Positions 1 through 64,000 of a stretch of 64,000 bases of DNA are shown here, one piece after another. The notes under the pieces were generated by a model. The model saw nothing but the letters and a program-made list of their open reading frames with translations. It was not told where the DNA came from and made no database searches. The stretch is from an uncultured Cycloclasticus sp. (GTDB lineage: Bacteria; Pseudomonadota; Gammaproteobacteria; Methylococcales; Cycloclasticaceae): the NCBI GenBank assembly GCA_913057515.1, contig CAJXOJ010000008.1:1-64000 (forward strand). The letters run 5' to 3'. Position 1 is the first letter of the stretch. The number at the start of each line of letters is the position of its first letter. A program made the translations under genes and the position numbers.

Positions 1-105
1 GCTGTTTCTGCTGTTTCTGCTGTTTCTGCTGTTTCTGCTGTTTCTGCTGTTTCTGCTGTTTCTGCTGTTTCTGCTGTTTCTGTTACTGTTTCTGTTACTG
101 TTTCT
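1..105. repeat. 9-bp tandem repeat array (GCTGTTTCT)n
   Basis: Nine perfect head-to-tail copies of GCTGTTTCT fill bases 1-81. Two 12-bp variants (GTTACTGTTTCT) follow to about 105. The array touches the window edge, so its true length is unknown. Because 9 and 12 are multiples of three, copy-number change would keep the reading frame. Read from base 2 it encodes repeating Leu-Phe-Leu. Confidence 0.95.
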
Positions 106-358
106 GTTAGCGGTAATATTTAGCTTTACAGCTGAGGGAGTTTTAATCATTGTCGCGGCCTATACAATATTAGTTATATTGGCTTTGCTGTTTGGTTTTT
201 TTAGTGGAAAAAGTACAAATTCAAGTTACGAGCAAGGCATTGAAAACAGTCGTAAAGAAATAGCTATAAACTTATTAGATACTTTGGATGATCAATCAAT
301 TGCAAATAAAACAGAATCATCAATTGATGAAGTGAAAGTACTTAGGCTAAATAACTAA
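2..358 (+). CDS. 5'-truncated membrane protein with repeat-encoded Leu/Phe segment
   Basis: An open frame runs from base 2 to the TAA at 356-358, at least 118 codons; its start lies outside the window. The 5' part is the 9-bp repeat, giving about 36 residues of only Leu and Phe (CTG TTT CTG units). A second hydrophobic stretch follows (roughly residues 37-68, including IIVAAYTILVILALLFG). The polar C-terminal tail of about 50 residues ends KVLRLNN. The non-repeat tail is ordinary coding-like sequence, which supports a real gene. The stop lies 16 bp before an attC-like site, the usual place for an integron cassette gene. I do not recognise the family. A low-complexity frame without a translated product remains possible. 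Confidence 0.5.
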   Translation: MFLLFLLFLLFLLFLLFLLFLLFLLFLLLFLLLFLLAVIFSFTAEGVLIIVAAYTILVILALLFGFFSGKSTNSSYEQGIENSRKEIAINLLDTLDDQSIANKTESSIDEVKVLRLNN

Positions 359-374
359 TACTTATGAAATACAA

Positions 375-448
375 GCCTACAAGTTACTTCAGCGGAAAAA
401 CTAATCGCTCCCGCTCGCATTTTTCCGCTGAGTAAGGCGTTATTTGCC
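375..448 (+). other. attC-like integron recombination site 1
   Basis: This is an imperfect inverted repeat just after the stop of the first ORF. Arms 384-400 and 420-435 pair over 16 bp with one unpaired base (T388) in the 5' arm, as in attC L''/L' boxes. The outer ends resemble R boxes: GCCTACAAGTTACTTCAGCGG on the left follows the layout of known attC sites, and AAGGCGTTA on the right has the G/TT crossover triplet (439/440). The total of about 74 bp fits short attC sites. Recognition is by eye; a covariance-model scan would be decisive. Confidence 0.65.
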
Positions 449-700
449 ATAGTGGTATCGCAGCTGAGCGATCATTATTGAATCTTCTAATGCTTTATAA
501 ACGAACCGATGCTCATCATTGATTCTTCGTGACCAGTAGCCTGCCATGCCATGCTTGAGTGGTTCAGGTTTCCCTATTCCTTCATAAGGAGTTCTAAAGA
601 TATCTTTAATTAGTGCGTTTACTCTTTTAAGCATCTTTTTATCGGTAGTTTGCCAATACAGATAGTCGCTCCATGCGGTAGATGAAAAAATTAGCTTCAT
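440..700 (-). CDS. yoeB: YoeB-type mRNA interferase toxin
   Basis: An 86-residue toxin of the YoeB/Txe branch of the RelE superfamily, a ribosome-dependent endoribonuclease that cuts mRNA in the A site. The E. coli YoeB active-site residues line up one for one: Glu46, Arg65, His83 and Tyr84. The motifs KPEPLKH, WSRRI and QLRYHYGK are near-identical to the family. Length matches (E. coli YoeB is 84 residues). The start overlaps the yefM stop by 4 bp, so the two are translationally coupled, antitoxin first. The stop codon TAA is formed by the first bases of the presumed integron cassette. It appears intact and presumably active when not bound by YefM. Confidence 0.95.
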   Translation of the reverse strand: MKLIFSSTAWSDYLYWQTTDKKMLKRVNALIKDIFRTPYEGIGKPEPLKHGMAGYWSRRINDEHRFVYKALEDSIMIAQLRYHYGK

Positions 701-948
701 TCAATCAGTTCTCTAGCGGAGCCTTTTCCATCTTCTAATTCGGCTATAGAGCTTAACAATCTTCTAGCATTCTCAGGTGATCGTAGCAAGTATGTTGTCT
801 CTTCCATTGCCTGATAATCTTCGAGAGACATCATGACAACCGACGGTTGAGTCTTTCTTGTAATAATAACAGGAGCATGATCATTACACACTTGCTCCAT
901 AGTTGTTGCAAGTTTAGCCCTTGCTGCTGTATAGCTTATAGCGTCCAT
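697..948 (-). CDS. yefM: YefM antitoxin of the YefM-YoeB module
   Basis: An 83-residue Phd/YefM-family antitoxin. The N-terminal DNA-binding half begins MDAISYTAARAKL; the middle carries VVMMSLEDYQAMEET; then YLLRSPENARRLLSSI and a C-terminal acidic toxin-binding tail ending ELIE. It neutralises YoeB by binding its active site and represses its own promoter with YoeB as co-repressor (family knowledge). A purine-rich ribosome site (AGAGGAA) precedes the ATG at 948. Two TGTAC(A/C) operator hexamers lie directly upstream. It is the first gene of the two-gene operon. Such modules in integron arrays are thought to stabilise the array. Confidence 0.95.
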   Translation of the reverse strand: MDAISYTAARAKLATTMEQVCNDHAPVIITRKTQPSVVMMSLEDYQAMEETTYLLRSPENARRLLSSIAELEDGKGSARELIE

Positions 949-959
949 AATTCCTCTCT

Positions 960-1007
960 GGTACAGTTAGTTGTACATAGTATAGCGGCAAATAACAAAA
1001 ACTTGAA
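960..1007 (-). promoter_or_regulatory. yefM-yoeB promoter and YefM operator
   Basis: On the minus strand a -10 box TATACT (979-984) is followed by two hexamers, TGTACA (972-977) and TGTACC (960-965), whose starts are 12 bp apart. E. coli yefM-yoeB has the same arrangement of TGTACA motifs with 12-bp spacing, bound by YefM-YoeB. A weak -35 (TTCAAG, 1002-1007) sits 17 bp from the -10, inside the attC-like site. Repression would occlude the start site. Confidence 0.7.
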
Positions 1008-1058
1008 GCTGACAAAAATAAAGAGCAGTTTTCGCCGCTTAAGTGAGTATTAACTGCC
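987..1058 (+). other. attC-like integron recombination site 2
   Basis: The outer 5' arm GGCAAATAAC is followed by ACTTGAAGC (1001-1009). This pairs with GCTTAAGT (1037-1044), leaving a single unpaired G (1005), the extrahelical base expected in an attC L'' box. The right end AGTATTAACTGCC resembles an R' box whose crossover G has become A (1049), so the site may be weakened. Length is about 72 bp, close to site 1. The GNAT frame starts 10 bp after it, as cassette genes usually do. Confidence 0.6.
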
Positions 1059-1068
1059 CAGGCAAATT

Positions 1069-1459
1069 ATGAGCGTCAAATATAAAATCAACGAACCGGT
1101 CAGTGCATATCAGTTTATTGAATTATTGAATAGCTCTACATTGGGAAAGCGTCGGCCCGTCGATGACCGAGCTTGTATTAAAGGAATGATATCAAATAGC
1201 AACCTTACTGTAAGCGCATGGTATGGTGAAAAGCTTATTGGTATTTCACGTTGTATGACTGATTTTCATTATGCGTGCTATTTGTCTGATTTAGCAGTAA
1301 GTGAAGTACACCAGAAATCTGGAGTAAGCAAAGAATTGCAAAGGCTTACGCAAAAACAGCATAGCTGCTCCAGCCGCTAACTCCTACTATGAGCACATCC
1401 GTTTCACAAACAGCGAGCGCTGCTGGCTTCTAAATCCTGATTCATGCATCAGCTCTTAG
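1069..1459 (+). pseudogene. Frameshifted GNAT N-acetyltransferase
   Basis: The frame from ATG 1069 reads as a small GNAT protein (SNLTVSAWYGEKLIGISR, then YLSDLAVSEVHQKSGVSKEL, the acetyl-CoA-binding region). After RLTQ (about 1353) it turns into unrelated residues and stops at 1378-1380. The expected C-terminal GNAT strand continues in the next frame as IAAPAANSYYEHIRF...RCWLLN, ending TAG 1457-1459. The family normally has about eight to ten residues between these parts, so a small deletion that was not a multiple of three has occurred. It looks like a decaying cassette gene: no attC is seen after it. A truncated but expressed protein cannot be excluded. Confidence 0.75.
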
Positions 1460-1487
1460 CTCATACCCAAAACCTCACGCATAAACA

Positions 1488-2015
1488 TTACAAATGCGCC
1501 TTTACTTGAACGTTAATATTCAATTCATCATCAGATAAATACATTTCGCCATCCTGAATGCTGCATTGTAGCGACATGGTTCGTTTAACCATTTCGGACA
1601 CCCCTTCCGCTTCAATATGAAACAGCGTTAGGTTTTTAAAGCGTGCTAATTTTTCGCGTTGCTGTTGCCACCAAACCGACGCTTTCCCTTGGTGATACGT
1701 ATAAATAATCACTTCTTTTGCTCGTCCACAGGCCTTTCGAATGCGTTTTTCATCCGGCTGACCCAATTCAACCCATAAATCTATCTCATCGGTCAGTGAT
1801 TTTTGCCATAACTCTGGCTCGTCATCGGTTGATAAGCCCTTGGTAAAAACAAGCCGCTCATCTGCATTTACCATAAATGCAATTAAGCGCACCATAAATC
1901 TAAAATCATTTTCCGACGGGTGCTGAGCCACGGTTAACTCATGCGTTGCATAATAATGAGCATCTATATTAGCGATATTCAAAGAAACCTTATTAATGGT
2001 TGAACTGATGGCCAT
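1488..2015 (-). CDS. yaeQ: YaeQ family protein
   Basis: A 175-residue protein of the YaeQ family (E. coli YaeQ is 181 residues), full length from ATG 2015. Family marks: the N-terminus MAISSTINKVSLNIANIDAHYY, the block FMVRLIAFMVNADERLVFTKGLS, then WVELGQPDEKRIRKACGRAK and a Lys/Trp-rich region KASVWWQQQREKL. YaeQ has a PD-(D/E)XK nuclease-like fold. Early reports tied it to haemolysin expression (RfaH suppression), but its cellular role is not settled. It is transcribed alone and marks the return to chromosomal DNA after the cassette region. It diverges from the STAS-like gene at 2170. Confidence 0.93.
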   Translation of the reverse strand: MAISSTINKVSLNIANIDAHYYATHELTVAQHPSENDFRFMVRLIAFMVNADERLVFTKGLSTDDEPELWQKSLTDEIDLWVELGQPDEKRIRKACGRAKEVIIYTYHQGKASVWWQQQREKLARFKNLTLFHIEAEGVSEMVKRTMSLQCSIQDGEMYLSDDELNINVQVKAHL

Positions 2016-2169
2016 GCGAAAAAACTACTTTTTGATAACAATTAAAATAGGCTAACAGATTATACCGTTAATGACTTAACTCATTGACTCACACGCTTGT
2101 AATGGTTGATAGTTAGTACGCAGATTGAGGCTGAATGCACCCGACGCTACGCTAATCAGGAGGACAGGC

Positions 2170-2550
2170 ATGACATTATTAAAACATGGTCTATCAATTG
2201 GAATTGAACGTGTCGATAAGGACTTCTTCCTCTCACTGAAAGCGATAGGGAGACTCACCCACGAAGACTACCAAGTCATAACCCCCATGATTAACGCAGC
2301 ACTTGACTCGGTAAAAGAGCCAAAAATTAATGCCTTAATTGATACGACCGAACTTGAAGGCTGGGCACTGAGAGCTGCATGGGATGATTTTAAGTTGGGT
2401 TTAACACACGGTTGTGAATTCGACAAAATTGCCGTTTATGGCAATAGGAATTGGCAAAAAATAAGCGCAAAAATCAGCTCATGGTTTATGTCCGGTGATA
2501 TTGAATATTTTGATAATTTGCAAGCCGCTCTTTCATGGCTAAATGAATAG
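2170..2550 (+). CDS. STAS/SEC14-like (SpoIIAA-like) protein
   Basis: About 126 residues from ATG 2170. This start is preferred to the upstream ATG at 2125 because an AGGAGG-type site lies at about 2159-2164. The sequence (GIERVDKDFFLSLKAIGRLTHEDYQ, then INALIDTTELEGWALRAAWDDFKLG, FDKIAVYGNRNWQ and a final QAALSWLNE) fits the SpoIIAA-like family (PF11964), small soluble proteins with a STAS/SEC14-like alpha/beta fold. Members often accompany membrane transporters in marine bacteria, but their function is unproven. The next gene, an amino-acid permease, starts 61 bp later on the same strand, so the two may be co-transcribed. Confidence 0.75.
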   Translation: MTLLKHGLSIGIERVDKDFFLSLKAIGRLTHEDYQVITPMINAALDSVKEPKINALIDTTELEGWALRAAWDDFKLGLTHGCEFDKIAVYGNRNWQKISAKISSWFMSGDIEYFDNLQAALSWLNE

Positions 2551-2611
2551 TTTTTCTGCCAATAGCCGCGTTGAATCTATTGAATATTTTGTCACCTAAC
2601 TATCGAGCTTT

Positions 2612-3937
2612 ATGTCACTAAACGAAGAAACGTCTTGCCATAGAGCGAGAGAAAAAACGCTTGGCGTCCCAGAATTAATTGCCATTGCGCTGGGCGGCAT
2701 GGTGGGGGGTGGCATTTTCACTATTCTAGGTATTTCCGTCTCAATGATTGGCGCTTATACACCATTGGCTATTATCATCGGTGGCGTCATTGCCTCGTTG
2801 GCAGCCTATTCGTATATCAAATTAGGTGTTTATTACAAAGATGAAGGGGCAACCTACTCCTTTTACAAAAGAACCTTTACTGAGTCACGTTTTGCCGCCT
2901 CATTGATTGGCTGGTGTGTTATTTTTGGTTATATCAGCACACTCGCTTTATATGCCTATACTTTTTCTTCCTACGCTATTAGTGGTTTTGACTTTGCAGA
3001 TAATGAATGGGTGCGAAAGCTCGTTGCTGGCCTTGTTATTTTAACCTTCACGCTGATTAATTTATGGAGTGTTAAAGGCATGGGTAAAATAGAGGACCTG
3101 ATGGTCTATAGCAAGTTAATCATTCTTGTGGTGATCTCTTTTGTGCTGATTAACAATAGCCAAACCTCGATTCCTGAACTTCTACACAACGAACAAAGTA
3201 CCAGCATCTTATCTATTCTAATTGTTGCATCATTGACCTTTGTGGCATACGAAGGGTTCCAATTAGTCATCAATGCGGTTAATGAAATGGAACAACCTGA
3301 GATCAATATTCCAAAATCAATCTACTCGGCTATTTTTTTAGCTATTTTAATTTATGTAGTGATCTCACTAGGCGCTATTTTAGCCATTCCATTTGAAGAA
3401 ATCGTAGATAACCAAGAATACGCGCTAGCCGCTGGGGCAAACCACACACTAGGCCATTGGGGAACAGACCTCGTTATCATCGGTGCATTATTAGCCACCA
3501 GCAGTGCCATTAGTGGCACCTTGTTCGGCGCATCTAGACAAATGGCAGTTATTGCTCAGGATGGTTATTTTCCAGCTATCTTGGCCAAACGTTCTGGTCA
3601 AATACCCAGCATAGCCATTATTTGCATGTCGGCCTTCGCATTCTTATTAGTACTGGCGGGTAGCTTACAAGTTATTCTTGAGTTTGGTAGCATCACCTTC
3701 CTACTCGTGTCGTTGCTGATGGCGTATGCAAATTACACCATTCGCCAGCAAACAAACTCATCACTAGTTATCACCCTACTTTCTATTGTTGGGCTTCTTT
3801 TGGGAACAGCTTTGATTATCTACTATGAATTCAAGCATCAACCACAACAACTTATTTTCATCACGGGGATATATACCATCCTCACCTTAGGTGCTTGGTT
3901 TTACTCAATAAAAAACCATTCCAATGGCAATAAATAA
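2612..3937 (+). CDS. APC-superfamily amino-acid permease
   Basis: A 441-residue polytopic inner-membrane transporter. The N-terminus LIAIALGGMVGGGIFTILG is the glycine-rich first membrane helix of the amino acid-polyamine-organocation family, where substrate backbone atoms bind. About 12 hydrophobic segments follow. TLTFVAYEGFQLVINAVNEME near residue 210 matches the conserved helix 6 region. SSAISGTLFGASRQMAVIAQDGYFP near 305 matches the loop after helix 8. The final residues are polar (KNHSNGNK). Substrate cannot be told from sequence. It may be co-expressed with the STAS-like gene upstream. It converges on selO with only 6 bp between stop codons and no clear terminator. Confidence 0.88.
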   Translation: MSLNEETSCHRAREKTLGVPELIAIALGGMVGGGIFTILGISVSMIGAYTPLAIIIGGVIASLAAYSYIKLGVYYKDEGATYSFYKRTFTESRFAASLIGWCVIFGYISTLALYAYTFSSYAISGFDFADNEWVRKLVAGLVILTFTLINLWSVKGMGKIEDLMVYSKLIILVVISFVLINNSQTSIPELLHNEQSTSILSILIVASLTFVAYEGFQLVINAVNEMEQPEINIPKSIYSAIFLAILIYVVISLGAILAIPFEEIVDNQEYALAAGANHTLGHWGTDLVIIGALLATSSAISGTLFGASRQMAVIAQDGYFPAILAKRSGQIPSIAIICMSAFAFLLVLAGSLQVILEFGSITFLLVSLLMAYANYTIRQQTNSSLVITLLSIVGLLLGTALIIYYEFKHQPQQLIFITGIYTILTLGAWFYSIKNHSNGNK

Positions 3938-3943
3938 CCTTAG

Positions 3944-5533
3944 CTACGAACTGCACGACAACATAGAACACCCCACCTTATGCTTGGCCCAGTCGGGCCT
4001 TTTTTGATTCAGGTGCTCTTTATCAGGCTGTTCATCATATGGGTGGCGTAAGACCGTTAACAGCTCATCCACCATGCTGTGGTCGCCTTGTTCTGATTGA
4101 TCGATCGCCAGCTGAGCCAAATAATTACGCAATACGTATTTTGGGTTTACGCTGTTCATTAAGTCCTTTCTCTGCGCTGCATTTTGCGGCTCTTGTTCGC
4201 ACCGTTTGGCATAGCGTATTAACCACTCGCTGATCGCCTCTTTCGCCTTCTGCTCAAACTTCTCGGTATAAAACGCAGGCGTTAAATGGTCGATCGCTGT
4301 TGTCACATTAAAACGCTCTTCGGCTGTTTGAATGTCCGCTAATCGCCTAAAGAAAATGGTCATATCTGTTTCGTGTAAACTAAAAAAAGATAGGAGTTGC
4401 TTAACCAGCTCACTATCATTTTCATCGTCAAGCTGCGAGAAACCGAGTTTTTTGGTCATCATTAATAACCATTGTTGAGCATAACGCTCAGCATATCCGT
4501 TAAGCGCTGCTTCCAACGGCTCTGCCTCATCCATCAACGGATAGATAGCATTTGCTAACTGATACAAATTCCAATGCGCTATTTTTGCTTGTTCAGCAAA
4601 GGCATAACGATGATAGGTTGAATCGGTGGTATTGGGTGTCCAATTAGGGTCATATGATTCAAGCCAACCATAGGGACCATAATCGATGGTTAAACCAAGT
4701 ATCGACATATTATCAGTATTCATAACCCCGTGAACAAAACCAACCCGCATCCACTCTATCACCATGTTACAGGTGGAGGCGCATACCTCTTCAAACCACT
4801 TAATATACGTCTGCTTAGACGGAACTGAGCCCTTCTCTATTAAGTGTGGAAAATCTGTTTCAAGGGTGTAATCAACAAACTGCTTTAATAGCTCTGTGTT
4901 TTGCTGAGCATAATATTGAAAATGCCCGAAACGGGTAAATGATGGTGCGAGCCTACAGACCACAGCACCCGGTTCGGGCGCAGGGTTGCCGTTGTACATC
5001 ACATCACGAACAACATGCTCACCTGTGGTCATTAAGCTTAAAGCGCGGGTAGTTGGCACGCCTAAATGGTACATCGCTTCACTGCACAAAAACTCTCTAA
5101 TCGAAGAGCGCAGAACGGCTAACCCATCTGCTGTTCTTGAGTATGGCGTAGGACCGGCCCCTTTAAGTTGTATGGCCCAGCGATCACCTTTTTGATTAAT
5201 AATCTCACCTAAGTTAATGGCACGGCCATCGCCCAATTGCCCCGCCCAATTGCCGAACTGATGGCCGCCATAACACGTGGCATAGGGTTGCATCCCATCG
5301 AGTTGCCCATTACCCGAAAAGGTATTAAGGAACTGTTCTGATTGACAATCGTGCTCATCCAAATCTAATAACGCCGCCGCTTCTATAGAGTAAGAAACAA
5401 GCGCCGGGGCCTGCATCTGTTTTGGTTTGACCCACGAAAAACAAGCACCCTGAACCTGCCGCGGGTAATTCTCATTCACCTCATCGGCGGGTAACTGACT
5501 TACAAATTGATTACTAAAGGTTAACTTATTCAC
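3944..5533 (-). CDS. selO: SelO (YdiU) protein adenylyltransferase
   Basis: A 529-residue pseudokinase-fold enzyme that transfers AMP from ATP to protein Ser/Thr/Tyr residues. Family marks: GDGRAINLGEI (about 101-111), QLKGAGPTPYSR with the ATP-binding Lys at 124, SSIREFLCSEAMYHLG, and HGVMNTDNMSILGLTIDYG with Asn275 and Asp284 in the metal-binding spacing of SelO. The C-terminus CSMLSCSS keeps the redox Cys where eukaryotic SelO has selenocysteine. The GTG start (5533) overlaps the stop of the PP-loop gene (GTGA), so it is the last cistron of a three-gene operon with 4-bp overlaps. SelO is linked to oxidative-stress resistance through AMPylation of redox proteins (family knowledge). Confidence 0.95.
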   Translation of the reverse strand: MNKLTFSNQFVSQLPADEVNENYPRQVQGACFSWVKPKQMQAPALVSYSIEAAALLDLDEHDCQSEQFLNTFSGNGQLDGMQPYATCYGGHQFGNWAGQLGDGRAINLGEIINQKGDRWAIQLKGAGPTPYSRTADGLAVLRSSIREFLCSEAMYHLGVPTTRALSLMTTGEHVVRDVMYNGNPAPEPGAVVCRLAPSFTRFGHFQYYAQQNTELLKQFVDYTLETDFPHLIEKGSVPSKQTYIKWFEEVCASTCNMVIEWMRVGFVHGVMNTDNMSILGLTIDYGPYGWLESYDPNWTPNTTDSTYHRYAFAEQAKIAHWNLYQLANAIYPLMDEAEPLEAALNGYAERYAQQWLLMMTKKLGFSQLDDENDSELVKQLLSFFSLHETDMTIFFRRLADIQTAEERFNVTTAIDHLTPAFYTEKFEQKAKEAISEWLIRYAKRCEQEPQNAAQRKDLMNSVNPKYVLRNYLAQLAIDQSEQGDHSMVDELLTVLRHPYDEQPDKEHLNQKRPDWAKHKVGCSMLSCSS

Positions 5534-6210
5534 ACTGCCTCCTCGGTTGGCATTAAGTCGGCAAACACAAAACCATCTCGTTCCACTACCTCGCCAAATG
5601 AAATTCCAATTGGGTACTTAAACATAGGGCCAGCATAGGCAAAACTATGAAACTCACCATTTTCACCACATGGGTCAACACCGGCTGGTAATTCATTAAG
5701 GAACTGTTGATTATATTCACGACCCGCAAAACTTGCCGGTAACTGTTTGGGATCAACACAAGTAATATGTGTTTTTAAGCCGGCCTCCAGCATCTGTTGA
5801 GCCAGTTGATCTGTCGGTTTTAACCAGAGCGGAAATAAAGGCTCTAGTCCCGTCGGCTTTAAATTTTCTATACGGTACTGGCGGATATCATCCAAATATA
5901 AATCGCCAAAGGCCATATGTGTTGCACCTAAGCCGTTAATAGACTCAAAGAAAGAACTCATCGCCCGGTTATATTCATCATTACTGCATGGGTGTGGAAT
6001 GGGAATAATATATAACGGTAAGTTTGCTGCTGCCGCTTGCTGCTCCAACAGTTCCACCCGAACCGCATGCATCGCAACACGCTGATGTGTTTGGTTTACC
6101 GTCGTCACCAAACCTAATAGCTCAATATCTTGGTCTTGTTGAAGCTGATACAGTGTCCACGCACTATCTTTACCACTACTCCATGATAATAAGGTTTTTT
6201 TCTTTGTCAT
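5530..6210 (-). CDS. PP-loop ATP pyrophosphatase, DPH6/DUF71-like
   Basis: A 226-residue member of the adenine nucleotide alpha-hydrolase superfamily. The PP-loop SWSSGKDSAW lies at residues 9-18. Later marks are MAFGDLYLDDIRQYR (about 100-114), THITCVDPKQLPASFAGREY and GVDPCGENGEFHSF (about 178-191), the signature of the DUF71/diphthine-ammonia ligase (DPH6) family. Bacteria lack diphthamide, so the true substrate is unknown; an ATP-dependent amidation or B12-related role has been proposed for bacterial members. It overlaps both neighbours by 4 bp (ATGA and GTGA), so its translation is coupled to the thioesterase and to SelO. Confidence 0.88.
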   Translation of the reverse strand: MTKKKTLLSWSSGKDSAWTLYQLQQDQDIELLGLVTTVNQTHQRVAMHAVRVELLEQQAAAANLPLYIIPIPHPCSNDEYNRAMSSFFESINGLGATHMAFGDLYLDDIRQYRIENLKPTGLEPLFPLWLKPTDQLAQQMLEAGLKTHITCVDPKQLPASFAGREYNQQFLNELPAGVDPCGENGEFHSFAYAGPMFKYPIGISFGEVVERDGFVFADLMPTEEAV

Positions 6211-6650
6211 GGCGCTGTTAAGCCTTCAACTGATTGTTCATACGAAGCAACCTTGGCTCTAATATCATCGGGGATCGGGGCTGTTTGTTGGCGCTTCATA
6301 TCAAACCAAACCATAACACCGCGACTCGTTAACACCGGCTTGTTTTCACCCTTACAATAAATATCAGCCAGCACGGTTGCGCTTTTAGTGCCCATGCTGC
6401 TAATGCGTGTGTAAACCTCTAGTAAAGCTGGGTAATGAACTTGTTGTAGATAAGTACACTGCATATCCGCTAGCACCCAGCCGGCTTCCATACCCACTTT
6501 TAGCTTCAAGTCCATCACGTCTACGCAGTAAGCAACACGGCCAGACTCCACATAACGAACAAACTCAACATTATTGATATGCCCATAGACATCGGCATCC
6601 CCCCAGCGAACTGACAGTGGAAAAACGTGGGTAAACTCTTGTTTGCTCAT
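6207..6650 (-). CDS. Acyl-CoA thioesterase, 4HBT hot-dog family
   Basis: A 147-residue hot-dog-fold thioesterase. The signature RWGDADVYGHINNVEFVRYV (about 15-34) contains the catalytic Asp (about 18) and the GHINN turn. The rest (FDMKRQQTAPIPDDIR near the C-terminus) fits the YbgC/FadM-like branch, which hydrolyses acyl-CoA to free acid and CoA in the cytosol. It is the first gene of the operon with the PP-loop ATPase and SelO. A TATAAT-like hexamer lies on the minus strand at 6695-6700, about 45 bp before the ATG, without a convincing -35. Exact acyl chain preference cannot be told. Confidence 0.88.
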   Translation of the reverse strand: MSKQEFTHVFPLSVRWGDADVYGHINNVEFVRYVESGRVAYCVDVMDLKLKVGMEAGWVLADMQCTYLQQVHYPALLEVYTRISSMGTKSATVLADIYCKGENKPVLTSRGVMVWFDMKRQQTAPIPDDIRAKVASYEQSVEGLTAP

Positions 6651-6899
6651 AAACTGCCCATTTGAATTTTAAATAAAAAAATATTGTCGTTTATTATTAT
6701 ACCTTGTTAAATTTATGCACTTTGTAACAGCCAGCATAAACGTACTCTAGCGATACTAATAATTAAGCATTTATCGTTGTGCCGTATGAGCGACTTGGTT
6801 TAAGCAAACCAGCAAGAAATGTCCTAACGGTTTTATTAAAGAAAGTGTTTACCGCCCAGCTGATCAATACTAATAAACCTTGTTGTATTTTGATTAGAT

Positions 6900-8438
6900 T
6901 TAATGAACACCTCGTTCAATTTCACCTTGTTTATCTAATACTCGCTTTACAATTTTTCCAGCACCATTTTTTGGCAACGCGTCCATAAATACAACTTTTC
7001 TAGGCACTTCATAGCTTCCTAAGTGTTGACGGCACCAACTACGAATATCAGCCGAACCTGCTTTAAAGCCCTCTTTCAACACAATATAAGCCACGGGTAT
7101 TTCTCCATGTAGTTTATCTAACTGGCCAATAACCGCGGCTTCTAAAACGGCGTCTAAACGGTAAAGCACTTCTTCAATTATCCGTGGGTAGACATTCATC
7201 CCATTAACAATGACCATATCCTTTTTTCGATCTAAAATGCTGAAGTAGCCGTCTTCATCTTCGTTACCTAAGTCGCCTGTTAAGAACCAATCTTCAAAAA
7301 ATGATTCATCGGTTGCCTCGGGTAACTGCCAATAACCTTTCATCACATTGTCGCCTCGAACAGCAATTTCACCAATTTCTCCTATAGGCAATTCTAGTCC
7401 ACGCTCATCAAGAATTTTCATTTCAACATTCGGAATAGGTAAACCAACTGTGCCTACTTTTCGAATTCCACCCACTGGGTTGACACACGTCACTGGTGAG
7501 CATTCTGTCGGTCCATCCCCCTCATATATAGGCACACTAAATTTGTCTTCAAAGCGATTCATCACATCAACGGGCATGGATGCCCCACCCGATATACATA
7601 GCTTGATTGAACTGAAACGTTCTATGTTATCCGCCTTGGTGTTTAGTAACACGTTATACATGCTTGGTACGCCTAAAAAGACCGTGCTTTTAGTTTGCTC
7701 TATATTTTTAAGTAAATGATCCGGTTCAAATTTTGCTACAGGCACAAAGCAGCAACCATGTGTTAATGGGGTTAACATTCCCACGGTAGCAGCAAACGCA
7801 TGGAACATGGGCAACACTAATATAACTACCTCATCTGTAGACCACTTCATCGCTTTAAATACACTGGCTGTATTGCTAACGAGGTTCCGGTGCGTCAACA
7901 TCGCGCCCTTTGGCTTACCCGTGGTACCTGAGGTATATAAGATGGCGACCAAGTCATTGGCAGCATCAATGCTGATCGCTGGCAGGTTACCATTATTGTT
8001 AAATAGGCTATCCCATTGTAGTGATGATGCTGTAGTTGAACTGACACAAATGCTTAATTTAACGTTTTGTAATTCGTCAAGAATTTCATCCACATTGGGC
8101 TGAAAAGCAGGGTGATAAATCAACCCACTGACACCGGCATTAGCCATGACATAGACTATTTCTGAGGCTTTTTGTAGCAAATTAATGGGCACAACAACAC
8201 CACCTGCTTTGACAATCCCCATGTAGGCAATCGCAAACTCAACACTGTTGATACAATACAGTGCCACTCTATCGCCCTTGCTAATGCCTTCCTCAATAAG
8301 CCCTACGGCGCATTTATCTGAGGCATTTTTTAGCTCATCGAAGGTATAAGATACACCTTGGTCAATAATCGACACCTCACCTGCATACTGCTGCGCTGCC
8401 ATGTTGAACATATCAATTAGGGATTTATTATTTTTCAT
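6900..8438 (-). CDS. Long-chain fatty-acid-CoA ligase (AMP-binding)
   Basis: A 512-residue acyl-adenylate-forming enzyme that activates a carboxylic acid with ATP and CoA. Motifs in order: P-loop LYTSGTTGKPKGAMLTHRNL near 167-186, VLPMFHAFAATVGMLTPL, the A5 motif IYEGDGPTECSPVTCVNP near 310, FLTGDLGNEDEDGYF near 390, DRKKDMVIVNGMNVYP, and the catalytic Lys in PKNGAGKIVKRVL at the C-terminus. The GDGPTECSP form is that of long-chain acyl-CoA synthetases. It stands alone: 249 bp separate it from the thioesterase operon and 371 bp from sspB. A purine-rich ribosome site (AGAGAG) precedes the ATG at 8438. Confidence 0.9.
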   Translation of the reverse strand: MKNNKSLIDMFNMAAQQYAGEVSIIDQGVSYTFDELKNASDKCAVGLIEEGISKGDRVALYCINSVEFAIAYMGIVKAGGVVVPINLLQKASEIVYVMANAGVSGLIYHPAFQPNVDEILDELQNVKLSICVSSTTASSLQWDSLFNNNGNLPAISIDAANDLVAILYTSGTTGKPKGAMLTHRNLVSNTASVFKAMKWSTDEVVILVLPMFHAFAATVGMLTPLTHGCCFVPVAKFEPDHLLKNIEQTKSTVFLGVPSMYNVLLNTKADNIERFSSIKLCISGGASMPVDVMNRFEDKFSVPIYEGDGPTECSPVTCVNPVGGIRKVGTVGLPIPNVEMKILDERGLELPIGEIGEIAVRGDNVMKGYWQLPEATDESFFEDWFLTGDLGNEDEDGYFSILDRKKDMVIVNGMNVYPRIIEEVLYRLDAVLEAAVIGQLDKLHGEIPVAYIVLKEGFKAGSADIRSWCRQHLGSYEVPRKVVFMDALPKNGAGKIVKRVLDKQGEIERGVH

Positions 8439-8737
8439 TTAAGCTCTCTCTTAATAGCATTAACAAGCCATTTAATCTCTTATTAACTACTTGCCAGTCG
8501 TACTCATTAAGACTAACCCTATTTACATTAGTAACTACTGTCAAATATAGACTTTGATCTTATAACCCGTCTATATGAATAACCTAGTTTGAAAAAATAA
8601 ATGGAGAGGACCTATTGTAAATACAGTAGCTAGCGATCGCGCGCCCGTCAAAGTTTCGATTAATCTAAACTCACACTAAGGTATCCTAATACAGCAAGCC
8701 ATATAACTTTTTTAAGGACGGCACAAATCATACTCAT
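8439..8737. other. Non-coding gap between acyl-CoA ligase and sspB terminator
   Basis: No gene is visible here. A minus-strand TTGACA (8539-8544) could be the -35 of the ligase promoter, but the hexamer 17 bp away (TAGGGT) is a poor -10. A single GCGATCGC palindrome lies at 8633-8640. No open frame longer than about ten codons with a ribosome site was found. Confidence 0.5.
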
Positions 8738-8773
8738 AAAAAAACTGCCTTAGATAAATATTATTTAAGGCAG
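8738..8773 (-). terminator. Intrinsic terminator after sspB
   Basis: Arms 8745-8757 and 8761-8773 form a 13-bp stem with one G-U pair and a 3-nt loop. On the minus strand it is followed by seven T residues (8738-8744). It ends the petABC-sspAB transcription unit about 37 bp past the sspB stop. Confidence 0.88.
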
Positions 8774-8809
8774 CCTGTTTGTTTAAAATACTGTTAAAAA
8801 CGAGTTATA

Positions 8810-9199
8810 TTATTTTACTATTTTTAAAAATGGTTTTTTTGTTTCAGTTTTAACTGGAGCAGAGCTTGGTTCTGGTGGAACATCATCTTCAAATTGATCG
8901 TCGAACATCATTCCTTTACCATTTTCTTTTGTATAAGCCGCCATAATGGCGCTTATTGGCACATAGAGGTTCTCTGAAATACCTGAGAACCTTGCTGAAA
9001 ATGAGACTGCTTCATTATCTAACACCCAATTTTGTACTGCACTTGGGTGCGTATTTAAAATAATTCGATCATCTGACACATAGGCTTTTGGTACGATAAC
9101 GCCCTCATAATTTGCATCGACTAATAAATAAGGCGTCATGCCATTTTCAAGTATCCATTCGTACAATGAACGAACTAAATAAGGCTTTAATGGTGTCAT
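8810..9199 (-). CDS. sspB: SspB, ClpXP protease adaptor
   Basis: A 129-residue adaptor that binds ssrA-tagged peptides and RseA and delivers them to ClpXP. The folded domain starts MTPLKPYLVRSLYEWILENGMTPY and runs to about residue 100 (SFSARFSGISENLYVPISAI). A flexible acidic and Pro-rich linker follows. The last residues PFLKIVK form the ClpX-docking tail (LRVVK in E. coli), so all three functional parts are present. It lies 9 bp after sspA, as in E. coli and Pseudomonas. A strong terminator follows it. Confidence 0.95.
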   Translation of the reverse strand: MTPLKPYLVRSLYEWILENGMTPYLLVDANYEGVIVPKAYVSDDRIILNTHPSAVQNWVLDNEAVSFSARFSGISENLYVPISAIMAAYTKENGKGMMFDDQFEDDVPPEPSSAPVKTETKKPFLKIVK

Positions 9200-9208
9200 A
9201 TATAATAA

Positions 9209-9856
9209 TTACGATGCCATTAATAAATGGCTTTCCATCATATCAATTTCTTCTTTGCTCAAACTGTCTTTGAAAGTTTCACGGCTAGTAACACGAGCAA
9301 TATAGTCTTTAATTACTTTGGCTTCTTTTGGTAATTCAATGCCATATAACGGCAAACGCCATAATAAAGGAGCAAGCACACCATCCACTAACGTAAATTC
9401 ATCACTTAGAAAGTATTTATTTGCTTCAAACAATGGCACTGATGCAATTAAATTCTCTCTTAAAAGCTTTTTAGCTTTAGCTGCTTTTTTCTCACCTGCG
9501 TTTACAATATCATCTAATAATGTGTACCAGTCTTGATCGATACGGTGAATCAATAAGCGAGAGCGAGCCCTTGAAACTGGATCAATAGGATAAAGTGGCG
9601 GATGTGGAAAACGCTCATCCAAGTATTCCATAATAATTCTTGAATTAAACAGAGCTAAATCTCTATCAATTAAAATAGGTAAGGTTCCATAGGGGTTTAA
9701 TTCTTGCAAATCTTCTGGAAACTCTTTTCCGTCAACAAACTCAACTTCTGCAGATGCACTTTTTTCACACAATATAAAGCGAGCCCTGTGACTGTAATGA
9801 CACAGTGGATCAGCAAAAAGTGTCATGATTGATTTTCTATTAAGTGCGTTTATCAT
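9209..9856 (-). CDS. sspA: SspA, stringent starvation protein A
   Basis: A 215-residue glutathione-S-transferase-fold protein that binds RNA polymerase and shapes stationary-phase and acid-stress transcription; it is not a catalytic GST in known cases. The N-terminal thioredoxin-like domain (MTLFADPLCHYSHRARFILCEK) matches SspA. NPYGTLPILIDRDLALFNSRIIMEYLDERFPHP spans the cis-Pro and the link to the helical domain. The start MINALNRKSIMTLF aligns with the E. coli N-terminus. It sits 74 bp after petC, with a hairpin in between, and 9 bp before sspB. Confidence 0.95.
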   Translation of the reverse strand: MINALNRKSIMTLFADPLCHYSHRARFILCEKSASAEVEFVDGKEFPEDLQELNPYGTLPILIDRDLALFNSRIIMEYLDERFPHPPLYPIDPVSRARSRLLIHRIDQDWYTLLDDIVNAGEKKAAKAKKLLRENLIASVPLFEANKYFLSDEFTLVDGVLAPLLWRLPLYGIELPKEAKVIKDYIARVTSRETFKDSLSKEEIDMMESHLLMAS

Positions 9857-9881
9857 TATTTTGTCCGTTTTATTAAATGAA

Positions 9882-9912
9882 AAAGAGCTTTACGCTTTAC
9901 GTAAAGCTCTTT
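9882..9912 (-). terminator. Hairpin between petC and sspA
   Basis: Arms 9882-9894 and 9900-9912 (AAAGAGCTTTACG and its exact complement) form a perfect 13-bp stem with a 5-nt loop. A T-rich stretch follows on the minus strand. It likely attenuates transcription from petABC into sspAB. The A/T-flanked stem could also work from the other direction. Confidence 0.75.
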
Positions 9913-9930
9913 AGTTTAAAGCGTTATTTA

Positions 9931-10668
9931 TTAATGGATGTCTTTCCAGAATTCCTTCTTTAAGAAATAGAAGACAAGCAACATGATTAAAATAAACACC
10001 AATACTTTCCAGCCTAGTTTTTGGCGTTCTAGTTGTGCAGGTTCACCCATATAGGTTAAGAAATTCACTAGGTCATTCATCGCCTCATCGTATTCTTCCA
10101 CACTCATTCGGCCTGGCTCTGATATTTCAAGGTGATCAATCACAGTACGAACAGAACCATCTTCAAGCTCAACATCTTTATAAACTGCTTTTTGTAAGCC
10201 TTGAAGATCAGCCAAAACATGTGGCATGCCAACTTTTGGAAATAATATATTATTTACGCCAAATGGGCGTGATTCATCCACATAGAAGCTCTTAAGGTAA
10301 GTATATAGCCAATCAGACCCGCGAGAACGTGCAATTAATGATAAATCAGGTGGATTAACACCAAACCACCTTACTGCATCCTCTGGACGCATTGAAATGG
10401 TCATACCATCAAATATTTTTTCACCCGTGAACATTAGATTAAGTTCAACTAGCTCAGGTGGAATTTCCAAATCAGTTGCCATTCTTGAATATCTAAGCTG
10501 CTTTGCTGAATGACAGCTTAGGCAATAGTTCACAAAATATTTAGCACCGCGCTGTAAAGACGCCTTGTCATTTAAATCTATTCTTGCCGACTCAAGTGCT
10601 ACCCCTCCACCTGCTGCGAATAGCTGCGATGAAAACAATACAAATAAGGCTATCGTTATTTTTTTCAT
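9931..10668 (-). CDS. petC: Cytochrome c1 of the bc1 complex
   Basis: A 245-residue membrane-anchored c-type cytochrome that passes electrons from the Rieske protein to soluble cytochrome c. It has an N-terminal signal peptide (MKKITIALFVLFSSQLFAAG), the haem-binding CLSCH at residues 49-53, a probable axial Met in KVGMPHV, and one C-terminal membrane helix (KVLVFILIMLLVFYFL) followed by a Lys-rich cytoplasmic end. The start overlaps the petB stop by 4 bp. It is the last gene of petABC. Confidence 0.95.
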   Translation of the reverse strand: MKKITIALFVLFSSQLFAAGGGVALESARIDLNDKASLQRGAKYFVNYCLSCHSAKQLRYSRMATDLEIPPELVELNLMFTGEKIFDGMTISMRPEDAVRWFGVNPPDLSLIARSRGSDWLYTYLKSFYVDESRPFGVNNILFPKVGMPHVLADLQGLQKAVYKDVELEDGSVRTVIDHLEISEPGRMSVEEYDEAMNDLVNFLTYMGEPAQLERQKLGWKVLVFILIMLLVFYFLKKEFWKDIH

Positions 10669-11891
10669 TTCTCTTCCACCCTTTCTGGAACATGTTTGTC
10701 TTGCCCAATGTTTGAATAAAATGGCATCAATAAGAAAAATGCAAAATATACAATTGAGAAGAACCTAGAGAACCAAGTTCCTACTGGGGTAACAGGCTGC
10801 ATTCCAAAATACCCTAAACCAATGAAGCTGATACAGAAAGCTACAATCGCTGCTTTAAAGATAGGGCCTCTGTATCGTATTGATTTATTCACGCCCCGAT
10901 CTAACCAAGGTAGTACAAAGAGAATAATAATGGCAGCTGCCATTGCAACTACCCCTAAGAACTTATCGGGTACCGCTCTTAAGATGGCATAAAAAGGTGT
11001 GAAATACCAAACGGGAGCAATATGCTCAGGTGTTTTCAAAGGGTCTGCTGGTACAAAGTTAGCGTGCTCTAAGAAATAACCGCCCATTTCTGGCATATAG
11101 AAAATAATGAGCGCAAATATAAATAAGAAAACTGCAACACCGACTAAATCTTTTACTGTGTAGTACGGATGGAAGGGAATCCCATCTAATGGCACACCTT
11201 TATCGTCTTTGTGTTTCTTTATTTCTATGCCTTCTGGGTTATTTGAACCCACCGCATGTAAGGCCACGATATGCATGAAGACTAAAATAACCAGTACAAG
11301 AGGAATAGCAATCACATGAAAGGCAAAGAACCGATTCAAAGTTGCATCAGATATCACATAATCGCCGCGTAACCATAAAGCTAAATCTTCACCCACATAT
11401 GGGATTGCACCGAATAGAGAAACAATCACTTGAGCGCCCCAGTAAGACATTTGCCCCCAAGGCAATAAGTAGCCCATAAAGGCTTCAGCCATCAACGCCA
11501 CGTATATAATCATTCCGAAGATCCAGACCAATTCACGAGGTTTTTTAAACGACCCATACACTAAGCCACGAAACATGTGCAAATACACCACAACAAAAAA
11601 GGCCGATGCACCCGTTGAATGCATGTAACGAATTAACCAACCCCATTCCACATCACGCATGATGTACTCAACTGAGTCGAAAGCCAGCTTAGCATCTGGT
11701 TTATAGTTGATCGTTAAAAATATCCCAGTGACTATTTGATTAATTAACACCAAGATAGCTAGCGAACCAAAGTAATACATCCAATTGAAATTCTTTGGCG
11801 CATAGTATTCAGCAAGGTGCTCGTTCCATACTTTGGTTAATGGAAACCGATCATCTACCCAGCCTAATGCATTTTTTAACATGCCACTCAT
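10665..11891 (-). CDS. petB: Cytochrome b of the bc1 complex
   Basis: A 408-residue integral membrane subunit carrying both b haems and the Qo and Qi quinone sites. About eight hydrophobic helices are visible. Haem-ligand His residues occur in WLIRYMHSTGASAFFVVVYLHMFRG and in FFAFHVIAIPLVLVILVFMHIVALH. GYLLPWGQMSYWGAQVI matches the conserved Qo region. The Qo motif usually written PEWY reads PVWY here (APVWYFTPFYAILRAVPDK), a variant described for some beta- and gammaproteobacteria. The start overlaps the petA stop by one base. It is longer than mitochondrial cytochrome b because of a C-terminal extension. Confidence 0.96.
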   Translation of the reverse strand: MSGMLKNALGWVDDRFPLTKVWNEHLAEYYAPKNFNWMYYFGSLAILVLINQIVTGIFLTINYKPDAKLAFDSVEYIMRDVEWGWLIRYMHSTGASAFFVVVYLHMFRGLVYGSFKKPRELVWIFGMIIYVALMAEAFMGYLLPWGQMSYWGAQVIVSLFGAIPYVGEDLALWLRGDYVISDATLNRFFAFHVIAIPLVLVILVFMHIVALHAVGSNNPEGIEIKKHKDDKGVPLDGIPFHPYYTVKDLVGVAVFLFIFALIIFYMPEMGGYFLEHANFVPADPLKTPEHIAPVWYFTPFYAILRAVPDKFLGVVAMAAAIIILFVLPWLDRGVNKSIRYRGPIFKAAIVAFCISFIGLGYFGMQPVTPVGTWFSRFFSIVYFAFFLLMPFYSNIGQDKHVPERVEEK

Positions 11892-12484
11892 TATGCCTGC
11901 CCTCCTTCTGAACCAATTAATATTCGGGTGTCTGTTATGTACTCATGAGGAGGCACAACGAGATTTAACGGTGCAGGAACACCAGCGAAAACACGACCAG
12001 ACAAATCAAATAAAGAACCATGGCAAGGGCAAAAGAAGCCACCTTTCCAATCTGGGCCTAAATCTTGCGGAGCGACGTCTGGCCTAAAGGTTGGCGAACA
12101 CCCAAGGTGTGTACAAATACCAACCGCTAAAAATACTTCTGGCTTTATAGAACGTGCAACATTTTTGCATGACTCAGGCTGCTCTGATTCATTAGACTGT
12201 GGGTCTCTTAACTGATCCTTCATCTCTTCTAGCTGAACTAAAACCTCTTGGGTACGCTTTAATATCCAAACTGGTTTGCCGCGCCATTCAACACGAATTA
12301 ACTGCCCAGGTTCCAACTTAGAAATATCAGCCTCAACCGGAGCACCTGCTGCCTTTGCACGATCACTAGGGTTCATTGACGCTACAAATGGAACCGCCAC
12401 ATAAGCCGCACCAACTCCCGTTACTGCAGTAGCAGCAGCCGTTAAAAACAGACGTCTGCGCTTATCTACTACCTGTTCGCTCAT
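11891..12484 (-). CDS. petA: Rieske iron-sulphur protein of the bc1 complex
   Basis: A 197-residue ubiquinol-cytochrome c reductase iron-sulphur subunit. The N-terminus has KRRRLFLTAAATAVTGVGAAYVAVPF, a twin-arginine-type signal and membrane anchor. The 2Fe-2S ligands are in CTHLGC (residues 124-129) and CPCHGS (152-157), which also hold the disulphide. An insert rich in Asn, Glu and Pro (about 94-107) sits before the cluster domain. It is the first gene of petABC. The complex pumps protons while oxidising ubiquinol, consistent with aerobic respiration. Confidence 0.96.
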   Translation of the reverse strand: MSEQVVDKRRRLFLTAAATAVTGVGAAYVAVPFVASMNPSDRAKAAGAPVEADISKLEPGQLIRVEWRGKPVWILKRTQEVLVQLEEMKDQLRDPQSNESEQPESCKNVARSIKPEVFLAVGICTHLGCSPTFRPDVAPQDLGPDWKGGFFCPCHGSLFDLSGRVFAGVPAPLNLVVPPHEYITDTRILIGSEGGQA

Positions 12485-12634
12485 CTAAATCTCCATAAAA
12501 TCATCATAAATGTCTCGCGCAATGTTTACACAGCACTAAATTTAAGAAATTTTAACATATTTTTATTTTTTTAGGGCTTGCCTAAAATGCTTTAGCGCAA
12601 GATATCTAGCATCTAATCGCTTATATTTTATTAG

Positions 12635-13720
12635 CTATTTAATTATTGAAGTGATTTGCTTAACAAATAATTTGTTTTCTGTGCTAGAACCCACTGTCAC
12701 TCGTAAACATTCTGCTGGCAAGCCTGGCACATTCCCCATTTTCTTGATCAGTACGCCAGCTTGCTTTAATGCTTCAAAAACTCGTTCAGCGGAGTCTGAC
12801 TGCAAAGAAAATAAAACGAAATTTGCATCACTGGGAAACACATTAACTCCCTTCAAAGACGAAAGGCTGTTCAGCAAAATATCGCGTTGCTCACAAATCA
12901 TCGCCGCTTGCTTGTCAAAAGTACTGATATGCTGAAAAGCAAATGTTGCCGTTATTTGAGTAAACACGTTTATATTATAGGGCAAACGTATTTTCTCGAA
13001 CTGAGTGGTCAAGTTTGAGTGCCCTACCAAAAATCCAAGACGCAACCCAGCTAAGCCCAGCTTAGACACTGTACGCATCACCAATAATTGCTCATAGTCT
13101 TGCGCACGGTCCAGAAACGTTTTACGCGCAAAAGGTTGGTATGCTTCATCAACAACCACGAGGCCATTTGATGCCTCCAAAATAGCCAGCAAATCAGCAT
13201 CATCGAAAAGGTTGGCTGTTGGATTATTTGGATACGCCAAAAAAATCACTGCTGGGTTCTTCTCCCTAATGACCGACAACATTTCTGGCACATCCAAGCT
13301 AAAGTTTGTATTTAAGGGAACCCCTATAAATGACAAGCCTAACGAATTAGCTATGTGCTGATACATTACAAAACTAGGCGTAGGGGCCATTACGCAGGCA
13401 TCATCATTCATGGCCATCAATATGAGCTGGATCAACTCATCAGAACCATTACCCAACACAACACCTAACTCAGGCGCGACATCAAAACACTCACGCAAAC
13501 TCGACACTAACTCTTTAGACGAAGGGTCTGGGTATCTATTAGGCTCGGCCTTGGAGAGAAGCTTCAACCATTGCGCCTTCATTTCATCTGGCCACGGAAA
13601 TGGGTTTTCCATCGCATCCAACTTTACCAAGCCTGTTGCTTCTGGCACATGGTAAGCTGACATCTTCTGTACTTCTGGGCGTATGAGCTTAGACAACTGC
13701 TGGTTTTTTTTTAATCCCAT
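12635..13720 (-). CDS. hisC: Histidinol-phosphate aminotransferase
   Basis: A 361-residue PLP enzyme of fold type I that converts imidazole-acetol phosphate and glutamate to histidinol phosphate. Marks: the N-terminal KLDAMENPFPWP, GNGSDELIQLI near 90, the Asn/Asp/Tyr region IFLAYPNNPTAN and VVVDEAYQPF, the PLP Lys in RTVSKLGLAGLRLGF, and a C-terminal LRVTVGSSTEN. It starts one base after the hisD stop and is the last gene of murA-hisG-hisD-hisC. The 150-bp gap before petA holds a hairpin without a U-tract. Confidence 0.95.
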   Translation of the reverse strand: MGLKKNQQLSKLIRPEVQKMSAYHVPEATGLVKLDAMENPFPWPDEMKAQWLKLLSKAEPNRYPDPSSKELVSSLRECFDVAPELGVVLGNGSDELIQLILMAMNDDACVMAPTPSFVMYQHIANSLGLSFIGVPLNTNFSLDVPEMLSVIREKNPAVIFLAYPNNPTANLFDDADLLAILEASNGLVVVDEAYQPFARKTFLDRAQDYEQLLVMRTVSKLGLAGLRLGFLVGHSNLTTQFEKIRLPYNINVFTQITATFAFQHISTFDKQAAMICEQRDILLNSLSSLKGVNVFPSDANFVLFSLQSDSAERVFEALKQAGVLIKKMGNVPGLPAECLRVTVGSSTENKLFVKQITSIIK

Positions 13721-13721
13721 C

Positions 13722-15020
13722 TTAGTGATTCAATTTACGATATTCTGCCGACTTAGCATGGGCAGTTAAGGCTTCACCACGCGCTAAAGTAGAAGCTGTA
13801 TCAGCCAACTCAGACGCTCCCTTTTCAGTACAGTTAATAATACTTGACCGTTTTTGAAAGTCATACACACCTAGAGGTGATGAAAACCTTGCCGTTCCAG
13901 ATGTTGGCAAAACATGGTTGGGGCCAGCGCAATAATCACCTAGTGCCTCAGCCGTATAACGGCCTAAAAAAACGGCCCCTGCATGTTTGATGTCATCCAT
14001 CCATTCGTTGGCCTCATCAACCGATAATTCAAGGTGTTCAGGTGCAATTCTATTGATAATGCCAATCGCTTCTTGCTTCGTTTGCACATAAATCATAGCG
14101 CCTCTTGCTTCCAGTGAGGCTTTAATAACATCTGCTCTTTCCATTGTTTGCAGCAACTTATCCATACTTACTTTTACAGCATCAATAAATGATTTATCCA
14201 TCGAAACTAAGATTGATTGAGCATTTTCGTCGTGCTCAGCCTGGGAAAACAAATCCATTGCTATCCAGTCTGGGTTTGTTTTGCCATCACAAATAATAAG
14301 AATTTCAGAGGGCCCTGCCACCATATCAATACCGACTTGACCAAACACCATTTTTTTAGCGGTAGCGACAAAAATATTTCCCGGCCCTACTATTTTATCA
14401 ACCGCTGGTACTGTAGTGGTTCCATAAGCCAACGCTGCTACCGCTTGAGCACCGCCCACTCTAATCACCTTATCTACACCTGCCAGCCAAGCTGCTGCTA
14501 AAACCAGTGGATTTAACTCGCCCTTCGGCGTCGGGGTCACCATAACTATTTCAGCAACGCCCGCCACTTTGGCAGGAATTACATTCATGAGCACAGATGA
14601 TGGATAAGCAGCCTTTCCACCTGGCACATAGACACCAACGCGTTCAAGAGGCGTAATCTTCTGCCCCAATTTATTACCAAACTCGTCAGCAAAATCCCAT
14701 GACTGTATTTTTTGATATTCAGCATAATGGCTCAGCCTATCGGCTGCTGTTGTGAGCGCTGCTGATTGTTCTTTATTCAGATCGTTCCAAGCCGCTTCTA
14801 GCTGCTGCTGGCCCACTATCAAATCGTCCGCAGCAGCGGACCATTGATCAAACTTTTGCGTGTACGCTAGCAACGCTTTATCGCCTTGTTGACGAACGGC
14901 CTCGATTATATCCACCACCGCGTGGTTTATTGATGCATCATCAGCTTTATCCCATGCCAGCACGTTATCTAATGCTTGAGCAAAATTATTATCTGCGGCA
15001 TCTAATGTCTTTATGTTCAT
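13722..15020 (-). CDS. hisD: Histidinol dehydrogenase
   Basis: A 432-residue zinc enzyme that oxidises histidinol to histidine with two NAD+, the last steps of the pathway. Conserved blocks: [24 protein letters not shown] near 125, [31 protein letters not shown] (the HisD signature) near 215-245, [22 protein letters not shown], and [28 protein letters not shown] near 370-395, supplying Zn and catalytic His/Glu residues. Length is typical. It starts 3 bp after the hisG stop and touches hisC, so the three genes are translated in series. Confidence 0.96.
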
Positions 15021-15023
15021 ACT

Positions 15024-15653
15024 TTAACGCCTATTATCAACGGCAACTTCTAACTTTTTAACCAATGACTTGATTTGCGAGTACTTCATTTTCATAGACG
15101 CCTTATTGATCACCAACCTGGAGCTAATATCCATAATGAGATCTAAAGGCTCCATTCCATTTGCCTTTAAGGTGTTACCTGTATCCACTAGGTCAACGAT
15201 ACAGTCCGCTAGACCAACTATGGGTGCTAATTCCATAGAACCATACAACTTAATAATTTCTACTTGCTGACCCTTCTTCGCAAAATACTGTTCCGTCAAA
15301 GATACGTACTTTGATGCGACCCGTATTTTACCGCTTGGTAATTTTTTTCCAGTCACCACCGCCGTCATTAAGCGACACTTCGCTATGTTTAGATCCAATG
15401 GTTCATAAAGATTATCACTTTGATGCTCAACTAACGTATCTTTGCCTGTAATACCGACATCAGCCGCTCCATATTCCACAAATGTCGGCACGTCGGTAGC
15501 CCGAATGATCACCAAATTAACCTCTCCACAAACACTAGGGACAATTAATTTTCGTGTTTTAGACAGATCTTCCGATGGCTCAATACCTGCTTCAGCCAAT
15601 AAAGGCAGGGTATCTTTTAGAATTCTTCCTTTTGAAATTGCAATCGTTAGCAT
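15024..15653 (-). CDS. hisG: ATP phosphoribosyltransferase, short form
   Basis: A 209-residue enzyme for the first step of histidine synthesis, joining ATP and PRPP. The N-terminus [19 protein letters not shown], the DVGITGKD block near 67 and the PRPP loop [16 protein letters not shown] near 155 are all present. It lacks the C-terminal ACT-like regulatory domain of long HisG (about 300 residues). Short HisG normally works as a hetero-octamer with HisZ, which is not in this window. It follows murA by 4 bp, as in Pseudomonas. Confidence 0.95.
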
Positions 15654-15657
15654 GGGT

Positions 15658-16932
<1,275 letters not shown>

Positions 16933-16959
16933 TCACCTAATTGTATATTTTCAATGCCG

Positions 16960-17271
16960 TTAAACGATTGGCAAAATGTCATCAAGACCGCTAACCCTTG
17001 CAATATCTAGCATTTGCTTTGGGATATCTTGAAAAGAAAGCGCTTGCTCTGATTTCTCAGCCATCGCCACCCACTCGACTAATAGAGCCAAACCAGCGCT
17101 ATCCGTCTTATTAACGCCACTTAAGTTAAACAGCAGATCACCCTCTCCAGAAAAGAAGCGCTGAGAGCTTTTCAATAAATCAACGACCAAGCCAAATTCC
17201 AGAGCACCTGAAACCTCTATGGTACCCGCATCATTGAGCTCTATTTTTGCAGCACTCATGAACAAACCCAA
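16960..17271 (-). CDS. mlaB: MlaB, STAS-domain subunit of the Mla transporter
   Basis: A 103-residue STAS protein that binds the MlaF ATPase on the cytoplasmic side and supports assembly and activity of the MlaFEDB complex. It has a short beta/alpha STAS layout: GTIEVSGALEFGLVVDLL, then DLLFNLSGVNKTDSAGLALLVEWV with the conserved Ser/Ala-Gly turn, and ISGLDDILPIV-like ending. It starts 22 bp after mlaD, where mlaC would normally intervene. Identity rests on size, fold pattern and position. Confidence 0.9.
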   Translation of the reverse strand: MGLFMSAAKIELNDAGTIEVSGALEFGLVVDLLKSSQRFFSGEGDLLFNLSGVNKTDSAGLALLVEWVAMAEKSEQALSFQDIPKQMLDIARVSGLDDILPIV

Positions 17272-17293
17272 GCTTCAATGCAACGCATAAGAA

Positions 17294-17755
17294 CTACTCC
17301 GAATCACTATTGAACAAGAACTGGCCTATAAGCTGCTCCAAGACAACTGCAGACTGCGTCAGTTCGAGCACACTGCCATTTTTCAACAACTCTTCTTCGC
17401 CGCCAGGCTCCAAGCCAATATACTGCTCACCTAATAAACCGGCTGTTAAGATGCTCGCGCTTGTATCGGATGGCAACTGATTATATTTCGACTCGATACT
17501 CATCGTCACCACCGCTTCATATGTCACAGGATCAAACTCAACACCTTTTACTCGACCGATCGTAACGCCCGCCATTGAAACGGGAGCACGTACTTTCAAA
17601 CTACCAATATTTTCGAAGCTTGCTGTAACGTCATAACCACCCTCTTTGCTGACACTACTTAAATTACTCACCTCCATGGATAAAAAGAACATTGCAACAA
17701 AGCCAATTGCTACAAACAAACCTACTAAAATCTCAATCGATCTTGATATATGCAT
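17294..17755 (-). CDS. mlaD: MlaD, MCE-domain subunit of the Mla transporter
   Basis: A 153-residue inner-membrane anchored MCE protein; MlaD forms a hexameric periplasmic ring that binds phospholipid. One N-terminal helix (EILVGLFVAIGFVAMFFLSM) is followed by the MCE domain: VTASFENIGSLKVRAPVSMAGVTIGRV, then AGLLGEQYIGLEPGGEEE. A short C-terminal tail (VVLEQLIGQFLFNSDSE) would line the ring pore. It follows mlaE by 2 bp. Length is near that of Pseudomonas Ttg2C. Confidence 0.95.
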   Translation of the reverse strand: MHISRSIEILVGLFVAIGFVAMFFLSMEVSNLSSVSKEGGYDVTASFENIGSLKVRAPVSMAGVTIGRVKGVEFDPVTYEAVVTMSIESKYNQLPSDTSASILTAGLLGEQYIGLEPGGEEELLKNGSVLELTQSAVVLEQLIGQFLFNSDSE

Positions 17756-17757
17756 TT

Positions 17758-18540
17758 TTAGACATCTCCAAACATCAACGCAGTTAAAATAAAATCTAAT
17801 AATAAAATAGCAAACGCCGAATGAACTACTGTTCGTGTCGTCGCTCGACCCACCCCTTCAGATGTTGGGATCGCATCATAACCTTCAAAAATTGCGATCC
17901 ACGTTACCACCCAACCAAAAACAACACTCTTAATTAAGCCATTAACAATATCTTGGTCAAAGTCGATTTTAGCCTGCATTTGAGACCAAAAGCCGCCCTC
18001 ATCAATACCTAACAAACCGACACCAATAAAGTACCCACCTAATACACCAATGGCGCTAAACAAAGTCGCCAGTATTGGCATCGATAATAAACCCGCTAAA
18101 AAGCGTGGCGCCATAATACGCGCCATCGGATCAACCGCCATCATTTCCATACCCGACAGTTGCTCAGTTGCTTTCATCAGACCAATCTCAGCCGTCAGCG
18201 CAGACCCTGCTCGCCCGGCAAATAGTAATGCCGTCACTACAGGCCCTAATTCTCTAATGAGTGATGCCGACACTACCACGCCCAACGCTCCTTCAGCACC
18301 AAAGTCTGACAAGGTATAAAACCCTTGCAACGCGAGCACCATACCCACAAAGAGCCCTGAAACAACTATCAAAGAAAAACTCAGCACACCGACTGAATAC
18401 ATTTGCGCCACGAGCAAACGCGGCCTGATAATAACGCTTGGAATGCTCATCAAAATATAAAAAAAGAAAAGCGACCCTCGACCTAAACGTTCGAGCATAG
18501 CCAGCGATGAAACTCCTAATCGTTGAAAATAATTTAGCAT
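17758..18540 (-). CDS. mlaE: MlaE, permease of the Mla transporter
   Basis: A 260-residue MlaE/YrbE-family permease with five or six hydrophobic segments. Family marks: LVVSGLFVGMVLALQGFYTL, the strongly conserved LIRELGPVVTALLFAGRAGSALTAEIG near 95-120, MKATEQLSGMEMMAVDP (coupling region), and GVGRATTRTVVHSAFAILLLDFILTALMF at the C-terminus. Two copies form the membrane core with MlaF and the MlaD ring, moving phospholipids between the inner membrane and periplasm. It lies 13 bp after mlaF. Confidence 0.96.
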   Translation of the reverse strand: MLNYFQRLGVSSLAMLERLGRGSLFFFYILMSIPSVIIRPRLLVAQMYSVGVLSFSLIVVSGLFVGMVLALQGFYTLSDFGAEGALGVVVSASLIRELGPVVTALLFAGRAGSALTAEIGLMKATEQLSGMEMMAVDPMARIMAPRFLAGLLSMPILATLFSAIGVLGGYFIGVGLLGIDEGGFWSQMQAKIDFDQDIVNGLIKSVVFGWVVTWIAIFEGYDAIPTSEGVGRATTRTVVHSAFAILLLDFILTALMFGDV

Positions 18541-18553
18541 GGCAAACTCACTC

Positions 18554-19393
18554 TCATTTTACCCCTCTTGCGCTCAATAAGTCTTTTGCGTACTCTTTCG
18601 CCGCATAATGAAAAGGTACCGGCCCATCGGCCATACCTTGCATAAACTGTTGCGTCCATTCTGACTCTGAATCTGCCAACTGTTGTGGAGAACCATGCTC
18701 AATCACTTTGCCACCCGACACCAAGTAAATATAATCGGCAATGGCACAAGTCTCTTTAACGTCATGCGAGACGACGATACTAGACAAACCTAAAGCATCA
18801 TTTAGCAAGCGAATCAGCTGCACAAGCACACCCATTGAAATAGGGTCCTGACCAGTAAATGGCTCATCATACATAATCATCATGGGGTCTAGTGCGATGG
18901 CTCGAGCCAATGCAACTCGTCGTGCCATGCCACCTGAAAGCTCTGATGGCATTAAATCTCGAGCACCTCGTAGGCCAACCGCATGCAACTTCATCAGCAC
19001 TAAATAACGAATCATCGACTCCGGCAATTGAGTATGCTCGCGCAATGGAAACGCAACATTATCAAAGACACTGATATCTGTTAGTAAGGCGCCACTTTGA
19101 AATAGCATTCCCATTTTTTTCCGTAGCTGATAAAGCTGCTTGTGTTTTAGCTGATGAACATTTTGTCCATCCATTTCGATAAAACCAGACGAGGGCTTTA
19201 ACTGACCACCGATCAATTTCAACAAGGTTGTTTTCCCTGTGCCACTCGGACCCATAATGGCCGTTACTTTACCGCGCTGAATATCCATATCCACGCCATC
19301 AAAGATAAGCTTTGAGCCGCGAGAAAAATGGACATCCCTCAACTTTATTAATGCGTTCGTTTCTGACAATTTGTTTCCCCAGTCTATTCCCAC
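18554..19393 (-). CDS. mlaF: MlaF, ATPase of the Mla transporter
   Basis: An ABC ATPase of up to 279 residues. Walker A GPSGTGKTT, Q-loop MLFQSGALL, signature LSGGMARRVALARAI, Walker B MIMYDEPFTGQDP and the H-loop VVSHDVKE are all intact; the Met-Ala-Arg-Arg signature is typical of MlaF. The long frame starts at GTG 19393 with no ribosome site. A TTG at 19369, six bases after GGGG, gives SETNALIKLRDVHFSRG and matches the E. coli N-terminus better, so the true start may be there (271 residues). It is the first gene of mlaFED-mlaB-murA-hisGDC and diverges from the yrbG-like gene. Confidence 0.95.
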   Translation of the reverse strand: MGIDWGNKLSETNALIKLRDVHFSRGSKLIFDGVDMDIQRGKVTAIMGPSGTGKTTLLKLIGGQLKPSSGFIEMDGQNVHQLKHKQLYQLRKKMGMLFQSGALLTDISVFDNVAFPLREHTQLPESMIRYLVLMKLHAVGLRGARDLMPSELSGGMARRVALARAIALDPMMIMYDEPFTGQDPISMGVLVQLIRLLNDALGLSSIVVSHDVKETCAIADYIYLVSGGKVIEHGSPQQLADSESEWTQQFMQGMADGPVPFHYAAKEYAKDLLSARGVK

Positions 19394-19599
19394 CCACTAG
19401 TGCGGCTCGAAACATACGTCTAAAATAGATCAAGCATTGTCCTTACCTTGGTATTGCACGTCAATCTGAACTTCTAATATTTAGCATATAAGCCCAAAAA
19501 TAATTTAAATCTCTTGTTTCAGTGCTTAATCTATTAGAAAACCGCTATTTTATGCGACAATAAATCTTGCTTTAACTAACTCGTCTTGTATCACACCTT

Positions 19600-20577
19600 A
19601 TGTTGCTATTTTCAGTTGCCCTTCTGGCGGGCTTCTTCTTTTTAATATTTTCGGCTGATTTTTTTATCAAAGGCACCTCTGCTATTGCTCGAAACTTTGG
19701 TGTGTCACCCTTAATAATTGGCCTGACCATTGTCGGCTTAGGCACCTCGGCGCCAGAAATGCTGGTGGCGGGGATGGCCTCAATTCAGGGGAATAGCGGT
19801 TTAGCTACTGGAAATGCCATTGGTTCAAATATTGCGAATATCGGCCTGGTACTTGGTTCAACAGCACTCGTTGCACCTATTTTAATAAGGTCTTCCTTAC
19901 TCAAACGTGAACTACCTATCTTAATATCAATCTCTATTATCAGTTATTTATTAGTTATTGACGGGGATTTATCAAGGTTGGATGGCCTTGTCCTTATAGC
20001 TGGGTTAGTCGCTTTTTTATACTGGCTACTACGTAGCGCCCAACATAATAAACGACTCAATACTGACCCGCTTGCAACGGAGTTTGAGGGTGAAATTCCG
20101 ACTGATTTAAGCAATGCAGCAGCCTTCTCATATGCGATAAGCGGACTCATAGGACTCATTATAAGCTCTAAACTGCTCGTTTGGGCCGCTGTTAATATTG
20201 CCACCGCCTTCGGCGTTAGCGACCTGGTTATTGGTTTAACCATCATTGCTATTGGTACTAGCCTGCCTGAGTTAGCGGCTTCTATCATGAGTGTCATTAA
20301 AAAAGAACCTGATCTAGCGGTTGGCAATATCATTGGTTCAAACGCTTTTAATTTACTAGCCGTACTTTGCTTACCAGGGCTTCTCCAACCCGGTACAGTC
20401 GACTCTCAACTGGTTTCTCGCGACTTTCCCATTATGCTAGGCTTCACTTTGCTATTGTTTTTCTTCTCATATAGCTTTAATGGTGAGCCAAAAATCAATC
20501 GTTTAAAAGGCGCTGCTTTTGTGATATTTTTCGCCGCTTACCTGAGCAAGGTATACTTAGATACGCTTGGAATTTAG
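19600..20577 (+). CDS. YrbG-type Na+/Ca2+ antiporter family protein
   Basis: A 325-residue inner-membrane protein with ten or so helices in two homologous halves. Each half carries a cation-exchanger alpha repeat: GLTIVGLGTSAPEMLVAG with GNAIGSNIANI in the first, GLTIIAIGTSLPELAASI with GNIIGSNAFNLLA in the second. This is the CaCA/YrbG family, which exchanges Ca2+ for Na+ or H+. The start has no strong ribosome site but fits the first helix. As in E. coli yrbG, it is divergent from mlaF and leads into kdsD 22 bp later. Confidence 0.92.
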   Translation: MLLFSVALLAGFFFLIFSADFFIKGTSAIARNFGVSPLIIGLTIVGLGTSAPEMLVAGMASIQGNSGLATGNAIGSNIANIGLVLGSTALVAPILIRSSLLKRELPILISISIISYLLVIDGDLSRLDGLVLIAGLVAFLYWLLRSAQHNKRLNTDPLATEFEGEIPTDLSNAAAFSYAISGLIGLIISSKLLVWAAVNIATAFGVSDLVIGLTIIAIGTSLPELAASIMSVIKKEPDLAVGNIIGSNAFNLLAVLCLPGLLQPGTVDSQLVSRDFPIMLGFTLLLFFFSYSFNGEPKINRLKGAAFVIFFAAYLSKVYLDTLGI

Positions 20578-20599
20578 CCTAACCAAACACTGAACACGT

Positions 20600-21583
20600 A
20601 TGCCTAATAAAGACAATCATCGAGCACAACTTAAACAACTTGGTTTAGCTGTTATAAAAACCGAAACGGATGCTATTTCAAAACTCACACAACATATTAA
20701 TGAAGATTTCATCGATGCCTGCGAGCTCATACTTCAATGTGAAGGGAAAATAGCTGTTATCGGCATGGGAAAGTCAGGCCATATTGGTAATAAAATTGCG
20801 GCCACTCTCGCTAGTACTGGCACAGCTGCGTTCTTTGTCCACCCGGGTGAGGCAAGTCATGGCGACCTTGGTATGATCACCAAGGGTGATGTGGCATTAG
20901 CTCTGTCAAATTCAGGTGAAACAGCTGAAGTACTCAGTATTTTACCGATCCTAAAACGTCTTGGTGTTCCACTCATCTCGATCACCGGAAACCCAAGCTC
21001 AACGTTGGCGACTCTATCTGATGCTGCTATCAACGCGAGCACCGATAAAGAGGCATGCCCTTTGGGCTTAGCGCCTACATCAAGCACAACCGCTGCTCTT
21101 GTGATGGGCGATGCGCTTGCTATCGCATTACTTGAAGCCCGTGGCTTTACAGAAGCTGACTTTGCACTCTCTCATCCCGGTGGCAGCCTAGGAAGGCGCC
21201 TACTCCTTCACGTTAACGATGTGATGCACAAGGGCGATGATATCCCTGTTATTGAACAAACCGCCCTCGTTAGCTCTGCTCTGCTTGAAATGACTGAGAA
21301 AAAACTGGGTATGACAGCCATCGTTAATCAACAAGGCCAATTAACGGGGATATTTACTGACGGCGATTTACGACGTATGCTTGAAAGCAACACTGATATA
21401 CACAACACTAAAGTCCTACAAGTCATGACTCAAGGCGGCGCTACAATTAGCCCTGATAAGTTGGCCGTTGAGGCATTACAATTAATGCAAACAAAAAAAA
21501 TTAATGCGCTATTGGTCACCGATGACAACAAACTGGTTGGCGCACTTAATATGCACGACATGCTAAAGGCAGGTTTATCATGA
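20600..21583 (+). CDS. kdsD: Arabinose-5-phosphate isomerase
   Basis: A 327-residue enzyme that isomerises ribulose-5-phosphate to arabinose-5-phosphate, the precursor of Kdo. The SIS sugar-isomerase domain spans about 40-175 (GMGKSGHIGNKIAATLASTGT, VHPGEASHGDLGMI, LSNSGETAEVL, and the ALLEARGFTEADFALSHPGGSLGRRLL end). Two CBS domains follow (about 205-325; FTDGDLRRML, then KINALLVTDDNKLVGALNMHDML). Its stop overlaps the kdsC start by 4 bp. Confidence 0.97.
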   Translation: MPNKDNHRAQLKQLGLAVIKTETDAISKLTQHINEDFIDACELILQCEGKIAVIGMGKSGHIGNKIAATLASTGTAAFFVHPGEASHGDLGMITKGDVALALSNSGETAEVLSILPILKRLGVPLISITGNPSSTLATLSDAAINASTDKEACPLGLAPTSSTTAALVMGDALAIALLEARGFTEADFALSHPGGSLGRRLLLHVNDVMHKGDDIPVIEQTALVSSALLEMTEKKLGMTAIVNQQGQLTGIFTDGDLRRMLESNTDIHNTKVLQVMTQGGATISPDKLAVEALQLMQTKKINALLVTDDNKLVGALNMHDMLKAGLS

Positions 21584-22119
21584 TTGAATTAAGCGATGAT
21601 TTTAAACAGCGTACCCAAGACATTAAATGCGTTATTTTTGATGTCGATGGTGTGCTAAGCGACGGCAAACTATTTTTTGACTTAAAAGGCCAAGAATACA
21701 AATCATTTCACGCACAAGACGGGCAAGGCTTAAAACTTCTACAACAAAATGACATTGAGGTCGCTATTATTTCCGGACGCTCATCGTCCATTGTTGACCG
21801 GCGAATGAAAAGCCTTGGTGTTAAGCATATTTATCAGGGACAGGAAAATAAGTTAGCTGCTTTTAACGACCTGTTAAACAAGTTAAACCTTAACGCCAAC
21901 CAAGTTGCACACGTCGGTGACGATTTACCTGACCTAGCGCTGATGACGCGAACACGTCTTGCCATTGCGGTTCAAGATGCTAATTCGTCCATTTTGCCGT
22001 ATTGCCACGGCCAAACGCATCGCCTTGGTGGGCAAGGGGCCGCACGAGAAGTCTGCGATACTATATTGGCTATTCAAAATAAATTAGCCACCTCCGTTCA
22101 ACTTTTTGCTGATGCTTAA
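21580..22119 (+). CDS. kdsC: Kdo-8-phosphate phosphatase
   Basis: A 179-residue HAD-superfamily phosphatase of the small C0 type, releasing Kdo from Kdo-8-phosphate. Motif I is FDVDGVLSDG (about residues 19-28), motif II IISGRSS, Lys in QGQENKLAAF, and motif III VGDDLPDLALM near 115. A tetramer-forming family without a cap domain. It is coupled to kdsD by ATGA overlap and is followed 10 bp later by lptC, so Kdo synthesis and LPS export genes share one transcript. Confidence 0.96.
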   Translation: MIELSDDFKQRTQDIKCVIFDVDGVLSDGKLFFDLKGQEYKSFHAQDGQGLKLLQQNDIEVAIISGRSSSIVDRRMKSLGVKHIYQGQENKLAAFNDLLNKLNLNANQVAHVGDDLPDLALMTRTRLAIAVQDANSSILPYCHGQTHRLGGQGAAREVCDTILAIQNKLATSVQLFADA

Positions 22120-22129
22120 CCATTGAGTT

Positions 22130-22687
22130 ATGAAGCCTCTTAGATTCATCGCTTTAGCTATTCTCGCCGCTGCCACATGGTGGTTAGCCTTCACGCAAGA
22201 GCCTAAAATTGAAAAAAAGACGAGCAAGCCTGGACACAAAATTGATTATTTTTTAAAAGATTTTGAAGTACTCAGCATGACGTTAGAAGGAAAGCCCAAA
22301 CAACGGATACAAGCTGAATACATGGAGCACTTTGTTGACGATGATAGCACCGAAATGACCCAGCCAATAATGACTATGTATTCACCCGATAAACCCAACT
22401 TACACATCAACTCTGAAACAGGCTTCATTTCCTCTGATGGTGAACTTGTTTTACTGAATGGCGCTGTCAACATTAAACGAGAGGCATTTAAAAATATTGC
22501 AGCTCTTAAGATAGACACGCATAATCTTCGCGTTCAATTAGCCAATGACTTTGCTGAAACAGATGAATTTGTAACCATACAATCAGGCACTCACAGCATT
22601 CAAGGAACGGGCTTACGCGCACATTTTCGTGAACCAATAAACATCAAAATTCTAGAAAAGGTACAAGGCCACCATGAAACTCATTAA
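22130..22687 (+). CDS. lptC: LptC, LPS export inner-membrane component
   Basis: A 185-residue bitopic protein. One N-terminal helix (RFIALAILAAATWWLAF) anchors a periplasmic beta-jellyroll that takes LPS from LptB2FG and passes it to LptA. Typical features: DYFLKDFEVLSMTLEGKPKQRIQAEYMEHFVDDDSTEMTQP split by family-conserved turns, and TGFISSDGELVLLNGAVNIKRE. The 3' end overlaps lptA by 14 bp. Sequence identity is low in this family, so position supports the call. Confidence 0.94.
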   Translation: MKPLRFIALAILAAATWWLAFTQEPKIEKKTSKPGHKIDYFLKDFEVLSMTLEGKPKQRIQAEYMEHFVDDDSTEMTQPIMTMYSPDKPNLHINSETGFISSDGELVLLNGAVNIKREAFKNIAALKIDTHNLRVQLANDFAETDEFVTIQSGTHSIQGTGLRAHFREPINIKILEKVQGHHETH

Positions 22688-23177
22688 TTTAAAACTTGCG
22701 CTTAGCGCACTCGCTTTAATGCTTTTTTCAGCACCGCTATGGGCGCTGAGTTCAGACAAACAAAAACCGGTTGAAGTTGAAGCAGATCGCTTTAATTTAG
22801 ATGACGCCAAAAAAGTAACCGTGTACTCAGGGAACGTTGTAATTACTCAAGGCAGCATGGAAATTATCGCTGATGAAGTCACTATATATAGTGTTCGAGG
22901 AACCACCGACAAAATGGTCGCAACTGGAAAACCAGTGAAGTTCAAACAACAACCCGACGGTAATCAAGGTTTAATTCGTGGAGAAGCTAATCGCTTTAAT
23001 TATTTCGTTACTAAGGACACATTGGTATTAATTGATAAAGCCACCTTGTGGCAAGATGGTAATACCTTCGAAAGTGACCAAATAGAATATGACAGCAAAA
23101 ACTCCTTGGTAAAAGCTGGCGATAAAAAACCCGGTTCAAAACGCGTAAAAATAACCTTAGAGCCGGCTAAAAAATAA
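22674..23177 (+). CDS. lptA: LptA, periplasmic LPS bridge protein
   Basis: A 167-residue periplasmic protein with a signal peptide ([21 protein letters not shown]) and the OstA/LptA jellyroll: [32 protein letters not shown], then [38 protein letters not shown]. Copies stack head to tail to form the bridge from LptC to LptD across the periplasm. It overlaps lptC by 14 bp and shares one base with lptB. Length is near E. coli LptA (185). Confidence 0.95.
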
Positions 23178-23902
23178 TGAGCACCTTGCGCACAGAAAAC
23201 ATTTGTAAGCAATTCAACAACCGCAAAGTCGTCGACAACGTTAGCATTAACGTAAACAGCGGTGAAGTCGTTGGCTTATTAGGCCCAAATGGAGCAGGAA
23301 AAACGACCAGCTTTTACATGACCGTGGGGTTAATTAAACCCGACAGCGGCGACATTTTCCTTGACGAACAATGTATTACTGACAGCCCCATGCACGTACG
23401 TGCTCGCGAGGGCCTTGGCTACTTACCGCAAGAAGCCTCCATATTCAGAAAACTAAGCGTTGAGGATAATATCCGCGCTGTCTTACAAACTCGCCGAGCG
23501 CTATCACCCGGACAGCAAGAATTGCTGCTCGATGAATTACTACAAGAGCTTGCTATTACTCATTTGCGCTCACAAAGCGCCCTTGCTTTATCCGGTGGAG
23601 AGCGAAGGCGCCTTGAAATCGCTCGAGCACTAGCCACCGAACCCCGTTTTATACTACTGGACGAGCCCTTTGCTGGCGTCGACCCTATCTCGGTGATTGA
23701 TATTCAAAAAATCATTCAGCACTTAACTGAGCGTGATATAGGCGTGCTAATTACCGATCACAATGTTAGGGAAACTTTAGACACCTGTGACCGTGCTTAC
23801 ATTCTAAATAACGGCACTGTCATTACTGAAGGATCGGCAGAAGATATTCTGCAGCACCGCGAAGTTCGCGATGTTTATTTAGGGCATGAATTTCGCATGT
23901 AA
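23177..23902 (+). CDS. lptB: LptB, ATPase of the LPS exporter
   Basis: A 241-residue ABC ATPase that powers LPS extraction with LptFG (not in this window). Walker [10 protein letters not shown] (about 35-43), Q-loop LPQEASIF, signature [15 protein letters not shown], Walker [14 protein letters not shown] and the switch His in [11 protein letters not shown] are all present. The signature is that of LptB rather than of general importers. Its ATG overlaps the lptA TAA by one base. rpoN follows after 99 bp. Confidence 0.97.
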
Positions 23903-24001
23903 TTGTTTATTAAAGTCTCTCACCTTTGCAAAATATGGGCTAAAATTAACACCATGATATGCAAGCAAGTTTTTAATTTCCCCATTCTAAAGGCGGTCTA
24001 A

Positions 24002-25456
24002 ATGAGGCAATCGTTACAGCTTCGAGTAGGTCAGAGCCTAACCATGACACCACAGCTGCAACAAGCTATTCGCTTATTGCAATTATCGACTTTAGAACTG
24101 CAACAAGAAATTCAAACTGTTCTAGATGGCAACATGATGTTGGAGGTGCCTGATGAAGAACCTCGTCCAAATCAGCAAGAACCCGAAAAAGAGTCAACGT
24201 CAACACCTTTAGATGAAAAAACAAGTGAAGGCTCACAAGATACCCTGCCGGATGAATTAGCTGTCGACACGTCATGGGATGATGTCTACGACTTAGCACC
24301 TTCGCCTGGGCTCAATCAAGCAACGGACTCTACACCCCCCGACCCTGGCAGCATCAATTCGGCTAAACGAACCTTGCATGATCATCTAGTTTGGCAAATG
24401 GACTTAACCAATTTTTCCGATATTGATCGAGTCATTGCCACTGCCATCATCGATAGCATTGACGATAACGGTTACCTCAGTTCAACCCCAGATCTGATTC
24501 ATCAACACCTGTCTGAGCATTTAGACGATTTAGACTTAGATGAAATCATTGCCGTTTTGCATAAAGTTCAGTCCTTTGAGCCGCTGGGTGTTGGTGCCCT
24601 TGATCTTCAAGATTGCTTACTCATTCAACTCAAGCAACTGCCAGAAGACACGCCGTTTTTATCACTGGCTATTGAGCTAGTCAACGAATGCATGTCAGCT
24701 CTAGGCACTCAAGATAGTGTAAAACTAAAGCGTCAACTTGGGATTGATGACGAGACCTTGGGTAAAATTATTACTCTTATCCAACAACTCGATCCCCGGC
24801 CTGGTTCAGGCATTGAAGAAACCAATACCGAATACGTCACACCCGATGTTTATGTGTCCAAGGTAAAGGGTACATGGCAAGTCTCTATTAACGGCGAAAT
24901 TGCCACTAATATTCGCATCAACCCGTACTATCAAACCCTTATAAAACAAGGTGACAAGAGCGCTGACACGCAAACAATGAAAAATCATTTACAGGAAGCT
25001 CGCTGGTTTTTAAAAAGCCTACAAAGCCGAAATGAAACATTGATGCTGGTATCGCAAGAAATTGTTAACCGACAACATGAGTTCCTTGAACACGGCGCCA
25101 TTGCCATGAAACCAATGGTATTACGTGATATTGCTGAAAGTGTTGAAATGCATGAGTCCACCATCTCACGTGTCACAACCAATAAGTATATGCACACACC
25201 GAATGGAATTTTTGAACTAAAACATTTCTTTTCAAGCCATGTCTCCACCGATAATGGCGGCGAATGTTCTGCCACTGCGATCAGGGCCTTTATTAAAGAA
25301 CTTGTTAATACCGAAAACCCCAAAAAACCGCTAAGCGATAATAAAATTGCCACTATACTAGGCGATAAAGGCATTAACGTAGCGAGACGAACCATCGCCA
25401 AGTACCGCGAATCCATTTCTATACCCCCTTCTAGTCAAAGGAAGCGAATCCTTTGA
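24002..25456 (+). CDS. rpoN: RNA polymerase sigma-54 factor
   Basis: A 484-residue sigma-54. Region I: RQSLQLRVGQSLTMTPQLQQAIRLLQ with the Gln-rich activator-interacting helices follows the family. Region II is acidic and variable (about 50-115). The core-binding domain (about 120-320) has LVWQMDLTNFSDIDR and RPGSGI. The HTH is near 365-385 (ESTISRVTTNKY). The RpoN box that reads the -24 element is ARRTIAKYRE (consensus ARRTVAKYRE). AAGGCGGT before the ATG is the ribosome site. Context lptB-rpoN-hpf is classical. Confidence 0.97.
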   Translation: MRQSLQLRVGQSLTMTPQLQQAIRLLQLSTLELQQEIQTVLDGNMMLEVPDEEPRPNQQEPEKESTSTPLDEKTSEGSQDTLPDELAVDTSWDDVYDLAPSPGLNQATDSTPPDPGSINSAKRTLHDHLVWQMDLTNFSDIDRVIATAIIDSIDDNGYLSSTPDLIHQHLSEHLDDLDLDEIIAVLHKVQSFEPLGVGALDLQDCLLIQLKQLPEDTPFLSLAIELVNECMSALGTQDSVKLKRQLGIDDETLGKIITLIQQLDPRPGSGIEETNTEYVTPDVYVSKVKGTWQVSINGEIATNIRINPYYQTLIKQGDKSADTQTMKNHLQEARWFLKSLQSRNETLMLVSQEIVNRQHEFLEHGAIAMKPMVLRDIAESVEMHESTISRVTTNKYMHTPNGIFELKHFFSSHVSTDNGGECSATAIRAFIKELVNTENPKKPLSDNKIATILGDKGINVARRTIAKYRESISIPPSSQRKRIL

Positions 25457-25485
25457 TATTTTTGTCACCATAACAGGAGAGTAAT

Positions 25486-25776
25486 ATGCAATTAGACCTA
25501 TCTGGACACCACGTAGAAATCACAGACGCTATTCGCGAATACACCAATACAAAGTTCGGCAAAATTAAACGCCACTTTGATAAAGTCATTGATATCCATG
25601 TTGTCCTATCTGTAGAAAAACTTGAACAAAAAGCAGAAGCCACCATTCAGTTGAACGGTACAAAAATTTTTGCTGAAGACAGCCAAGAGAATATGTATAA
25701 AGCGATTGATACCTTGGTTGATAAGTTAGACAGACAAGTGTTAAAACACAAAGAAAAAACCAAAGCTCACCGTTAA
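25486..25776 (+). CDS. hpf: Ribosome hibernation promoting factor, short HPF
   Basis: A 96-residue HPF/YfiA-family protein that binds the 30S decoding centre and helps form 100S dimers in stationary phase. Beta-alpha-beta-beta-beta-alpha pattern: MQLDLSGHHVEITDAIREYTNTKFGKIKRHFDK is followed by VVLSVEKLEQKAEATIQLNGTKIFAEDSQENMYKAIDTLVDKLDRQ with Lys-rich end. It lacks the C-terminal dimerisation domain of long HPF. A clear AGGAGAG ribosome site precedes it. An intrinsic terminator follows 8 bp after the stop, in the place where ptsN normally starts. Confidence 0.96.
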   Translation: MQLDLSGHHVEITDAIREYTNTKFGKIKRHFDKVIDIHVVLSVEKLEQKAEATIQLNGTKIFAEDSQENMYKAIDTLVDKLDRQVLKHKEKTKAHR

Positions 25777-25784
25777 CCTTATTT

Positions 25785-25809
25785 GGCCGACCTTATGGTC
25801 GGCCTTTTT
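25785..25809 (+). terminator. Intrinsic terminator after hpf
   Basis: GGCCGACC (25785-25792), loop TTAT, GGTCGGCC (25797-25804), then TTTTT. It is a perfect 8-bp GC-rich stem with a U-tract. It ends the rpoN-hpf transcript and rules out the rapZ start at 25783, which would lie inside it. Confidence 0.92.
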
Positions 25810-25818
25810 ATTTCAAAC

Positions 25819-26676
25819 ATGAAACTTATTATAGTAAGCGGCCTTTCCGGCTCAGGAAAAAGTGTTACTTTAGACACACTAGAAGACGCAGGGTTCTATT
25901 GCACAGACAACTTACCCGTTGCTTTATTGCCGGACTTTGCAAGCCTTCTGGCTGACTCTGATAAAACACTTTTTAGTAAAGCTGCCGTCGGTATAGATGC
26001 TCGTAGCGACCAATCATCGCTAGAACAATTTGCTGCCTTCATTGATCAACTGAAACTTAATAATGTCGACTACGAGGTCATTTTCCTCAGAGCAAGCAAG
26101 CAAAGCCTATTAAAGCGCTTCAGTGAGACTCGCCGTAAGCATCCTTTATCCAACGATAGTACCTCGCTAGATGAAGCGATCGACCTTGAGTTAGACAGGC
26201 TGAGTTTAATTGCCAGCCACGCCAGCATTCAGATCGATACGACCCAAACCAATGTGCACCAGCTGCGCAGCCTTATACGTGAACGAGTGACACTTGATAA
26301 TGACAACGGCATTTCCTTCCAGATCATGTCTTTCGGCTATAAACACGGCGCACCTAATGATGTAGACTTTGTCTTTGATGCGCGCTGCCTTCCCAATCCT
26401 TATTGGGAACCTAACTTACGAGCTTTTACTGGTAAAGATGCCGTTGTTATTGATTTTTTAGATGCTAAAGAACTTGTGCAACGCTATTTAGACGATACCG
26501 CACAGTTTTTAACACGCTGGGTTCCTGAGTTCATCAACACAAACCGAAATTACCTTTCAGTAGCTATTGGCTGTACTGGTGGACAACATCGCTCTGTTTA
26601 CCTCACGGAGAAATTAGCACAGCACTTATCCATACAAGGGCTCAACATTATTACTCGACACCGCGAGTTAGGCTAA
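25819..26676 (+). CDS. rapZ: RapZ, RNase adaptor and nucleotide-binding protein
   Basis: A 285-residue protein from ATG 25819, giving the family N-terminus MKLIIVSGLSGSGKS. The upstream in-frame ATG (25783) lies in a terminator. Walker A GLSGSGKS, GIDARS and the Walker B-like EVIFLRASKQSLLKRFSETRRKHP lie in the N-half. The C-terminal RNA-binding half has SFGYKHGAPNDVDFVFDARCLPNPYW and GCTGGQHRSVYLTEKL. In E. coli RapZ guides RNase E to the GlmZ sRNA to control glmS. The usual flanking ptsN and npr are absent. Confidence 0.95.
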   Translation: MKLIIVSGLSGSGKSVTLDTLEDAGFYCTDNLPVALLPDFASLLADSDKTLFSKAAVGIDARSDQSSLEQFAAFIDQLKLNNVDYEVIFLRASKQSLLKRFSETRRKHPLSNDSTSLDEAIDLELDRLSLIASHASIQIDTTQTNVHQLRSLIRERVTLDNDNGISFQIMSFGYKHGAPNDVDFVFDARCLPNPYWEPNLRAFTGKDAVVIDFLDAKELVQRYLDDTAQFLTRWVPEFINTNRNYLSVAIGCTGGQHRSVYLTEKLAQHLSIQGLNIITRHRELG

Positions 26677-26770
26677 ACCGTTACCAGCTTTATCATTTAA
26701 ATAACAAAGCAGTCACTAATGGATTGAGCTAAAATAACAGCTGTTTATTTCTGTTGGTTTACTTATTGAT

Positions 26771-28129
26771 ATGACAAACTCCCCACAACATGAGAACACC
26801 CATGAGCACTTACGTTTACTCACTGGTAACTTAGATAGTGGCGCGCTTTCACAAATCAAACGACAAGTTAACGAACTCCATCCTGCTGAAATAGCGAACC
26901 TACTAGAATCACTACCTCTCCAACACCGACGCATTGTTTGGGAACTAACTAATCCAGAATTAGCAGGCGATATCCTCGTTGAGGTTAACGATGAAGTGCG
27001 CCAAGGCTTGATCGAACATACCGATGAGAAAGACCTCATTACCGCAGCTGTTTCTTTGGAAACAGATGATTTAGCGGATATTTTTGAGGACCTTCCACAA
27101 GCTGTTTTACATCAGGTTGTCCGTTCCATGTCAAACCAAGACAGGCGACGACTGCAATCGGTCATGTCGTATGATGAAGATAGCGCAGGCGGCCTCATGA
27201 ACCCCGATGTCGTCACCATCCGACCGAATGTCGACCTAGATGTCGTCTTAAGATATTTAAGGCAACGTGGTGAGCTTCCCGCCAATACTGATAAGTTGTT
27301 TGTTGTTGATAGAGAAGACAGATACCTTGGTATCTTGAATATTTCAGATTTACTAACGCAAAGTAAAAAAGAGTCCGTTAGTCGTGTGATGCTAACCGAT
27401 CAAAAGGCGCTACCCCCAAGCCTATCCGCGAATGAAGTTGCCTTATTTTTTGAAGATTACAACCTACTCTCCGCACCCGTTGTTGATGAGAAAAATCATT
27501 TATTAGGCCGAATTACAGTCGATGATGTCGTCGATGTTATTCGTGACGAAGCCGACCGCTCTATTTTAAACTTGGCCGGTCTTGATGAAGATGACGACAT
27601 GTTCGCGCCTGTTACCAGAAGCGCTAAACGCCGAGCAGTTTGGCTCGGCATCAATTTATTTACCGCTTTCTTAGCCGCCTGGGTCATTGGTCTTTTTGCA
27701 GCAACCATTCAACAAATTGTTGCCCTCGCCGTGCTAATGCCCATTGTTGCTAGTATGGGAGGGATCGCAGGCAGCCAAACGTTAATGCTGGTCATTCGCG
27801 GTATTGCGCTTAACCAGATTGGTAAAAGCAACTCGCGCTGGCTACTTTGGAAGGAATTAGCCGTTGGTGGCCTTAATGGCCTACTTTGGGCTAGTGTCGT
27901 CGCTGTTATCACAGCGCTTTGGTTCCAAAACCAAGCCCTTGGGTTATTAATCGGTGCTGCTTTGGTTATTAACTTCATCGGTGCTGCACTCGCAGGGGCC
28001 ACCATTCCATTAACATTAAAACGCTTGAATATTGACCCCGCGATTGCCGGTGGCGTTATATTAACAACCGTTACCGATGTGATTGGTTTCTTTTCTTTTT
28101 TAGGGCTAGCAGCCCTCTTCTTAACGTAA
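26771..28129 (+). CDS. mgtE: Magnesium transporter MgtE
   Basis: A 452-residue Mg2+ channel. The N-terminal superhelical domain (about 10-130) has ELHPAEIANLLESLP and DLADIFEDLPQAV. A pair of CBS domains (about 135-255) includes AGGLMNPDVVTIRPNVDL and NHLLGRITVDDVVDVIRDEA. Five C-terminal helices carry the pore signatures VLMPIVASMGGIAGSQTLMLVIRG split by the family and a final TTVTDVIGFFSFLGLAALF with the pore Asp. In known MgtE the cytosolic domains sense Mg2+ and gate the pore. It stands alone, 94 bp after rapZ, and converges on pmbA. Confidence 0.96.
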   Translation: MTNSPQHENTHEHLRLLTGNLDSGALSQIKRQVNELHPAEIANLLESLPLQHRRIVWELTNPELAGDILVEVNDEVRQGLIEHTDEKDLITAAVSLETDDLADIFEDLPQAVLHQVVRSMSNQDRRRLQSVMSYDEDSAGGLMNPDVVTIRPNVDLDVVLRYLRQRGELPANTDKLFVVDREDRYLGILNISDLLTQSKKESVSRVMLTDQKALPPSLSANEVALFFEDYNLLSAPVVDEKNHLLGRITVDDVVDVIRDEADRSILNLAGLDEDDDMFAPVTRSAKRRAVWLGINLFTAFLAAWVIGLFAATIQQIVALAVLMPIVASMGGIAGSQTLMLVIRGIALNQIGKSNSRWLLWKELAVGGLNGLLWASVVAVITALWFQNQALGLLIGAALVINFIGAALAGATIPLTLKRLNIDPAIAGGVILTTVTDVIGFFSFLGLAALFLT

Positions 28130-28137
28130 ACGCTTAA

Positions 28138-29493
28138 CTAGGTACCGGCCAGCGTCATTTGCTTGATTAAGATAGAGCCTGTTCGCGTATTACCCCTTAA
28201 GTCCACATCATTGCCAACCGCTATAATAGATTGGTAAATCTCTTTTAAATTGCCGGCTATGGTCACCTCTTCAACCGGAAATTGAATCTCACCATTTTCA
28301 ACCCAATAACCTGCTGCGCCTCTAGAATAATCGCCGGTCATCGTATTAACACCCTGACCTATCAACTCTGTTACTAAAAGCCCTGTATGCATTTCTTTCA
28401 ACATACCCTTAAAATCTAAGCTTCCAGGTTTAACCGTCAAGTTATGTACACCACCTGCATTAGCCGTACTTTTTAAACCTAGCTTTCGCGCAGAGTAACT
28501 GCTCAAAACATAACCTTGTACAACGCCTTCAGTAACAATATTTGTAGCCGATGTCGCGACCCCTTCAGAATCATACGCAGCACTGCCCATGGCTTGGGGT
28601 AACAGTGGTTGCTCATAAATATCAATAAATGAAGGGAAAATTTGCTGCCCTAAACTATCCAGTAAAAAAGATGATTTACGGTATAAATTTCCACCTCTAA
28701 TCGCTGAAATAAAGTGCCCTATTAATCCCCCACTGACTTCAGCAGCAAACATGACGGAGCATTTTCTAGTGCTGATTGATTTGGCGCCTAAACGTCTGAC
28801 TGTTCGTTCAGATGCCTTCTCGCCAACCGCGATAGGGTCTTCCATATCACTCGCTTTACGCGCTGTGGTATACCAATAATCACGCTGCATACTGCCATTG
28901 TGTTCACCAATCACTGAGCAACTCATACTGTGACGACTGGCTGGGTAACCGTGGTTAAACCCAAGACTATTAGCTAAGACACGCGTTCCCTCAAATGTTT
29001 GTATACTCGCGCCTTCTGAATTCGTAATGTTCTTATCATAAAAACGTGCTGCATTTTCACAAGCTATCGCCATTTCTATCGCCTCTTCCGTGCTCACCGC
29101 CCATGGGTGATGTAAGGATAGGTCAGGAAAATGAGTCGCTAATTGTTCTTTGTCTGGCAACCCAGAAAAAGGGTCTGCTTCAGCATATTGTGCAATAGCA
29201 CACGCAGCGGAGACCATTTCTTTTATAGATGATGCATCAAGTTTGGTAGAGCTAGCAGAGCCTTTCTGCTGGCCTTTATAAACAGTAATTCCAATGCCTT
29301 GATCTCGGTGATGCTCAATGGTTTCAACGTCACCTAATCTCGCATTAACCGACAGCCCTTGCCCAACACTAATCGCCGCCTCTGCTTGACCAGCGCCCTG
29401 CTTTTTAGCCTCTAATAAAATATCAGCGGCAATATTTCTCAAACGTTCTGTTTCATGCTCGTTGCATACTGATGTTATGTTTGAATCAGGCAT
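28138..29493 (-). CDS. pmbA: PmbA (TldE), partner of the TldD metalloprotease
   Basis: A 451-residue TldD/PmbA family protein. PmbA is the subunit lacking the zinc site; with TldD it forms a heterodimer that cleaves unfolded peptides, including microcin B17 leader and CcdA. Marks: [35 protein letters not shown] in the N-domain split by family motifs, and [37 protein letters not shown] and [29 protein letters not shown] near the C-terminus. Its start overlaps the tldD stop by 8 bp. Confidence 0.95.
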
Positions 29494-30928
29494 GTGTACC
29501 CCCTACGGTAAGACCATCAATTTTAAGTGTTGGTTGCCCAACACCAACGGGCACACTTTGACCCTCTTTGCCACAGGTTCCAACGCCTTGATCTAACTTA
29601 AGGTCATTACCCACCATGCTCACTTTGGTTAGCACATCCGGACCATTACCGATTAACGTTGCCCCCTTAACTGGTGAGGTGATTTTTCCATTCTCAATCA
29701 AATAGGCCTCACTGGCTGAAAAAACAAATTTGCCAGAGGTAATATCCACCTGCCCACCAGCAAAGTTTACTGCGTATAAACCATTTTTTACCGAGGAGAG
29801 GATATCATCTGGGTCACTTTTACCCGCTAACATGTAGGTATTAGTCATTCTAGGCATTGGTAAATGCGCATATGATTCACGTCGCCCGTTTCCTGTCGCA
29901 GCATGCCCCATCAGGCGTGCATTCATTTTATCGTGCATATAGCCTTTCAAAATGCCATTTTCAATCAAGGTGGTACATTGGGTTTTTGTTCCTTCATCAT
30001 CAACCGATAATGAACCGCGTCTACCGTCTAAAGTGCCATCATCAACAACTGTACACAAAGGTGATGCTACTTTTTCACCGATTCGCCCACTAAACGCGGA
30101 GCTACCTTTGCGGTTAAAATCACCCTCCAAGCCATGCCCTATTGCTTCATGAAGTAAAATACCTGGCCAGCCTGGGCCTAAAACAACCGTCATCGTACCG
30201 GCTGGTGCATCCACCGCCTCTAAATTAACTAAGGCAAGGCGTACCGCTTCACGCGCATAGCTCATCGCTCGGTCATCTTCTATAAAATACTCGTAGCCTT
30301 GTCGCGCACCGCCGCCAGAGCCACCCTGTTCTCGACGTCCATTATCTTCGACAATCACGCTCACATTCATGCGCACTAATGGACGAATATCAGCACTTAA
30401 GTGTCCATCTTCAGCCGCGACCAGCACCACTTCGTAAACACCCACCAAACTAATGACCACCTGTTCGACACGTGAATCGATTTCTCGCGTTTGTTGGTCA
30501 ATACGCTTTAACAGGGCAATTTTCTCTTCACGACTCATGCTATTCAATGGATCTATAGCGGCGTATAAAACAGGCACTTTATTAAAAGACGTCGGTTTTA
30601 AAATACCTGAGCTGCCTAAGCTTGCGATTGACTTAACGCTATTCGCTGCCTCTAGCATGTTCGGCATAGTCAGGTCCTCGCTATAGGCAAAGCCGGTCTT
30701 TTCTCCACTCACGGCACGTAAACCAACGCCCTGTTCTATATTGTAATTACCATCCTTCACAATGCCGTCTTCAAGTACCCACGATTCACTGCGCGATGAC
30801 TGGAAATAAATATCCGCCTGATCAATCTGGTTTGATAATAAATGACCCATCACTTGGTCTATATCGTTAATTGATAAACCTGCGGGTTTAAGAATTAAGC
30901 TTTCTGCTTGCTGAATTAAATCGCTCAT
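29486..30928 (-). CDS. tldD: TldD metalloprotease
   Basis: A 480-residue zinc protease. The metal and catalytic motif [11 protein letters not shown] (about residues 261-271) is intact, and the third ligand Cys is expected in [19 protein letters not shown] near the C-terminus. Other marks: [19 protein letters not shown] and [17 protein letters not shown]. It works with PmbA and is cytosolic. Its start shares one base with the amidase stop, and it precedes pmbA directly, an unusually tight form of a pair that is scattered in E. coli but close in Pseudomonas. Confidence 0.96.
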
Positions 30929-31758
30929 TAATCTCTCATTATTGATAGCCGCCTATGCTGAATAGCTGGCAGACTTTTTCTAACTCGGTTTAGTGTTGAC
31001 TTCTTGAGTGTTGAGATAATCATACCTTCACTAACATCTAGTTCAGATAATACCTCCCCCCAAGGGTCAACAATCATACTATGTCCATAGGTTGAACGGC
31101 CATTATTATGTAGCCCACCTTGATTGGCTGCGATCAAATAACAGGTATTTTCTACTGCTCTCGTTCGGCATAATAAAGCCCAGTGCGCTTGGCCAGTTAG
31201 TTCAGTAAAGGCCGATGGTGCTACAAAAAATTGCGCACCTTGTTGCAACAGCGCCCGATAAAGTTCAGGGAAACGAAGGTCGTAACAAATTGACAAGCCC
31301 ATAACGCCAAAGGGTGTATCCACTACCACAGGTTCAGTACCCGCAACGAAGGTATCTGACTCCCGATAACGGCCTTTCTCATCGGCTATATTAACATCAA
31401 ATAAATGTATTTTATGGTAGTAGCTAACCTGCTCACCCGCACCATTATAAACGATGCATGTGGCATAGACTTTATCCTCTAAAGTAGACTTAATCGGCAT
31501 AGAGCCAGCCACTATCCAGCAAGCATGTTTTTTTGATAACCCACTCAAAAAATCCTGAATAGCTCCCTTACCTAAGGTTTCTGATATGGATAACAGCTGC
31601 GCTGAATGTTTCGCCATTAATGCAAAATTCTCAGGCAATACGACCATCTGAGCGCCATTAGAAACAGCCAACCCAACTTGAGTCGATACTGTGTCCAAAT
31701 TATCACTCAGTTGATCAGATGAGCACATCTGAACTGCCGCTACTTTGAACTCATTCAT
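30928..31758 (-). CDS. Carbon-nitrogen hydrolase (nitrilase/Nit2-like amidase)
   Basis: About 276 residues from ATG 31758 ([13 protein letters not shown]); the longer frame to 31827 would run through the end of yhdP and is not needed. An ATG at 31764 is equally possible. The catalytic triad of the family is visible: Glu in [10 protein letters not shown] (about 44), Lys in YHKIHLFD, and Cys in [17 protein letters not shown]. This subgroup (Nit2/YafV/YbeM-like) removes deaminated glutathione or omega-amides. In Pseudomonas it sits at the same place between yhdP and tldD. Its 5' end overlaps yhdP by 8 bp. Confidence 0.92.
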
Positions 31759-34700
31759 CGTCATACACTGAGTCAGCAGCCAGCCCTTCACCTTGTTCAT
31801 CAAAAGGTAATTGGCCCACCGTTGCATCGTATATTGGAGTTAACACACTGCCCACGAAACCAAATATTTTCCCACCCGGTTGACTGATTTGTTTTATTTT
31901 AGGATCACTCCAAGGGCCGGTTGCACGAAACTGATAACCCGTTAATTTATTGACTGTTTTGCCTGCAACCTTTTGTGCAATATATACAGCAGCACCAACT
32001 AACGGCCCTCCTGCAATAACACCTGCCAATGGTAAACTTTCTGTTGTTTTAGGTGTCACAGTAATCAGCTGATCTAATGTCTCATCCGCTAAGTTAATAT
32101 GACCTTGAAAATCTAATCGGGCCGATGGACTTTCTAGATAAAAACGCTTCGTTTGCGCCTTACCATCGAGCACAGTGAAACGCCCTTTTGCTTTATCAAA
32201 GCTCAGTCCTTTTTCGACTAAATCACTAAAATCAAACTGCAAACGCCTCTGCAAGGTATTCAAACTCAATAACCCAAAAATGCGCCCGATACCTGGTTCT
32301 ACCTCTAATAAACGACCTTGACCCGATTTGATTTCGCCATAGCCATTTAAATGCTCTTTTGAAAAATCTTGTGGTTCGCCTGGCCAGTTAAGATCAAAAT
32401 CAACCTCTACCGGTGCCCCATTTAACTTATCAGTCAGCTCAGTTTCTTTTAATAATGAACCTAAAGACTCACTGCTGAGCTTGCCGCTTAAACCAGTAAG
32501 GCTTTGTCCATCTTTTAGCTCCCAGGCCCCCTCTGCTTTGAAGTTATCTCGAGCTGATGTTAACGTCAGTAATTTAATAATCATCCCTTTACTCTTCTGA
32601 CGAAGTTGTAGGGTCAATTTTCCCAACCGTGACTCGCCAATTAAAAGCGTTTTACTATTAATATCAATATTAGGAAAATCAGTCGGGTTCACAGGTGACT
32701 TCTTATCGCCATTAAGTTGTTCACCAATCGGTGGTAGACGCAGTGAATCTAAATTTAGGCTTATTTTTTTTTCACCATCCAAACGATCTGGAATATCGTA
32801 ACGGCCTGTAATAACTGGGCTACTGATTTCACCCAGCCATGCTGATTTTTTGTGTTCGCCAGTCACAAAAATATTATCAAACGTCGTCTCAAACCATTTA
32901 AGTTTTTTTACTCTAAGGTTCAATTGGTTAACAAGCGGTTCTGTCGATGGGCTGACAGCCTCTATTGCCAATTTATTTTTCCATTCAAGAATATTCAATT
33001 CGTCCATTATTCCAGATAACTGAATCCCTGGTTTTTTGGGTAATAATGCCGCAGTTTTACCAAAGTGGATATCCGCTTTGGTAAACTCAAGTTTCTTTGA
33101 CGAGTTCTCAGACAGCTGGATATAAGTTTTCAAATCAGCACCGTACGATGCCTTAATAGGTAATGACTGCCCACCCAATGTTAGCGCCACTTCAAAAGGC
33201 ACCTTACTATTTTTATGCTTGCCCACAGGGGCAGGTAAATCTATGTTTATCCCACTAAGATTACTATTAAGCATTACCGTTGAAGAGCTAGCTGTAACCA
33301 AACCACTGTGTGGCAGTTCGACTTTCATCGTCGCTGCGCTACGCCCAGCGATATACTTCCAAACATCGGATGGGTATTTTTTTGCAATATTGCCTATGTC
33401 TAATTGTCCTTTACCGTCGATAATCGTGCTTTTTTTCTCAGCCTTTATATCTACTTCCAGCTTTTCACCCAAAACATGCCCTTTAATAGACTTTCCACTT
33501 AACCCATTTTCATCATATTTAATAACACCTTCAATACCATTAATCGCTAGGTCTAAATTTGGCAGCTTTAATGTATTTCCTTTTAATCGTGCTACGGCAT
33601 GAACTTTGGGTTCCAGTCTCTTCCTTAGCGGTATATCAATAGTTAAATCGACAACACTGGGGCCAGAAACAGAGCTATGATCTAACAAAGTACCAACACG
33701 TTGACTGATAGGCGACTGTTTAAAAAACCTATACAAGCCATTGAGGTCATCATCAATGTGCCCGTTCACATGTAAATAATGATCGGTTTCGAAATCAGCG
33801 ATACCCACACTAACTTGATTCAATTGGTTACCAGCAATTTCTCCCTTATGTGCAACAATCTGCATGCCTTCATTTTTGAACTCCACCTCAGCAGATACCC
33901 CCATAACATCAGGCCATTTATCTTGATAATGCAAACGAATATCTTCAGTTTCAAACAGAACTTGAAATACACCCGTTTTTTGACGAAATGGAAAGTCAGA
34001 TAACACACCCTTTAACAGTACTCCACCACCGTTAACGGAACCGCTTATAAAAGCTTGATCCAACCATTTAACAAGCTCTTTACCCATAATCCCAACCGGT
34101 AAATAAAGAGAGGTGAACTCGCTCTTCGCGCTTGAAAAATTTGTTTGCAAATCAATAAAGGCTTGCCCAATATTTTCTGGAAGTTTAACGTTGAAACGCG
34201 TCTGTGTTGAAATATGTGGTGACGTCAATGTTATAGCATCTGAGTTTATACTCCAGCCATTGTTGTTATGTGCCCATGTCAACAGACCCTCTAACTTATC
34301 GACAATAATAGAGTCTCTAAACAAAGGACTAAAGTTAACGGCCCCTTTTTCCATATTAAGATCTAGCCAGCCTTTATCTTGTGTTGAGCAGCCTGTTCCA
34401 GAAAAGTTATTTATAGTTGGCCATGCTTTATAGGACTGACTAGAAAGCCCTTTTATCTCTCCACAAGTAGCCCACTCTAGTTGCTCACCCTTCTTGCTAA
34501 GCAAAACGTTCGCTTTGTTTAAATACCCTTTTATTTCAAGCTTCTCAAATAGGCTTGCATACGACTGATCTAAGAGGTTTGAATAATTCAAAACATCTGT
34601 CATCGCTTGCAAATTCACCTCTTTTAACGATCCAGAAATAAAAGCGTTGTCGTCTATATCTGATCGGTATTGCACGCTAAATTGGCTTTTTTCTTGTATC

Positions 34701-35665
34701 GTACCTTTCGTTTTAAATGCAACATCCCAAGCATCCAAATACCAACCGTCTACGATCTTTTTCCAAGCAAAATAGCCACTCAAGTTTGATAGATTTAATT
34801 CCCCATCAGTCTTCAAAAGACTCGCTTTTCTAATCAACACTTTTCCTTTGACATCAGCTAGCCTTGCTGAGCGCCAAGCACTCCATAATTCAATATCACC
34901 CTCACCTTCATCGATAGAAAAATTATCTATTTTTAGTCGTGTTAAATACTGCTCGATATTAACTTTGCCTGCTTTAAGGTAAGCCTTAGCATCCCATTTT
35001 GAGCTTGATAAAACATCGCCTATGACCCGAGCTGTTAAATTGAAAGAACCACCACCCGTTTCTTCTGGCAAGCTAGCCGTCACATTAAGTGCGTGCTCGT
35101 TACCCTTGTTTTGAATGATAATATTTGCCTTTTCAAAGGTCATATCTGGCAAATCTCGAAGCCCATCTTGCCATGTAATTTGACTGTCAATAAGCTCAAA
35201 GTGTTCGCCTTCTAGCAACCAAGAAAAATTGCCTGATGGGCTGTCATCGAGTTGCTCACTTGACAAACCAACAATGGATAAATGCCCATCACTAAACCGC
35301 TTAACCTTGATGCTGGTATTAACGATTGACATTTTGTTTGGCTCGAATTGACCAACTATAAAGTTAAGTGGATTAAACGATAGGCGTATTTCACCAATAC
35401 TGAGAGTGTTTTTTTGATTATCGAGCTCATCTAACGTAATACCGGTTAGGCTCAGCTGTGGTGTAAAGCCACTCATATTGGCCGATAGGCTGCCGATATG
35501 AACCTCACCACCTATTTCTTCGGCTAAGTATGTTTCAAGTTCTTTTTTGTATATTGGAATATCAGCTAAAAAGAAACGCGCAACCACAATGAGCACCGCC
35601 AGCACACTAATACTAACGGTAAAAACCCATAACAAAGAATGGCCAAATAGGCGAACTTTACTCAT
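31751..35665 (-). CDS. yhdP: YhdP-family AsmA-like inter-membrane lipid transport protein
   Basis: A 1304-residue protein anchored by one N-terminal helix (HSLLWVFTVSISVLAVLIVVARFF split by family). The long periplasmic part is made of repeated short beta strands (repeating-beta-groove/AsmA-like), with conserved spots GEVHIGSLSANMSGFTPQLSL near the start, and at the C-terminus VDFDLNWPGEPQDF, SGQGRLLEVEPGIGRIFGLLSLNTLQRRL and the YhdP end PLAGVIAGGPLVGAAVYIAQ. In E. coli YhdP, TamB and YdbH move phospholipids to the outer membrane. It follows rng by 16 bp and overlaps the amidase, matching the Pseudomonas order. Confidence 0.95.
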   Translation of the reverse strand: MSKVRLFGHSLLWVFTVSISVLAVLIVVARFFLADIPIYKKELETYLAEEIGGEVHIGSLSANMSGFTPQLSLTGITLDELDNQKNTLSIGEIRLSFNPLNFIVGQFEPNKMSIVNTSIKVKRFSDGHLSIVGLSSEQLDDSPSGNFSWLLEGEHFELIDSQITWQDGLRDLPDMTFEKANIIIQNKGNEHALNVTASLPEETGGGSFNLTARVIGDVLSSSKWDAKAYLKAGKVNIEQYLTRLKIDNFSIDEGEGDIELWSAWRSARLADVKGKVLIRKASLLKTDGELNLSNLSGYFAWKKIVDGWYLDAWDVAFKTKGTIQEKSQFSVQYRSDIDDNAFISGSLKEVNLQAMTDVLNYSNLLDQSYASLFEKLEIKGYLNKANVLLSKKGEQLEWATCGEIKGLSSQSYKAWPTINNFSGTGCSTQDKGWLDLNMEKGAVNFSPLFRDSIIVDKLEGLLTWAHNNNGWSINSDAITLTSPHISTQTRFNVKLPENIGQAFIDLQTNFSSAKSEFTSLYLPVGIMGKELVKWLDQAFISGSVNGGGVLLKGVLSDFPFRQKTGVFQVLFETEDIRLHYQDKWPDVMGVSAEVEFKNEGMQIVAHKGEIAGNQLNQVSVGIADFETDHYLHVNGHIDDDLNGLYRFFKQSPISQRVGTLLDHSSVSGPSVVDLTIDIPLRKRLEPKVHAVARLKGNTLKLPNLDLAINGIEGVIKYDENGLSGKSIKGHVLGEKLEVDIKAEKKSTIIDGKGQLDIGNIAKKYPSDVWKYIAGRSAATMKVELPHSGLVTASSSTVMLNSNLSGINIDLPAPVGKHKNSKVPFEVALTLGGQSLPIKASYGADLKTYIQLSENSSKKLEFTKADIHFGKTAALLPKKPGIQLSGIMDELNILEWKNKLAIEAVSPSTEPLVNQLNLRVKKLKWFETTFDNIFVTGEHKKSAWLGEISSPVITGRYDIPDRLDGEKKISLNLDSLRLPPIGEQLNGDKKSPVNPTDFPNIDINSKTLLIGESRLGKLTLQLRQKSKGMIIKLLTLTSARDNFKAEGAWELKDGQSLTGLSGKLSSESLGSLLKETELTDKLNGAPVEVDFDLNWPGEPQDFSKEHLNGYGEIKSGQGRLLEVEPGIGRIFGLLSLNTLQRRLQFDFSDLVEKGLSFDKAKGRFTVLDGKAQTKRFYLESPSARLDFQGHINLADETLDQLITVTPKTTESLPLAGVIAGGPLVGAAVYIAQKVAGKTVNKLTGYQFRATGPWSDPKIKQISQPGGKIFGFVGSVLTPIYDATVGQLPFDEQGEGLAADSVYDDE

Positions 35666-35681
35666 TAGCTATCCGTATGCA

Positions 35682-37133
35682 CTAGACCAAAACCACATCA
35701 TATTGTTCTTGGCTAAATTCATTTTCAGCTCTAAATCGAATACGAATGCCAACGAAAGACTCCAAGTCAGCCAGTGTCGTCGATTCTTCATCAAGCAGCA
35801 TATCGACAACTTCATTGGATGCTAAAACCAACAGTTCCTTTGCCTCATACTGACGTGCATCACGTATTATTTCACGGAAAATCTCGTAACATGTTGTCTC
35901 AGGCGTTCTAACCTGACCGGTACCTAAACAAGTTGGGCAGGGCTCGCACATGACTCGTTCCAAACTGTCCCTTGTTCGTTTACGTGTCATTTCAACTAAA
36001 CCCAACTCAGACACGCTACTAATCGTATATTTTGCGTGGTCTTTACTCATCGCTTTTTCTAATACCGTCAATACCGCTTCTTTATGCGCCTCATCATGCA
36101 TATCAATGAAATCGATAATAATAATACCGCCTAAATTTCTAAGCCTTAACTGACGTGCTGTAGCATGAGCGGCTTCCATATTAGTCTTAAAGATAGTCTG
36201 CTCTTGGTTAGTTCGACCTAAATAACTACCGGTATTAACATCCACTGTCGTCATCGCTTCAGTTTGGTCAAATACCAAATGCCCACCTGATTTTAAAGCC
36301 ACCTTTCGCTCCAAGGCTGCTTTAATTTCGCTTTCAATACTATACATATCAAACAATGGACGATTGCCTTTATAGAGCTCTAATAAAGGTTTTACTTCTG
36401 GCATAAACTTGTCTGAAAAATCCATCATTTTGTCAAAATTAGTTCTCGAATCGATCACTATTTTAACCACTGAGGTCTGATACCAATCCCTTAAGATCCT
36501 TAATGCTAAAGGCAAATCCTCATATATAAGCCCAATCGGTATATCTTTGATTTGTGGACTAATAGCATCCCAAAGCTTACTAAGAAACAACATATCGGCA
36601 CGAATACTGTCTTCGTTAACACCTTCTGACGCGGTTCTTGCAATATAGCCGCCTGCATACCCTTGTGCCTTAAAAACCTCCATACACTCCAACAACCTTT
36701 CTCGTTCGGCGTCACCTTCTAGTTGCTGGGATAGCGCCAACTTCTCTGAATAGGGCAGAAACACCTGGTATCGAGACGGGATTGAAATACTCATCGTTAA
36801 ACGCGGACCTTTCGTTCCAATCGGTGCTTTCAACACCTGCACAACAATGTGTTGGCCTTGTTGTAAAAACCGCTCAATCCCTTTTTCTTCTGAAGGTATT
36901 TCGCCATCCACTAACACATCTGATGCATGCAAAAAACCTGCTCGGCCCAGACCAATTTCAACAAATGCTGCTTGAATACCCGGCATCACACGACATATTT
37001 CACCGCGGTATAAATTACCAACAATATCGCGCTTACGTTGGCGCTCAATAATCAACTCTTGTAATACACCATTTTCAAGCACTGCCACTCTGGTTTCAGG
37101 TGGTGTGATATTGATTAGAATTTCATCGCTCAT
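35682..37133 (-). CDS. rng: Ribonuclease G
   Basis: A 483-residue endoribonuclease that matures the 5' end of 16S rRNA and decays some mRNAs. The N-terminus MSDEILINITPPETRVAVLENGVLQEL and the S1 domain (about 38-125; GNLYRGEICRVMPGIQAAFVEIG) precede the catalytic RNase E/G domain. There the Mg2+ Asp residues lie in TTVDVNTG and IIIDFIDM, and the Zn-link cysteines in CEPCPTCLGTGQV (about 403-415). It lacks the long RNase E tail, so it is RNase G (E. coli 489 residues). Confidence 0.96.
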   Translation of the reverse strand: MSDEILINITPPETRVAVLENGVLQELIIERQRKRDIVGNLYRGEICRVMPGIQAAFVEIGLGRAGFLHASDVLVDGEIPSEEKGIERFLQQGQHIVVQVLKAPIGTKGPRLTMSISIPSRYQVFLPYSEKLALSQQLEGDAERERLLECMEVFKAQGYAGGYIARTASEGVNEDSIRADMLFLSKLWDAISPQIKDIPIGLIYEDLPLALRILRDWYQTSVVKIVIDSRTNFDKMMDFSDKFMPEVKPLLELYKGNRPLFDMYSIESEIKAALERKVALKSGGHLVFDQTEAMTTVDVNTGSYLGRTNQEQTIFKTNMEAAHATARQLRLRNLGGIIIIDFIDMHDEAHKEAVLTVLEKAMSKDHAKYTISSVSELGLVEMTRKRTRDSLERVMCEPCPTCLGTGQVRTPETTCYEIFREIIRDARQYEAKELLVLASNEVVDMLLDEESTTLADLESFVGIRIRFRAENEFSQEQYDVVLV

Positions 37134-37494
37134 TCTATTGCCAGACCCTTGGTTATTTATATTGAATGGTTATTCAATCGTTTGCATCTCACTTTACTAT
37201 GAAAGCACTTTTTTCTGCTGCGATTTTACTCTTATTAGCCTCTAAACTTTGTCATACAGACGGTAAAATCAATATTTAGCTTGTTAACGGCATTTGTTTA
37301 TATAATCTCATTCGGGCAAGTCTTAATACCTACGAAACGTCTAACTAAGTAACTCGTCTAAAATTGCTTAAACCAAACCCCCTCTCCTGTTGCAAAAAAG
37401 CCTTTTATATCAAAAAAACTCATGACTTAATGGTTTTAGCCTAACTGGCAGGCATTTCACTACTGAGCAGCAATGTGCTTACATTTACTTGACA
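37134..37494. other. Non-coding gap between rng and maf
   Basis: No supported gene. Bases 37161-37178 form a small perfect hairpin (ATTGAAT, GGTT loop, ATTCAAT) in the leader region of rng. A 26-codon plus-strand frame at 37199-37279 looks signal-peptide-like but has no ribosome site. No terminator with a U-tract was seen. Confidence 0.5.
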
Positions 37495-38070
37495 TTAAGT
37501 GATATTAAGCCCACTTTGTTTAAGTAATTGTGAGGTTTCATATAAAGGTAAGCCCATGACTCCTGAAAAACTCCCCTCTAACCGCTTTATAAATACCGCC
37601 GCTTTCCCTTGTATTCCATATGCTCCTGCTTTGTCTTTAGGCTCACCCGTTGCCCAGTACCATTCAATCTCACGATCAGTAAGCGTTGAAAAAGTCACCT
37701 TACTTTCACTGACAAGCCAGTGCTCTTGCTTAGCGCCAATAATAGCCACTGATGTCAGTACAGTATGGCTGGCCCCAGATAGCTGCCGAAGCATCAACAT
37801 CGCCTGCTCTTTATTATTAGGTTTACCTAAGATTTTTCCATCAATAATAACGGCTGTGTCAGACCCAAGCACCAGCACCTCATCACCTTTATACAAGGCT
37901 TTCGTTGCTGCCGCTTTCTCTATTGCTAAACGTTTCACATAGTCGTATGGGCGCTCGCCCTGAATTGGCGTCTCATCAATCTCAACCGATTTAATCTCGA
38001 AATCGACGCCTATTTGCTGCAGCAATTCTGCACGACGTGGTGATGAAGAGGCTAATATCAATCCCATCAT
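37495..38070 (-). CDS. maf: Maf-family nucleotide pyrophosphatase
   Basis: A 191-residue Maf/HAM1-like nucleoside triphosphate pyrophosphatase. Marks: LILASSSPRRAELLQQIGVDFEI at the start, LGSDTAVIIDGKILGKPNNKEQAMLMLRQLSG with the catalytic Asp, and KDKAGAYGIQGKAAVFIKRLEGSFSGVMGLPLYET near the C-terminus, split by the family motifs. The position next to rng fits the YhdE branch (dTTP/UTP pyrophosphatase), which hydrolyses canonical and modified pyrimidine nucleotides. It abuts the rlmH stop with no gap. Confidence 0.94.
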   Translation of the reverse strand: MMGLILASSSPRRAELLQQIGVDFEIKSVEIDETPIQGERPYDYVKRLAIEKAAATKALYKGDEVLVLGSDTAVIIDGKILGKPNNKEQAMLMLRQLSGASHTVLTSVAIIGAKQEHWLVSESKVTFSTLTDREIEWYWATGEPKDKAGAYGIQGKAAVFIKRLEGSFSGVMGLPLYETSQLLKQSGLNIT

Positions 38071-38541
38071 CTATTCCCTGTGGTAAGGATGGTTATTCAT
38101 TAGACTCCATCCCCTATACAGCTGCTCAGCGAGAATAATTCGCACCAGTGGATGCGGAAAGGTTAGCTGAGACAAACACCACTGCTCATTGGCCCGCTGC
38201 AAGCAAGCATCAGATAAGCCATCAGGCCCACCAATAAGAAATATAATAGAGGAGTTAACGCCTTGCCAAGTCGATAGTTTTTTTGCCACAGTCGCTGTCG
38301 ACCACTGCTTCCCCATCACCTCAAGTGCAACCACATAATCAGAGCCTTTAATCGAAGAAAGGATTTTTTTCCCCTCCTCTTCAGTCACTTTTATCAGGTT
38401 ACTTTGCTTGGTTCTTTTCGCCGGCTGAATTTCAACCAACTCAAGCGAACACTCACGCGGCATACGCTTTTCATATTCTTTGTAACCGCTAGAAACCCAA
38501 CTAGGCATTTTTTGCCCAACAGCCAAAATTTTTAGTTTCAT
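38071..38541 (-). CDS. rlmH: 23S rRNA pseudouridine-1915 N3-methyltransferase
   Basis: A 156-residue SPOUT-fold methyltransferase acting on 70S ribosomes at helix 69. The N-terminus MKLKILAVGQKMPSWVSSGYKEYEKRMP, the SAM-binding knot IIFLIGGPDGLS (about 100-111) and the C-terminal LVRIILAEQLYRGWSLMNNHPYHRE (family HPYH) are diagnostic. It normally follows rsfS; here an OmpA-like gene with two terminators lies between them. maf follows directly. Confidence 0.97.
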   Translation of the reverse strand: MKLKILAVGQKMPSWVSSGYKEYEKRMPRECSLELVEIQPAKRTKQSNLIKVTEEEGKKILSSIKGSDYVVALEVMGKQWSTATVAKKLSTWQGVNSSIIFLIGGPDGLSDACLQRANEQWCLSQLTFPHPLVRIILAEQLYRGWSLMNNHPYHRE

Positions 38542-38559
38542 TCAACACCTACTTTTCAC

Positions 38560-38586
38560 AAAAAAAGGCGGCTCATTTGAGCCGCC
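38560..38586 (-). terminator. Second terminator downstream of the OmpA lipoprotein gene
   Basis: GGCGGCTCA (38567-38575), loop TT, TGAGCCGCC (38578-38586) is a perfect 9-bp GC-rich stem. On the minus strand seven T residues (38560-38566) follow. It stops transcription before rlmH, so rlmH-maf need their own promoter in the 18 bp that remain or within this region. Confidence 0.92.
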
Positions 38587-38621
38587 TCTGATTTCTAGAC
38601 CCTACATAGACTCAGATTAAC

Positions 38622-38654
38622 AAAAAAGGCTTAACCCTTTTCATTAAGTTAAGC
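38622..38654 (-). terminator. First terminator downstream of the OmpA lipoprotein gene
   Basis: GCTTAAC (38629-38635) pairs with GTTAAGC (38648-38654) around a 12-nt loop; on the minus strand six T residues (38622-38627) follow the stem. It begins directly after the TAA of the OmpA-like gene. With the stronger hairpin 40 bp on, it forms a tandem terminator. Confidence 0.7.
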
Positions 38655-39314
38655 TTATCTAGCGTTTAATGGCGTTAACGTTATTTCTACACGTCTATTT
38701 TGCGCACGACCTTCTTTAGTAGCATTACTAGCAATCGGGCTTTGTTCGCCGTAGCCCATTACATTAAAACGCTGAGCCACAACCCCTTGTGAACGTAAAT
38801 AGCCAGAAACGCTATGAGCACGCTGTTCAGATAGCCCTTGGTTATAGGCTGCATCACCAACACTATCAGTATGTCCTACAACCGTTACTGTTGTGTCTGC
38901 ATATTCTTTAAGAATAATGGCCACTGAGTCTAATACTTGGTAAAAACCAGCATTGATACTGGAGCTATCTGTTTTGAATGTAACATTCCCAGGCATATTT
39001 AAAATAAGGTTGTTGCCCACGCGGGTAACACTCACCCCAGTACCACTAAGTTGTTGGCGCAATTTCGCTTCTTGCACATCCATATAGTAACCAACACCGC
39101 CACCTGCGGCTGCACCCAATGCGGCACCTTTTAACGCAGTATGCCTATCCCCTGTCATCGCACCGATGATAGCACCTGTCACCGCGCCCATGCCGGCACC
39201 TTTTGCCGCATTACTCGTTTGTTGCTCTTGAGTGTACGGGTTAATGGTTGTACAACCAGCGAGCGTGAATATTAAACCTGCTGCTAACCCTGTTGTTAGT
39301 TTTCTATTTCTCAT
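38655..39314 (-). CDS. OmpA-family lipoprotein with glycine-zipper (YiaD-like)
   Basis: About 219 residues from ATG 39314, chosen because AGGGAG lies 5 bp upstream and because it gives a clean lipoprotein signal (MRNRKLTTGLAAGLIFTLAGC); the longer frame to 39344 adds ten polar residues. After the lipidated Cys come a glycine-zipper segment (GAGMGAVTGAIIGAMTG, then ALGAAAGGGVGYYMD) and an OmpA peptidoglycan-binding domain (about 115-215; TVVGHTDSVGDAAYNQGLSEQRA, YGEQSPIASN, AQNRRVEITL). It likely links the outer membrane to peptidoglycan, similar to YiaD. It sits alone, with its own tandem terminator, inside the rsfS-rlmH block. Confidence 0.92.
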   Translation of the reverse strand: MRNRKLTTGLAAGLIFTLAGCTTINPYTQEQQTSNAAKGAGMGAVTGAIIGAMTGDRHTALKGAALGAAAGGGVGYYMDVQEAKLRQQLSGTGVSVTRVGNNLILNMPGNVTFKTDSSSINAGFYQVLDSVAIILKEYADTTVTVVGHTDSVGDAAYNQGLSEQRAHSVSGYLRSQGVVAQRFNVMGYGEQSPIASNATKEGRAQNRRVEITLTPLNAR

Positions 39315-39447
39315 CAAATTCTCCCTATTATTACGTCTAGCCACGAACCATACCTTTCATGACACTCACTTTAAATCTACTTAGTCTATTTACTGTGTTC
39401 AGCATTTTAACCTAGTTAAATGAACCAACGATGAACTAAAGAAGCCT

Positions 39448-39777
39448 TTACGCTTCAGCGTCGACCGTCCACAACTTTTCTAGCTGATAGAACTCACGTA
39501 TTTTAGCTTGCATAACATGAACAATGGTATCGCCCAAATCAATAAGCACCCACTCACCCGCATCCATTCCTTCAACACCTAACGGAATGAAGCCCTGCTT
39601 TTTAGATAGCATTGACACTTCCATCGCCAAGGACTTTACATGCCGGCTTGATGTGCCCGTTACAATAATGATATCGTCGGCAAACGAGCACTTATTTCGC
39701 ACATCAATCACGTCAATTTGCTGACCTTTTTTATCATCCAGCGCCTTGCTGATGTTCGTTAACAACTGCTCTGACAT
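39448..39777 (-). CDS. rsfS: Ribosome silencing factor RsfS
   Basis: A 109-residue RsfS/Iojap protein that binds L14 on the 50S subunit and blocks subunit joining during starvation. Marks: KGQQIDVIDVRNKCSFADDIIIVTGTSSRHVKSLAMEV, the family core split around the conserved Thr-Gly-Thr-Ser, and GVEGMDAGEWVLIDLGDTIVHVM with the EW motif. It starts 30 bp after nadD, the normal order. It contacts the OmpA-like gene over a 133-bp gap. Confidence 0.95.
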   Translation of the reverse strand: MSEQLLTNISKALDDKKGQQIDVIDVRNKCSFADDIIIVTGTSSRHVKSLAMEVSMLSKKQGFIPLGVEGMDAGEWVLIDLGDTIVHVMQAKIREFYQLEKLWTVDAEA

Positions 39778-39807
39778 ATTCTCTTTACCTTATCTTGTAT
39801 TATTTAG

Positions 39808-40446
39808 TTATTTATAAAAACCGTTTTTGCTAATTGCCTCAAAGCAATCACTGGTCAACATCTGCCTAACCGGTTTATTCTCTTTAAGCTGCCGCCTAAC
39901 CTGCGTTGCTGAAATATCCATCGCAGTAACAGTTTGGATGTAAATTTTACCATGTGTTCGCTGCTTTAGTTGTGACTTATCCACCACTAAAAAAGGAGCC
40001 ACATAAGCACCGACTTCTTGGCTGAATTGGTTATCAAAGCCAGCTCGATTAGTCACCACTATATGCGCCAAATCAATTATTTCTTGCCAGCGATGCCATG
40101 ACATCAATCCATTAAATGCTTCCATACCTAATATAAGCACCAGTGAGCTATCTGGCTTACGTTGCCGAAAGGACGCTAATGTGTCTACCATGTAACTTGG
40201 CCCTTTCCTTTTCATTTCACAATTATCGGCCACTAAAGCAGGGAAATCTTTAACCGCTATTTGCAATAAGGCAAAACGTTCTTCTGCAGACAATACAGGG
40301 ACTGAACGATGCGGTGGATTGGCCGACAGAACCATTCGAACTTCATCTAAGCCGACCGCTTTACCTACATCGCTTGCTGCGGTTAAGTGACCGAGATGAA
40401 TAGGGTCGAAGGTCCCACCATAGATACCAATAAATTCAATACTCAT
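39808..40446 (-). CDS. nadD: Nicotinate-nucleotide adenylyltransferase
   Basis: A 212-residue nucleotidyltransferase that adenylates nicotinate mononucleotide in NAD synthesis. GIYGGTFDPIHLGHL near the N-terminus holds the HxGH-type motif (IHLGH) that binds ATP phosphates. LVLILGMEAFNGLMSWHRWQEI and a C-terminal ISATQVRRQLKENKPV (ISxTxxR motif) complete the site. It lies between proA and rsfS. Confidence 0.96.
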   Translation of the reverse strand: MSIEFIGIYGGTFDPIHLGHLTAASDVGKAVGLDEVRMVLSANPPHRSVPVLSAEERFALLQIAVKDFPALVADNCEMKRKGPSYMVDTLASFRQRKPDSSLVLILGMEAFNGLMSWHRWQEIIDLAHIVVTNRAGFDNQFSQEVGAYVAPFLVVDKSQLKQRTHGKIYIQTVTAMDISATQVRRQLKENKPVRQMLTSDCFEAISKNGFYK

Positions 40447-40479
40447 ACTCGTTATTGGCTCTGTATAAGCAATGCAAGC

Positions 40480-41739
40480 TTATTGACGAATCTGTCCGTC
40501 ACCCAACACGATATACTTTTGAGTCGTTAAGCCTACCAAACCCACCGGTCCCCGTGCATGCAATTTATTCGTACTAATGCCAATTTCACCGCCTAAACCA
40601 TATTCAAAGCCATCTGCAAAACGTGTTGACGCATTTACCATCACAGAACTGGAGTCGACCTCACGTAAAAAACGCATCGCCTTAGCATAATCTGCTGTTA
40701 CGATCGACTCTGTATGCCCCGAACCATGTTGATGAATATGATCCATCGCAGCATCCATATCGCTGACGATACGAATAGATAAAATAGGCGCCAAGTATTC
40801 CTCATCCCAATCAGCCTCTTTCGCTTGAATGCAACTTGGTAAAATTTCACAGGTTCTTTCGCAACCACGAAGTTCTACATTTTCAGTCGCGTATAACTCG
40901 GCAAGTTCTGGCAATATTGCAGAAGCTATACCCTCGGCCACCAATAATGTCTCCATCGTATTACAGGTTCCATAGCGTTGCGTTTTTGCGTTAAATGCGA
41001 TGGATTTTGCCATCTCTTTATCCGCTAGATCATCTATATAAACGTGGCAAACACCATGTAAGTGTTTGATGACAGGAACACGCGCTTCTTTACTAATTCG
41101 TTCAATTAAGCCTTTTCCACCTCGTGGAATAATCACATCTACAGTCCCTTCCATACGGATCAACTCTCCCACTGCATTGCGATCGGTGGTTTCAATAATT
41201 TGCACCACGTCAGCAGGTAAGCCAGCCTGTTCCAAACCGCTACTAATACAAGCAGCAATAGCTTGGTTAGAATGCTTTGCTTCTGATCCACCTCGCAAAA
41301 TACTGGCATTACCAGACTTTAAACACAAAGCAGCCGCATCCGCCGTTACATTAGGGCGTGACTCGTAAATGATGCCAATAACACCTAAAGGAACTCGCAT
41401 TTGACCCACTTTAATACCCGATGGACGCGAGTTAATTTGACTCATTTCTCCAGCAGGGTCTGGCAAAGCCACTATTTGCTTCAGACCTTCAGCCATTGCC
41501 AGCACACGCTCTTCATTAAGCTCTAGACGGTCTAGTAAGGCTGTATCTAGGCCATTGTCTTTACCCGCCTTCATATCGAGTGCATTCGCTTTCAAAATAG
41601 TTAGCTGCTCAGCTTCAAGAGCATCCGCAATCGCCTCTAATGCCTTGTTTTTAATACCTGTATTAGCACTGGCAATCACTCGAGCAGCACTTTTTGCGCG
41701 CTGCCCTAAGCCTTCCATGTATTCAATTAGTTCACTCAT
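40480..41739 (-). CDS. proA: Gamma-glutamyl phosphate reductase
   Basis: A 419-residue aldehyde-dehydrogenase-fold enzyme reducing glutamyl-5-phosphate to glutamate semialdehyde in proline synthesis. [30 protein letters not shown] contains the NADPH-binding start; [14 protein letters not shown] and the catalytic Cys in [17 protein letters not shown] are present. AAACxxx-like ending is replaced by the family [18 protein letters not shown]. The partner proB is not in the window. Placement between holA and nadD occurs in Pseudomonas. Confidence 0.97.
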
Positions 41740-41776
41740 CTTTATACCTGTCAGTCATCTGTACGTTATCGGCTGA

Positions 41777-42814
41777 TTATACCGCCACCAAGCCATATTG
41801 TTTTAATCGGCTTGGCTCACAAAAAGCTAAACAAATCTGCTCTATAAGCAGCCATTCATCACCGATTCCCACCCCTTTTGTAATGCGTTCTGCTTTAGCA
41901 CATGCTTGCACTAAACCGTGCCATTGCTCTAGGCTACCGCGAGATAGCGCTGACAAATAAGCCGATTTTTTATTGTCCCATGTTCTATGTTTCTTAAATG
42001 TCGCATCGGTGCGACCTGTCGTTCTCTTTTCAAAACTTAAGCCGGCAAGAACACGCAATTCGCGCATGAGCGCCCACAACACAACGGGAGCAGCAAGTTT
42101 TTCACCCTGCAAGCCTCTAAGGATATGAACGGTTCTTACTGAATCGCCCGCCAATAGGGTATCGGTTAACTTAAAAACATCGTATCGCGCATTATCGGCC
42201 ACGCTATTAATAATATCGTCTGCGGACAATTCAACAGCACCAAAAAGAATATGTAGCTTTTCAATTTCCTGGTCTGCTGCTAGTAAATTCCCCTCAACAC
42301 TATCGGCCAGCAATTTAATGCCTTGTTGACTCGAACTTAAGCCTTTACGCTGAAGTCGGTGTTTCAGCCAGTGTATTAATTTGCCATCGGCTAATGGCCA
42401 TACTTGCACAACAACACCGTGCTGATCTATCGACTTAAACCATTTCGCTTTTTTTGAATTCGCGTCTAGCTTGCCAGCAATAATAATAAGTACATTATCG
42501 TTCGATAGCTCCGCGATGACTTTCTCAATAGCCAGCGAACCTTCTCGACCGGGCTTCGCCGTGGGTAAGTTTAATTCAATCAGGTTTTTTTCTGCAAATA
42601 AGGACTGACTTAAACAAGCAGCAAACAGCTGATTCCAATCAAACTTGCCTTCCACATGAAGCACTACGCGATTAAGAAAACCGGCTTCTCGCGCTTTTTT
42701 ACGAATAAGGTCAACAGCTTCACCTTGTTGCAACGGTTCATCACCAGACACTAGATATACTGGTGATAGCCCTTTATCGACAGAAGAAGAAAGTTGATTA
42801 GCGTCTAATTGCAT
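41777..42814 (-). CDS. holA: DNA polymerase III delta subunit
   Basis: A 345-residue clamp-loader subunit that opens the beta sliding clamp. The N-terminus MQLDANQLSSSVDKGLSPVYLVSGDEPLQQGEAVDLIRKKA is typical, with the delta-specific SGDEPL box and the clamp-binding Leu-Phe element in QSLFAEKNLIELNLP. The AAA+-like domain lacks a functional nucleotide site, as is normal for delta. The C-terminal collar has LEQWHGLVQACAKAERITKG. It follows lptE by 35 bp in the conserved leuS-lptE-holA order. Confidence 0.95.
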   Translation of the reverse strand: MQLDANQLSSSVDKGLSPVYLVSGDEPLQQGEAVDLIRKKAREAGFLNRVVLHVEGKFDWNQLFAACLSQSLFAEKNLIELNLPTAKPGREGSLAIEKVIAELSNDNVLIIIAGKLDANSKKAKWFKSIDQHGVVVQVWPLADGKLIHWLKHRLQRKGLSSSQQGIKLLADSVEGNLLAADQEIEKLHILFGAVELSADDIINSVADNARYDVFKLTDTLLAGDSVRTVHILRGLQGEKLAAPVVLWALMRELRVLAGLSFEKRTTGRTDATFKKHRTWDNKKSAYLSALSRGSLEQWHGLVQACAKAERITKGVGIGDEWLLIEQICLAFCEPSRLKQYGLVAV

Positions 42815-42849
42815 CTGCTCTAGCTTCTCACAAGCTAGCCATTTTTATA

Positions 42850-43386
42850 TTAAAGAGCGACTGGAGTTACTTTTAGTGCCTGCACTCGTCTTAAAATTTG
42901 TTGTGCAGCGTCACGCTTTAAATCACGTGCGATAACCGCTGACTCATTCGTTCGACCAATCACGTCATTTTCATCATCAATAAAATCTCGAACAAGCAAT
43001 AAAGCCTCATTATCCAATAGCACCTCACCATCAACTATCGCTAAACTATAAATAACAGAGTATTGCATTTCCGACTCGCGAACTTTACCCCTTGAGTCAA
43101 CACTCAATGTTCTGTTTTCTGACTCTTCTTTATGGATCGTCAAGACAGCATCCGCATCAGAACGCTTAGTAACCACATCAGCCGAATAGGCAAGCATCTC
43201 ATTTAAATCCTTCACTAAGTCACTACTTTGCGAACCTGCAACATATATTTTCTGAAGTTCAGCAGGCAATTCAAACGACCCTCTTAACTTAAAGCCACAC
43301 CCCGTTAACAATATAGATAGCAAGCAAATAGATATGACTAAACGTAGCATAAGGTAAGTGTTCGTTTGATTATTTATCATCTTCAT
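42850..43386 (-). CDS. lptE: LptE, LPS assembly lipoprotein
   Basis: A 178-residue outer-membrane lipoprotein that plugs the LptD barrel. The signal ends in a lipobox (LLSILLTGCGFKLRG). GFKLRG with the following FELPAELQKIYV is the LptE/RlpB signature. The start at ATG 43386 lies 5 bp after the leuS stop; an internal ATG (at MLRLVIS) would give a more compact signal peptide. The order leuS-lptE-holA is conserved across gammaproteobacteria. Confidence 0.94.
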   Translation of the reverse strand: MKMINNQTNTYLMLRLVISICLLSILLTGCGFKLRGSFELPAELQKIYVAGSQSSDLVKDLNEMLAYSADVVTKRSDADAVLTIHKEESENRTLSVDSRGKVRESEMQYSVIYSLAIVDGEVLLDNEALLLVRDFIDDENDVIGRTNESAVIARDLKRDAAQQILRRVQALKVTPVAL

Positions 43387-43391
43387 ATCCG

Positions 43392-45887
<2,496 letters not shown>

Positions 45888-45997
45888 TTAGCTACCTCCA
45901 AATCTAAAGTTGTATTAGGCAGAACAAGCCTTTAAATTTTTTTCATACAAACTAAGATTAACTGTTTTAAAAAGCGACCCTAAGCTAAGGAGATTTT

Positions 45998-46522
45998 ATG
46001 ACTAACCCTTTACAAGACAAGCTACTTCACGCGTACGATAAAATGTCTCAGCGACTTCATGATGCTGTGGAACAGGCCGAGAAACTCGCGATCCCGACCA
46101 TCGACGAAAACCTGAAAATAGCACAAGAAAAAGCGGTTGAATTAGGTGAGTTGAGCAAGGAAGAAGCGAACAAAGTCGCCGCTTATCTAAAAAGAGATAT
46201 AGAGGACGTTGCTGTTTATCTGCAAGAAACTCAACAAGAGTTCTCCGATTGGTTATCATTTGAATCTGACTTGCTCGAAAGTAAAGTCGGTGATTGGATC
46301 AACTTGGTGGCCGACAAAACCAAATTACAATGGGATCAGCTCCGTTTTAATGCCATTAAAAGCCAGTTGTATCATTCTGGTGGCGTGACCGGCCCCGGCA
46401 CACTAGAGTGCACGCATTGCCAACAGACGCTTAATTTTAAGAAAACCGGCCATATTCCACCCTGTCCAAGTTGCCATAAAACAGAATTCAAACGTCACAC
46501 CAAAAGTTCAGCTAAGCAATGA
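45998..46522 (+). CDS. ybeL: YbeL-family zinc-ribbon protein (DUF1451)
   Basis: A 174-residue cytosolic protein. An alpha-helical, coiled-coil-like N-terminal part (about 1-115, charged with AEKLAIPTIDENLKIAQEKAVELGELSKEEANKV) is followed by TKLQWDQLRF and a four-Cys zinc ribbon: CTHCQQTL (about 141) and CPSCHKTEFKRH (about 157). It matches E. coli YbeL, which is also divergent from leuS. The function of YbeL is unknown. A strong AAGGAGA ribosome site precedes ATG 45998. The stop overlaps the parA-like start by 4 bp. Confidence 0.88.
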   Translation: MTNPLQDKLLHAYDKMSQRLHDAVEQAEKLAIPTIDENLKIAQEKAVELGELSKEEANKVAAYLKRDIEDVAVYLQETQQEFSDWLSFESDLLESKVGDWINLVADKTKLQWDQLRFNAIKSQLYHSGGVTGPGTLECTHCQQTLNFKKTGHIPPCPSCHKTEFKRHTKSSAKQ

Positions 46523-47286
46523 ATCGCGTTATTTTCAACAAAAAAGGTGGTGTTGGAAAATCAACGATTACCTGTAACTTAGCCGCCATTAGTGCCTCAA
46601 CGGGTAAAAAAACCTTAGTTGTTGACCTTGATACTCAAGGCAACTCAAGCCACTACTTATTAGGCTATCGGACGGAAGAGCTCGAATCGACATTAGCTGA
46701 TTTTTATGCTGGCACCCTGAGCGTTAGTTTATTTCCTAAAGAGTTTAGTCAGTTTATCTATGAAACGCAGGTGCCAAACCTATATGTTATGCCTTCGCAC
46801 CCCGATATGGATAATTTACACGCCAAACTCGAGTCACGTTACAAGATTTACAAACTAAAAGAAGCTCTCGAGCTAATGGATGATTTTGATAATGTATTTA
46901 TTGACACACCGCCTGCATTAAATTTCTACACTCGTTCAGCATTAATCGCTGCAGATAACTGTATTATTCCCTTTGACTGCGATATTTTTTCAAAACAAGC
47001 ACTTTATTCTTTGCTTGATACCTTGGCAGAAATCAAGGCTGACCATAACCCTAACTTAGCTCTTGAAGGCATCGTGGTTAACCAATTCCAAACACGTGCA
47101 AAGTTACCCTCACAGCTTATTGAAGAGCTTATCGATGACAAACTTAAACTATTTAAAACTAGAATATCGCCATCCGTAAAAATACGAGAGTCACACAGTG
47201 CTTGCCAGCCGTTGGTTCAATATGCGCCAACACATAAAGTAACTGAAGAATTTAAAAGCCTGTACAAAGAACTAAAGAAAAAATAA
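46519..47286 (+). CDS. Orphan ParA/Soj-type ATPase
   Basis: A 255-residue deviant-Walker ATPase. The P-loop FNKKGGVGKSTITCNLA (about 6-22) has both Lys residues of the ParA/MinD class; DLDTQGNSSHYLLG is the A' motif, and VFIDTPPALNFYTRSAL the Walker B region. The fold is otherwise complete (VVNQFQTRAK, HSACQPLVQYAP). No parB follows, and the usual chromosomal parAB site is near gidAB, so it is probably not the main chromosome partitioning protein. The start overlaps the ybeL-like gene by 4 bp (ATGA), suggesting the two work together. The substrate or cargo is unknown. Confidence 0.88.
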   Translation: MNRVIFNKKGGVGKSTITCNLAAISASTGKKTLVVDLDTQGNSSHYLLGYRTEELESTLADFYAGTLSVSLFPKEFSQFIYETQVPNLYVMPSHPDMDNLHAKLESRYKIYKLKEALELMDDFDNVFIDTPPALNFYTRSALIAADNCIIPFDCDIFSKQALYSLLDTLAEIKADHNPNLALEGIVVNQFQTRAKLPSQLIEELIDDKLKLFKTRISPSVKIRESHSACQPLVQYAPTHKVTEEFKSLYKELKKK

Positions 47287-47300
47287 TTGCATTAATACCC

Positions 47301-47330
47301 AAAATTAAGTTAAAACACATACTTAATTTT
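47301..47330 (+). terminator. AT-rich hairpin after the parA-like gene
   Basis: AAAATTAAGT (47301-47310) and ACTTAATTTT (47321-47330) form a perfect 10-bp stem with a 10-nt loop, 14 bp past the stop. The stem is only A-T rich and the following T-tract is short, so it is a weak terminator candidate. Confidence 0.4.
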
Positions 47331-47420
47331 AATTGAGCACACACAAATAGCCTACGGTGGCAGTGATAAACTGGCCGTTCTAGTTCACTTACTAAAACCA
47401 ACCTCTTTAAAAAAATACTT

Positions 47421-48494
47421 ATGAAAAAACTATTCGGCAGCTTATTTGGCGGCTCAAAAAAAGAACCGTTAACAGCCACTATTCAACCATCAGGTCAAAC
47501 ATTCCAAGTCCCTAAGAATACTACCTTATTACAAACGGCTCTTAACGAAGGCGTGAACTTTCCTTATCATTGTACGGTAGGCACCTGTGGCAACTGCCGC
47601 TGCAAACTGGTTGATGGCGAGGTAAAAGCTATTATGGATTTCTCATACACTTTATCTGAACAAGAAATATCAGAGGGTTATATTTTAGCCTGCCAAAGCT
47701 TATTAAGATCAGACGTTGTGGTTGAACTGGAGGCCGATGCCAACTTGCCAAACCATGCGATGGAAACCTTTAACGGCACCATCATTGATACTCACATGCA
47801 TACGCACGATATTATGGAAGTAACGGTTGAGTTAGACCGTAATATTTCTTTTACTGCTGGGCAATTTGCCGACATTGGACTAGAAGGTTTTGAACGTCAC
47901 CGTAGCTACTCATTTGCTAGCGCACCGGTTGATGGTGGCCAATCAACGCTGTGTTTTCATGTGCGAAATGTACCGGGCGGTGATTATACTCAGTGGCTTT
48001 TTGAAAAAGACCGTAAAGGGGAACGCTTTGAACTACATGGACCCAGTGGTGCCTTTTGGTTAAGAACAGCCGACACCCCTATTTTAGGTGTCGCCGGCGG
48101 GAGTGGAATGGCGCCTTTAAAATCCATTTTGGAAGACGCACTAGCAAAAAATGTAAACCGCCCTGTTACTTATTTATTTGGAGCACGAGCTCAACGTGAC
48201 TTATATTGCCTAGACGAAATGCAAGCTCTTGAGAAAAAGTGGCCAAATACTTTTAAGTTTATTCCTATACTCTCTGAGGAGCCTGAAGACTCTGACTGGA
48301 CAGGCAAACGAGGCTTAGTAACCGACTTTATTAACGATGAAACAACTGGATTTCCGGTGTCACAAAGCCATGCCTACCTCTGTGGCCCGCCAGGAATGAT
48401 TGATGCCACCATGGTAAAGCTCGAAGAAGCCCATGTTGATTTAGACAACATCCATTACGATAAATTTCTAGACTCTAGGCAGTTAGACGACTAA
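47421..48494 (+). CDS. NAD(P)H-dependent 2Fe-2S/FAD reductase (oxygenase-type)
   Basis: A 357-residue electron-transfer flavoprotein. The N-terminal plant-type ferredoxin domain (about 18-100) has CTVGTCGNCRCKLVDG and the fourth ligand in LACQS. The FAD domain carries RSYSFASAP (RxYS motif), and the NAD domain GVAGGSGMAPLKSIL and YLCGPPGMIDA near the C-terminus. This layout is that of class IB reductases serving phenol hydroxylase, toluene/xylene and naphthalene dioxygenases. No oxygenase or ferredoxin partner is in the window, so the acceptor is unknown. A CDP-6-deoxy-delta-3,4-glucoseen reductase-like role is a less likely alternative. It has its own 134-bp upstream gap. Confidence 0.88.
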   Translation: MKKLFGSLFGGSKKEPLTATIQPSGQTFQVPKNTTLLQTALNEGVNFPYHCTVGTCGNCRCKLVDGEVKAIMDFSYTLSEQEISEGYILACQSLLRSDVVVELEADANLPNHAMETFNGTIIDTHMHTHDIMEVTVELDRNISFTAGQFADIGLEGFERHRSYSFASAPVDGGQSTLCFHVRNVPGGDYTQWLFEKDRKGERFELHGPSGAFWLRTADTPILGVAGGSGMAPLKSILEDALAKNVNRPVTYLFGARAQRDLYCLDEMQALEKKWPNTFKFIPILSEEPEDSDWTGKRGLVTDFINDETTGFPVSQSHAYLCGPPGMIDATMVKLEEAHVDLDNIHYDKFLDSRQLDD

Positions 48495-48547
48495 AAAAGA
48501 TCTCTTCCTGCCTACTAGGCCTATATAGAAATATGTATTAATCGCTT

Positions 48548-48587
48548 GAGCGCTACGATACTGCCAGTTCGGCCTATCGTAGCGTTC
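48548..48587. terminator. Hairpin between the convergent reductase and lnt genes
   Basis: GAGCGCTACGATA (48548-48560) and TATCGTAGCGTTC (48575-48587) form a 13-bp stem with one G-U pair and a 14-nt loop, between converging genes. No strong U-tract flanks it, so termination is only probable. Confidence 0.5.
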
Positions 48588-48730
48588 AATTAATCAGTTC
48601 TGAATGCTCAAGGGCAGCGCTTTTCAACGTAAAGCGAACCTATCTTTAACAAAAAAGTTACTGCTGGAAAGTGCTAAATAGATAGGCGCACACACTAAAC
48701 AGACAAAACCTTAATGAACTGACCTTTTAT

Positions 48731-50239
48731 TTACTGCTTTTTGTCACGCTTTAAAAAACTAATACTCAGCGATAGCGCTATAAATAGCAAAAACCACCAC
48801 CAACCACCTTGTACAAAGGGAGTTGCACCTTTCAAAGGGGTTATTTCGCCTGTTAAGGCAAATCGCTTAAACATAGGAGCTTGCTTAACGATTTGGCCCA
48901 GTGGATCAACAATGGCTGTTAGGCCTGTATTGGTAGAACGCAACAAATAACGACCACTTTCAAGCGCTCGCATCCTTGCCATCTGAAAATGTTGATACGG
49001 CGCAATCGTATCGCCGAACCAAGTATCATTACTCACATTTACTAAATAAGCTGCTTCTGGTAGACCATCAATCGATGTTTGCTGAAATACATCTTCATAG
49101 CAAATGGATGATGCAAATGGATAACCAGCGCCTGTTAATAACCGCTGCTCCTTAGGCCCTGCCGAAAAGTCCGATAAAGGGATATTCAAAAAGCGTAATA
49201 GTATTGTCGAAAAAGGTTTCAACGGCATATATTCGCCTAATGGAACTAAATGCCGCTTTAAATAAAAATCCTTTGGATATCGAACACTATGTAAACTATT
49301 AAAATAATCGCTATTGCCTTCAGGCATAACCGGTAAGCCCAAAATGATATCCATTTGGCGATCATTTGCCTCGCGCGTTAGAACCGGCATTAATGAGTGC
49401 TCCGCATGATGAAAAAAGGCAGGCACTGCCGTTTCCGGCCAAATAACCAAGTCAGCACCCACTTGCTGTCTTGTCATATCCAAATAAATGCCGTTATTAA
49501 TTTGTCGAAAAGACCTTAACCACTTAATTTCTTGTGGGATATTTCCTTGCAACAAAGCCACCTTAATTGGCTCACCCGCAGGCTTGGTCCAACTCAGCTC
49601 GCTCAAATAAAAACCAGCCAGCCAAACAACGAATAATAAAACTGCTGATAAAACACGGTAACTGATTTTTACTCCGTAAAAACAGTATAAAACCACACCA
49701 ACCGACAGCACAACAAACCAAGAAACACCCAACACCCCGACGATTGCCGCCCAGCCAGACAACCATGTATCCAGCTGACTAAACCCAAGCGACAGCCATG
49801 GAAAGCCAGTAAACAAAACACCACGTAGCACTTCCAGTCCAACCCATAAACTTGGGAACGCAAGTAAATAACGAATCGCGCAATTTTGCTTGAAGAACCG
49901 ATTCATTAAATAAGCAAATAGCGCTATATAAAGAGCAAGGATCGCCACCATACCCAGCATAATAATAACGGCTAGCCATAATGGCGCATGACCGAAATGA
50001 TGAATACTAAAGTACACCCAATAAACACCGTGGCCAAAGTAGCCCCAACCAAATGAGTAACCCATTAATGCAGCTTGCTTGGGTGTTAAAGAACGTAAAA
50101 GAAACAACAGTAACGCGAGTGACACTAACGCCACAAAAGGTAGCTCATAAGGTGCAAAGGCCAAGGGAAGAAGTGCACCGGCTAGAAGCGCCAGTAGGTG
50201 CAGCTTAATCGGCCTGAATATCCCAACCCCTACTTCCAT
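48731..50239 (-). CDS. lnt: Apolipoprotein N-acyltransferase
   Basis: A 502-residue inner-membrane enzyme that adds the third acyl chain to lipoproteins. About seven membrane helices surround a periplasmic nitrilase-like domain (about 220-480). Its catalytic Glu is in VIWPETAVPAFF, the Lys in FYLKRHLVPLGEYMP, and the Cys in SSICYEDVFQ; WPETA and NVSNDTWFGDTIAPYQHFQMARMRALE follow the family. A C-terminal helix ends in KRDKKQ. It lies 11 bp after corC, the last gene of the miaB-ybeZ-ybeY-corC-lnt run. Confidence 0.96.
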   Translation of the reverse strand: MEVGVGIFRPIKLHLLALLAGALLPLAFAPYELPFVALVSLALLLFLLRSLTPKQAALMGYSFGWGYFGHGVYWVYFSIHHFGHAPLWLAVIIMLGMVAILALYIALFAYLMNRFFKQNCAIRYLLAFPSLWVGLEVLRGVLFTGFPWLSLGFSQLDTWLSGWAAIVGVLGVSWFVVLSVGVVLYCFYGVKISYRVLSAVLLFVVWLAGFYLSELSWTKPAGEPIKVALLQGNIPQEIKWLRSFRQINNGIYLDMTRQQVGADLVIWPETAVPAFFHHAEHSLMPVLTREANDRQMDIILGLPVMPEGNSDYFNSLHSVRYPKDFYLKRHLVPLGEYMPLKPFSTILLRFLNIPLSDFSAGPKEQRLLTGAGYPFASSICYEDVFQQTSIDGLPEAAYLVNVSNDTWFGDTIAPYQHFQMARMRALESGRYLLRSTNTGLTAIVDPLGQIVKQAPMFKRFALTGEITPLKGATPFVQGGWWWFLLFIALSLSISFLKRDKKQ

Positions 50240-50250
50240 TTTAAAAACGA

Positions 50251-51111
50251 TTAATCAGTGCTGTCGGCTAATGGGCTGAGTAGCGTCATTCGGAGCAAAT
50301 GGACTCGACGATTATCGGCCCTTAATACTTCAAATAGAAAATCATCAATTTGTGTTTTTTCACCATGCTCGGGCACATGACCAAAACTTTTCACCACCAT
50401 ACCACCGACAGTATCCACATCATCGTCAGAGTAAGCCGTACCAAAGCGCTCATTAAAGTCTTCTATTTCTGTCAATGCTTTAATATTATATTCACGTTCA
50501 TTACGTTGAAGGATAAACGCTTCTTCTTCAAAGTCATGCTCATCTTCAATTTCACCCACTATCTGCTCAAGCACATCTTCAATCGTAATAAGACCCGCCA
50601 CCGAACCATACTCATCGATGACAATCGCCATGTGGTTTCTATTCGCGCGAAACTCATGCAACATCACATTTAAACGTTTACTTTCTGGCACAAAAATAGC
50701 TGGACGCATCACATCTTTCACATCAAATTTTTGATCTTCACCAGCAATCACATAACTTAGCAAATCTTTTGCTAATAAAATCCCTGCGACGTGTGATGTT
50801 TCTTCGTCTTGAACAGGAAATCGTGAATGCGCAGATTCTGTCACCAGCGGGTAAATTCCTTCTAATGCAGCGTCTCTAGGGATAAAAACAATCTGCGAAC
50901 GCGGAATCATAATATCCCGAACCTGCAACTCAGACACTTGCAACACGCCCTCAATCATCGCCAAAGCATCTTGGCCTAATAAATCTCTTTTTTCGGCATC
51001 GCGCATTAATTGAACAAGGTCCTCACGATCTTTTGGCTCACCCATCAATGCTTGCCCAAGTCGCTCAATCCAAGAGCGGTTTTCAATTTTTTCGTTCTGC
51101 GATTGATTCAT
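50251..51111 (-). CDS. corC: CorC/HlyC-type CBS-domain protein
   Basis: A 286-residue cytosolic protein with two CBS domains (about 70-190; VRDIMIPRSQIVFIPRDAALEGI and VKDVMRPAIFVPESKRLNVML, then AIVIDEYGSVAGLITIEDVLEQIVGEIEDEHD) and a C-terminal CorC/transporter-associated domain (about 205-280; DDVDTVGGMVVKSFGHVPEHG). In E. coli YbeX/CorC it is linked to Mg2+/Co2+ efflux and ribosome quality. It is 8 bp after ybeY. Confidence 0.95.
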   Translation of the reverse strand: MNQSQNEKIENRSWIERLGQALMGEPKDREDLVQLMRDAEKRDLLGQDALAMIEGVLQVSELQVRDIMIPRSQIVFIPRDAALEGIYPLVTESAHSRFPVQDEETSHVAGILLAKDLLSYVIAGEDQKFDVKDVMRPAIFVPESKRLNVMLHEFRANRNHMAIVIDEYGSVAGLITIEDVLEQIVGEIEDEHDFEEEAFILQRNEREYNIKALTEIEDFNERFGTAYSDDDVDTVGGMVVKSFGHVPEHGEKTQIDDFLFEVLRADNRRVHLLRMTLLSPLADSTD

Positions 51112-51119
51112 GTTAAGTC

Positions 51120-51578
51120 TTAGCTCTCATACGGGTTGCGGATTCCAATGCCGTCTAATAATTTTATTTCCAATGTTTCCATCTGCTGCGCATCGTTCGA
51201 GTCGATATGGTCGTAGCCTTGAAGATGTAAGCAACCATGTATCACCATGTGCGCCCAATGTGCCAATACCGCTTTACCTTGCTCAGCGGCTTCGCTCAAC
51301 ACCACCGGCACACAAATAACTAAGTCACCAAGTGTAAGGTTTGATAGCGCATCAGCCGGTAAGCCTTCAGGTTGCTCAAATGGAAAGCTTAACACGTTGG
51401 TTGGGCCGTTTTTTTGACGGTAGGCCTGATTTAACGCCGCAGACTCTTCCTCATCCACCAGTCGAACAACAACGTCCGCATTTTTATGTTGATCTGTCGC
51501 CAGCTCAACCCATTTAGTCACTGTCTGCGTGTCAGGTAATTCAGAGCATTCTGTCGCTATTTGCACCTCAACCGTCAT
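51120..51578 (-). CDS. ybeY: Endoribonuclease YbeY
   Basis: A 152-residue zinc endoribonuclease for 16S rRNA 3'-end maturation and 70S quality control. The H3XH5XH motif reads HMVIHGCLHLQGYDH (about 113-127), three zinc His residues intact. NQAYRQKNGPTNVLSFPFE near 50-68 is the conserved substrate loop. Its start overlaps the ybeZ stop by 4 bp, so YbeY and the PhoH-like ATPase are made together. Confidence 0.96.
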   Translation of the reverse strand: MTVEVQIATECSELPDTQTVTKWVELATDQHKNADVVVRLVDEEESAALNQAYRQKNGPTNVLSFPFEQPEGLPADALSNLTLGDLVICVPVVLSEAAEQGKAVLAHWAHMVIHGCLHLQGYDHIDSNDAQQMETLEIKLLDGIGIRNPYES

Positions 51579-52534
51579 GACTTACTGTGCTTTTCATAGG
51601 CAGAAACAATTTTCTGAACAATCGGGTGACGCACAACATCAGCACCTGAAAACTGGGTAAAACTAATGCCCTGAATATTTTTCAAAATCTTCGTCACTAA
51701 CTTCAAACCAGACTCTGTATGGCCCGGTAAATCTATCTGCGTAATATCACCCGTTACCACCACGGTGGAACCATAGCCGATACGCGTTAAAAACATCTTT
51801 ATTTGTTCCGGCGTTGTGTTTTGTGCCTCATCCAAAATAATAAACGCTTCGTTAAGTGTTCTGCCACGCATAAAGGCAAGCGGTGCAATCTCAATAATGT
51901 TCTTTTCAATGAGTTTTTCTACCCGCTCAACGCCCAACATTTCATATAAAGCATCGTACAAAGGCCGCAGATAGGGATTTATCTTCTCACTCAAATCACC
52001 GGGTAAAAAACCTAAGCGCTCCCCAGCCTCTACAGCGGGTCTTGCTAAAATGATTCTTGCCACTTTTTCTGACTGCAAAGCCTCTACTGCACAGGCCACT
52101 GCAAGATACGTTTTACCGGTTCCGGCAGGCCCAATACCAAAAACAATGTCATTTTTAGGAATACTTTTAACATAAGCCTGTTGGTTGCCACCACGCGGCT
52201 TAATAATTTTTTTCCGTGTGTGGATAACAGTAGAGTCATCATTTACCGGCTGTTCGATATCCATTTTATTTTCCTGCACTAATAGGTGCACTTTTTCGGG
52301 TGTTAATTGATCGCTTTCTGTACTTTTATATAGTTCTTTTAATGCCGTAATAGCGGAGCTTACATCTGCATTAGAACCACTGACACTAAACAGGTTACCG
52401 CGATTTTTTACCTCGACGTTTAAACGTCGTTCTAGCTGAGTGATGTGTTCATTAAATTGACCACATAAACTTGCCAAGCGCTTGTTATTAGCTGGTTCTA
52501 AGCTGATATCAATGGTTTTAGTTTGACTGCTCAA
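51575..52534 (-). CDS. ybeZ: PhoH-like ATPase YbeZ
   Basis: A 319-residue PhoH-family ATPase. An N-terminal KH-like part (about 1-90; LCGQFNEHITQLERRLNVEVKNRGN) precedes the P-loop FGIGPAGTGKTYLAVACAVEAL (split; Walker A GPAGTGKT) and Walker B AFIILDEAQNTTPEQIKMFLTR. YbeZ binds YbeY and is likely an RNA helicase-like partner. It directly follows miaB with one base between and is coupled to ybeY. Confidence 0.95.
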   Translation of the reverse strand: MSSQTKTIDISLEPANNKRLASLCGQFNEHITQLERRLNVEVKNRGNLFSVSGSNADVSSAITALKELYKSTESDQLTPEKVHLLVQENKMDIEQPVNDDSTVIHTRKKIIKPRGGNQQAYVKSIPKNDIVFGIGPAGTGKTYLAVACAVEALQSEKVARIILARPAVEAGERLGFLPGDLSEKINPYLRPLYDALYEMLGVERVEKLIEKNIIEIAPLAFMRGRTLNEAFIILDEAQNTTPEQIKMFLTRIGYGSTVVVTGDITQIDLPGHTESGLKLVTKILKNIQGISFTQFSGADVVRHPIVQKIVSAYEKHSKS

Positions 52535-52535
52535 C

Positions 52536-53909
52536 TTAAAGCACTCCGCACTTATCTTCCCTATCCATTGCGGTTTCTTTGCTTTTACTAACCATTCGCC
52601 CTCTCAATGAGTATGGCAATGCTTCAGTAATTAACACATCAACAAACTGCCCTGCTAAACGCACAGGACCGGCAAAATTCACCACCCGATTATTTTCCGT
52701 TCGCCCAGTCATTTGTAAGGAATTTTTCTTAGACTCACCTTCTACTAACAAGCGCTGAACAGTCCCCACCATATTGCTTGAGATATCCGCTGTTTGCTGA
52801 GTAATTATTTTTTGCAAGCGCTCTAAGCGTTGTTTCTTAACACTCATCTCAATATCATCAGCCATATCTGCTGCGGGGGTGCCTGGTCGAGCGCTAAAAA
52901 TAAAGCTAAATGAAAAATCAAAACCAATTTTTTCAATCAACTTAATCGTTTCTTCAAACTCTTCGTCGGTCTCTTGTGGAAAACCAATAATAAAATCTGA
53001 CGAAAAGCTCATATTTGGGCGTATCTTTTTAAGTCGCGCTAGCTTCTCAATATACATATCGATTTCGTGCCCGCGCTTCATTCTTGCTAGCACGCTATTA
53101 CTACCACTTTGCACCGGCAAGTGAAGATGATCAACTAATTCTGGAATATCCTCATAGGCTTGAATCAAGCTCTCAGAAAATTCTTTCGGATGTGAAGTGG
53201 TGTAACGAATACGATCTATCCCTTCAATCGCTGCGACATAATGAAGCAATAAAGCGAAATCAGCCATTTCGCCATCGGCCATTTCACCCCGATAAGCATT
53301 AACGTTTTGGCCTAGTAAATTAACTTCCCGAACACCTTGCGCTGCTAGGCTTGAAACTTCAGCGATAACATCGTCCAAAGGTCGGCTAACTTCTTCACCA
53401 CGCGTATACGGCACAACACAAAAGGTACAATATTTACTGCAGCCTTCCATCACCGACACAAATGCCTTTGGCCCTTCCGCTCTTGGTTCAGGTAAGTTAT
53501 CAAACTTTTCAATTTCCGGAAAAGAAATATCCATTACTAATTTCTTTTTCGTTTGCGCTTCTTTTAGCATCGCCGGCAAGCGATGTAATGTCTGAGGTCC
53601 AAACACCACATCAACGTAAGGTGCGCGTCGCCGAATCACTTTGCCTTCTTGACTGGCAACACAACCACCCACACCAATCAGCAAATCCGGATTTTTTTCC
53701 TTGAACGGACGCCAGCGACCGAGCTGATGAAACACTCGCTCCTGTGCTTTTTCACGAATCGAACAGGTATTAAGAAGCAACACATCGGCCTCTTTCTCAT
53801 TTTCAGTTAGCTCTAAATCATGTGATTGAGCCAGTACATCAGCCATCTTTTCAGAATCATATTCATTCATCTGACAGCCGTGTGTACGTATAAATAGTTT
53901 TTTGGTCAT
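52536..53909 (-). CDS. miaB: tRNA-2-methylthio-N6-dimethylallyladenosine synthase
   Basis: A 457-residue radical-SAM methylthiotransferase acting on i6A37 in tRNA. The UPF0004 domain has Cys residues in [16 protein letters not shown]-like start (HGCQMN), LLNTCSIRE and [11 protein letters not shown], which bind the auxiliary 4Fe-4S cluster. The radical-SAM [15 protein letters not shown] lies near 157. [19 protein letters not shown] follows, and a C-terminal TRAM domain (about 375-440) binds tRNA. It heads the miaB-ybeZ-ybeY-corC-lnt run. Confidence 0.97.
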
Positions 53910-54006
53910 ATAAGCGACATTTTATACCAAAAAACACCTTTTTCATGGCGCTTAAAGAAAAACTCGCTCACTAATTTCTTCTGTGCTCCTAACTGACCTA
54001 TTTGAC

Positions 54007-54816
54007 TCAACTTGGTCCGCCTGCTTTTTTCACCATCATGCCTTTCGAAGGGTTATAACCCCAAACAGCTACGGTCATAAATATCACAAAAGCTGCTAAG
54101 GTATAAACAAAGGCATAACCATTAAATTGCCCATACATGGCAAAACGGAGCAGCTCAACAGCCTGAGAAAATGGGTTATAGCTCGCCAATGTATGCAATA
54201 ACTCACTGGACTCTTTAATTTTCCACAAGGGGTACAGCGCTGTAGACATAAAAAACATGGGGAAAATAACGAAATTCATCACCCCAGAGAAATTCTCTAA
54301 TTGCTTGATAAATGAAGATAACAACATCCCCAATGCCCCTAGCATCAAACCTGCTAATACCAAGGCAGGAAATAAACTAAGATAACCTAACCATGGTGCT
54401 TGAATATCATAAAACCAAGCCACCAACAAAAATACATAGGCTTGAAGAATCGACACAAACGTCCCTGCCATTAATTTACCCGTTAGTAGAAACCAACGCG
54501 GCAAGGGGCTCACCAACAGGGTTTTCATGCTACCCATTTCACGGTCATACACCATTGATAAGGAACTCTGCATGCCGTTAAAAAGCTGAATCATGCCGAT
54601 CAAACCAGCTGCAATATAGACCTCGTATAGTATGTACGTTTCATACGGCGGGATAATGGCTATCCCCAACGTTGAGCGAAAGCCTGCTGCAAATACAAAC
54701 AACCATACTAGCGGCCTAACTAGTGCAGCAACAAATCGTTCACGCTGAAGCAAAAACCGCCACAACTCACGTTTTATAATGCCTTTTAATGCAATAACCG
54801 CATGGCCAAGCTTCAT
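54007..54816 (-). CDS. ABC-2 type permease of the PQQ-associated ABC system
   Basis: A 269-residue ABC-2 permease with six hydrophobic segments. Marks: IIKRELWRFLLQRERFVAALVRPLVWLFVF at the start, VYDREMGSMKTLLVSPLPRWFLLTGKL near 90-115 (typical ABC-2 loop) and YNPFSQAVELLRFAMYGQ near 205. Its start overlaps the ATPase stop by 4 bp, and this is the last gene of a four-gene minus-strand run. Family knowledge places such permeases with PQQ-dependent alcohol dehydrogenase clusters; what is moved is unknown. Confidence 0.85.
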   Translation of the reverse strand: MKLGHAVIALKGIIKRELWRFLLQRERFVAALVRPLVWLFVFAAGFRSTLGIAIIPPYETYILYEVYIAAGLIGMIQLFNGMQSSLSMVYDREMGSMKTLLVSPLPRWFLLTGKLMAGTFVSILQAYVFLLVAWFYDIQAPWLGYLSLFPALVLAGLMLGALGMLLSSFIKQLENFSGVMNFVIFPMFFMSTALYPLWKIKESSELLHTLASYNPFSQAVELLRFAMYGQFNGYAFVYTLAAFVIFMTVAVWGYNPSKGMMVKKAGGPS

Positions 54817-55559
54817 CTTAATGTCCCTTGCGTTAGGTGTTTAAACGCTTGAGAAATATCGTCTGTTGACTCGCCACCACACACTTCATAAACCGAACCT
54901 TGCGCTTTGATTTTCCCTTCATGCAATACTATTAATTGATCGCTAGGGTATATTTCATCAATCAAATGTGTTGCCCACAGTACCGAGAGCTTATCGTCTT
55001 CACATAAAGCATGAACATGCTCGACAATACCTTTACGACTCGGCACATCCAAACCAACCGTTGGCTCATCTAATAACAATAAAGATGGCTGATGTAGCAA
55101 GGCTCTGGCAATCTCAACCCGTCGGCGATGCCCACCGTTAAGCTGACGAATTTTTTCATTCTTACGAGCTAGCATTCCTTGTCGGTCTAGCTCTTCTTCA
55201 ATTCGGCGTGTCGCCTGTTTACGCCTCATACCCTGCAAAGAGGCATGATAATAAAGATTTTGCAGAACACTTAAATCCATATCCAATGTCGTCTGCTGAA
55301 AGACTACGCCTAAGTGAGCTAATGCTTGGCAAGATTGACGCTTTACGTCATAGCCTTTAATAAAAATCCCACCCTCGCGGCTGTTATACAAATGAGTAAT
55401 TAATGAGAATAGTGTTGATTTACCCGCACCATTTGGTCCCAATAAGACCGCACAATCACCCGCTTCAACCGCTAAATTAACATCGTTTAATGCTACTTTG
55501 TTGCCATACGCATAGCTCAACTTTTCAACCAATAAGGAGAATGCTGAAGGACTGCTCAT
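54813..55559 (-). CDS. ATP-binding protein of the PQQ-associated ABC system
   Basis: A 248-residue ABC ATPase. Walker A GPNGAGKST, Q-loop VVFQQTTLD, Walker B SLLLLDEPTVGLD and switch His in VLWATHLIDE are intact. The signature reads LNGGHRRRVEIARAL, with Asn replacing the usual Ser of LSGG. The Asp-Met-Asp after the Q-loop and overall layout match the PQQ-dependent catabolism-associated ATPase group. It starts one base after the beta-propeller gene stop and overlaps the permease. Confidence 0.87.
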   Translation of the reverse strand: MSSPSAFSLLVEKLSYAYGNKVALNDVNLAVEAGDCAVLLGPNGAGKSTLFSLITHLYNSREGGIFIKGYDVKRQSCQALAHLGVVFQQTTLDMDLSVLQNLYYHASLQGMRRKQATRRIEEELDRQGMLARKNEKIRQLNGGHRRRVEIARALLHQPSLLLLDEPTVGLDVPSRKGIVEHVHALCEDDKLSVLWATHLIDEIYPSDQLIVLHEGKIKAQGSVYEVCGGESTDDISQAFKHLTQGTLR

Positions 55560-55560
55560 A

Positions 55561-56571
55561 CTATGGCTTAGCAGGCTTAAGCTTCATAGAACCCGCTGAC
55601 GAACTGTCACCTGACTCCGCTTTAACCGCAATACCCCAAGGGTAATGTCCGACCCGTACTGACTTCGTCACTTTTAACTTATCCACATCGATTATCGATA
55701 TATCATTACTCGCCCCATTGGTTGTATAGAGGCGTTTCATATCGGGCGAAAAGGCCAAATTCCAAACCCGCTGTCCCACTAATAAATATTTTTTGACTGT
55801 CATCGTTTTAATATCAACCACCGCCACACGATTAGCAGGCCCAAGGGCCACAAAAAGCAACTCGTTATTTGGGTGCGCTAAAACACCCACCGGCTGAATT
55901 AGCTCATCATTAACGCCTGCCACCTTAAAATGTAATTTTGCACTGACTTGCTTGCTTGATACATCAATACGAGATAATGAACCTGCAATTTCCGAACTCA
56001 CAAACAGCCATTGACCATCAACAGAAAATTCTGCCGCTCTAGGCCGTGGGTCAACCAGCGTATTCTCTTTAACCTGCTGCTCTTGTGGATCAATCCAATG
56101 CACCATATTGGTTGTTTCTGAGGTATTTACAACCCATTGCCCATCTTGGCTTATCGCAATGCCTTCAGGCTCAACACCTACGGCAATTTCTGCAATGGCC
56201 GTTTTTTTCTGAAGATCAATCACCGTTACTTTGTTATCGTCTTCATTAGAAACATATAACCATAGCCCATTGGGGTGGATTTTGAATAACTCAGGGTCAT
56301 CACCTGATGGTAAATGACCAACCACTTTTAAGGTGACGGCATCCAAAATCTGAATCGTATCATCATCACTTGCGGCAACGTACAGGTAAGCCTGGTCTTT
56401 ACTAAAAGCAAGGCCACGGGGGCGTTGACCTAACGGCACGGTTTTCAAAAGTTTTCCGCTTTCACCATCAACAATGGCCAAAGCATTGTCCTTTTCTAAG
56501 GTGATATATAGCGTATCGGCAACACTTAATGTTGAGAAAAACATCAACAAGATAACAATATATTTATTCAT
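55561..56571 (-). CDS. PQQ-associated YVTN beta-propeller protein
   Basis: A 336-residue periplasmic protein. Signal peptide MNKYIVILLMFFSTLSVADT; then about seven beta-propeller repeats of the YVTN type, e.g. GQRPRGLAFSKDQAYLYVAAS, HPNGLWLYVSNEDDNKVTVID, VEPEGIAISQDGQWVVN and FSPDMKRLYTTNGASNDISIID. This is the form found in PQQ-dependent catabolism clusters. It may bind a redox partner or ligand, but no enzyme activity is implied. It lies 24 bp after the binding-protein gene. Confidence 0.88.
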   Translation of the reverse strand: MNKYIVILLMFFSTLSVADTLYITLEKDNALAIVDGESGKLLKTVPLGQRPRGLAFSKDQAYLYVAASDDDTIQILDAVTLKVVGHLPSGDDPELFKIHPNGLWLYVSNEDDNKVTVIDLQKKTAIAEIAVGVEPEGIAISQDGQWVVNTSETTNMVHWIDPQEQQVKENTLVDPRPRAAEFSVDGQWLFVSSEIAGSLSRIDVSSKQVSAKLHFKVAGVNDELIQPVGVLAHPNNELLFVALGPANRVAVVDIKTMTVKKYLLVGQRVWNLAFSPDMKRLYTTNGASNDISIIDVDKLKVTKSVRVGHYPWGIAVKAESGDSSSAGSMKLKPAKP

Positions 56572-56595
56572 CTATCGGTTCCTTGATCTATTCCA

Positions 56596-57777
56596 TTAAA
56601 GGCGGCATGTTGATTCTGGCTCATCATACCCCAAGGTATCTAAATAGGTGCGGGGGTGTAAAAACTCTTTATGCGGTAACACCGAAACAATGGCCCTAGG
56701 CATAGCCAATAAAATAGGCTGACGCAACTGTTGATTCCATTGTCTAAACGTCAGCTTGACGCCTTTAAAGCCTGCCAAGCTAAATTGATCACTTAACATG
56801 AACTTTTTAACATCATCTAATTGCACACTATTGCTACGCGTCACCGCCTCTCCAATTGCTCTCACGGCTAACCATGCAGAGTAATCAATATCATTCATCC
56901 AACGGCCGGCTTGTTTATAAAACCGGTTCTGCATTTGCACCGCCCCCCATCGCTCATGTGTTCTATGCCAAGCAGTAGGCACTAAACCCTGAGTTCCAAT
57001 AACGGGTCTGGGCCGCCATGTATTCATCGTTAAATATTCGCCAAACAAACCTTTTACATCAGCAACTAGCATTACATCGTAATCAGCCCCTTGGGTAAAA
57101 ACCGGAATCTCTGCTTGTGCCGTCCGCCTTGCATCATGATCAAAGCTCCACGTTTTTTCTTCAACCAGTTTAATCCCAAAACGTGCTGCCGAACGCTTAA
57201 TAGCTTTTGTAAAGCGAAGGTCTTCATGATCAGTGCCCTTCACTAAAAACCATTTTGTCCAACGTTTTTTAAGCATCAGCTGGGCGAGCGCATCGGCCTT
57301 CATTTCATCACTGGGAATAATATGGAATGTATTGGTACTACAACTTTCATTTCTCAACTCACCATCTGTTGAAGAAACATTAAACAGCAAAACATTATTC
57401 GCTTTAGCAATAACCGAGAGCTTTTTCAGTGTAACGGTTTGCACATCCGCGACAACATATTGATAACCGTCGGCTACTAACTGATTAAATTCAGATACAA
57501 CATCTTCACCTACTAAGACATCAACACGTTTGAGTTCATAATGATGTCCTGTAAACATTCCCGTGGTATTGTTATCTTTGGTTGCTAAAATAGCGCCTTG
57601 CACACCTGCGTCCGATAGAACAGGATCAAGATTCGATAAGGCAGCTGGGTGCGACATTTTTTCGGTTAAAAAAGCCATATCGACAGCAAGATTATCCGCA
57701 TAAACTGAGCTAGAAAAACAGGCTATTGAGCAAGCAATATAACCAATGAAGCGCAGAATTAATAAAATATGTCTCAT
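56596..57777 (-). CDS. PQQ-associated periplasmic substrate-binding protein
   Basis: A 393-residue periplasmic binding protein of the branched-chain amino-acid receptor fold. Signal peptide at residues 1-28 (FIGYIACSIACFSSSVYA). KMSHPAALSNLDPVLSDAGVQGA near 40-62, WTKWFLVKGTDHEDLRFTKAIKRSA near 185 and the C-terminal SVLPHKEFLHPRTYLDTLGYDEPES match the PQQ-dependent alcohol dehydrogenase system family. Unlike classical importers it is paired with an ABC-2 permease, so it may sense rather than import. First gene of its operon; a TAAGG site precedes the ATG. Confidence 0.88.
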   Translation of the reverse strand: MRHILLILRFIGYIACSIACFSSSVYADNLAVDMAFLTEKMSHPAALSNLDPVLSDAGVQGAILATKDNNTTGMFTGHHYELKRVDVLVGEDVVSEFNQLVADGYQYVVADVQTVTLKKLSVIAKANNVLLFNVSSTDGELRNESCSTNTFHIIPSDEMKADALAQLMLKKRWTKWFLVKGTDHEDLRFTKAIKRSAARFGIKLVEEKTWSFDHDARRTAQAEIPVFTQGADYDVMLVADVKGLFGEYLTMNTWRPRPVIGTQGLVPTAWHRTHERWGAVQMQNRFYKQAGRWMNDIDYSAWLAVRAIGEAVTRSNSVQLDDVKKFMLSDQFSLAGFKGVKLTFRQWNQQLRQPILLAMPRAIVSVLPHKEFLHPRTYLDTLGYDEPESTCRL

Positions 57778-57919
57778 GAGCCTTACTGTAGTATTTTTTA
57801 ATTAACTGATAATAACGTATGCCATGTAAAGATAAACCCTTTCCGGTCATTTACTGAGCGCTGCTATTATTTGAATTAATAACCAGCCACCCATGCATTT
57901 AGAGTATAAAATAGCAGGC
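57778..57919. other. Intergenic region upstream of the PQQ-ABC operon
   Basis: No gene is seen. The promoter of the PQQ-ABC operon must lie here, but no clear -35/-10 pair was found by eye. The small RNA candidate described separately occupies the rest of this 356-bp gap (57920-58043). Confidence 0.5.
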
Positions 57920-57948
57920 AAAAAAAAGGCGACCCATAAAGAGTCGCC
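57920..57948 (-). terminator. Intrinsic terminator of the sRNA candidate
   Basis: On the minus strand GGCGAC and GTCGCC (57928-57933 with 57943-57948) form a 6-bp stem, extendable by a T-G pair, around a short loop, followed by eight T residues (57920-57927). No annotated minus-strand gene ends nearby, so the terminator needs a transcript of its own. Confidence 0.85.
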
Positions 57949-58008
57949 AAAGAGGAGGAGAACATTATCACGTTGAACAACCTGAGAACAGAGTTGCAGT
58001 AACAATGT
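57920..58008 (-). ncRNA. Candidate small RNA with anti-Shine-Dalgarno stretch
   Basis: About 89 nt on the minus strand between a strong promoter and a terminator, in a region with no gene. The 5' half folds as a long hairpin: the outer stem pairs 57999-58007 with 57961-57969 (9 bp, two G-U), and an inner stem (CAAC/CTG with CAG/GTTG) closes a TTCT loop. An unpaired CTCCTCCTCTTT follows (about 57949-57960), complementary to purine-rich ribosome sites. The 3' end is a GC stem plus eight U. This hairpin - C/U-rich single strand - terminator plan is that of trans-acting, Hfq-type sRNAs. I do not recognise it as a named family. Alternatives are a leader of an unseen gene or an untranscribed relic. 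Confidence 0.6.
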
Positions 58009-58014
58009 GAGTTC

Positions 58015-58043
58015 ATATTATATTGCTCCGCAACACTTGTCAA
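58015..58043 (-). promoter_or_regulatory. Near-consensus sigma-70 promoter of the sRNA candidate
   Basis: On the minus strand a perfect -35 TTGACA (58038-58043) is separated by exactly 17 bp from TAATAT (58015-58020), one base from the consensus TATAAT. The predicted start is an A at about 58006-58008. It points away from the plus-strand hydrolase gene and lies about 230 bp from the PQQ-ABC operon start. Confidence 0.8.
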
Positions 58044-58133
58044 GACCGTTTCTAATCTTTGCGTTAAAAAAACCTAACCTATTGAAATAGAAGAATAATT
58101 ACATAGCTTATTTGGATTTAACTTAAGGACATA

Positions 58134-58985
58134 ATGAATATTAAATACTCAACGGCAAACCCTGCTTTAGACGTTATTGAACGTCACCCAAAAACGGCCA
58201 CACGCCGCCCTATCTTATTTATTCATGGGGCAAACATGTCTGCTTGGTGCTGGGATGAATACTTTATGCCTTTTTTTTCCGACCTAGGCCACCCTACCTA
58301 CGCTGTTAACTTACGGGGACATGGAAAAAGTGAAGGAAGCGCGATGCTTGCTTCAAACAGCATTGCTGATTATGTTAATGATCTACAACGTGTTATTGAT
58401 GAAATTGGAGAGCCGCCGATTCTTATTGGCCACTCACTGGGCGGGCTTATCATCCAAAAGTTTATAGAGAAAAAAACGGTTCCCGCCTGCATTCTCATGG
58501 CAACCGTTCCTGTTGATGGCCTAATACCGTCTATTGTAGACTTAGCGCTAAACCCTACTTTTTATATGCAAATGAACCTTAGCGAACTGGTAGGCACTTG
58601 GTTTTCGCCGGTCGATGTGACACGTAAGTCTGTATTTTCAGGGCATGTCAGTGATGACGTTGTTATTCGTTACTGCGCAGAAATGCAACAAGGATCTCCT
58701 AAGGCACTATTAGATACATTATGGCTCGGTTTACCAACCTATAAAAACCCATTTGATATCCCCATGTTAGCGCTCAGCGCTGATGAGGACACCTTTTTTA
58801 GGCCTGCACATATTAGAAAAACGGCAATAGCGTATAAAGCTGATTATATCAATATGAAAAAAACGGGGCATACCATGATGATAGATGTGCATTGGCGCGA
58901 AAGCGCAGAGGCCATTAATCATTGGTTAGAAGAAAAAAACCTATCTAGCCCCTTAACAAACCTTAACAATAATAAGGCTAACTAA
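58134..58985 (+). CDS. Alpha/beta-hydrolase family protein
   Basis: A 283-residue cytosolic hydrolase. HG box LFIHGANMSAWCWDEYF (oxyanion hole), YAVNLRGHGKSEGS, the nucleophile elbow LIGHSLGGLIIQKFIE with Ser near 103, a likely acidic residue in LALSADEDTFF, and the His in MKKTGHTMMIDVHW give a full Ser-Asp/Glu-His triad. Substrate (ester, lactone or other) cannot be told. AAGGA lies 5 bp before the ATG. The 3' end of the gene forms half of a 17-bp terminator stem, so the last residues (NNNKAN) are fixed by that hairpin. Confidence 0.88.
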   Translation: MNIKYSTANPALDVIERHPKTATRRPILFIHGANMSAWCWDEYFMPFFSDLGHPTYAVNLRGHGKSEGSAMLASNSIADYVNDLQRVIDEIGEPPILIGHSLGGLIIQKFIEKKTVPACILMATVPVDGLIPSIVDLALNPTFYMQMNLSELVGTWFSPVDVTRKSVFSGHVSDDVVIRYCAEMQQGSPKALLDTLWLGLPTYKNPFDIPMLALSADEDTFFRPAHIRKTAIAYKADYINMKKTGHTMMIDVHWRESAEAINHWLEEKNLSSPLTNLNNNKAN

Positions 58986-59003
58986 GTAGCCTTATTATTG
59001 TTA
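58964..59003. terminator. Bidirectional hairpin between the hydrolase and gdhB
   Basis: TAACAATAATAAGGCTA (58964-58980) and its exact complement (58987-59003) form a perfect 17-bp stem with a 6-nt loop. It spans the hydrolase stop codon (TAA, 58983-58985) and ends 9 bp before the gdhB stop, so it can serve both converging genes. Confidence 0.8.
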
Positions 59004-59011
59004 GATCAGCA

Positions 59012-62000
59012 TCACTGTGTTGTTAGCCTTCCTTTGCTCTTTTCAATCAGTGTATGAAGCTCTTTCAAAATAACAGACAGTTGTTCAATTTCCATTTCAT
59101 TCTCTGCTTGGATCACAGTCACTAAGTGTAAATATCGCTCAATGTCGACATGGTTCTGCTCACACCAGTGCCCTACTCGACTTTGTACTGTTTGTTTTTT
59201 GGCCGAATACCTGAACAGTAACGATAACAATGCACGGACTTCTACATGCAGATCATCTCGTAAAGCCGAACGGGCTAGTGATTGCCAATAGTTTTGACGA
59301 GGGAGCTGACTCACTCTTTCGTACAACCAGTTCAACTTAAGCTCACCAATCATTGAGAAATAAACGGCTATTACATCATTCTTTTTTGCTTTCACAACAC
59401 CATGAATAGCGATAATATCTAGGCAGATAAATTCTAAATCTAAACCGCTCATTTTAACGGCTAAAGACTCCGTTACACCGGCTGATTGATACTCCGCTTG
59501 ACGATTTTTGACGCGTTCTTGGTCTTCATTAGGCGCAAAACTTATCATCTCTTTGCTCATAGACTTAATACTAGTAGAAAACTCACTAACAATTTCGTCA
59601 ATGGATTCCACATGTGAGCGATTGCTATGTAACCAATACATCGTTCGTTCAACCAGCTTACGAACTTTCATTAACATCTCTATTTGAATATCAGCTGGCA
59701 CCGCATTATCTAGTGACTCAATTGCTTCCCAAATAGCATTGACATTAAAAATATCACAAGCGATTTTATAGTTGCGCACCACCTCTTCAATGTTCGCCCC
59801 AGCCTCATCCCTCATTCGAAAAGCAAATGACGGCCCTAAGCGATTGACCATACTATTAACAATTTGATTGATAATAATTTCATCCCGCAACCGGTGATCT
59901 TCAATACAAGACACAAACTTACGACTTAAATTTGATGGGAAATAGGCCAATAAATCTTGCTTAAAGCCTTTATCTTGAATAACCGAAGAGCCCTGCATCA
60001 AGTCTTTTAATAACAGCTTCCCATATGCAAAAATAACCGCTAACTCAGGCCGGTACAACCCTTTACCTTTAGCCTTTCTCTCATCGATCTCTTCTTGATT
60101 AGGTAAAAACTCAACCGACCTGTCTAGCCGACCTTCTTGTGCGAGCTGGTTAATCAAACGAGCATGCACCTCTAACATATCAGCCGCTTGGCTTTCTACC
60201 ATCGAAATAGCCTGTGTTTGTAAGTAATTATTTCGAAGCACCAATTCACCCACTTCATTGGTCATTTTAGCCAGCAAAACATTACGTTGCTTAGCGGTCA
60301 TATCACCTTGCTCAATGATCTTATTGAGTAAGATTTTAATATTCACTTCATGATCTGAGCAATCTACGCCCGCCGCATTATCAATGGCATCTGTATTAAT
60401 CCGCCCTATTGCAGCGTATTCAATCCTACCTAATTGAGTTAACCCTAAATTACCCCCCTCACCCATTACTTTACAGCGCAGCTCTGCCCCATTAACCCTT
60501 AGGGAATCATTCGCTCGGTCACCAACATCTGCATCGCTTTCAGTTTTAGATTTTACATATGTTCCAATGCCGCCATTCCAAAGTAAATCGACAGGCGCTT
60601 TTAGCATCGCCTGAATCAACTCATTAGGTGTGAGTGCTTTATCTTTAATATCTAAAACTTTCTGAACTTCCGGGGTTAATGTAATGGACTTATCGGCCCT
60701 TGAAAAAACACCTCCACCTTTTGAGATCAGTTTTTCATCATAATCAGCCCACGTTGAACGGGGTAGATTAAAGAGGCGTTCACGCTCTTTAAATGAAATA
60801 TCTGTATCCGGATCTGGGTCTAAAAAAATATGCAGATGATTAAAAGCACCCACGAGGCGAATTTTTTCGGAGAGCAACATCCCATTGCCAAATACATCGC
60901 CTCCCATGTCACCAATTCCAACTACCTCAAAAGGCGTCGTTTGAATATCAACATCCATTTCCCTAAAGTGCCGCTTAACCGACTCCCATGCCCCTTTGGC
61001 GGTAATACCCATTTTTTTATGGTCATAACCAACCGACCCACCTGATGCAAATGCATCACCTAGCCAAAAATCATGCGCGATGGCTATATCATTAGCGATA
61101 TCGGAAAAAGTTGCTGTTCCCTTATCAGCGGCAACAACTAGGTATGGATCATCATCGTCGTATCGAACGACATTCTTCGGCGCTATCACTTCCTCGCCTT
61201 TCAAATTATCGGTAATATCTAATAAAGCACCAATAAAAATACTGTAACAGGCCACCACCTCTTTCATCATCTCATCGCGTGTCAAACCATCGAGCGACCT
61301 TTTTACAATGAAGCCCCCTTTTGCTCCCGTTGGAACAATCACCGCATTTTTTGACATTTGCGCTTTCATTAAACCCAAAATTTCCGTTCTAAAATCCTCT
61401 TTTCGGTCTGACCAACGCAAGCCTCCACGTGCAACTGAACCACCTCTTAAATGCACACCTTCGACACGCGGGGAATAAACAAAAATTTCAAATTTAGGCC
61501 GCGGTGATGGCAGATCGGTAATGCTTTCGGGATTCAGTTTAAAGGTAATATAGGGCACACCCGCAGCATCAACACTCAACTGATAGTAATTAGTTCGTAG
61601 TGTAGATTGAATTAAATTCAAATAGCGGCGTAAAATTCGGTCTTCATCTAACGAAACGACCTTTTCAATTTCAGCGCAAATCTCTACTTCTTGCTGTTCA
61701 AGCTTCGCTGCTTTGGCTTTAATTGATGGATCAAACTTAAGCTGAAATAAGTCAACTAACTGCCCTGCAATAACTGGATTATCTTGTAACGTTTTTTCGA
61801 CATAGGCTTGACTAAAGGTTAACCCCGCTTGGCGTAAATAAAAGTAATACGCCCGCAACAGCATAATTTTCTTCCAGTCAAGATTAGCCTTAATAACGAG
61901 TTGATTAAAACCATCATTCTCGACGTGCCCTTCCCATACTTTTTCAAAAACTGACTGGAAGTTTTCTTTAATATCTTCTACTTCCGGCAAATCAGCGTTA

Positions 62001-63853
62001 TAAACCAAGCCAAAGTCGTGAATCCAATACGTTAATGCTGACCGTGCGTCAGATATTTCGAAGGGACGTTCATCAAAAACAGTCACACCCATATTTTCTA
62101 AAACTGGTAGTGTTTGTGACAAGGGTGCTGGCACATCTTTATTGATTAATTTAAATTGCAGCCCCTTACCATGTGACTCAAGCGGCTGATACAAAGACAT
62201 CTGGATACATTGCTTCGTACTGGTCTGCAACAGCTCTGATTTTTCTATATCAGCCACTGCAAACCTAGCAGGGTAATTATCCTTGTAGGCCGATGAAAAA
62301 CCCTCCCCATACCGATTGTATAGTTCCATTCCTACGGTTTCACCATGTTGATGAATTAACGCTGACAATAAATCATCTTTCCAATCCCTGAGAATTTCTA
62401 CTATTTCACTTTCAACTTCACACGCATCAAACTCGCCCTTCCAATCGCTACGGGTATGCACCATAAAATGAACACGGGCAAAAATAGATTCACTAAACTG
62501 AACATTAAAGTCAACATTATCTGTCTGCAGCTTATTTTTGATAACCTGCTCCATCTTCTTCCTGACTCCTGTGTTATAGCGATCCCTTGGTACGTAGACG
62601 AGCATAGAAACAAATTGTCCATAGGTATCTGTTCTTGCAAAAAGGCGAATTCGTTGGCGCTCTCTTAATTTCAGCACCCCCAAGGCTAAAGCCAACAACT
62701 CATTAGCATTCGAATGAAATAACTCATCTCGTGGTAAGCCTTCCAATACATTCATTAACGATTTACCGCTATGACTGTTTTCTTTGAAGTTCGACTTAGC
62801 AAATACCTTACTTACTTTTTTACGAATCAGTGGTAATTCGCCTATCCGGACGAGATAAGCTGCTGAAGTATACAAGCCCAAAAAGCGGTACTCGCCTACC
62901 ACTTCACCCTTAGCATTGAATTTTTTCACGCCGACATAATCCATATAAGCTGGACGGTGAATAATCGATTCTGTCGTTGCTTTAGTCACAATTAATGGGC
63001 TTGGCTCACTCATAAAGCTACAGGCTGCGTCGGTCATTGGTATCACATCAGCGTGCGGAATAGTCGCCAATTCATCTCTTAAAATACCGTGACCTGTGCC
63101 TTCTATAATTTTAAAGCCATCAGACCCTTTTCCTTTGACTAACTCATACTCACGACAACCGAGAAACAAAAAATTCTCATCGGCGAGCCAATTCAAAAAT
63201 GCTATTGTTTCGCCAATATCTTGGTTTTTATCCTTTGGTGGGTGCTCTTTCAATGTAGCAACGGAGGCCTGCAACATAGTCACACACGCTCTCCAGTCCT
63301 CTGTTACAGCTGCATTATAGTTCAGTACTTTCGTTATTTGATCTGATAATAATTCAAGCGCTAACCCATCATCAGGCTGGCGGTCGACTTCTAAACGTAT
63401 CAATGCCTCATTGGTTGCGTGGCCGTTATCTTTTGACTGTTGCCGAACCCCATTTTCATCCCGCAGAATGCTGATAACTGGGTGAACAACTAGGTGACAC
63501 GTTAAACCACTTGCATTCAAGTTCATTGTTAACGAACTCAATAGAAAGGACCTATCCGCCGTTACTATTTCTATAACGCTATAAGGTGATTCCCATCCAT
63601 GTGTTTCAAAGTTAGGGTTATAGACATTCACCCTAGACTCTTTGACCTGTCTTGTCTGAGCTAAATTCCAATGTGCGATAGCGGCACCATAAAGGTCTTC
63701 TAGCTCTCTTTCAAAAAGATCCTCCGATGCAACATCATGATAATATTCTTGGATAAATGCATTGATCATTGACGCTTCTGTTTTTTCAAAGCGGTTATTA
63801 ATGATTTTTTCTAGCTGAGTAAAAATTTGTTCTTTTTCTTTTGCTTCAACCAC
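59012..63853 (-). CDS. gdhB: NAD-specific glutamate dehydrogenase, 180-kDa class
   Basis: A 1613-residue enzyme of the L-180 class that oxidatively deaminates glutamate to 2-oxoglutarate with NAD+. The long N-terminal part (about 1-700) has ACT-like regulatory folds (YSVIEIVTADRSFLLSSLTMNL). The catalytic core (about 720-1210) has RGGLRWSDRKEDFRTEILGLMKAQMSKNAVIVPTGAKGGF split by family, with the catalytic Lys region VPTGAKGGFIVKR, and GIGDMGGDVFGNGMLLS; the NAD part has LWNGGIGTYVKS and CKVMGEGGNLGLTQLGRIEYA. The C-terminal helical domain ends RLTTQ. It starts at GTG 63853, with GGAG upstream at a long spacing. Length is standard. Confidence 0.96.
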   Translation of the reverse strand: MVEAKEKEQIFTQLEKIINNRFEKTEASMINAFIQEYYHDVASEDLFERELEDLYGAAIAHWNLAQTRQVKESRVNVYNPNFETHGWESPYSVIEIVTADRSFLLSSLTMNLNASGLTCHLVVHPVISILRDENGVRQQSKDNGHATNEALIRLEVDRQPDDGLALELLSDQITKVLNYNAAVTEDWRACVTMLQASVATLKEHPPKDKNQDIGETIAFLNWLADENFLFLGCREYELVKGKGSDGFKIIEGTGHGILRDELATIPHADVIPMTDAACSFMSEPSPLIVTKATTESIIHRPAYMDYVGVKKFNAKGEVVGEYRFLGLYTSAAYLVRIGELPLIRKKVSKVFAKSNFKENSHSGKSLMNVLEGLPRDELFHSNANELLALALGVLKLRERQRIRLFARTDTYGQFVSMLVYVPRDRYNTGVRKKMEQVIKNKLQTDNVDFNVQFSESIFARVHFMVHTRSDWKGEFDACEVESEIVEILRDWKDDLLSALIHQHGETVGMELYNRYGEGFSSAYKDNYPARFAVADIEKSELLQTSTKQCIQMSLYQPLESHGKGLQFKLINKDVPAPLSQTLPVLENMGVTVFDERPFEISDARSALTYWIHDFGLVYNADLPEVEDIKENFQSVFEKVWEGHVENDGFNQLVIKANLDWKKIMLLRAYYFYLRQAGLTFSQAYVEKTLQDNPVIAGQLVDLFQLKFDPSIKAKAAKLEQQEVEICAEIEKVVSLDEDRILRRYLNLIQSTLRTNYYQLSVDAAGVPYITFKLNPESITDLPSPRPKFEIFVYSPRVEGVHLRGGSVARGGLRWSDRKEDFRTEILGLMKAQMSKNAVIVPTGAKGGFIVKRSLDGLTRDEMMKEVVACYSIFIGALLDITDNLKGEEVIAPKNVVRYDDDDPYLVVAADKGTATFSDIANDIAIAHDFWLGDAFASGGSVGYDHKKMGITAKGAWESVKRHFREMDVDIQTTPFEVVGIGDMGGDVFGNGMLLSEKIRLVGAFNHLHIFLDPDPDTDISFKERERLFNLPRSTWADYDEKLISKGGGVFSRADKSITLTPEVQKVLDIKDKALTPNELIQAMLKAPVDLLWNGGIGTYVKSKTESDADVGDRANDSLRVNGAELRCKVMGEGGNLGLTQLGRIEYAAIGRINTDAIDNAAGVDCSDHEVNIKILLNKIIEQGDMTAKQRNVLLAKMTNEVGELVLRNNYLQTQAISMVESQAADMLEVHARLINQLAQEGRLDRSVEFLPNQEEIDERKAKGKGLYRPELAVIFAYGKLLLKDLMQGSSVIQDKGFKQDLLAYFPSNLSRKFVSCIEDHRLRDEIIINQIVNSMVNRLGPSFAFRMRDEAGANIEEVVRNYKIACDIFNVNAIWEAIESLDNAVPADIQIEMLMKVRKLVERTMYWLHSNRSHVESIDEIVSEFSTSIKSMSKEMISFAPNEDQERVKNRQAEYQSAGVTESLAVKMSGLDLEFICLDIIAIHGVVKAKKNDVIAVYFSMIGELKLNWLYERVSQLPRQNYWQSLARSALRDDLHVEVRALLSLLFRYSAKKQTVQSRVGHWCEQNHVDIERYLHLVTVIQAENEMEIEQLSVILKELHTLIEKSKGRLTTQ

Positions 63854-64000
63854 TATTGAAAATCTCCATGTTTATCTATTAAAACAGTATAGGAGATATT
63901 CTTAATTTTGCTCACCCTACCAGTAAACCGATCTGTGCAAATCACTCATATAGGATTAGTAGCCAAAAAGTCCCGTTGTTATGCTTTTATCCTAAGCGTA

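Follow-up and report, generated by a model that had tools for sequence, protein, structure and literature searches.

A decayed integron cassette array at the trhO-yaeQ locus of Cycloclasticus, probably the tail of an integrase-less satellite platform

The window analysed here, i.e. the first 64,000 nucleotides of contig C8 in the draft genome of an uncultured Cycloclasticus sp. (designated G000; 2.475 Mb, 97 contigs, 89.9% complete), opens with gene cassettes next to the chromosomal gene yaeQ, which raises the question of where these cassettes were captured and by which integrase. Integron integrases (IntI) insert cassettes by recombining attI with attC at G^TT. A typical integron carries a single attI, located close to the integrase gene (IntegronFinder 2.0, PMC9024848). 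An earlier note, made from the letters of the window alone, had described its left edge as the distal end of a cassette array and had placed an integrase gene further left.

A mobile toxin-antitoxin cassette between two attC sites

The following features were located at the start of the window, with the evidence given in parentheses:

1..439, + strand: upstream cassette truncated by the contig end, distal part with ORF 2-358 and attC (ORF list, repeat)
375..445, + strand: attC site 1, R''-L''-loop-L'-R', crossover 439/440 (fold, attC score, 11.2 bits, identity to G008)
440..1049, + strand: complete 610-bp gene cassette with yefM-yoeB (10-nt end complementarity; homologous units L063 and L064)
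440..700, - strand: yoeB toxin gene, 86 aa (PF06769, 7e-38; TIGR02116, 3.5e-34)
697..948, - strand: yefM antitoxin gene, 83 aa (PF02604, 2.5e-25; NF008499, 1.7e-32, slightly below its cut-off)
990..1055, + strand: attC site 2, worn, with R'' intact and the core ATT instead of GTT at 1049-1051 (4.3 bits; L063/L064 alignment)
1050..1458, + strand: remnant of a GNAT unit with no attC behind it (Pfam E 0.001; 69% to the intact GNAT of G008)
1459..1487, no strand: right junction between array and chromosomal DNA (homology to congeners starts at 1482 to 1525)
1488..2015, - strand: yaeQ, the chromosomal neighbour, which adjoins trhO in congeners (PF07152; synteny)

The two attC-like sites flank the toxin-antitoxin genes with the arms and spacing previously described for them, and copies of the cassette share both of its edges. 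The bases GTTATTTGCC (439-448) are the exact reverse complement of GGCAAATAAC (987-996) over 10/10 nt, as had been claimed for the crossover of site 1 and the outer arm of site 2. Since this 10-mer has only 10 copies in the 2.475-Mb genome (both strands), the probability of a chance inverted partner within about 610 bp is near 0.001 by our own arithmetic. Copies of 440-1049 with 86-87% identity were found in Paraglaciecola and Agaribacter (L063, L064); the matches start at 439/440 and stop at 1052 to 1062, the few matched bases past 1049 being a similar start of the next unit, and the flanking DNA is unrelated to that of the window. The segment therefore shows both complementarity of R'' to its first bases and the same two edges beside other neighbours, and as judged from these sequence comparisons 440-1049 is a mobile cassette bounded by attC. 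The copies elsewhere thus confirmed the boundaries at 439/440 and 1049/1050 and, with them, the distal end of a cassette array.

A noisy hand-written stem scan for attC was dropped in favour of a weight matrix and a covariance model, the latter built from 23 independent attC of arrays beside intI in congeners and other families. At default settings, a covariance-model search of the 64-kb window returned neither site; with filters off on 1.5 kb, site 1 scored 11.2 bits (E 0.046) and site 2 scored 4.3 bits, neither of them a good score. By the matrix-plus-stem score, site 1 is the top candidate in the window on both strands (37.7 vs 28.1 for the runner-up). Site 1 forms a strong hairpin (z about -3.6 vs shuffles) in which one T of the 5' arm is unpaired, and it fits the attC layout except that its R'' is one A short of the usual TAACAA. 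Site 2, with its L-box ACTT-G-AAGC / GCTTAAGT, also has the one unpaired 5'-arm base noted earlier, an extra G, but its fold is weak (z -0.4 to -1.7, not far better than shuffles), and its crossover base is A, not G (GTGAGTA^TTAACTGCC), giving an ATT core. In genome G008, the first attC of the integron shares 86% identity with site 1 across 80 bases, while the DNA on either side differs. Model scores alone would make the attC call weak; comparison of sequences with other genomes settles it, through the cassette copies with the same edges and the near-twin of site 1 in G008. It was also noticed that the A before the crossover of site 2 is present in the Agaribacter copy, where the next cassette is a different one, and that the Paraglaciecola copy has G; judging from these copies, either movement of an A^TT core or two separate changes to A could account for this. 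Searches of the window against Rfam and for tRNA genes gave no match and no tRNA, respectively.

As for the cargo, which had been called typical of cassettes, YefM and YoeB proved real by family matches, but the match of the GNAT is weak and its gene frameshifted. The yefM-yoeB genes run opposite to the array direction, and the stop and last codons of yoeB fall inside the R' box of the cassette. A yoeB stop codon in the R' box marks a whole family of YefM-YoeB cassettes (L063-L067), and in many remoter relatives the DNA similarity ends at window base 450, not 440. The best matches for YoeB-YefM in a plasmid search were only 65-71% identical. Toxin-antitoxin cassettes bring their own promoters, and their loss is costly (PMC11023631). 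With both flanking attC weakened, the cassette in the window is probably locked in place.

Edges of the array and the trhO-yaeQ locus

At the left edge, a 9-bp tandem repeat fills 1-82, and the window, like contig C8, starts inside this repeat, which codes for the hydrophobic N-terminal stretch of ORF 2-358. At the right edge, the GNAT gene (1069-1458) is frameshifted near 1355 by a small deletion, its second half being readable in another frame; no attC follows and yaeQ is next, in agreement with the decayed GNAT cassette that had been proposed as the end of the array. The closest GNAT homologue, in G008, adjoins another GNAT gene, and no attC is evident there. Homology to congeners, namely to the 3' end of their yaeQ, sets in at about 1482.

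Where yaeQ and trhO are both resolved in a congener, they are nearly always adjacent, the gap being usually 90-120 bp. Some congeners carry other inserts in this gap; none of those in G001, G006, G009, G010 and G012 looks like a cassette. The trhO of the window's genome is located on contig C71, where it is followed by a region with no homology to congeners, a gene for an AAA/OLD-type ATPase, an attC (32.8 bits), a small ORF, the start of a second attC and, at the contig end, a transposase-like reading frame. Based on synteny and orientation, we infer that C71 and C8 represent opposite ends of a single array lying between trhO and yaeQ. As the genome is a draft, it is possible that the unassembled stretch between them contains an intI gene or a rearrangement, and decay of both edges leaves the insertion point between trhO and yaeQ without a base-level position. 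With the C71 attC of 32.8 bits and the two worn sites of the window, the locus, at which no intI was seen, has the at least two attC without a neighbouring intI that define a CALIN.

Genes for REP-associated tyrosine-type transposases were observed in or beside attC at contig ends (L102:1-260 on C71; L104:5576-6068 on C32), the C32 copy being identified by family match and the C71 copy being similar by eye; these genes may be the reason for the assembly breaks at the ends of C71 and C32. A conserved inverted repeat, CTGGAACGTAAATCCAG, is situated just upstream of trhO (L102:2321-2345) and in the congeners examined, and is possibly a regulatory element. In G007, a satellite array (L123) lies at selO-yaeQ, on the other side of yaeQ, which indicates that the yaeQ neighbourhood has received arrays twice.

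The integrase gene and the dispersed attI copies

An integrase gene further left, as the earlier note had it, was not what we found: the only full-length gene for an integron integrase in this genome (433 bits, 340 aa) sits on contig C72 beside btuF, with an array of six attC; none lies upstream of the attI on C71. The adjacency of btuF and intI recurs in six other genomes of the genus.

The head of an array at metZ (G000, G017) repeats the attI region that separates intI from the first cassette on C72, and a profile search revealed that the same element of about 97 bp heads array after array, including that on C71. To avoid circularity, a model (R2) was built from seven intI-adjacent attI only; it finds the element in 18/18 genomes of the genus, and the site on C71 is homologous to attI with 70.7 bits (E 2e-19). 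There are 72 strong matches in the 18 genomes, 62 of which, hereafter satellites, have no neighbouring intI. Within 3.5 kb, an attC lies downstream in the same orientation at 30 of the 62 satellites and on the wrong side or strand at 0; against the satellite reading, 32 of the 62 have no above-threshold attC within this distance, several of which gain one under relaxed thresholds, again in the same orientation. Since the complete genomes of G007 and G014 contain 8 and 6 attI copies, respectively, with one at intI in each, an assembly artefact is excluded. By sequence comparison, the repetition of the attI homologue throughout the genus, at C71 as elsewhere, and its rules of position and orientation are clear.

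In most of the heads examined, 8-10 of 10 bases from the core G complement R'' of the first downstream attC, as insertion of cassettes at this point would require. At C71, the core is GCT and the automatic crossover match failed; the TAGGCA after the core fits R'' of the first attC (TTGCCTAAC) by eye only. No intI remnants were detected upstream of 17 satellites in the available 234 to 1500 bp, in a search that found its positive control. In a search of 301 genomes from the order, the element proved to be essentially restricted to the genus, five others giving 1-2 matches each; one of the five, G029 of another family, carries an array headed by attI on a different contig from its intI.

Several satellites occupy corresponding places in different genomes. 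That at metZ, where attI begins 3-4 bases past the metZ stop codon in G000, is present in G000, G017 and, interrupted, in G012, all of type A as defined below; a type B site lies behind metZ in G015, and no attI was seen behind metZ in seven other genomes. Further orthologous sites seem to be common to G000/G014 and to G000/G017. Cassettes are also common to satellite arrays and the main arrays of other species, as exemplified by a Fic cassette in the satellite array on C79 of G000 and in the main array of G017 (81% over 1331 bp). Between attI and attC of the C79 satellite, apparently as the first cassette, we observed a gene for a 423-aa tyrosine recombinase (L107:1959-3230) that is related to integron integrases but scores below the cut-off (118 bits vs 265). 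Inverted repeats of attI were considered as a structure; their covariation exceeded that of shuffles, but sliding the pairing by +2 scored nearly equal, and they were not relied on.

attI types and integrase clades

The integrases fall into clades A (G000, G003, G015), B (G014, G017) and C (G007, G012a), and the intI-adjacent attI form three sequence types, assigned by eye, that match these three clades. In G000, of clade A, five satellites are of type A and two, including that on C71, are of type B.

G012 has two more intI-like genes (C1:92229-93176 and 365692-366639) besides the btuF-type intI, one of them with a stop codon; the one that was compared falls in another clade. G008 has an intI of another clade that does not have this attI beside it, and satellites at C8:36344, C8:184330 and C4:311510, as if, by these sequences, an earlier integrase had been replaced.

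Origin of the trhO-yaeQ array

It is probable, from the sequences compared, that the window opens with the decayed distal end of a satellite platform between trhO and yaeQ, one that lacks an integrase, was served in trans and is now fossil-like. On C71, the platform would begin with the attI-type site of about 97 bp without an integrase gene; the first cassette would have been joined at the G of this attI, and more cassettes would follow, each closed by an attC, with the YefM-YoeB cassette (440-1049) as the last complete one and a GNAT unit that has presumably lost its attC behind it. The well-assembled genomes of the genus contain satellite attI at several places, where these head arrays of their own, and the single IntI encoded on C72, or a former one, would have filled them in trans through the usual recombination of attI with attC. 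The fossil look comes from the type B attI against the resident type A IntI and attI, the GCT crossover, the worn attC and the broken GNAT; the trhO-yaeQ platform might thus date back to an integrase type that preceded the present one. The GCT core and the failed automatic match at C71, and the lack of a strong attC in the window, also count against the platform as described. We infer from the arrangement that the satellites are acted on in trans by IntI and that a mismatch of types means inactivity; it suggests a single integrase that provides, or in the past provided, for many sites of cassette capture. For the genus as a whole, we lean, with somewhat less assurance, towards a rule of one integrase and many attI, by which dispersed attI would found arrays, IntI would fill them in trans, and satellites would outlive the replacement of the integrase type.

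Three other origins were weighed. The array could be an ordinary CALIN, in which a complete integron at trhO-yaeQ lost intI and left attI over, the other clusters having arisen likewise. CALIN are generally regarded as integrons that have degraded (PMC9024848), and the array in the window is visibly decayed, but the 17 satellites with no intI remnant in the available upstream DNA would demand many clean losses of intI, and the placement of attI almost directly after the metZ stop codon in G000, the presence in a single genome of several intact satellites whose first-cassette junctions look fresh and the same arrangement in 18/18 genomes fit such losses poorly; we regard this origin as unlikely.

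Insertion of single cassettes by IntI into an attG-type site between trhO and yaeQ, followed by growth of the array, would draw on an established activity of the enzyme (Loot et al. 2024, doi 10.1038/s41564-023-01548-y, as reported in PMC12901181 and PMC12444791); the head of the array carries, however, a complete homologue of attI, about 97 bp long, and not the short attG consensus, making this course very improbable. Marginally less credible again is that C8 represents the far end of the main integron on C72, moved to yaeQ by a rearrangement, with C71 belonging to another array. C72 ends and C8 begins inside a cassette, and the orientation would fit, but trhO and yaeQ are adjacent in nearly all congeners, and on C71 the array DNA of this very gap sets in right beside trhO. 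The satellite platform served in trans is therefore the origin that we prefer.

Implications and comparison with known systems

CALIN are widespread and are in most cases put down to integron degradation or to off-target insertion. The satellites offer a third, testable explanation, namely that the cassette-entry site itself is copied over the chromosome. If IntI serves satellites in trans, cassettes would be stored and expressed at many places, with a first-position slot at each, and the definition of one integron would change. The match between attI types and IntI clades, together with mismatched satellites in the same genomes, would record past replacement of the integrase and would offer natural substrates for studying IntI-attI specificity. 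No description of dispersed attI was found in the literature searched, which comprised mostly sources other than subscription journals.

The arrangement resembles a sedentary chromosomal integron in 1) its attC-bounded cassettes, 2) its toxin-antitoxin and GNAT cargo, 3) the G^TT crossover of most satellites, and 4) the attI at the array head, but differs in that no intI was seen at this locus and that many attI per genome go with one resident intI. With CALIN it shares the cluster of attC without a neighbouring intI, the intI being elsewhere in the genome; however, the clusters of this genus are headed by an attI homologue, whereas CALIN are usually described without attI, as degraded integrons. 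CALIN away from the canonical locus occur in about half of Xanthomonas genomes, and a functional IntI can mobilise CALIN in trans (PMC12444791). Cassettes located away from the integron are also produced by the off-site insertion into attG of Loot et al. 2024, as far as it is summarised in the papers citing it, in which a short consensus is the target, in contrast to the true attI homologue at the insertion point here. Finally, the Delta-attI gene cassettes of mobile integrons (PMC12901181) likewise place extra, partial attI copies beside cassettes, but there the attI-derived sites lie within single resistance cassettes, whereas here whole attI head chromosomal arrays.

Follow-up and report, generated by a model that had tools for sequence, protein, structure and literature searches.

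Between the flanking start codons at positions 57777 and 58134 of the window, the 64-kb stretch of DNA analysed here, lies a gap of 356 bp, as in the original prediction. The minus strand of this gap carries a small RNA (sRNA) gene (Table 1). Every part that the original prediction had described is found between 58043 and 57920 of that strand: a TTGACA-17-TAATAT promoter, a 5′ hairpin, an unpaired CUCCUCCUC stretch and a terminator followed by eight U residues. The first base of the RNA, 58008, is an estimate from the −10 hexamer.

Table 1. Coordinates of the sRNA gene, its parts and the neighbouring genes in the window.
Feature	Position	Strand	Remarks
−35 hexamer TTGACA	58038..58043	−	5/6 positions 0.94-1.0 conserved (16 genus genomes)
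Putative PhaR-type operator GTGTTGCGGAGCAATAT (palindrome TGC-N3-GCA)	58020..58036	−	In promoter spacer, touches −10
−10 hexamer TAATAT	58015..58020	−	Separated from −35 by 17-nt spacer
sRNA, about 89 nt	57920..58008	−	5′ end estimated from −10, 3′ end from U tract
5′ hairpin, 10-pair outer stem ACAUUGUUAC/GUGAUAAUGU plus inner stem	57962..58008	−	Fold and conservation
Unpaired seed UCUCCUCCUCUUU, complement of strong Shine-Dalgarno	57949..57961	−	Between both hairpins in the fold
Intrinsic terminator GGCGACUC-UUUAU-GGGUCGCC plus U8	57920..57948	−	
Downstream neighbour, PQQ-system ABC substrate-binding protein	56596..57777	−	TIGR03863, 471.5 bits, cut-off 413.6
Divergent neighbour, alpha/beta hydrolase	58134..58985	+	PF12697

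The 89-nt RNA has a predicted folding energy of −30 kcal/mol (z = −6.7), and 0 of 200 shuffled sequences were equally stable. The fold consists of two independent hairpins without an antiterminator. The terminator stem (57948-57928) has eight pairs, six of them G-C, and is followed by U8. Promoter-like sites in the surrounding 2-kb region number 5 against 5.1 expected by chance, and terminators 2 against 1.9; the sRNA promoter is the best of the five. Promoter and terminator matches alone are therefore insufficient, and it is conservation that places the element above chance level.

A 136 bp query was matched in 35 of 61 genomes. Within the genus, copies were recovered from 16 of 18 genomes; completeness is 87% and 58% for the two genomes without one. 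The copies retain both stems and the core together with the promoter and the U tract. Loss of the promoter or terminator in close relatives, which would have told against the prediction, is not seen in these 16 genomes. A covariation check, which had also been proposed, showed that 98% of stem cells pair, with three doubly changed pairs, against at most 61% in slid controls. Majority identity in the genus is 0.83 within 58043-57921 compared with 0.54 in the flanks; the edges are sharp at the −35 hexamer and the U tract, and the stretch beyond the terminator displays no conservation in the genus alignment. The UCUCCUCCU part of the seed is invariant in 23 copies from four families. At the level of sequence, the locus is thus defined by a conserved promoter, two conserved stems, a near-invariant core UCUCCUCC predicted to be single-stranded, a terminator and an operator palindrome in the promoter.

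A model of the core (R1) has matches in 154 of 301 genomes of the order; those in family f8 are weak and include tandem siblings. In a class-wide sample, one genome outside the genus was matched, that of the gammaproteobacterium G501 (E 1e-5). By these searches, the sRNA core is widely distributed in this order and rare in the rest of the class. Assemblies of Cycloclasticus, Methylohalobius, Methylothermaceae and Methylococcaceae are the named records that contain it; Methylolobus and Methylotetracoccus were matched via a partner element on the opposite strand. Siblings were also encountered. Several f6 loci (L076, L077, L078, L084, L091-L093) have a second sibling sRNA, CUCCUCCUCUUUGACAGCAGGG...CCCUGCUGUUUUUUU, with the palindrome TGCGACAAATTGTCGCA ahead of it, which is probably the site of another regulator. 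At f8 loci including L271, L272, L277 and L278, tandem diverged copies (AUAUCCUUCUCUUUAGCGGC...U8) are about 200 nt apart with a CGCGACAATNTGNCACATT-like sequence upstream, and these are likely to be siblings controlled by a regulator.

The promoter spacer contains a palindrome of the form ATGTTGC-N3-GCAATAT, whose conservation in the genus equals that of the −35 and −10 hexamers. When the palindrome was searched for across the genus, matches were found ∼40-80 bp upstream of the starts of genes encoding phasins of 107-116 amino acids, a PhaB-like reductase and others. The phasins were confirmed as PF09361, and nearly every phasin promoter of the genus has one or two such palindromes. In one phasin group (L198, L200-L203, L206, L207, L210), two PhaR-type palindromes are 26-27 bp apart and the second adjoins the −10 hexamer. 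An operator matrix was built from 32 phasin and phaB sites of the genus. In a scan of the window with this matrix, the sRNA promoter ranks first of about 64,000 positions, at 17.5 bits with the next at 9.6 (computed per-position probability 4.7e-7, or 0.03 sites expected in the whole window). The new observation, drawn from these matches, is that the promoter palindrome of an sRNA gene matches the putative operators of the phasin and phaB genes of the genus.

PhaR is a sensor of PHB granules. It is encoded (PF07879) in all 18 genus genomes, both f7 genomes, three of 13 in f4 and none of 10 in f6. Among the sRNA promoters, those of the genus and of f7 contain the operator, and the scored f4 and f6 copies lack it; no operator was found in the two PhaR-bearing f4 genomes with scored sRNA promoters (G047, G060). 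In Sinorhizobium meliloti, PhaR directly binds a site in the mmgR promoter and represses it, and loss of PhaR raises MmgR levels (PMC12542648). The Cycloclasticus sRNA is probably repressed by PhaR, as is MmgR in Sinorhizobium.

The MmgR/alphaR8 family (RF00519; MmgR of S. meliloti, SisA-D of Caulobacter crescentus) is the closest parallel in other respects as well. Its RNAs likewise have a 5′ hairpin and a single-stranded, C/U-rich core whose CCUCC directly precedes a GC terminator; a long U tract and sibling copies in some genomes are further shared features. In addition, mmgR is repressed by PhaR through a promoter site (PMC12542648), of which the operator-like site ranked first in the window is a candidate counterpart. 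There are, however, clear differences. The core is UCUCCUCCUCUUU and not the single-stranded 10-mer UUUCCUCCCU; the window RNA scores 21.7 bits (E 0.025) against a gathering threshold of 41, and the G501 copies 19.9 and 18.2; and the operator is situated in the −35/−10 spacer with an off-consensus centre. In addition, the alphaR8 RNAs are alphaproteobacterial and commonly lie beside an N-formylglutamate amidohydrolase gene, whereas the present RNA is gammaproteobacterial and is found next to an ABC operon and a hydrolase gene. Because the alphaR8 sequence tests failed (21.7 of 41 bits, a different core), the sRNA is filed as a new family and not as a member of MmgR/alphaR8.

Two other families show a more limited likeness. 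The Betaproteobacteria toxic small RNA (RF02278) shares the anti-Shine-Dalgarno (anti-SD) CUCCUCC stretch and a GC terminator, but only G501 copies match it, at 21.9 bits against a gathering threshold of 50, and the window RNA has no match up to E 5. Aggregatibacter JA04 (RF02732) shares the outline of 5′ hairpin, unpaired middle and terminator, but the score is 24.5 bits against 81 and the JA04 consensus is without the anti-SD core. A scan with Rfam 15 gave no match at gathering threshold in the window or in the loci of ten relatives, the sub-threshold matches being weak, and a literature search found no description of this sRNA, nor of such sRNAs in methanotrophs or Cycloclasticus. The original prediction of a so far undescribed sRNA whose anti-SD stretch is exposed is supported, with no Rfam family at gathering threshold and an Hfq gene in the genome. 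On the evidence of its sequence, this is a genuine, previously unlisted sRNA gene of an oil-degrading marine Cycloclasticus-type bacterium.

Downstream of the sRNA gene is a PQQ-alcohol ABC operon (NCBIfam TIGR03863/03866/03864/03861), and both the genus and f7 retain the order of sRNA followed by the PQQ_ABC_bind operon. Copies in f4 and f6 have this core and terminator in other surroundings, for example beside tRNA genes or facing the partner gene. A metabolic link to the operon had been suggested at first; it lacks support, as the f4 and f6 contexts are unrelated and the promoter palindrome matches the PHB (phasin/phaB) regulon. The divergent hydrolase gene begins about 100 bp from the PhaR-type operator and might share PhaR-type control. 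Its best NCBIfam model is that of an intracellular PHA depolymerase (NF050089), at 50.5 bits, far below the cut-off of 300. In one genus genome (G008, L011), the hydrolase gene between the sRNA and a glutamate-dehydrogenase-like gene is missing, and the sRNA still adjoins the ABC operon.

Close to the sRNA gene, families f4, f6 and f7 have a second element, which on the other strand reads as a gene of its own. It displays a TTGGAC-like −35 and a TAGACT or TACACT −10 hexamer, followed by GUCGYCAAAGAGGAGGAG, A-rich AAN repeats and, in most cases, a GCCCGC terminator. The repeats possibly represent a site for the distal face of Hfq. A model of this partner (R2) has matches in 119 of 301 genomes of the order, and in several of these the partner is unlinked from the sRNA. 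Cognate duplexes of sRNA and partner in f4, f6 and f7 mostly comprise 14-18 pairs and have predicted energies of −32 to −45 kcal/mol. In f8 the duplexes are weaker, and cognate pairs are no better than swapped ones; coevolution of sRNA and partner is not claimed, since it is absent within f8 and the overall excess stems from family strata. None of the 18 Cycloclasticus genomes has an R2 match, and the genus appears from this search to be without the partner RNA. One match in the window (57926-57980, plus strand) was considered as a Cycloclasticus partner and rejected, as it is the antisense of the sRNA.

G501, a distant genome that does not belong to the order, carries two sRNA copies in tandem (L374 4400-4880) and a third at another place. 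The two tandem promoters contain TGC-RNY-GCA palindromes of the PhaR type. The genome also has partner-like sequence with matched changes, in which GGCCGAC/GUCGGCC replaces GGCGAC/GUCGYC, and for each of the three sRNAs this sequence is the best pairing partner (−44 to −48 kcal/mol, compared with −24 to −44 with the others). This matched change, a single case, is the main argument for direct pairing of sRNA and partner. Caulobacter CrfA, a sponge of the MmgR/alphaR8 family, is likewise an RNA in its own right that can pair with the conserved core shared by a family of C-rich sRNAs (PMC12559287). It differs in that the candidate sponge of the relatives often adjoins the sRNA gene on the opposite strand and is not found in Cycloclasticus. 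As an independent gene complementary to the sRNA core, in f4, f6 and f7 and more weakly in f8, the partner RNA is a probable sponge for the sRNA in these relatives.

Features of an Hfq-dependent trans-acting sRNA are present, namely a promoter of its own, an intrinsic terminator with a long U tail and an Hfq gene in the genome (PF17209, 102.6 bits). Exact sites with the full complement AAGAGGAGG number only eight in the genome. One of them is simply the sRNA read in antisense, and no long gene has such a site in a convincing ribosome-binding position. The sRNA may be the broad translational repressor originally proposed, though the exact sites are few. For S. meliloti, an action of MmgR on phasin expression has been proposed (PMC12542648). 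Phasin mRNAs were considered as targets here and rejected, the duplex energies of 18 phasin start regions falling within the background of 45 window genes. In ten genus genomes (L364-L373), a gene for a 4Fe-4S ferredoxin-type subunit, ∼4 kb from a phasin gene, has a (C/G)AGGAGGGTG ribosome site before its start. As the source genome has ACAGGAGGG at that position, this possible target is a lead only.

The data are probably best explained by a PhaR-controlled, Hfq-type anti-SD trans-acting sRNA that works like MmgR/alphaR8 and is countered by a sponge in relatives. Several other explanations merit consideration. The ABC operon might have the sRNA as its 5′ leader, the terminator being 143 nt ahead of the substrate-binding gene and read through under some condition (attenuation). 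Such a leader would fit the gene order, which both the genus and f7 retain, and a search for a consensus promoter between terminator and operon was negative; nevertheless, the changed contexts in f4 and f6, the lack of an antiterminator in the two-hairpin fold and the unconserved stretch after the terminator make attenuation very unlikely. A different doubt concerns the regulator. The centre of the operator is R-N-R in sRNA promoters of the genus, as opposed to R-N-Y in 32 of 32 phasin/phaB training sites, and the PhaR sites of S. meliloti (PMC12542648) and Ralstonia eutropha (YTKNTGCRNYGCANMAR; PMC12849132) agree with R-N-Y. The affinity of PhaR may accordingly be low, or another regulator may bind. 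That the palindrome belongs to a non-PhaR regulator, with no direct link of the sRNA to PHB, is nonetheless considered unlikely, given that the f7 sRNA promoters and the G501 copies match R-N-Y exactly and that the 17-bp site otherwise agrees with the PhaR-type matrix.

The function of the CUCCUCC core and the nature of the partner can also be viewed differently. Instead of pairing with specific mRNAs, the core could titrate a protein or 30S subunits, or the RNA could be a toxic anti-SD RNA, a proposal in keeping with the paucity of mRNAs having the full complement at the ribosome site and with the weak resemblance of a G501 copy to the betaproteobacterial toxic sRNA model. This is regarded as very unlikely, since the conserved core continues beyond the anti-SD part to include UUUGGCGAC, a stretch to which the partner RNA corresponds as well. 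The partner, for its own part, might be an RNA of independent function, its GAGGAGG serving as a binding site for ribosomes or for CsrA. GGA motifs do occur in it and cognate preference is lacking in f8, but no start codon is found at the usual distance downstream in f4 and f6, complementarity extends beyond the SD-like part and G501 has the matched change; an RNA other than a sponge is rather unlikely on balance.

Under the favoured reading of a PhaR-controlled anti-SD sRNA, PhaR would occupy the operator when PHB is absent and block RNA polymerase. With formation of PHB granules, PhaR would be sequestered and the sRNA made. Hfq would bind the U8 tail, and CUCCUCCUC would block the translation of some mRNAs by pairing with their strong ribosome sites of the GAGGAGG type, whereby part of metabolism would be lowered during carbon storage. 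In the relatives, the partner RNA, with its complementary GUCGYCAAAGAGGAGGAG and A/U-rich repeats, would sequester the sRNA and tune its action.

It may tentatively be suggested, with less than even confidence, that a module of PhaR, anti-SD sRNA and sponge couples granules of stored carbon to translation in Alphaproteobacteria as well as Gammaproteobacteria. Such a module could represent one ancient system whose RNA has changed past recognition, or a striking convergence, with Cycloclasticus keeping the sRNA without the sponge. Should the favoured reading of PhaR control hold, the granule-sensing repressor PhaR would, in parallel with the rhizobia, command an sRNA in bacteria that degrade hydrocarbons and in their relatives, and storage of bioplastic (PHB) would be tied to post-transcriptional control in bacteria for which no such sRNA was found described. 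The sRNA-partner pair conserved in the methanotroph relatives would constitute a directly testable sponge system in organisms that are used for methane conversion.
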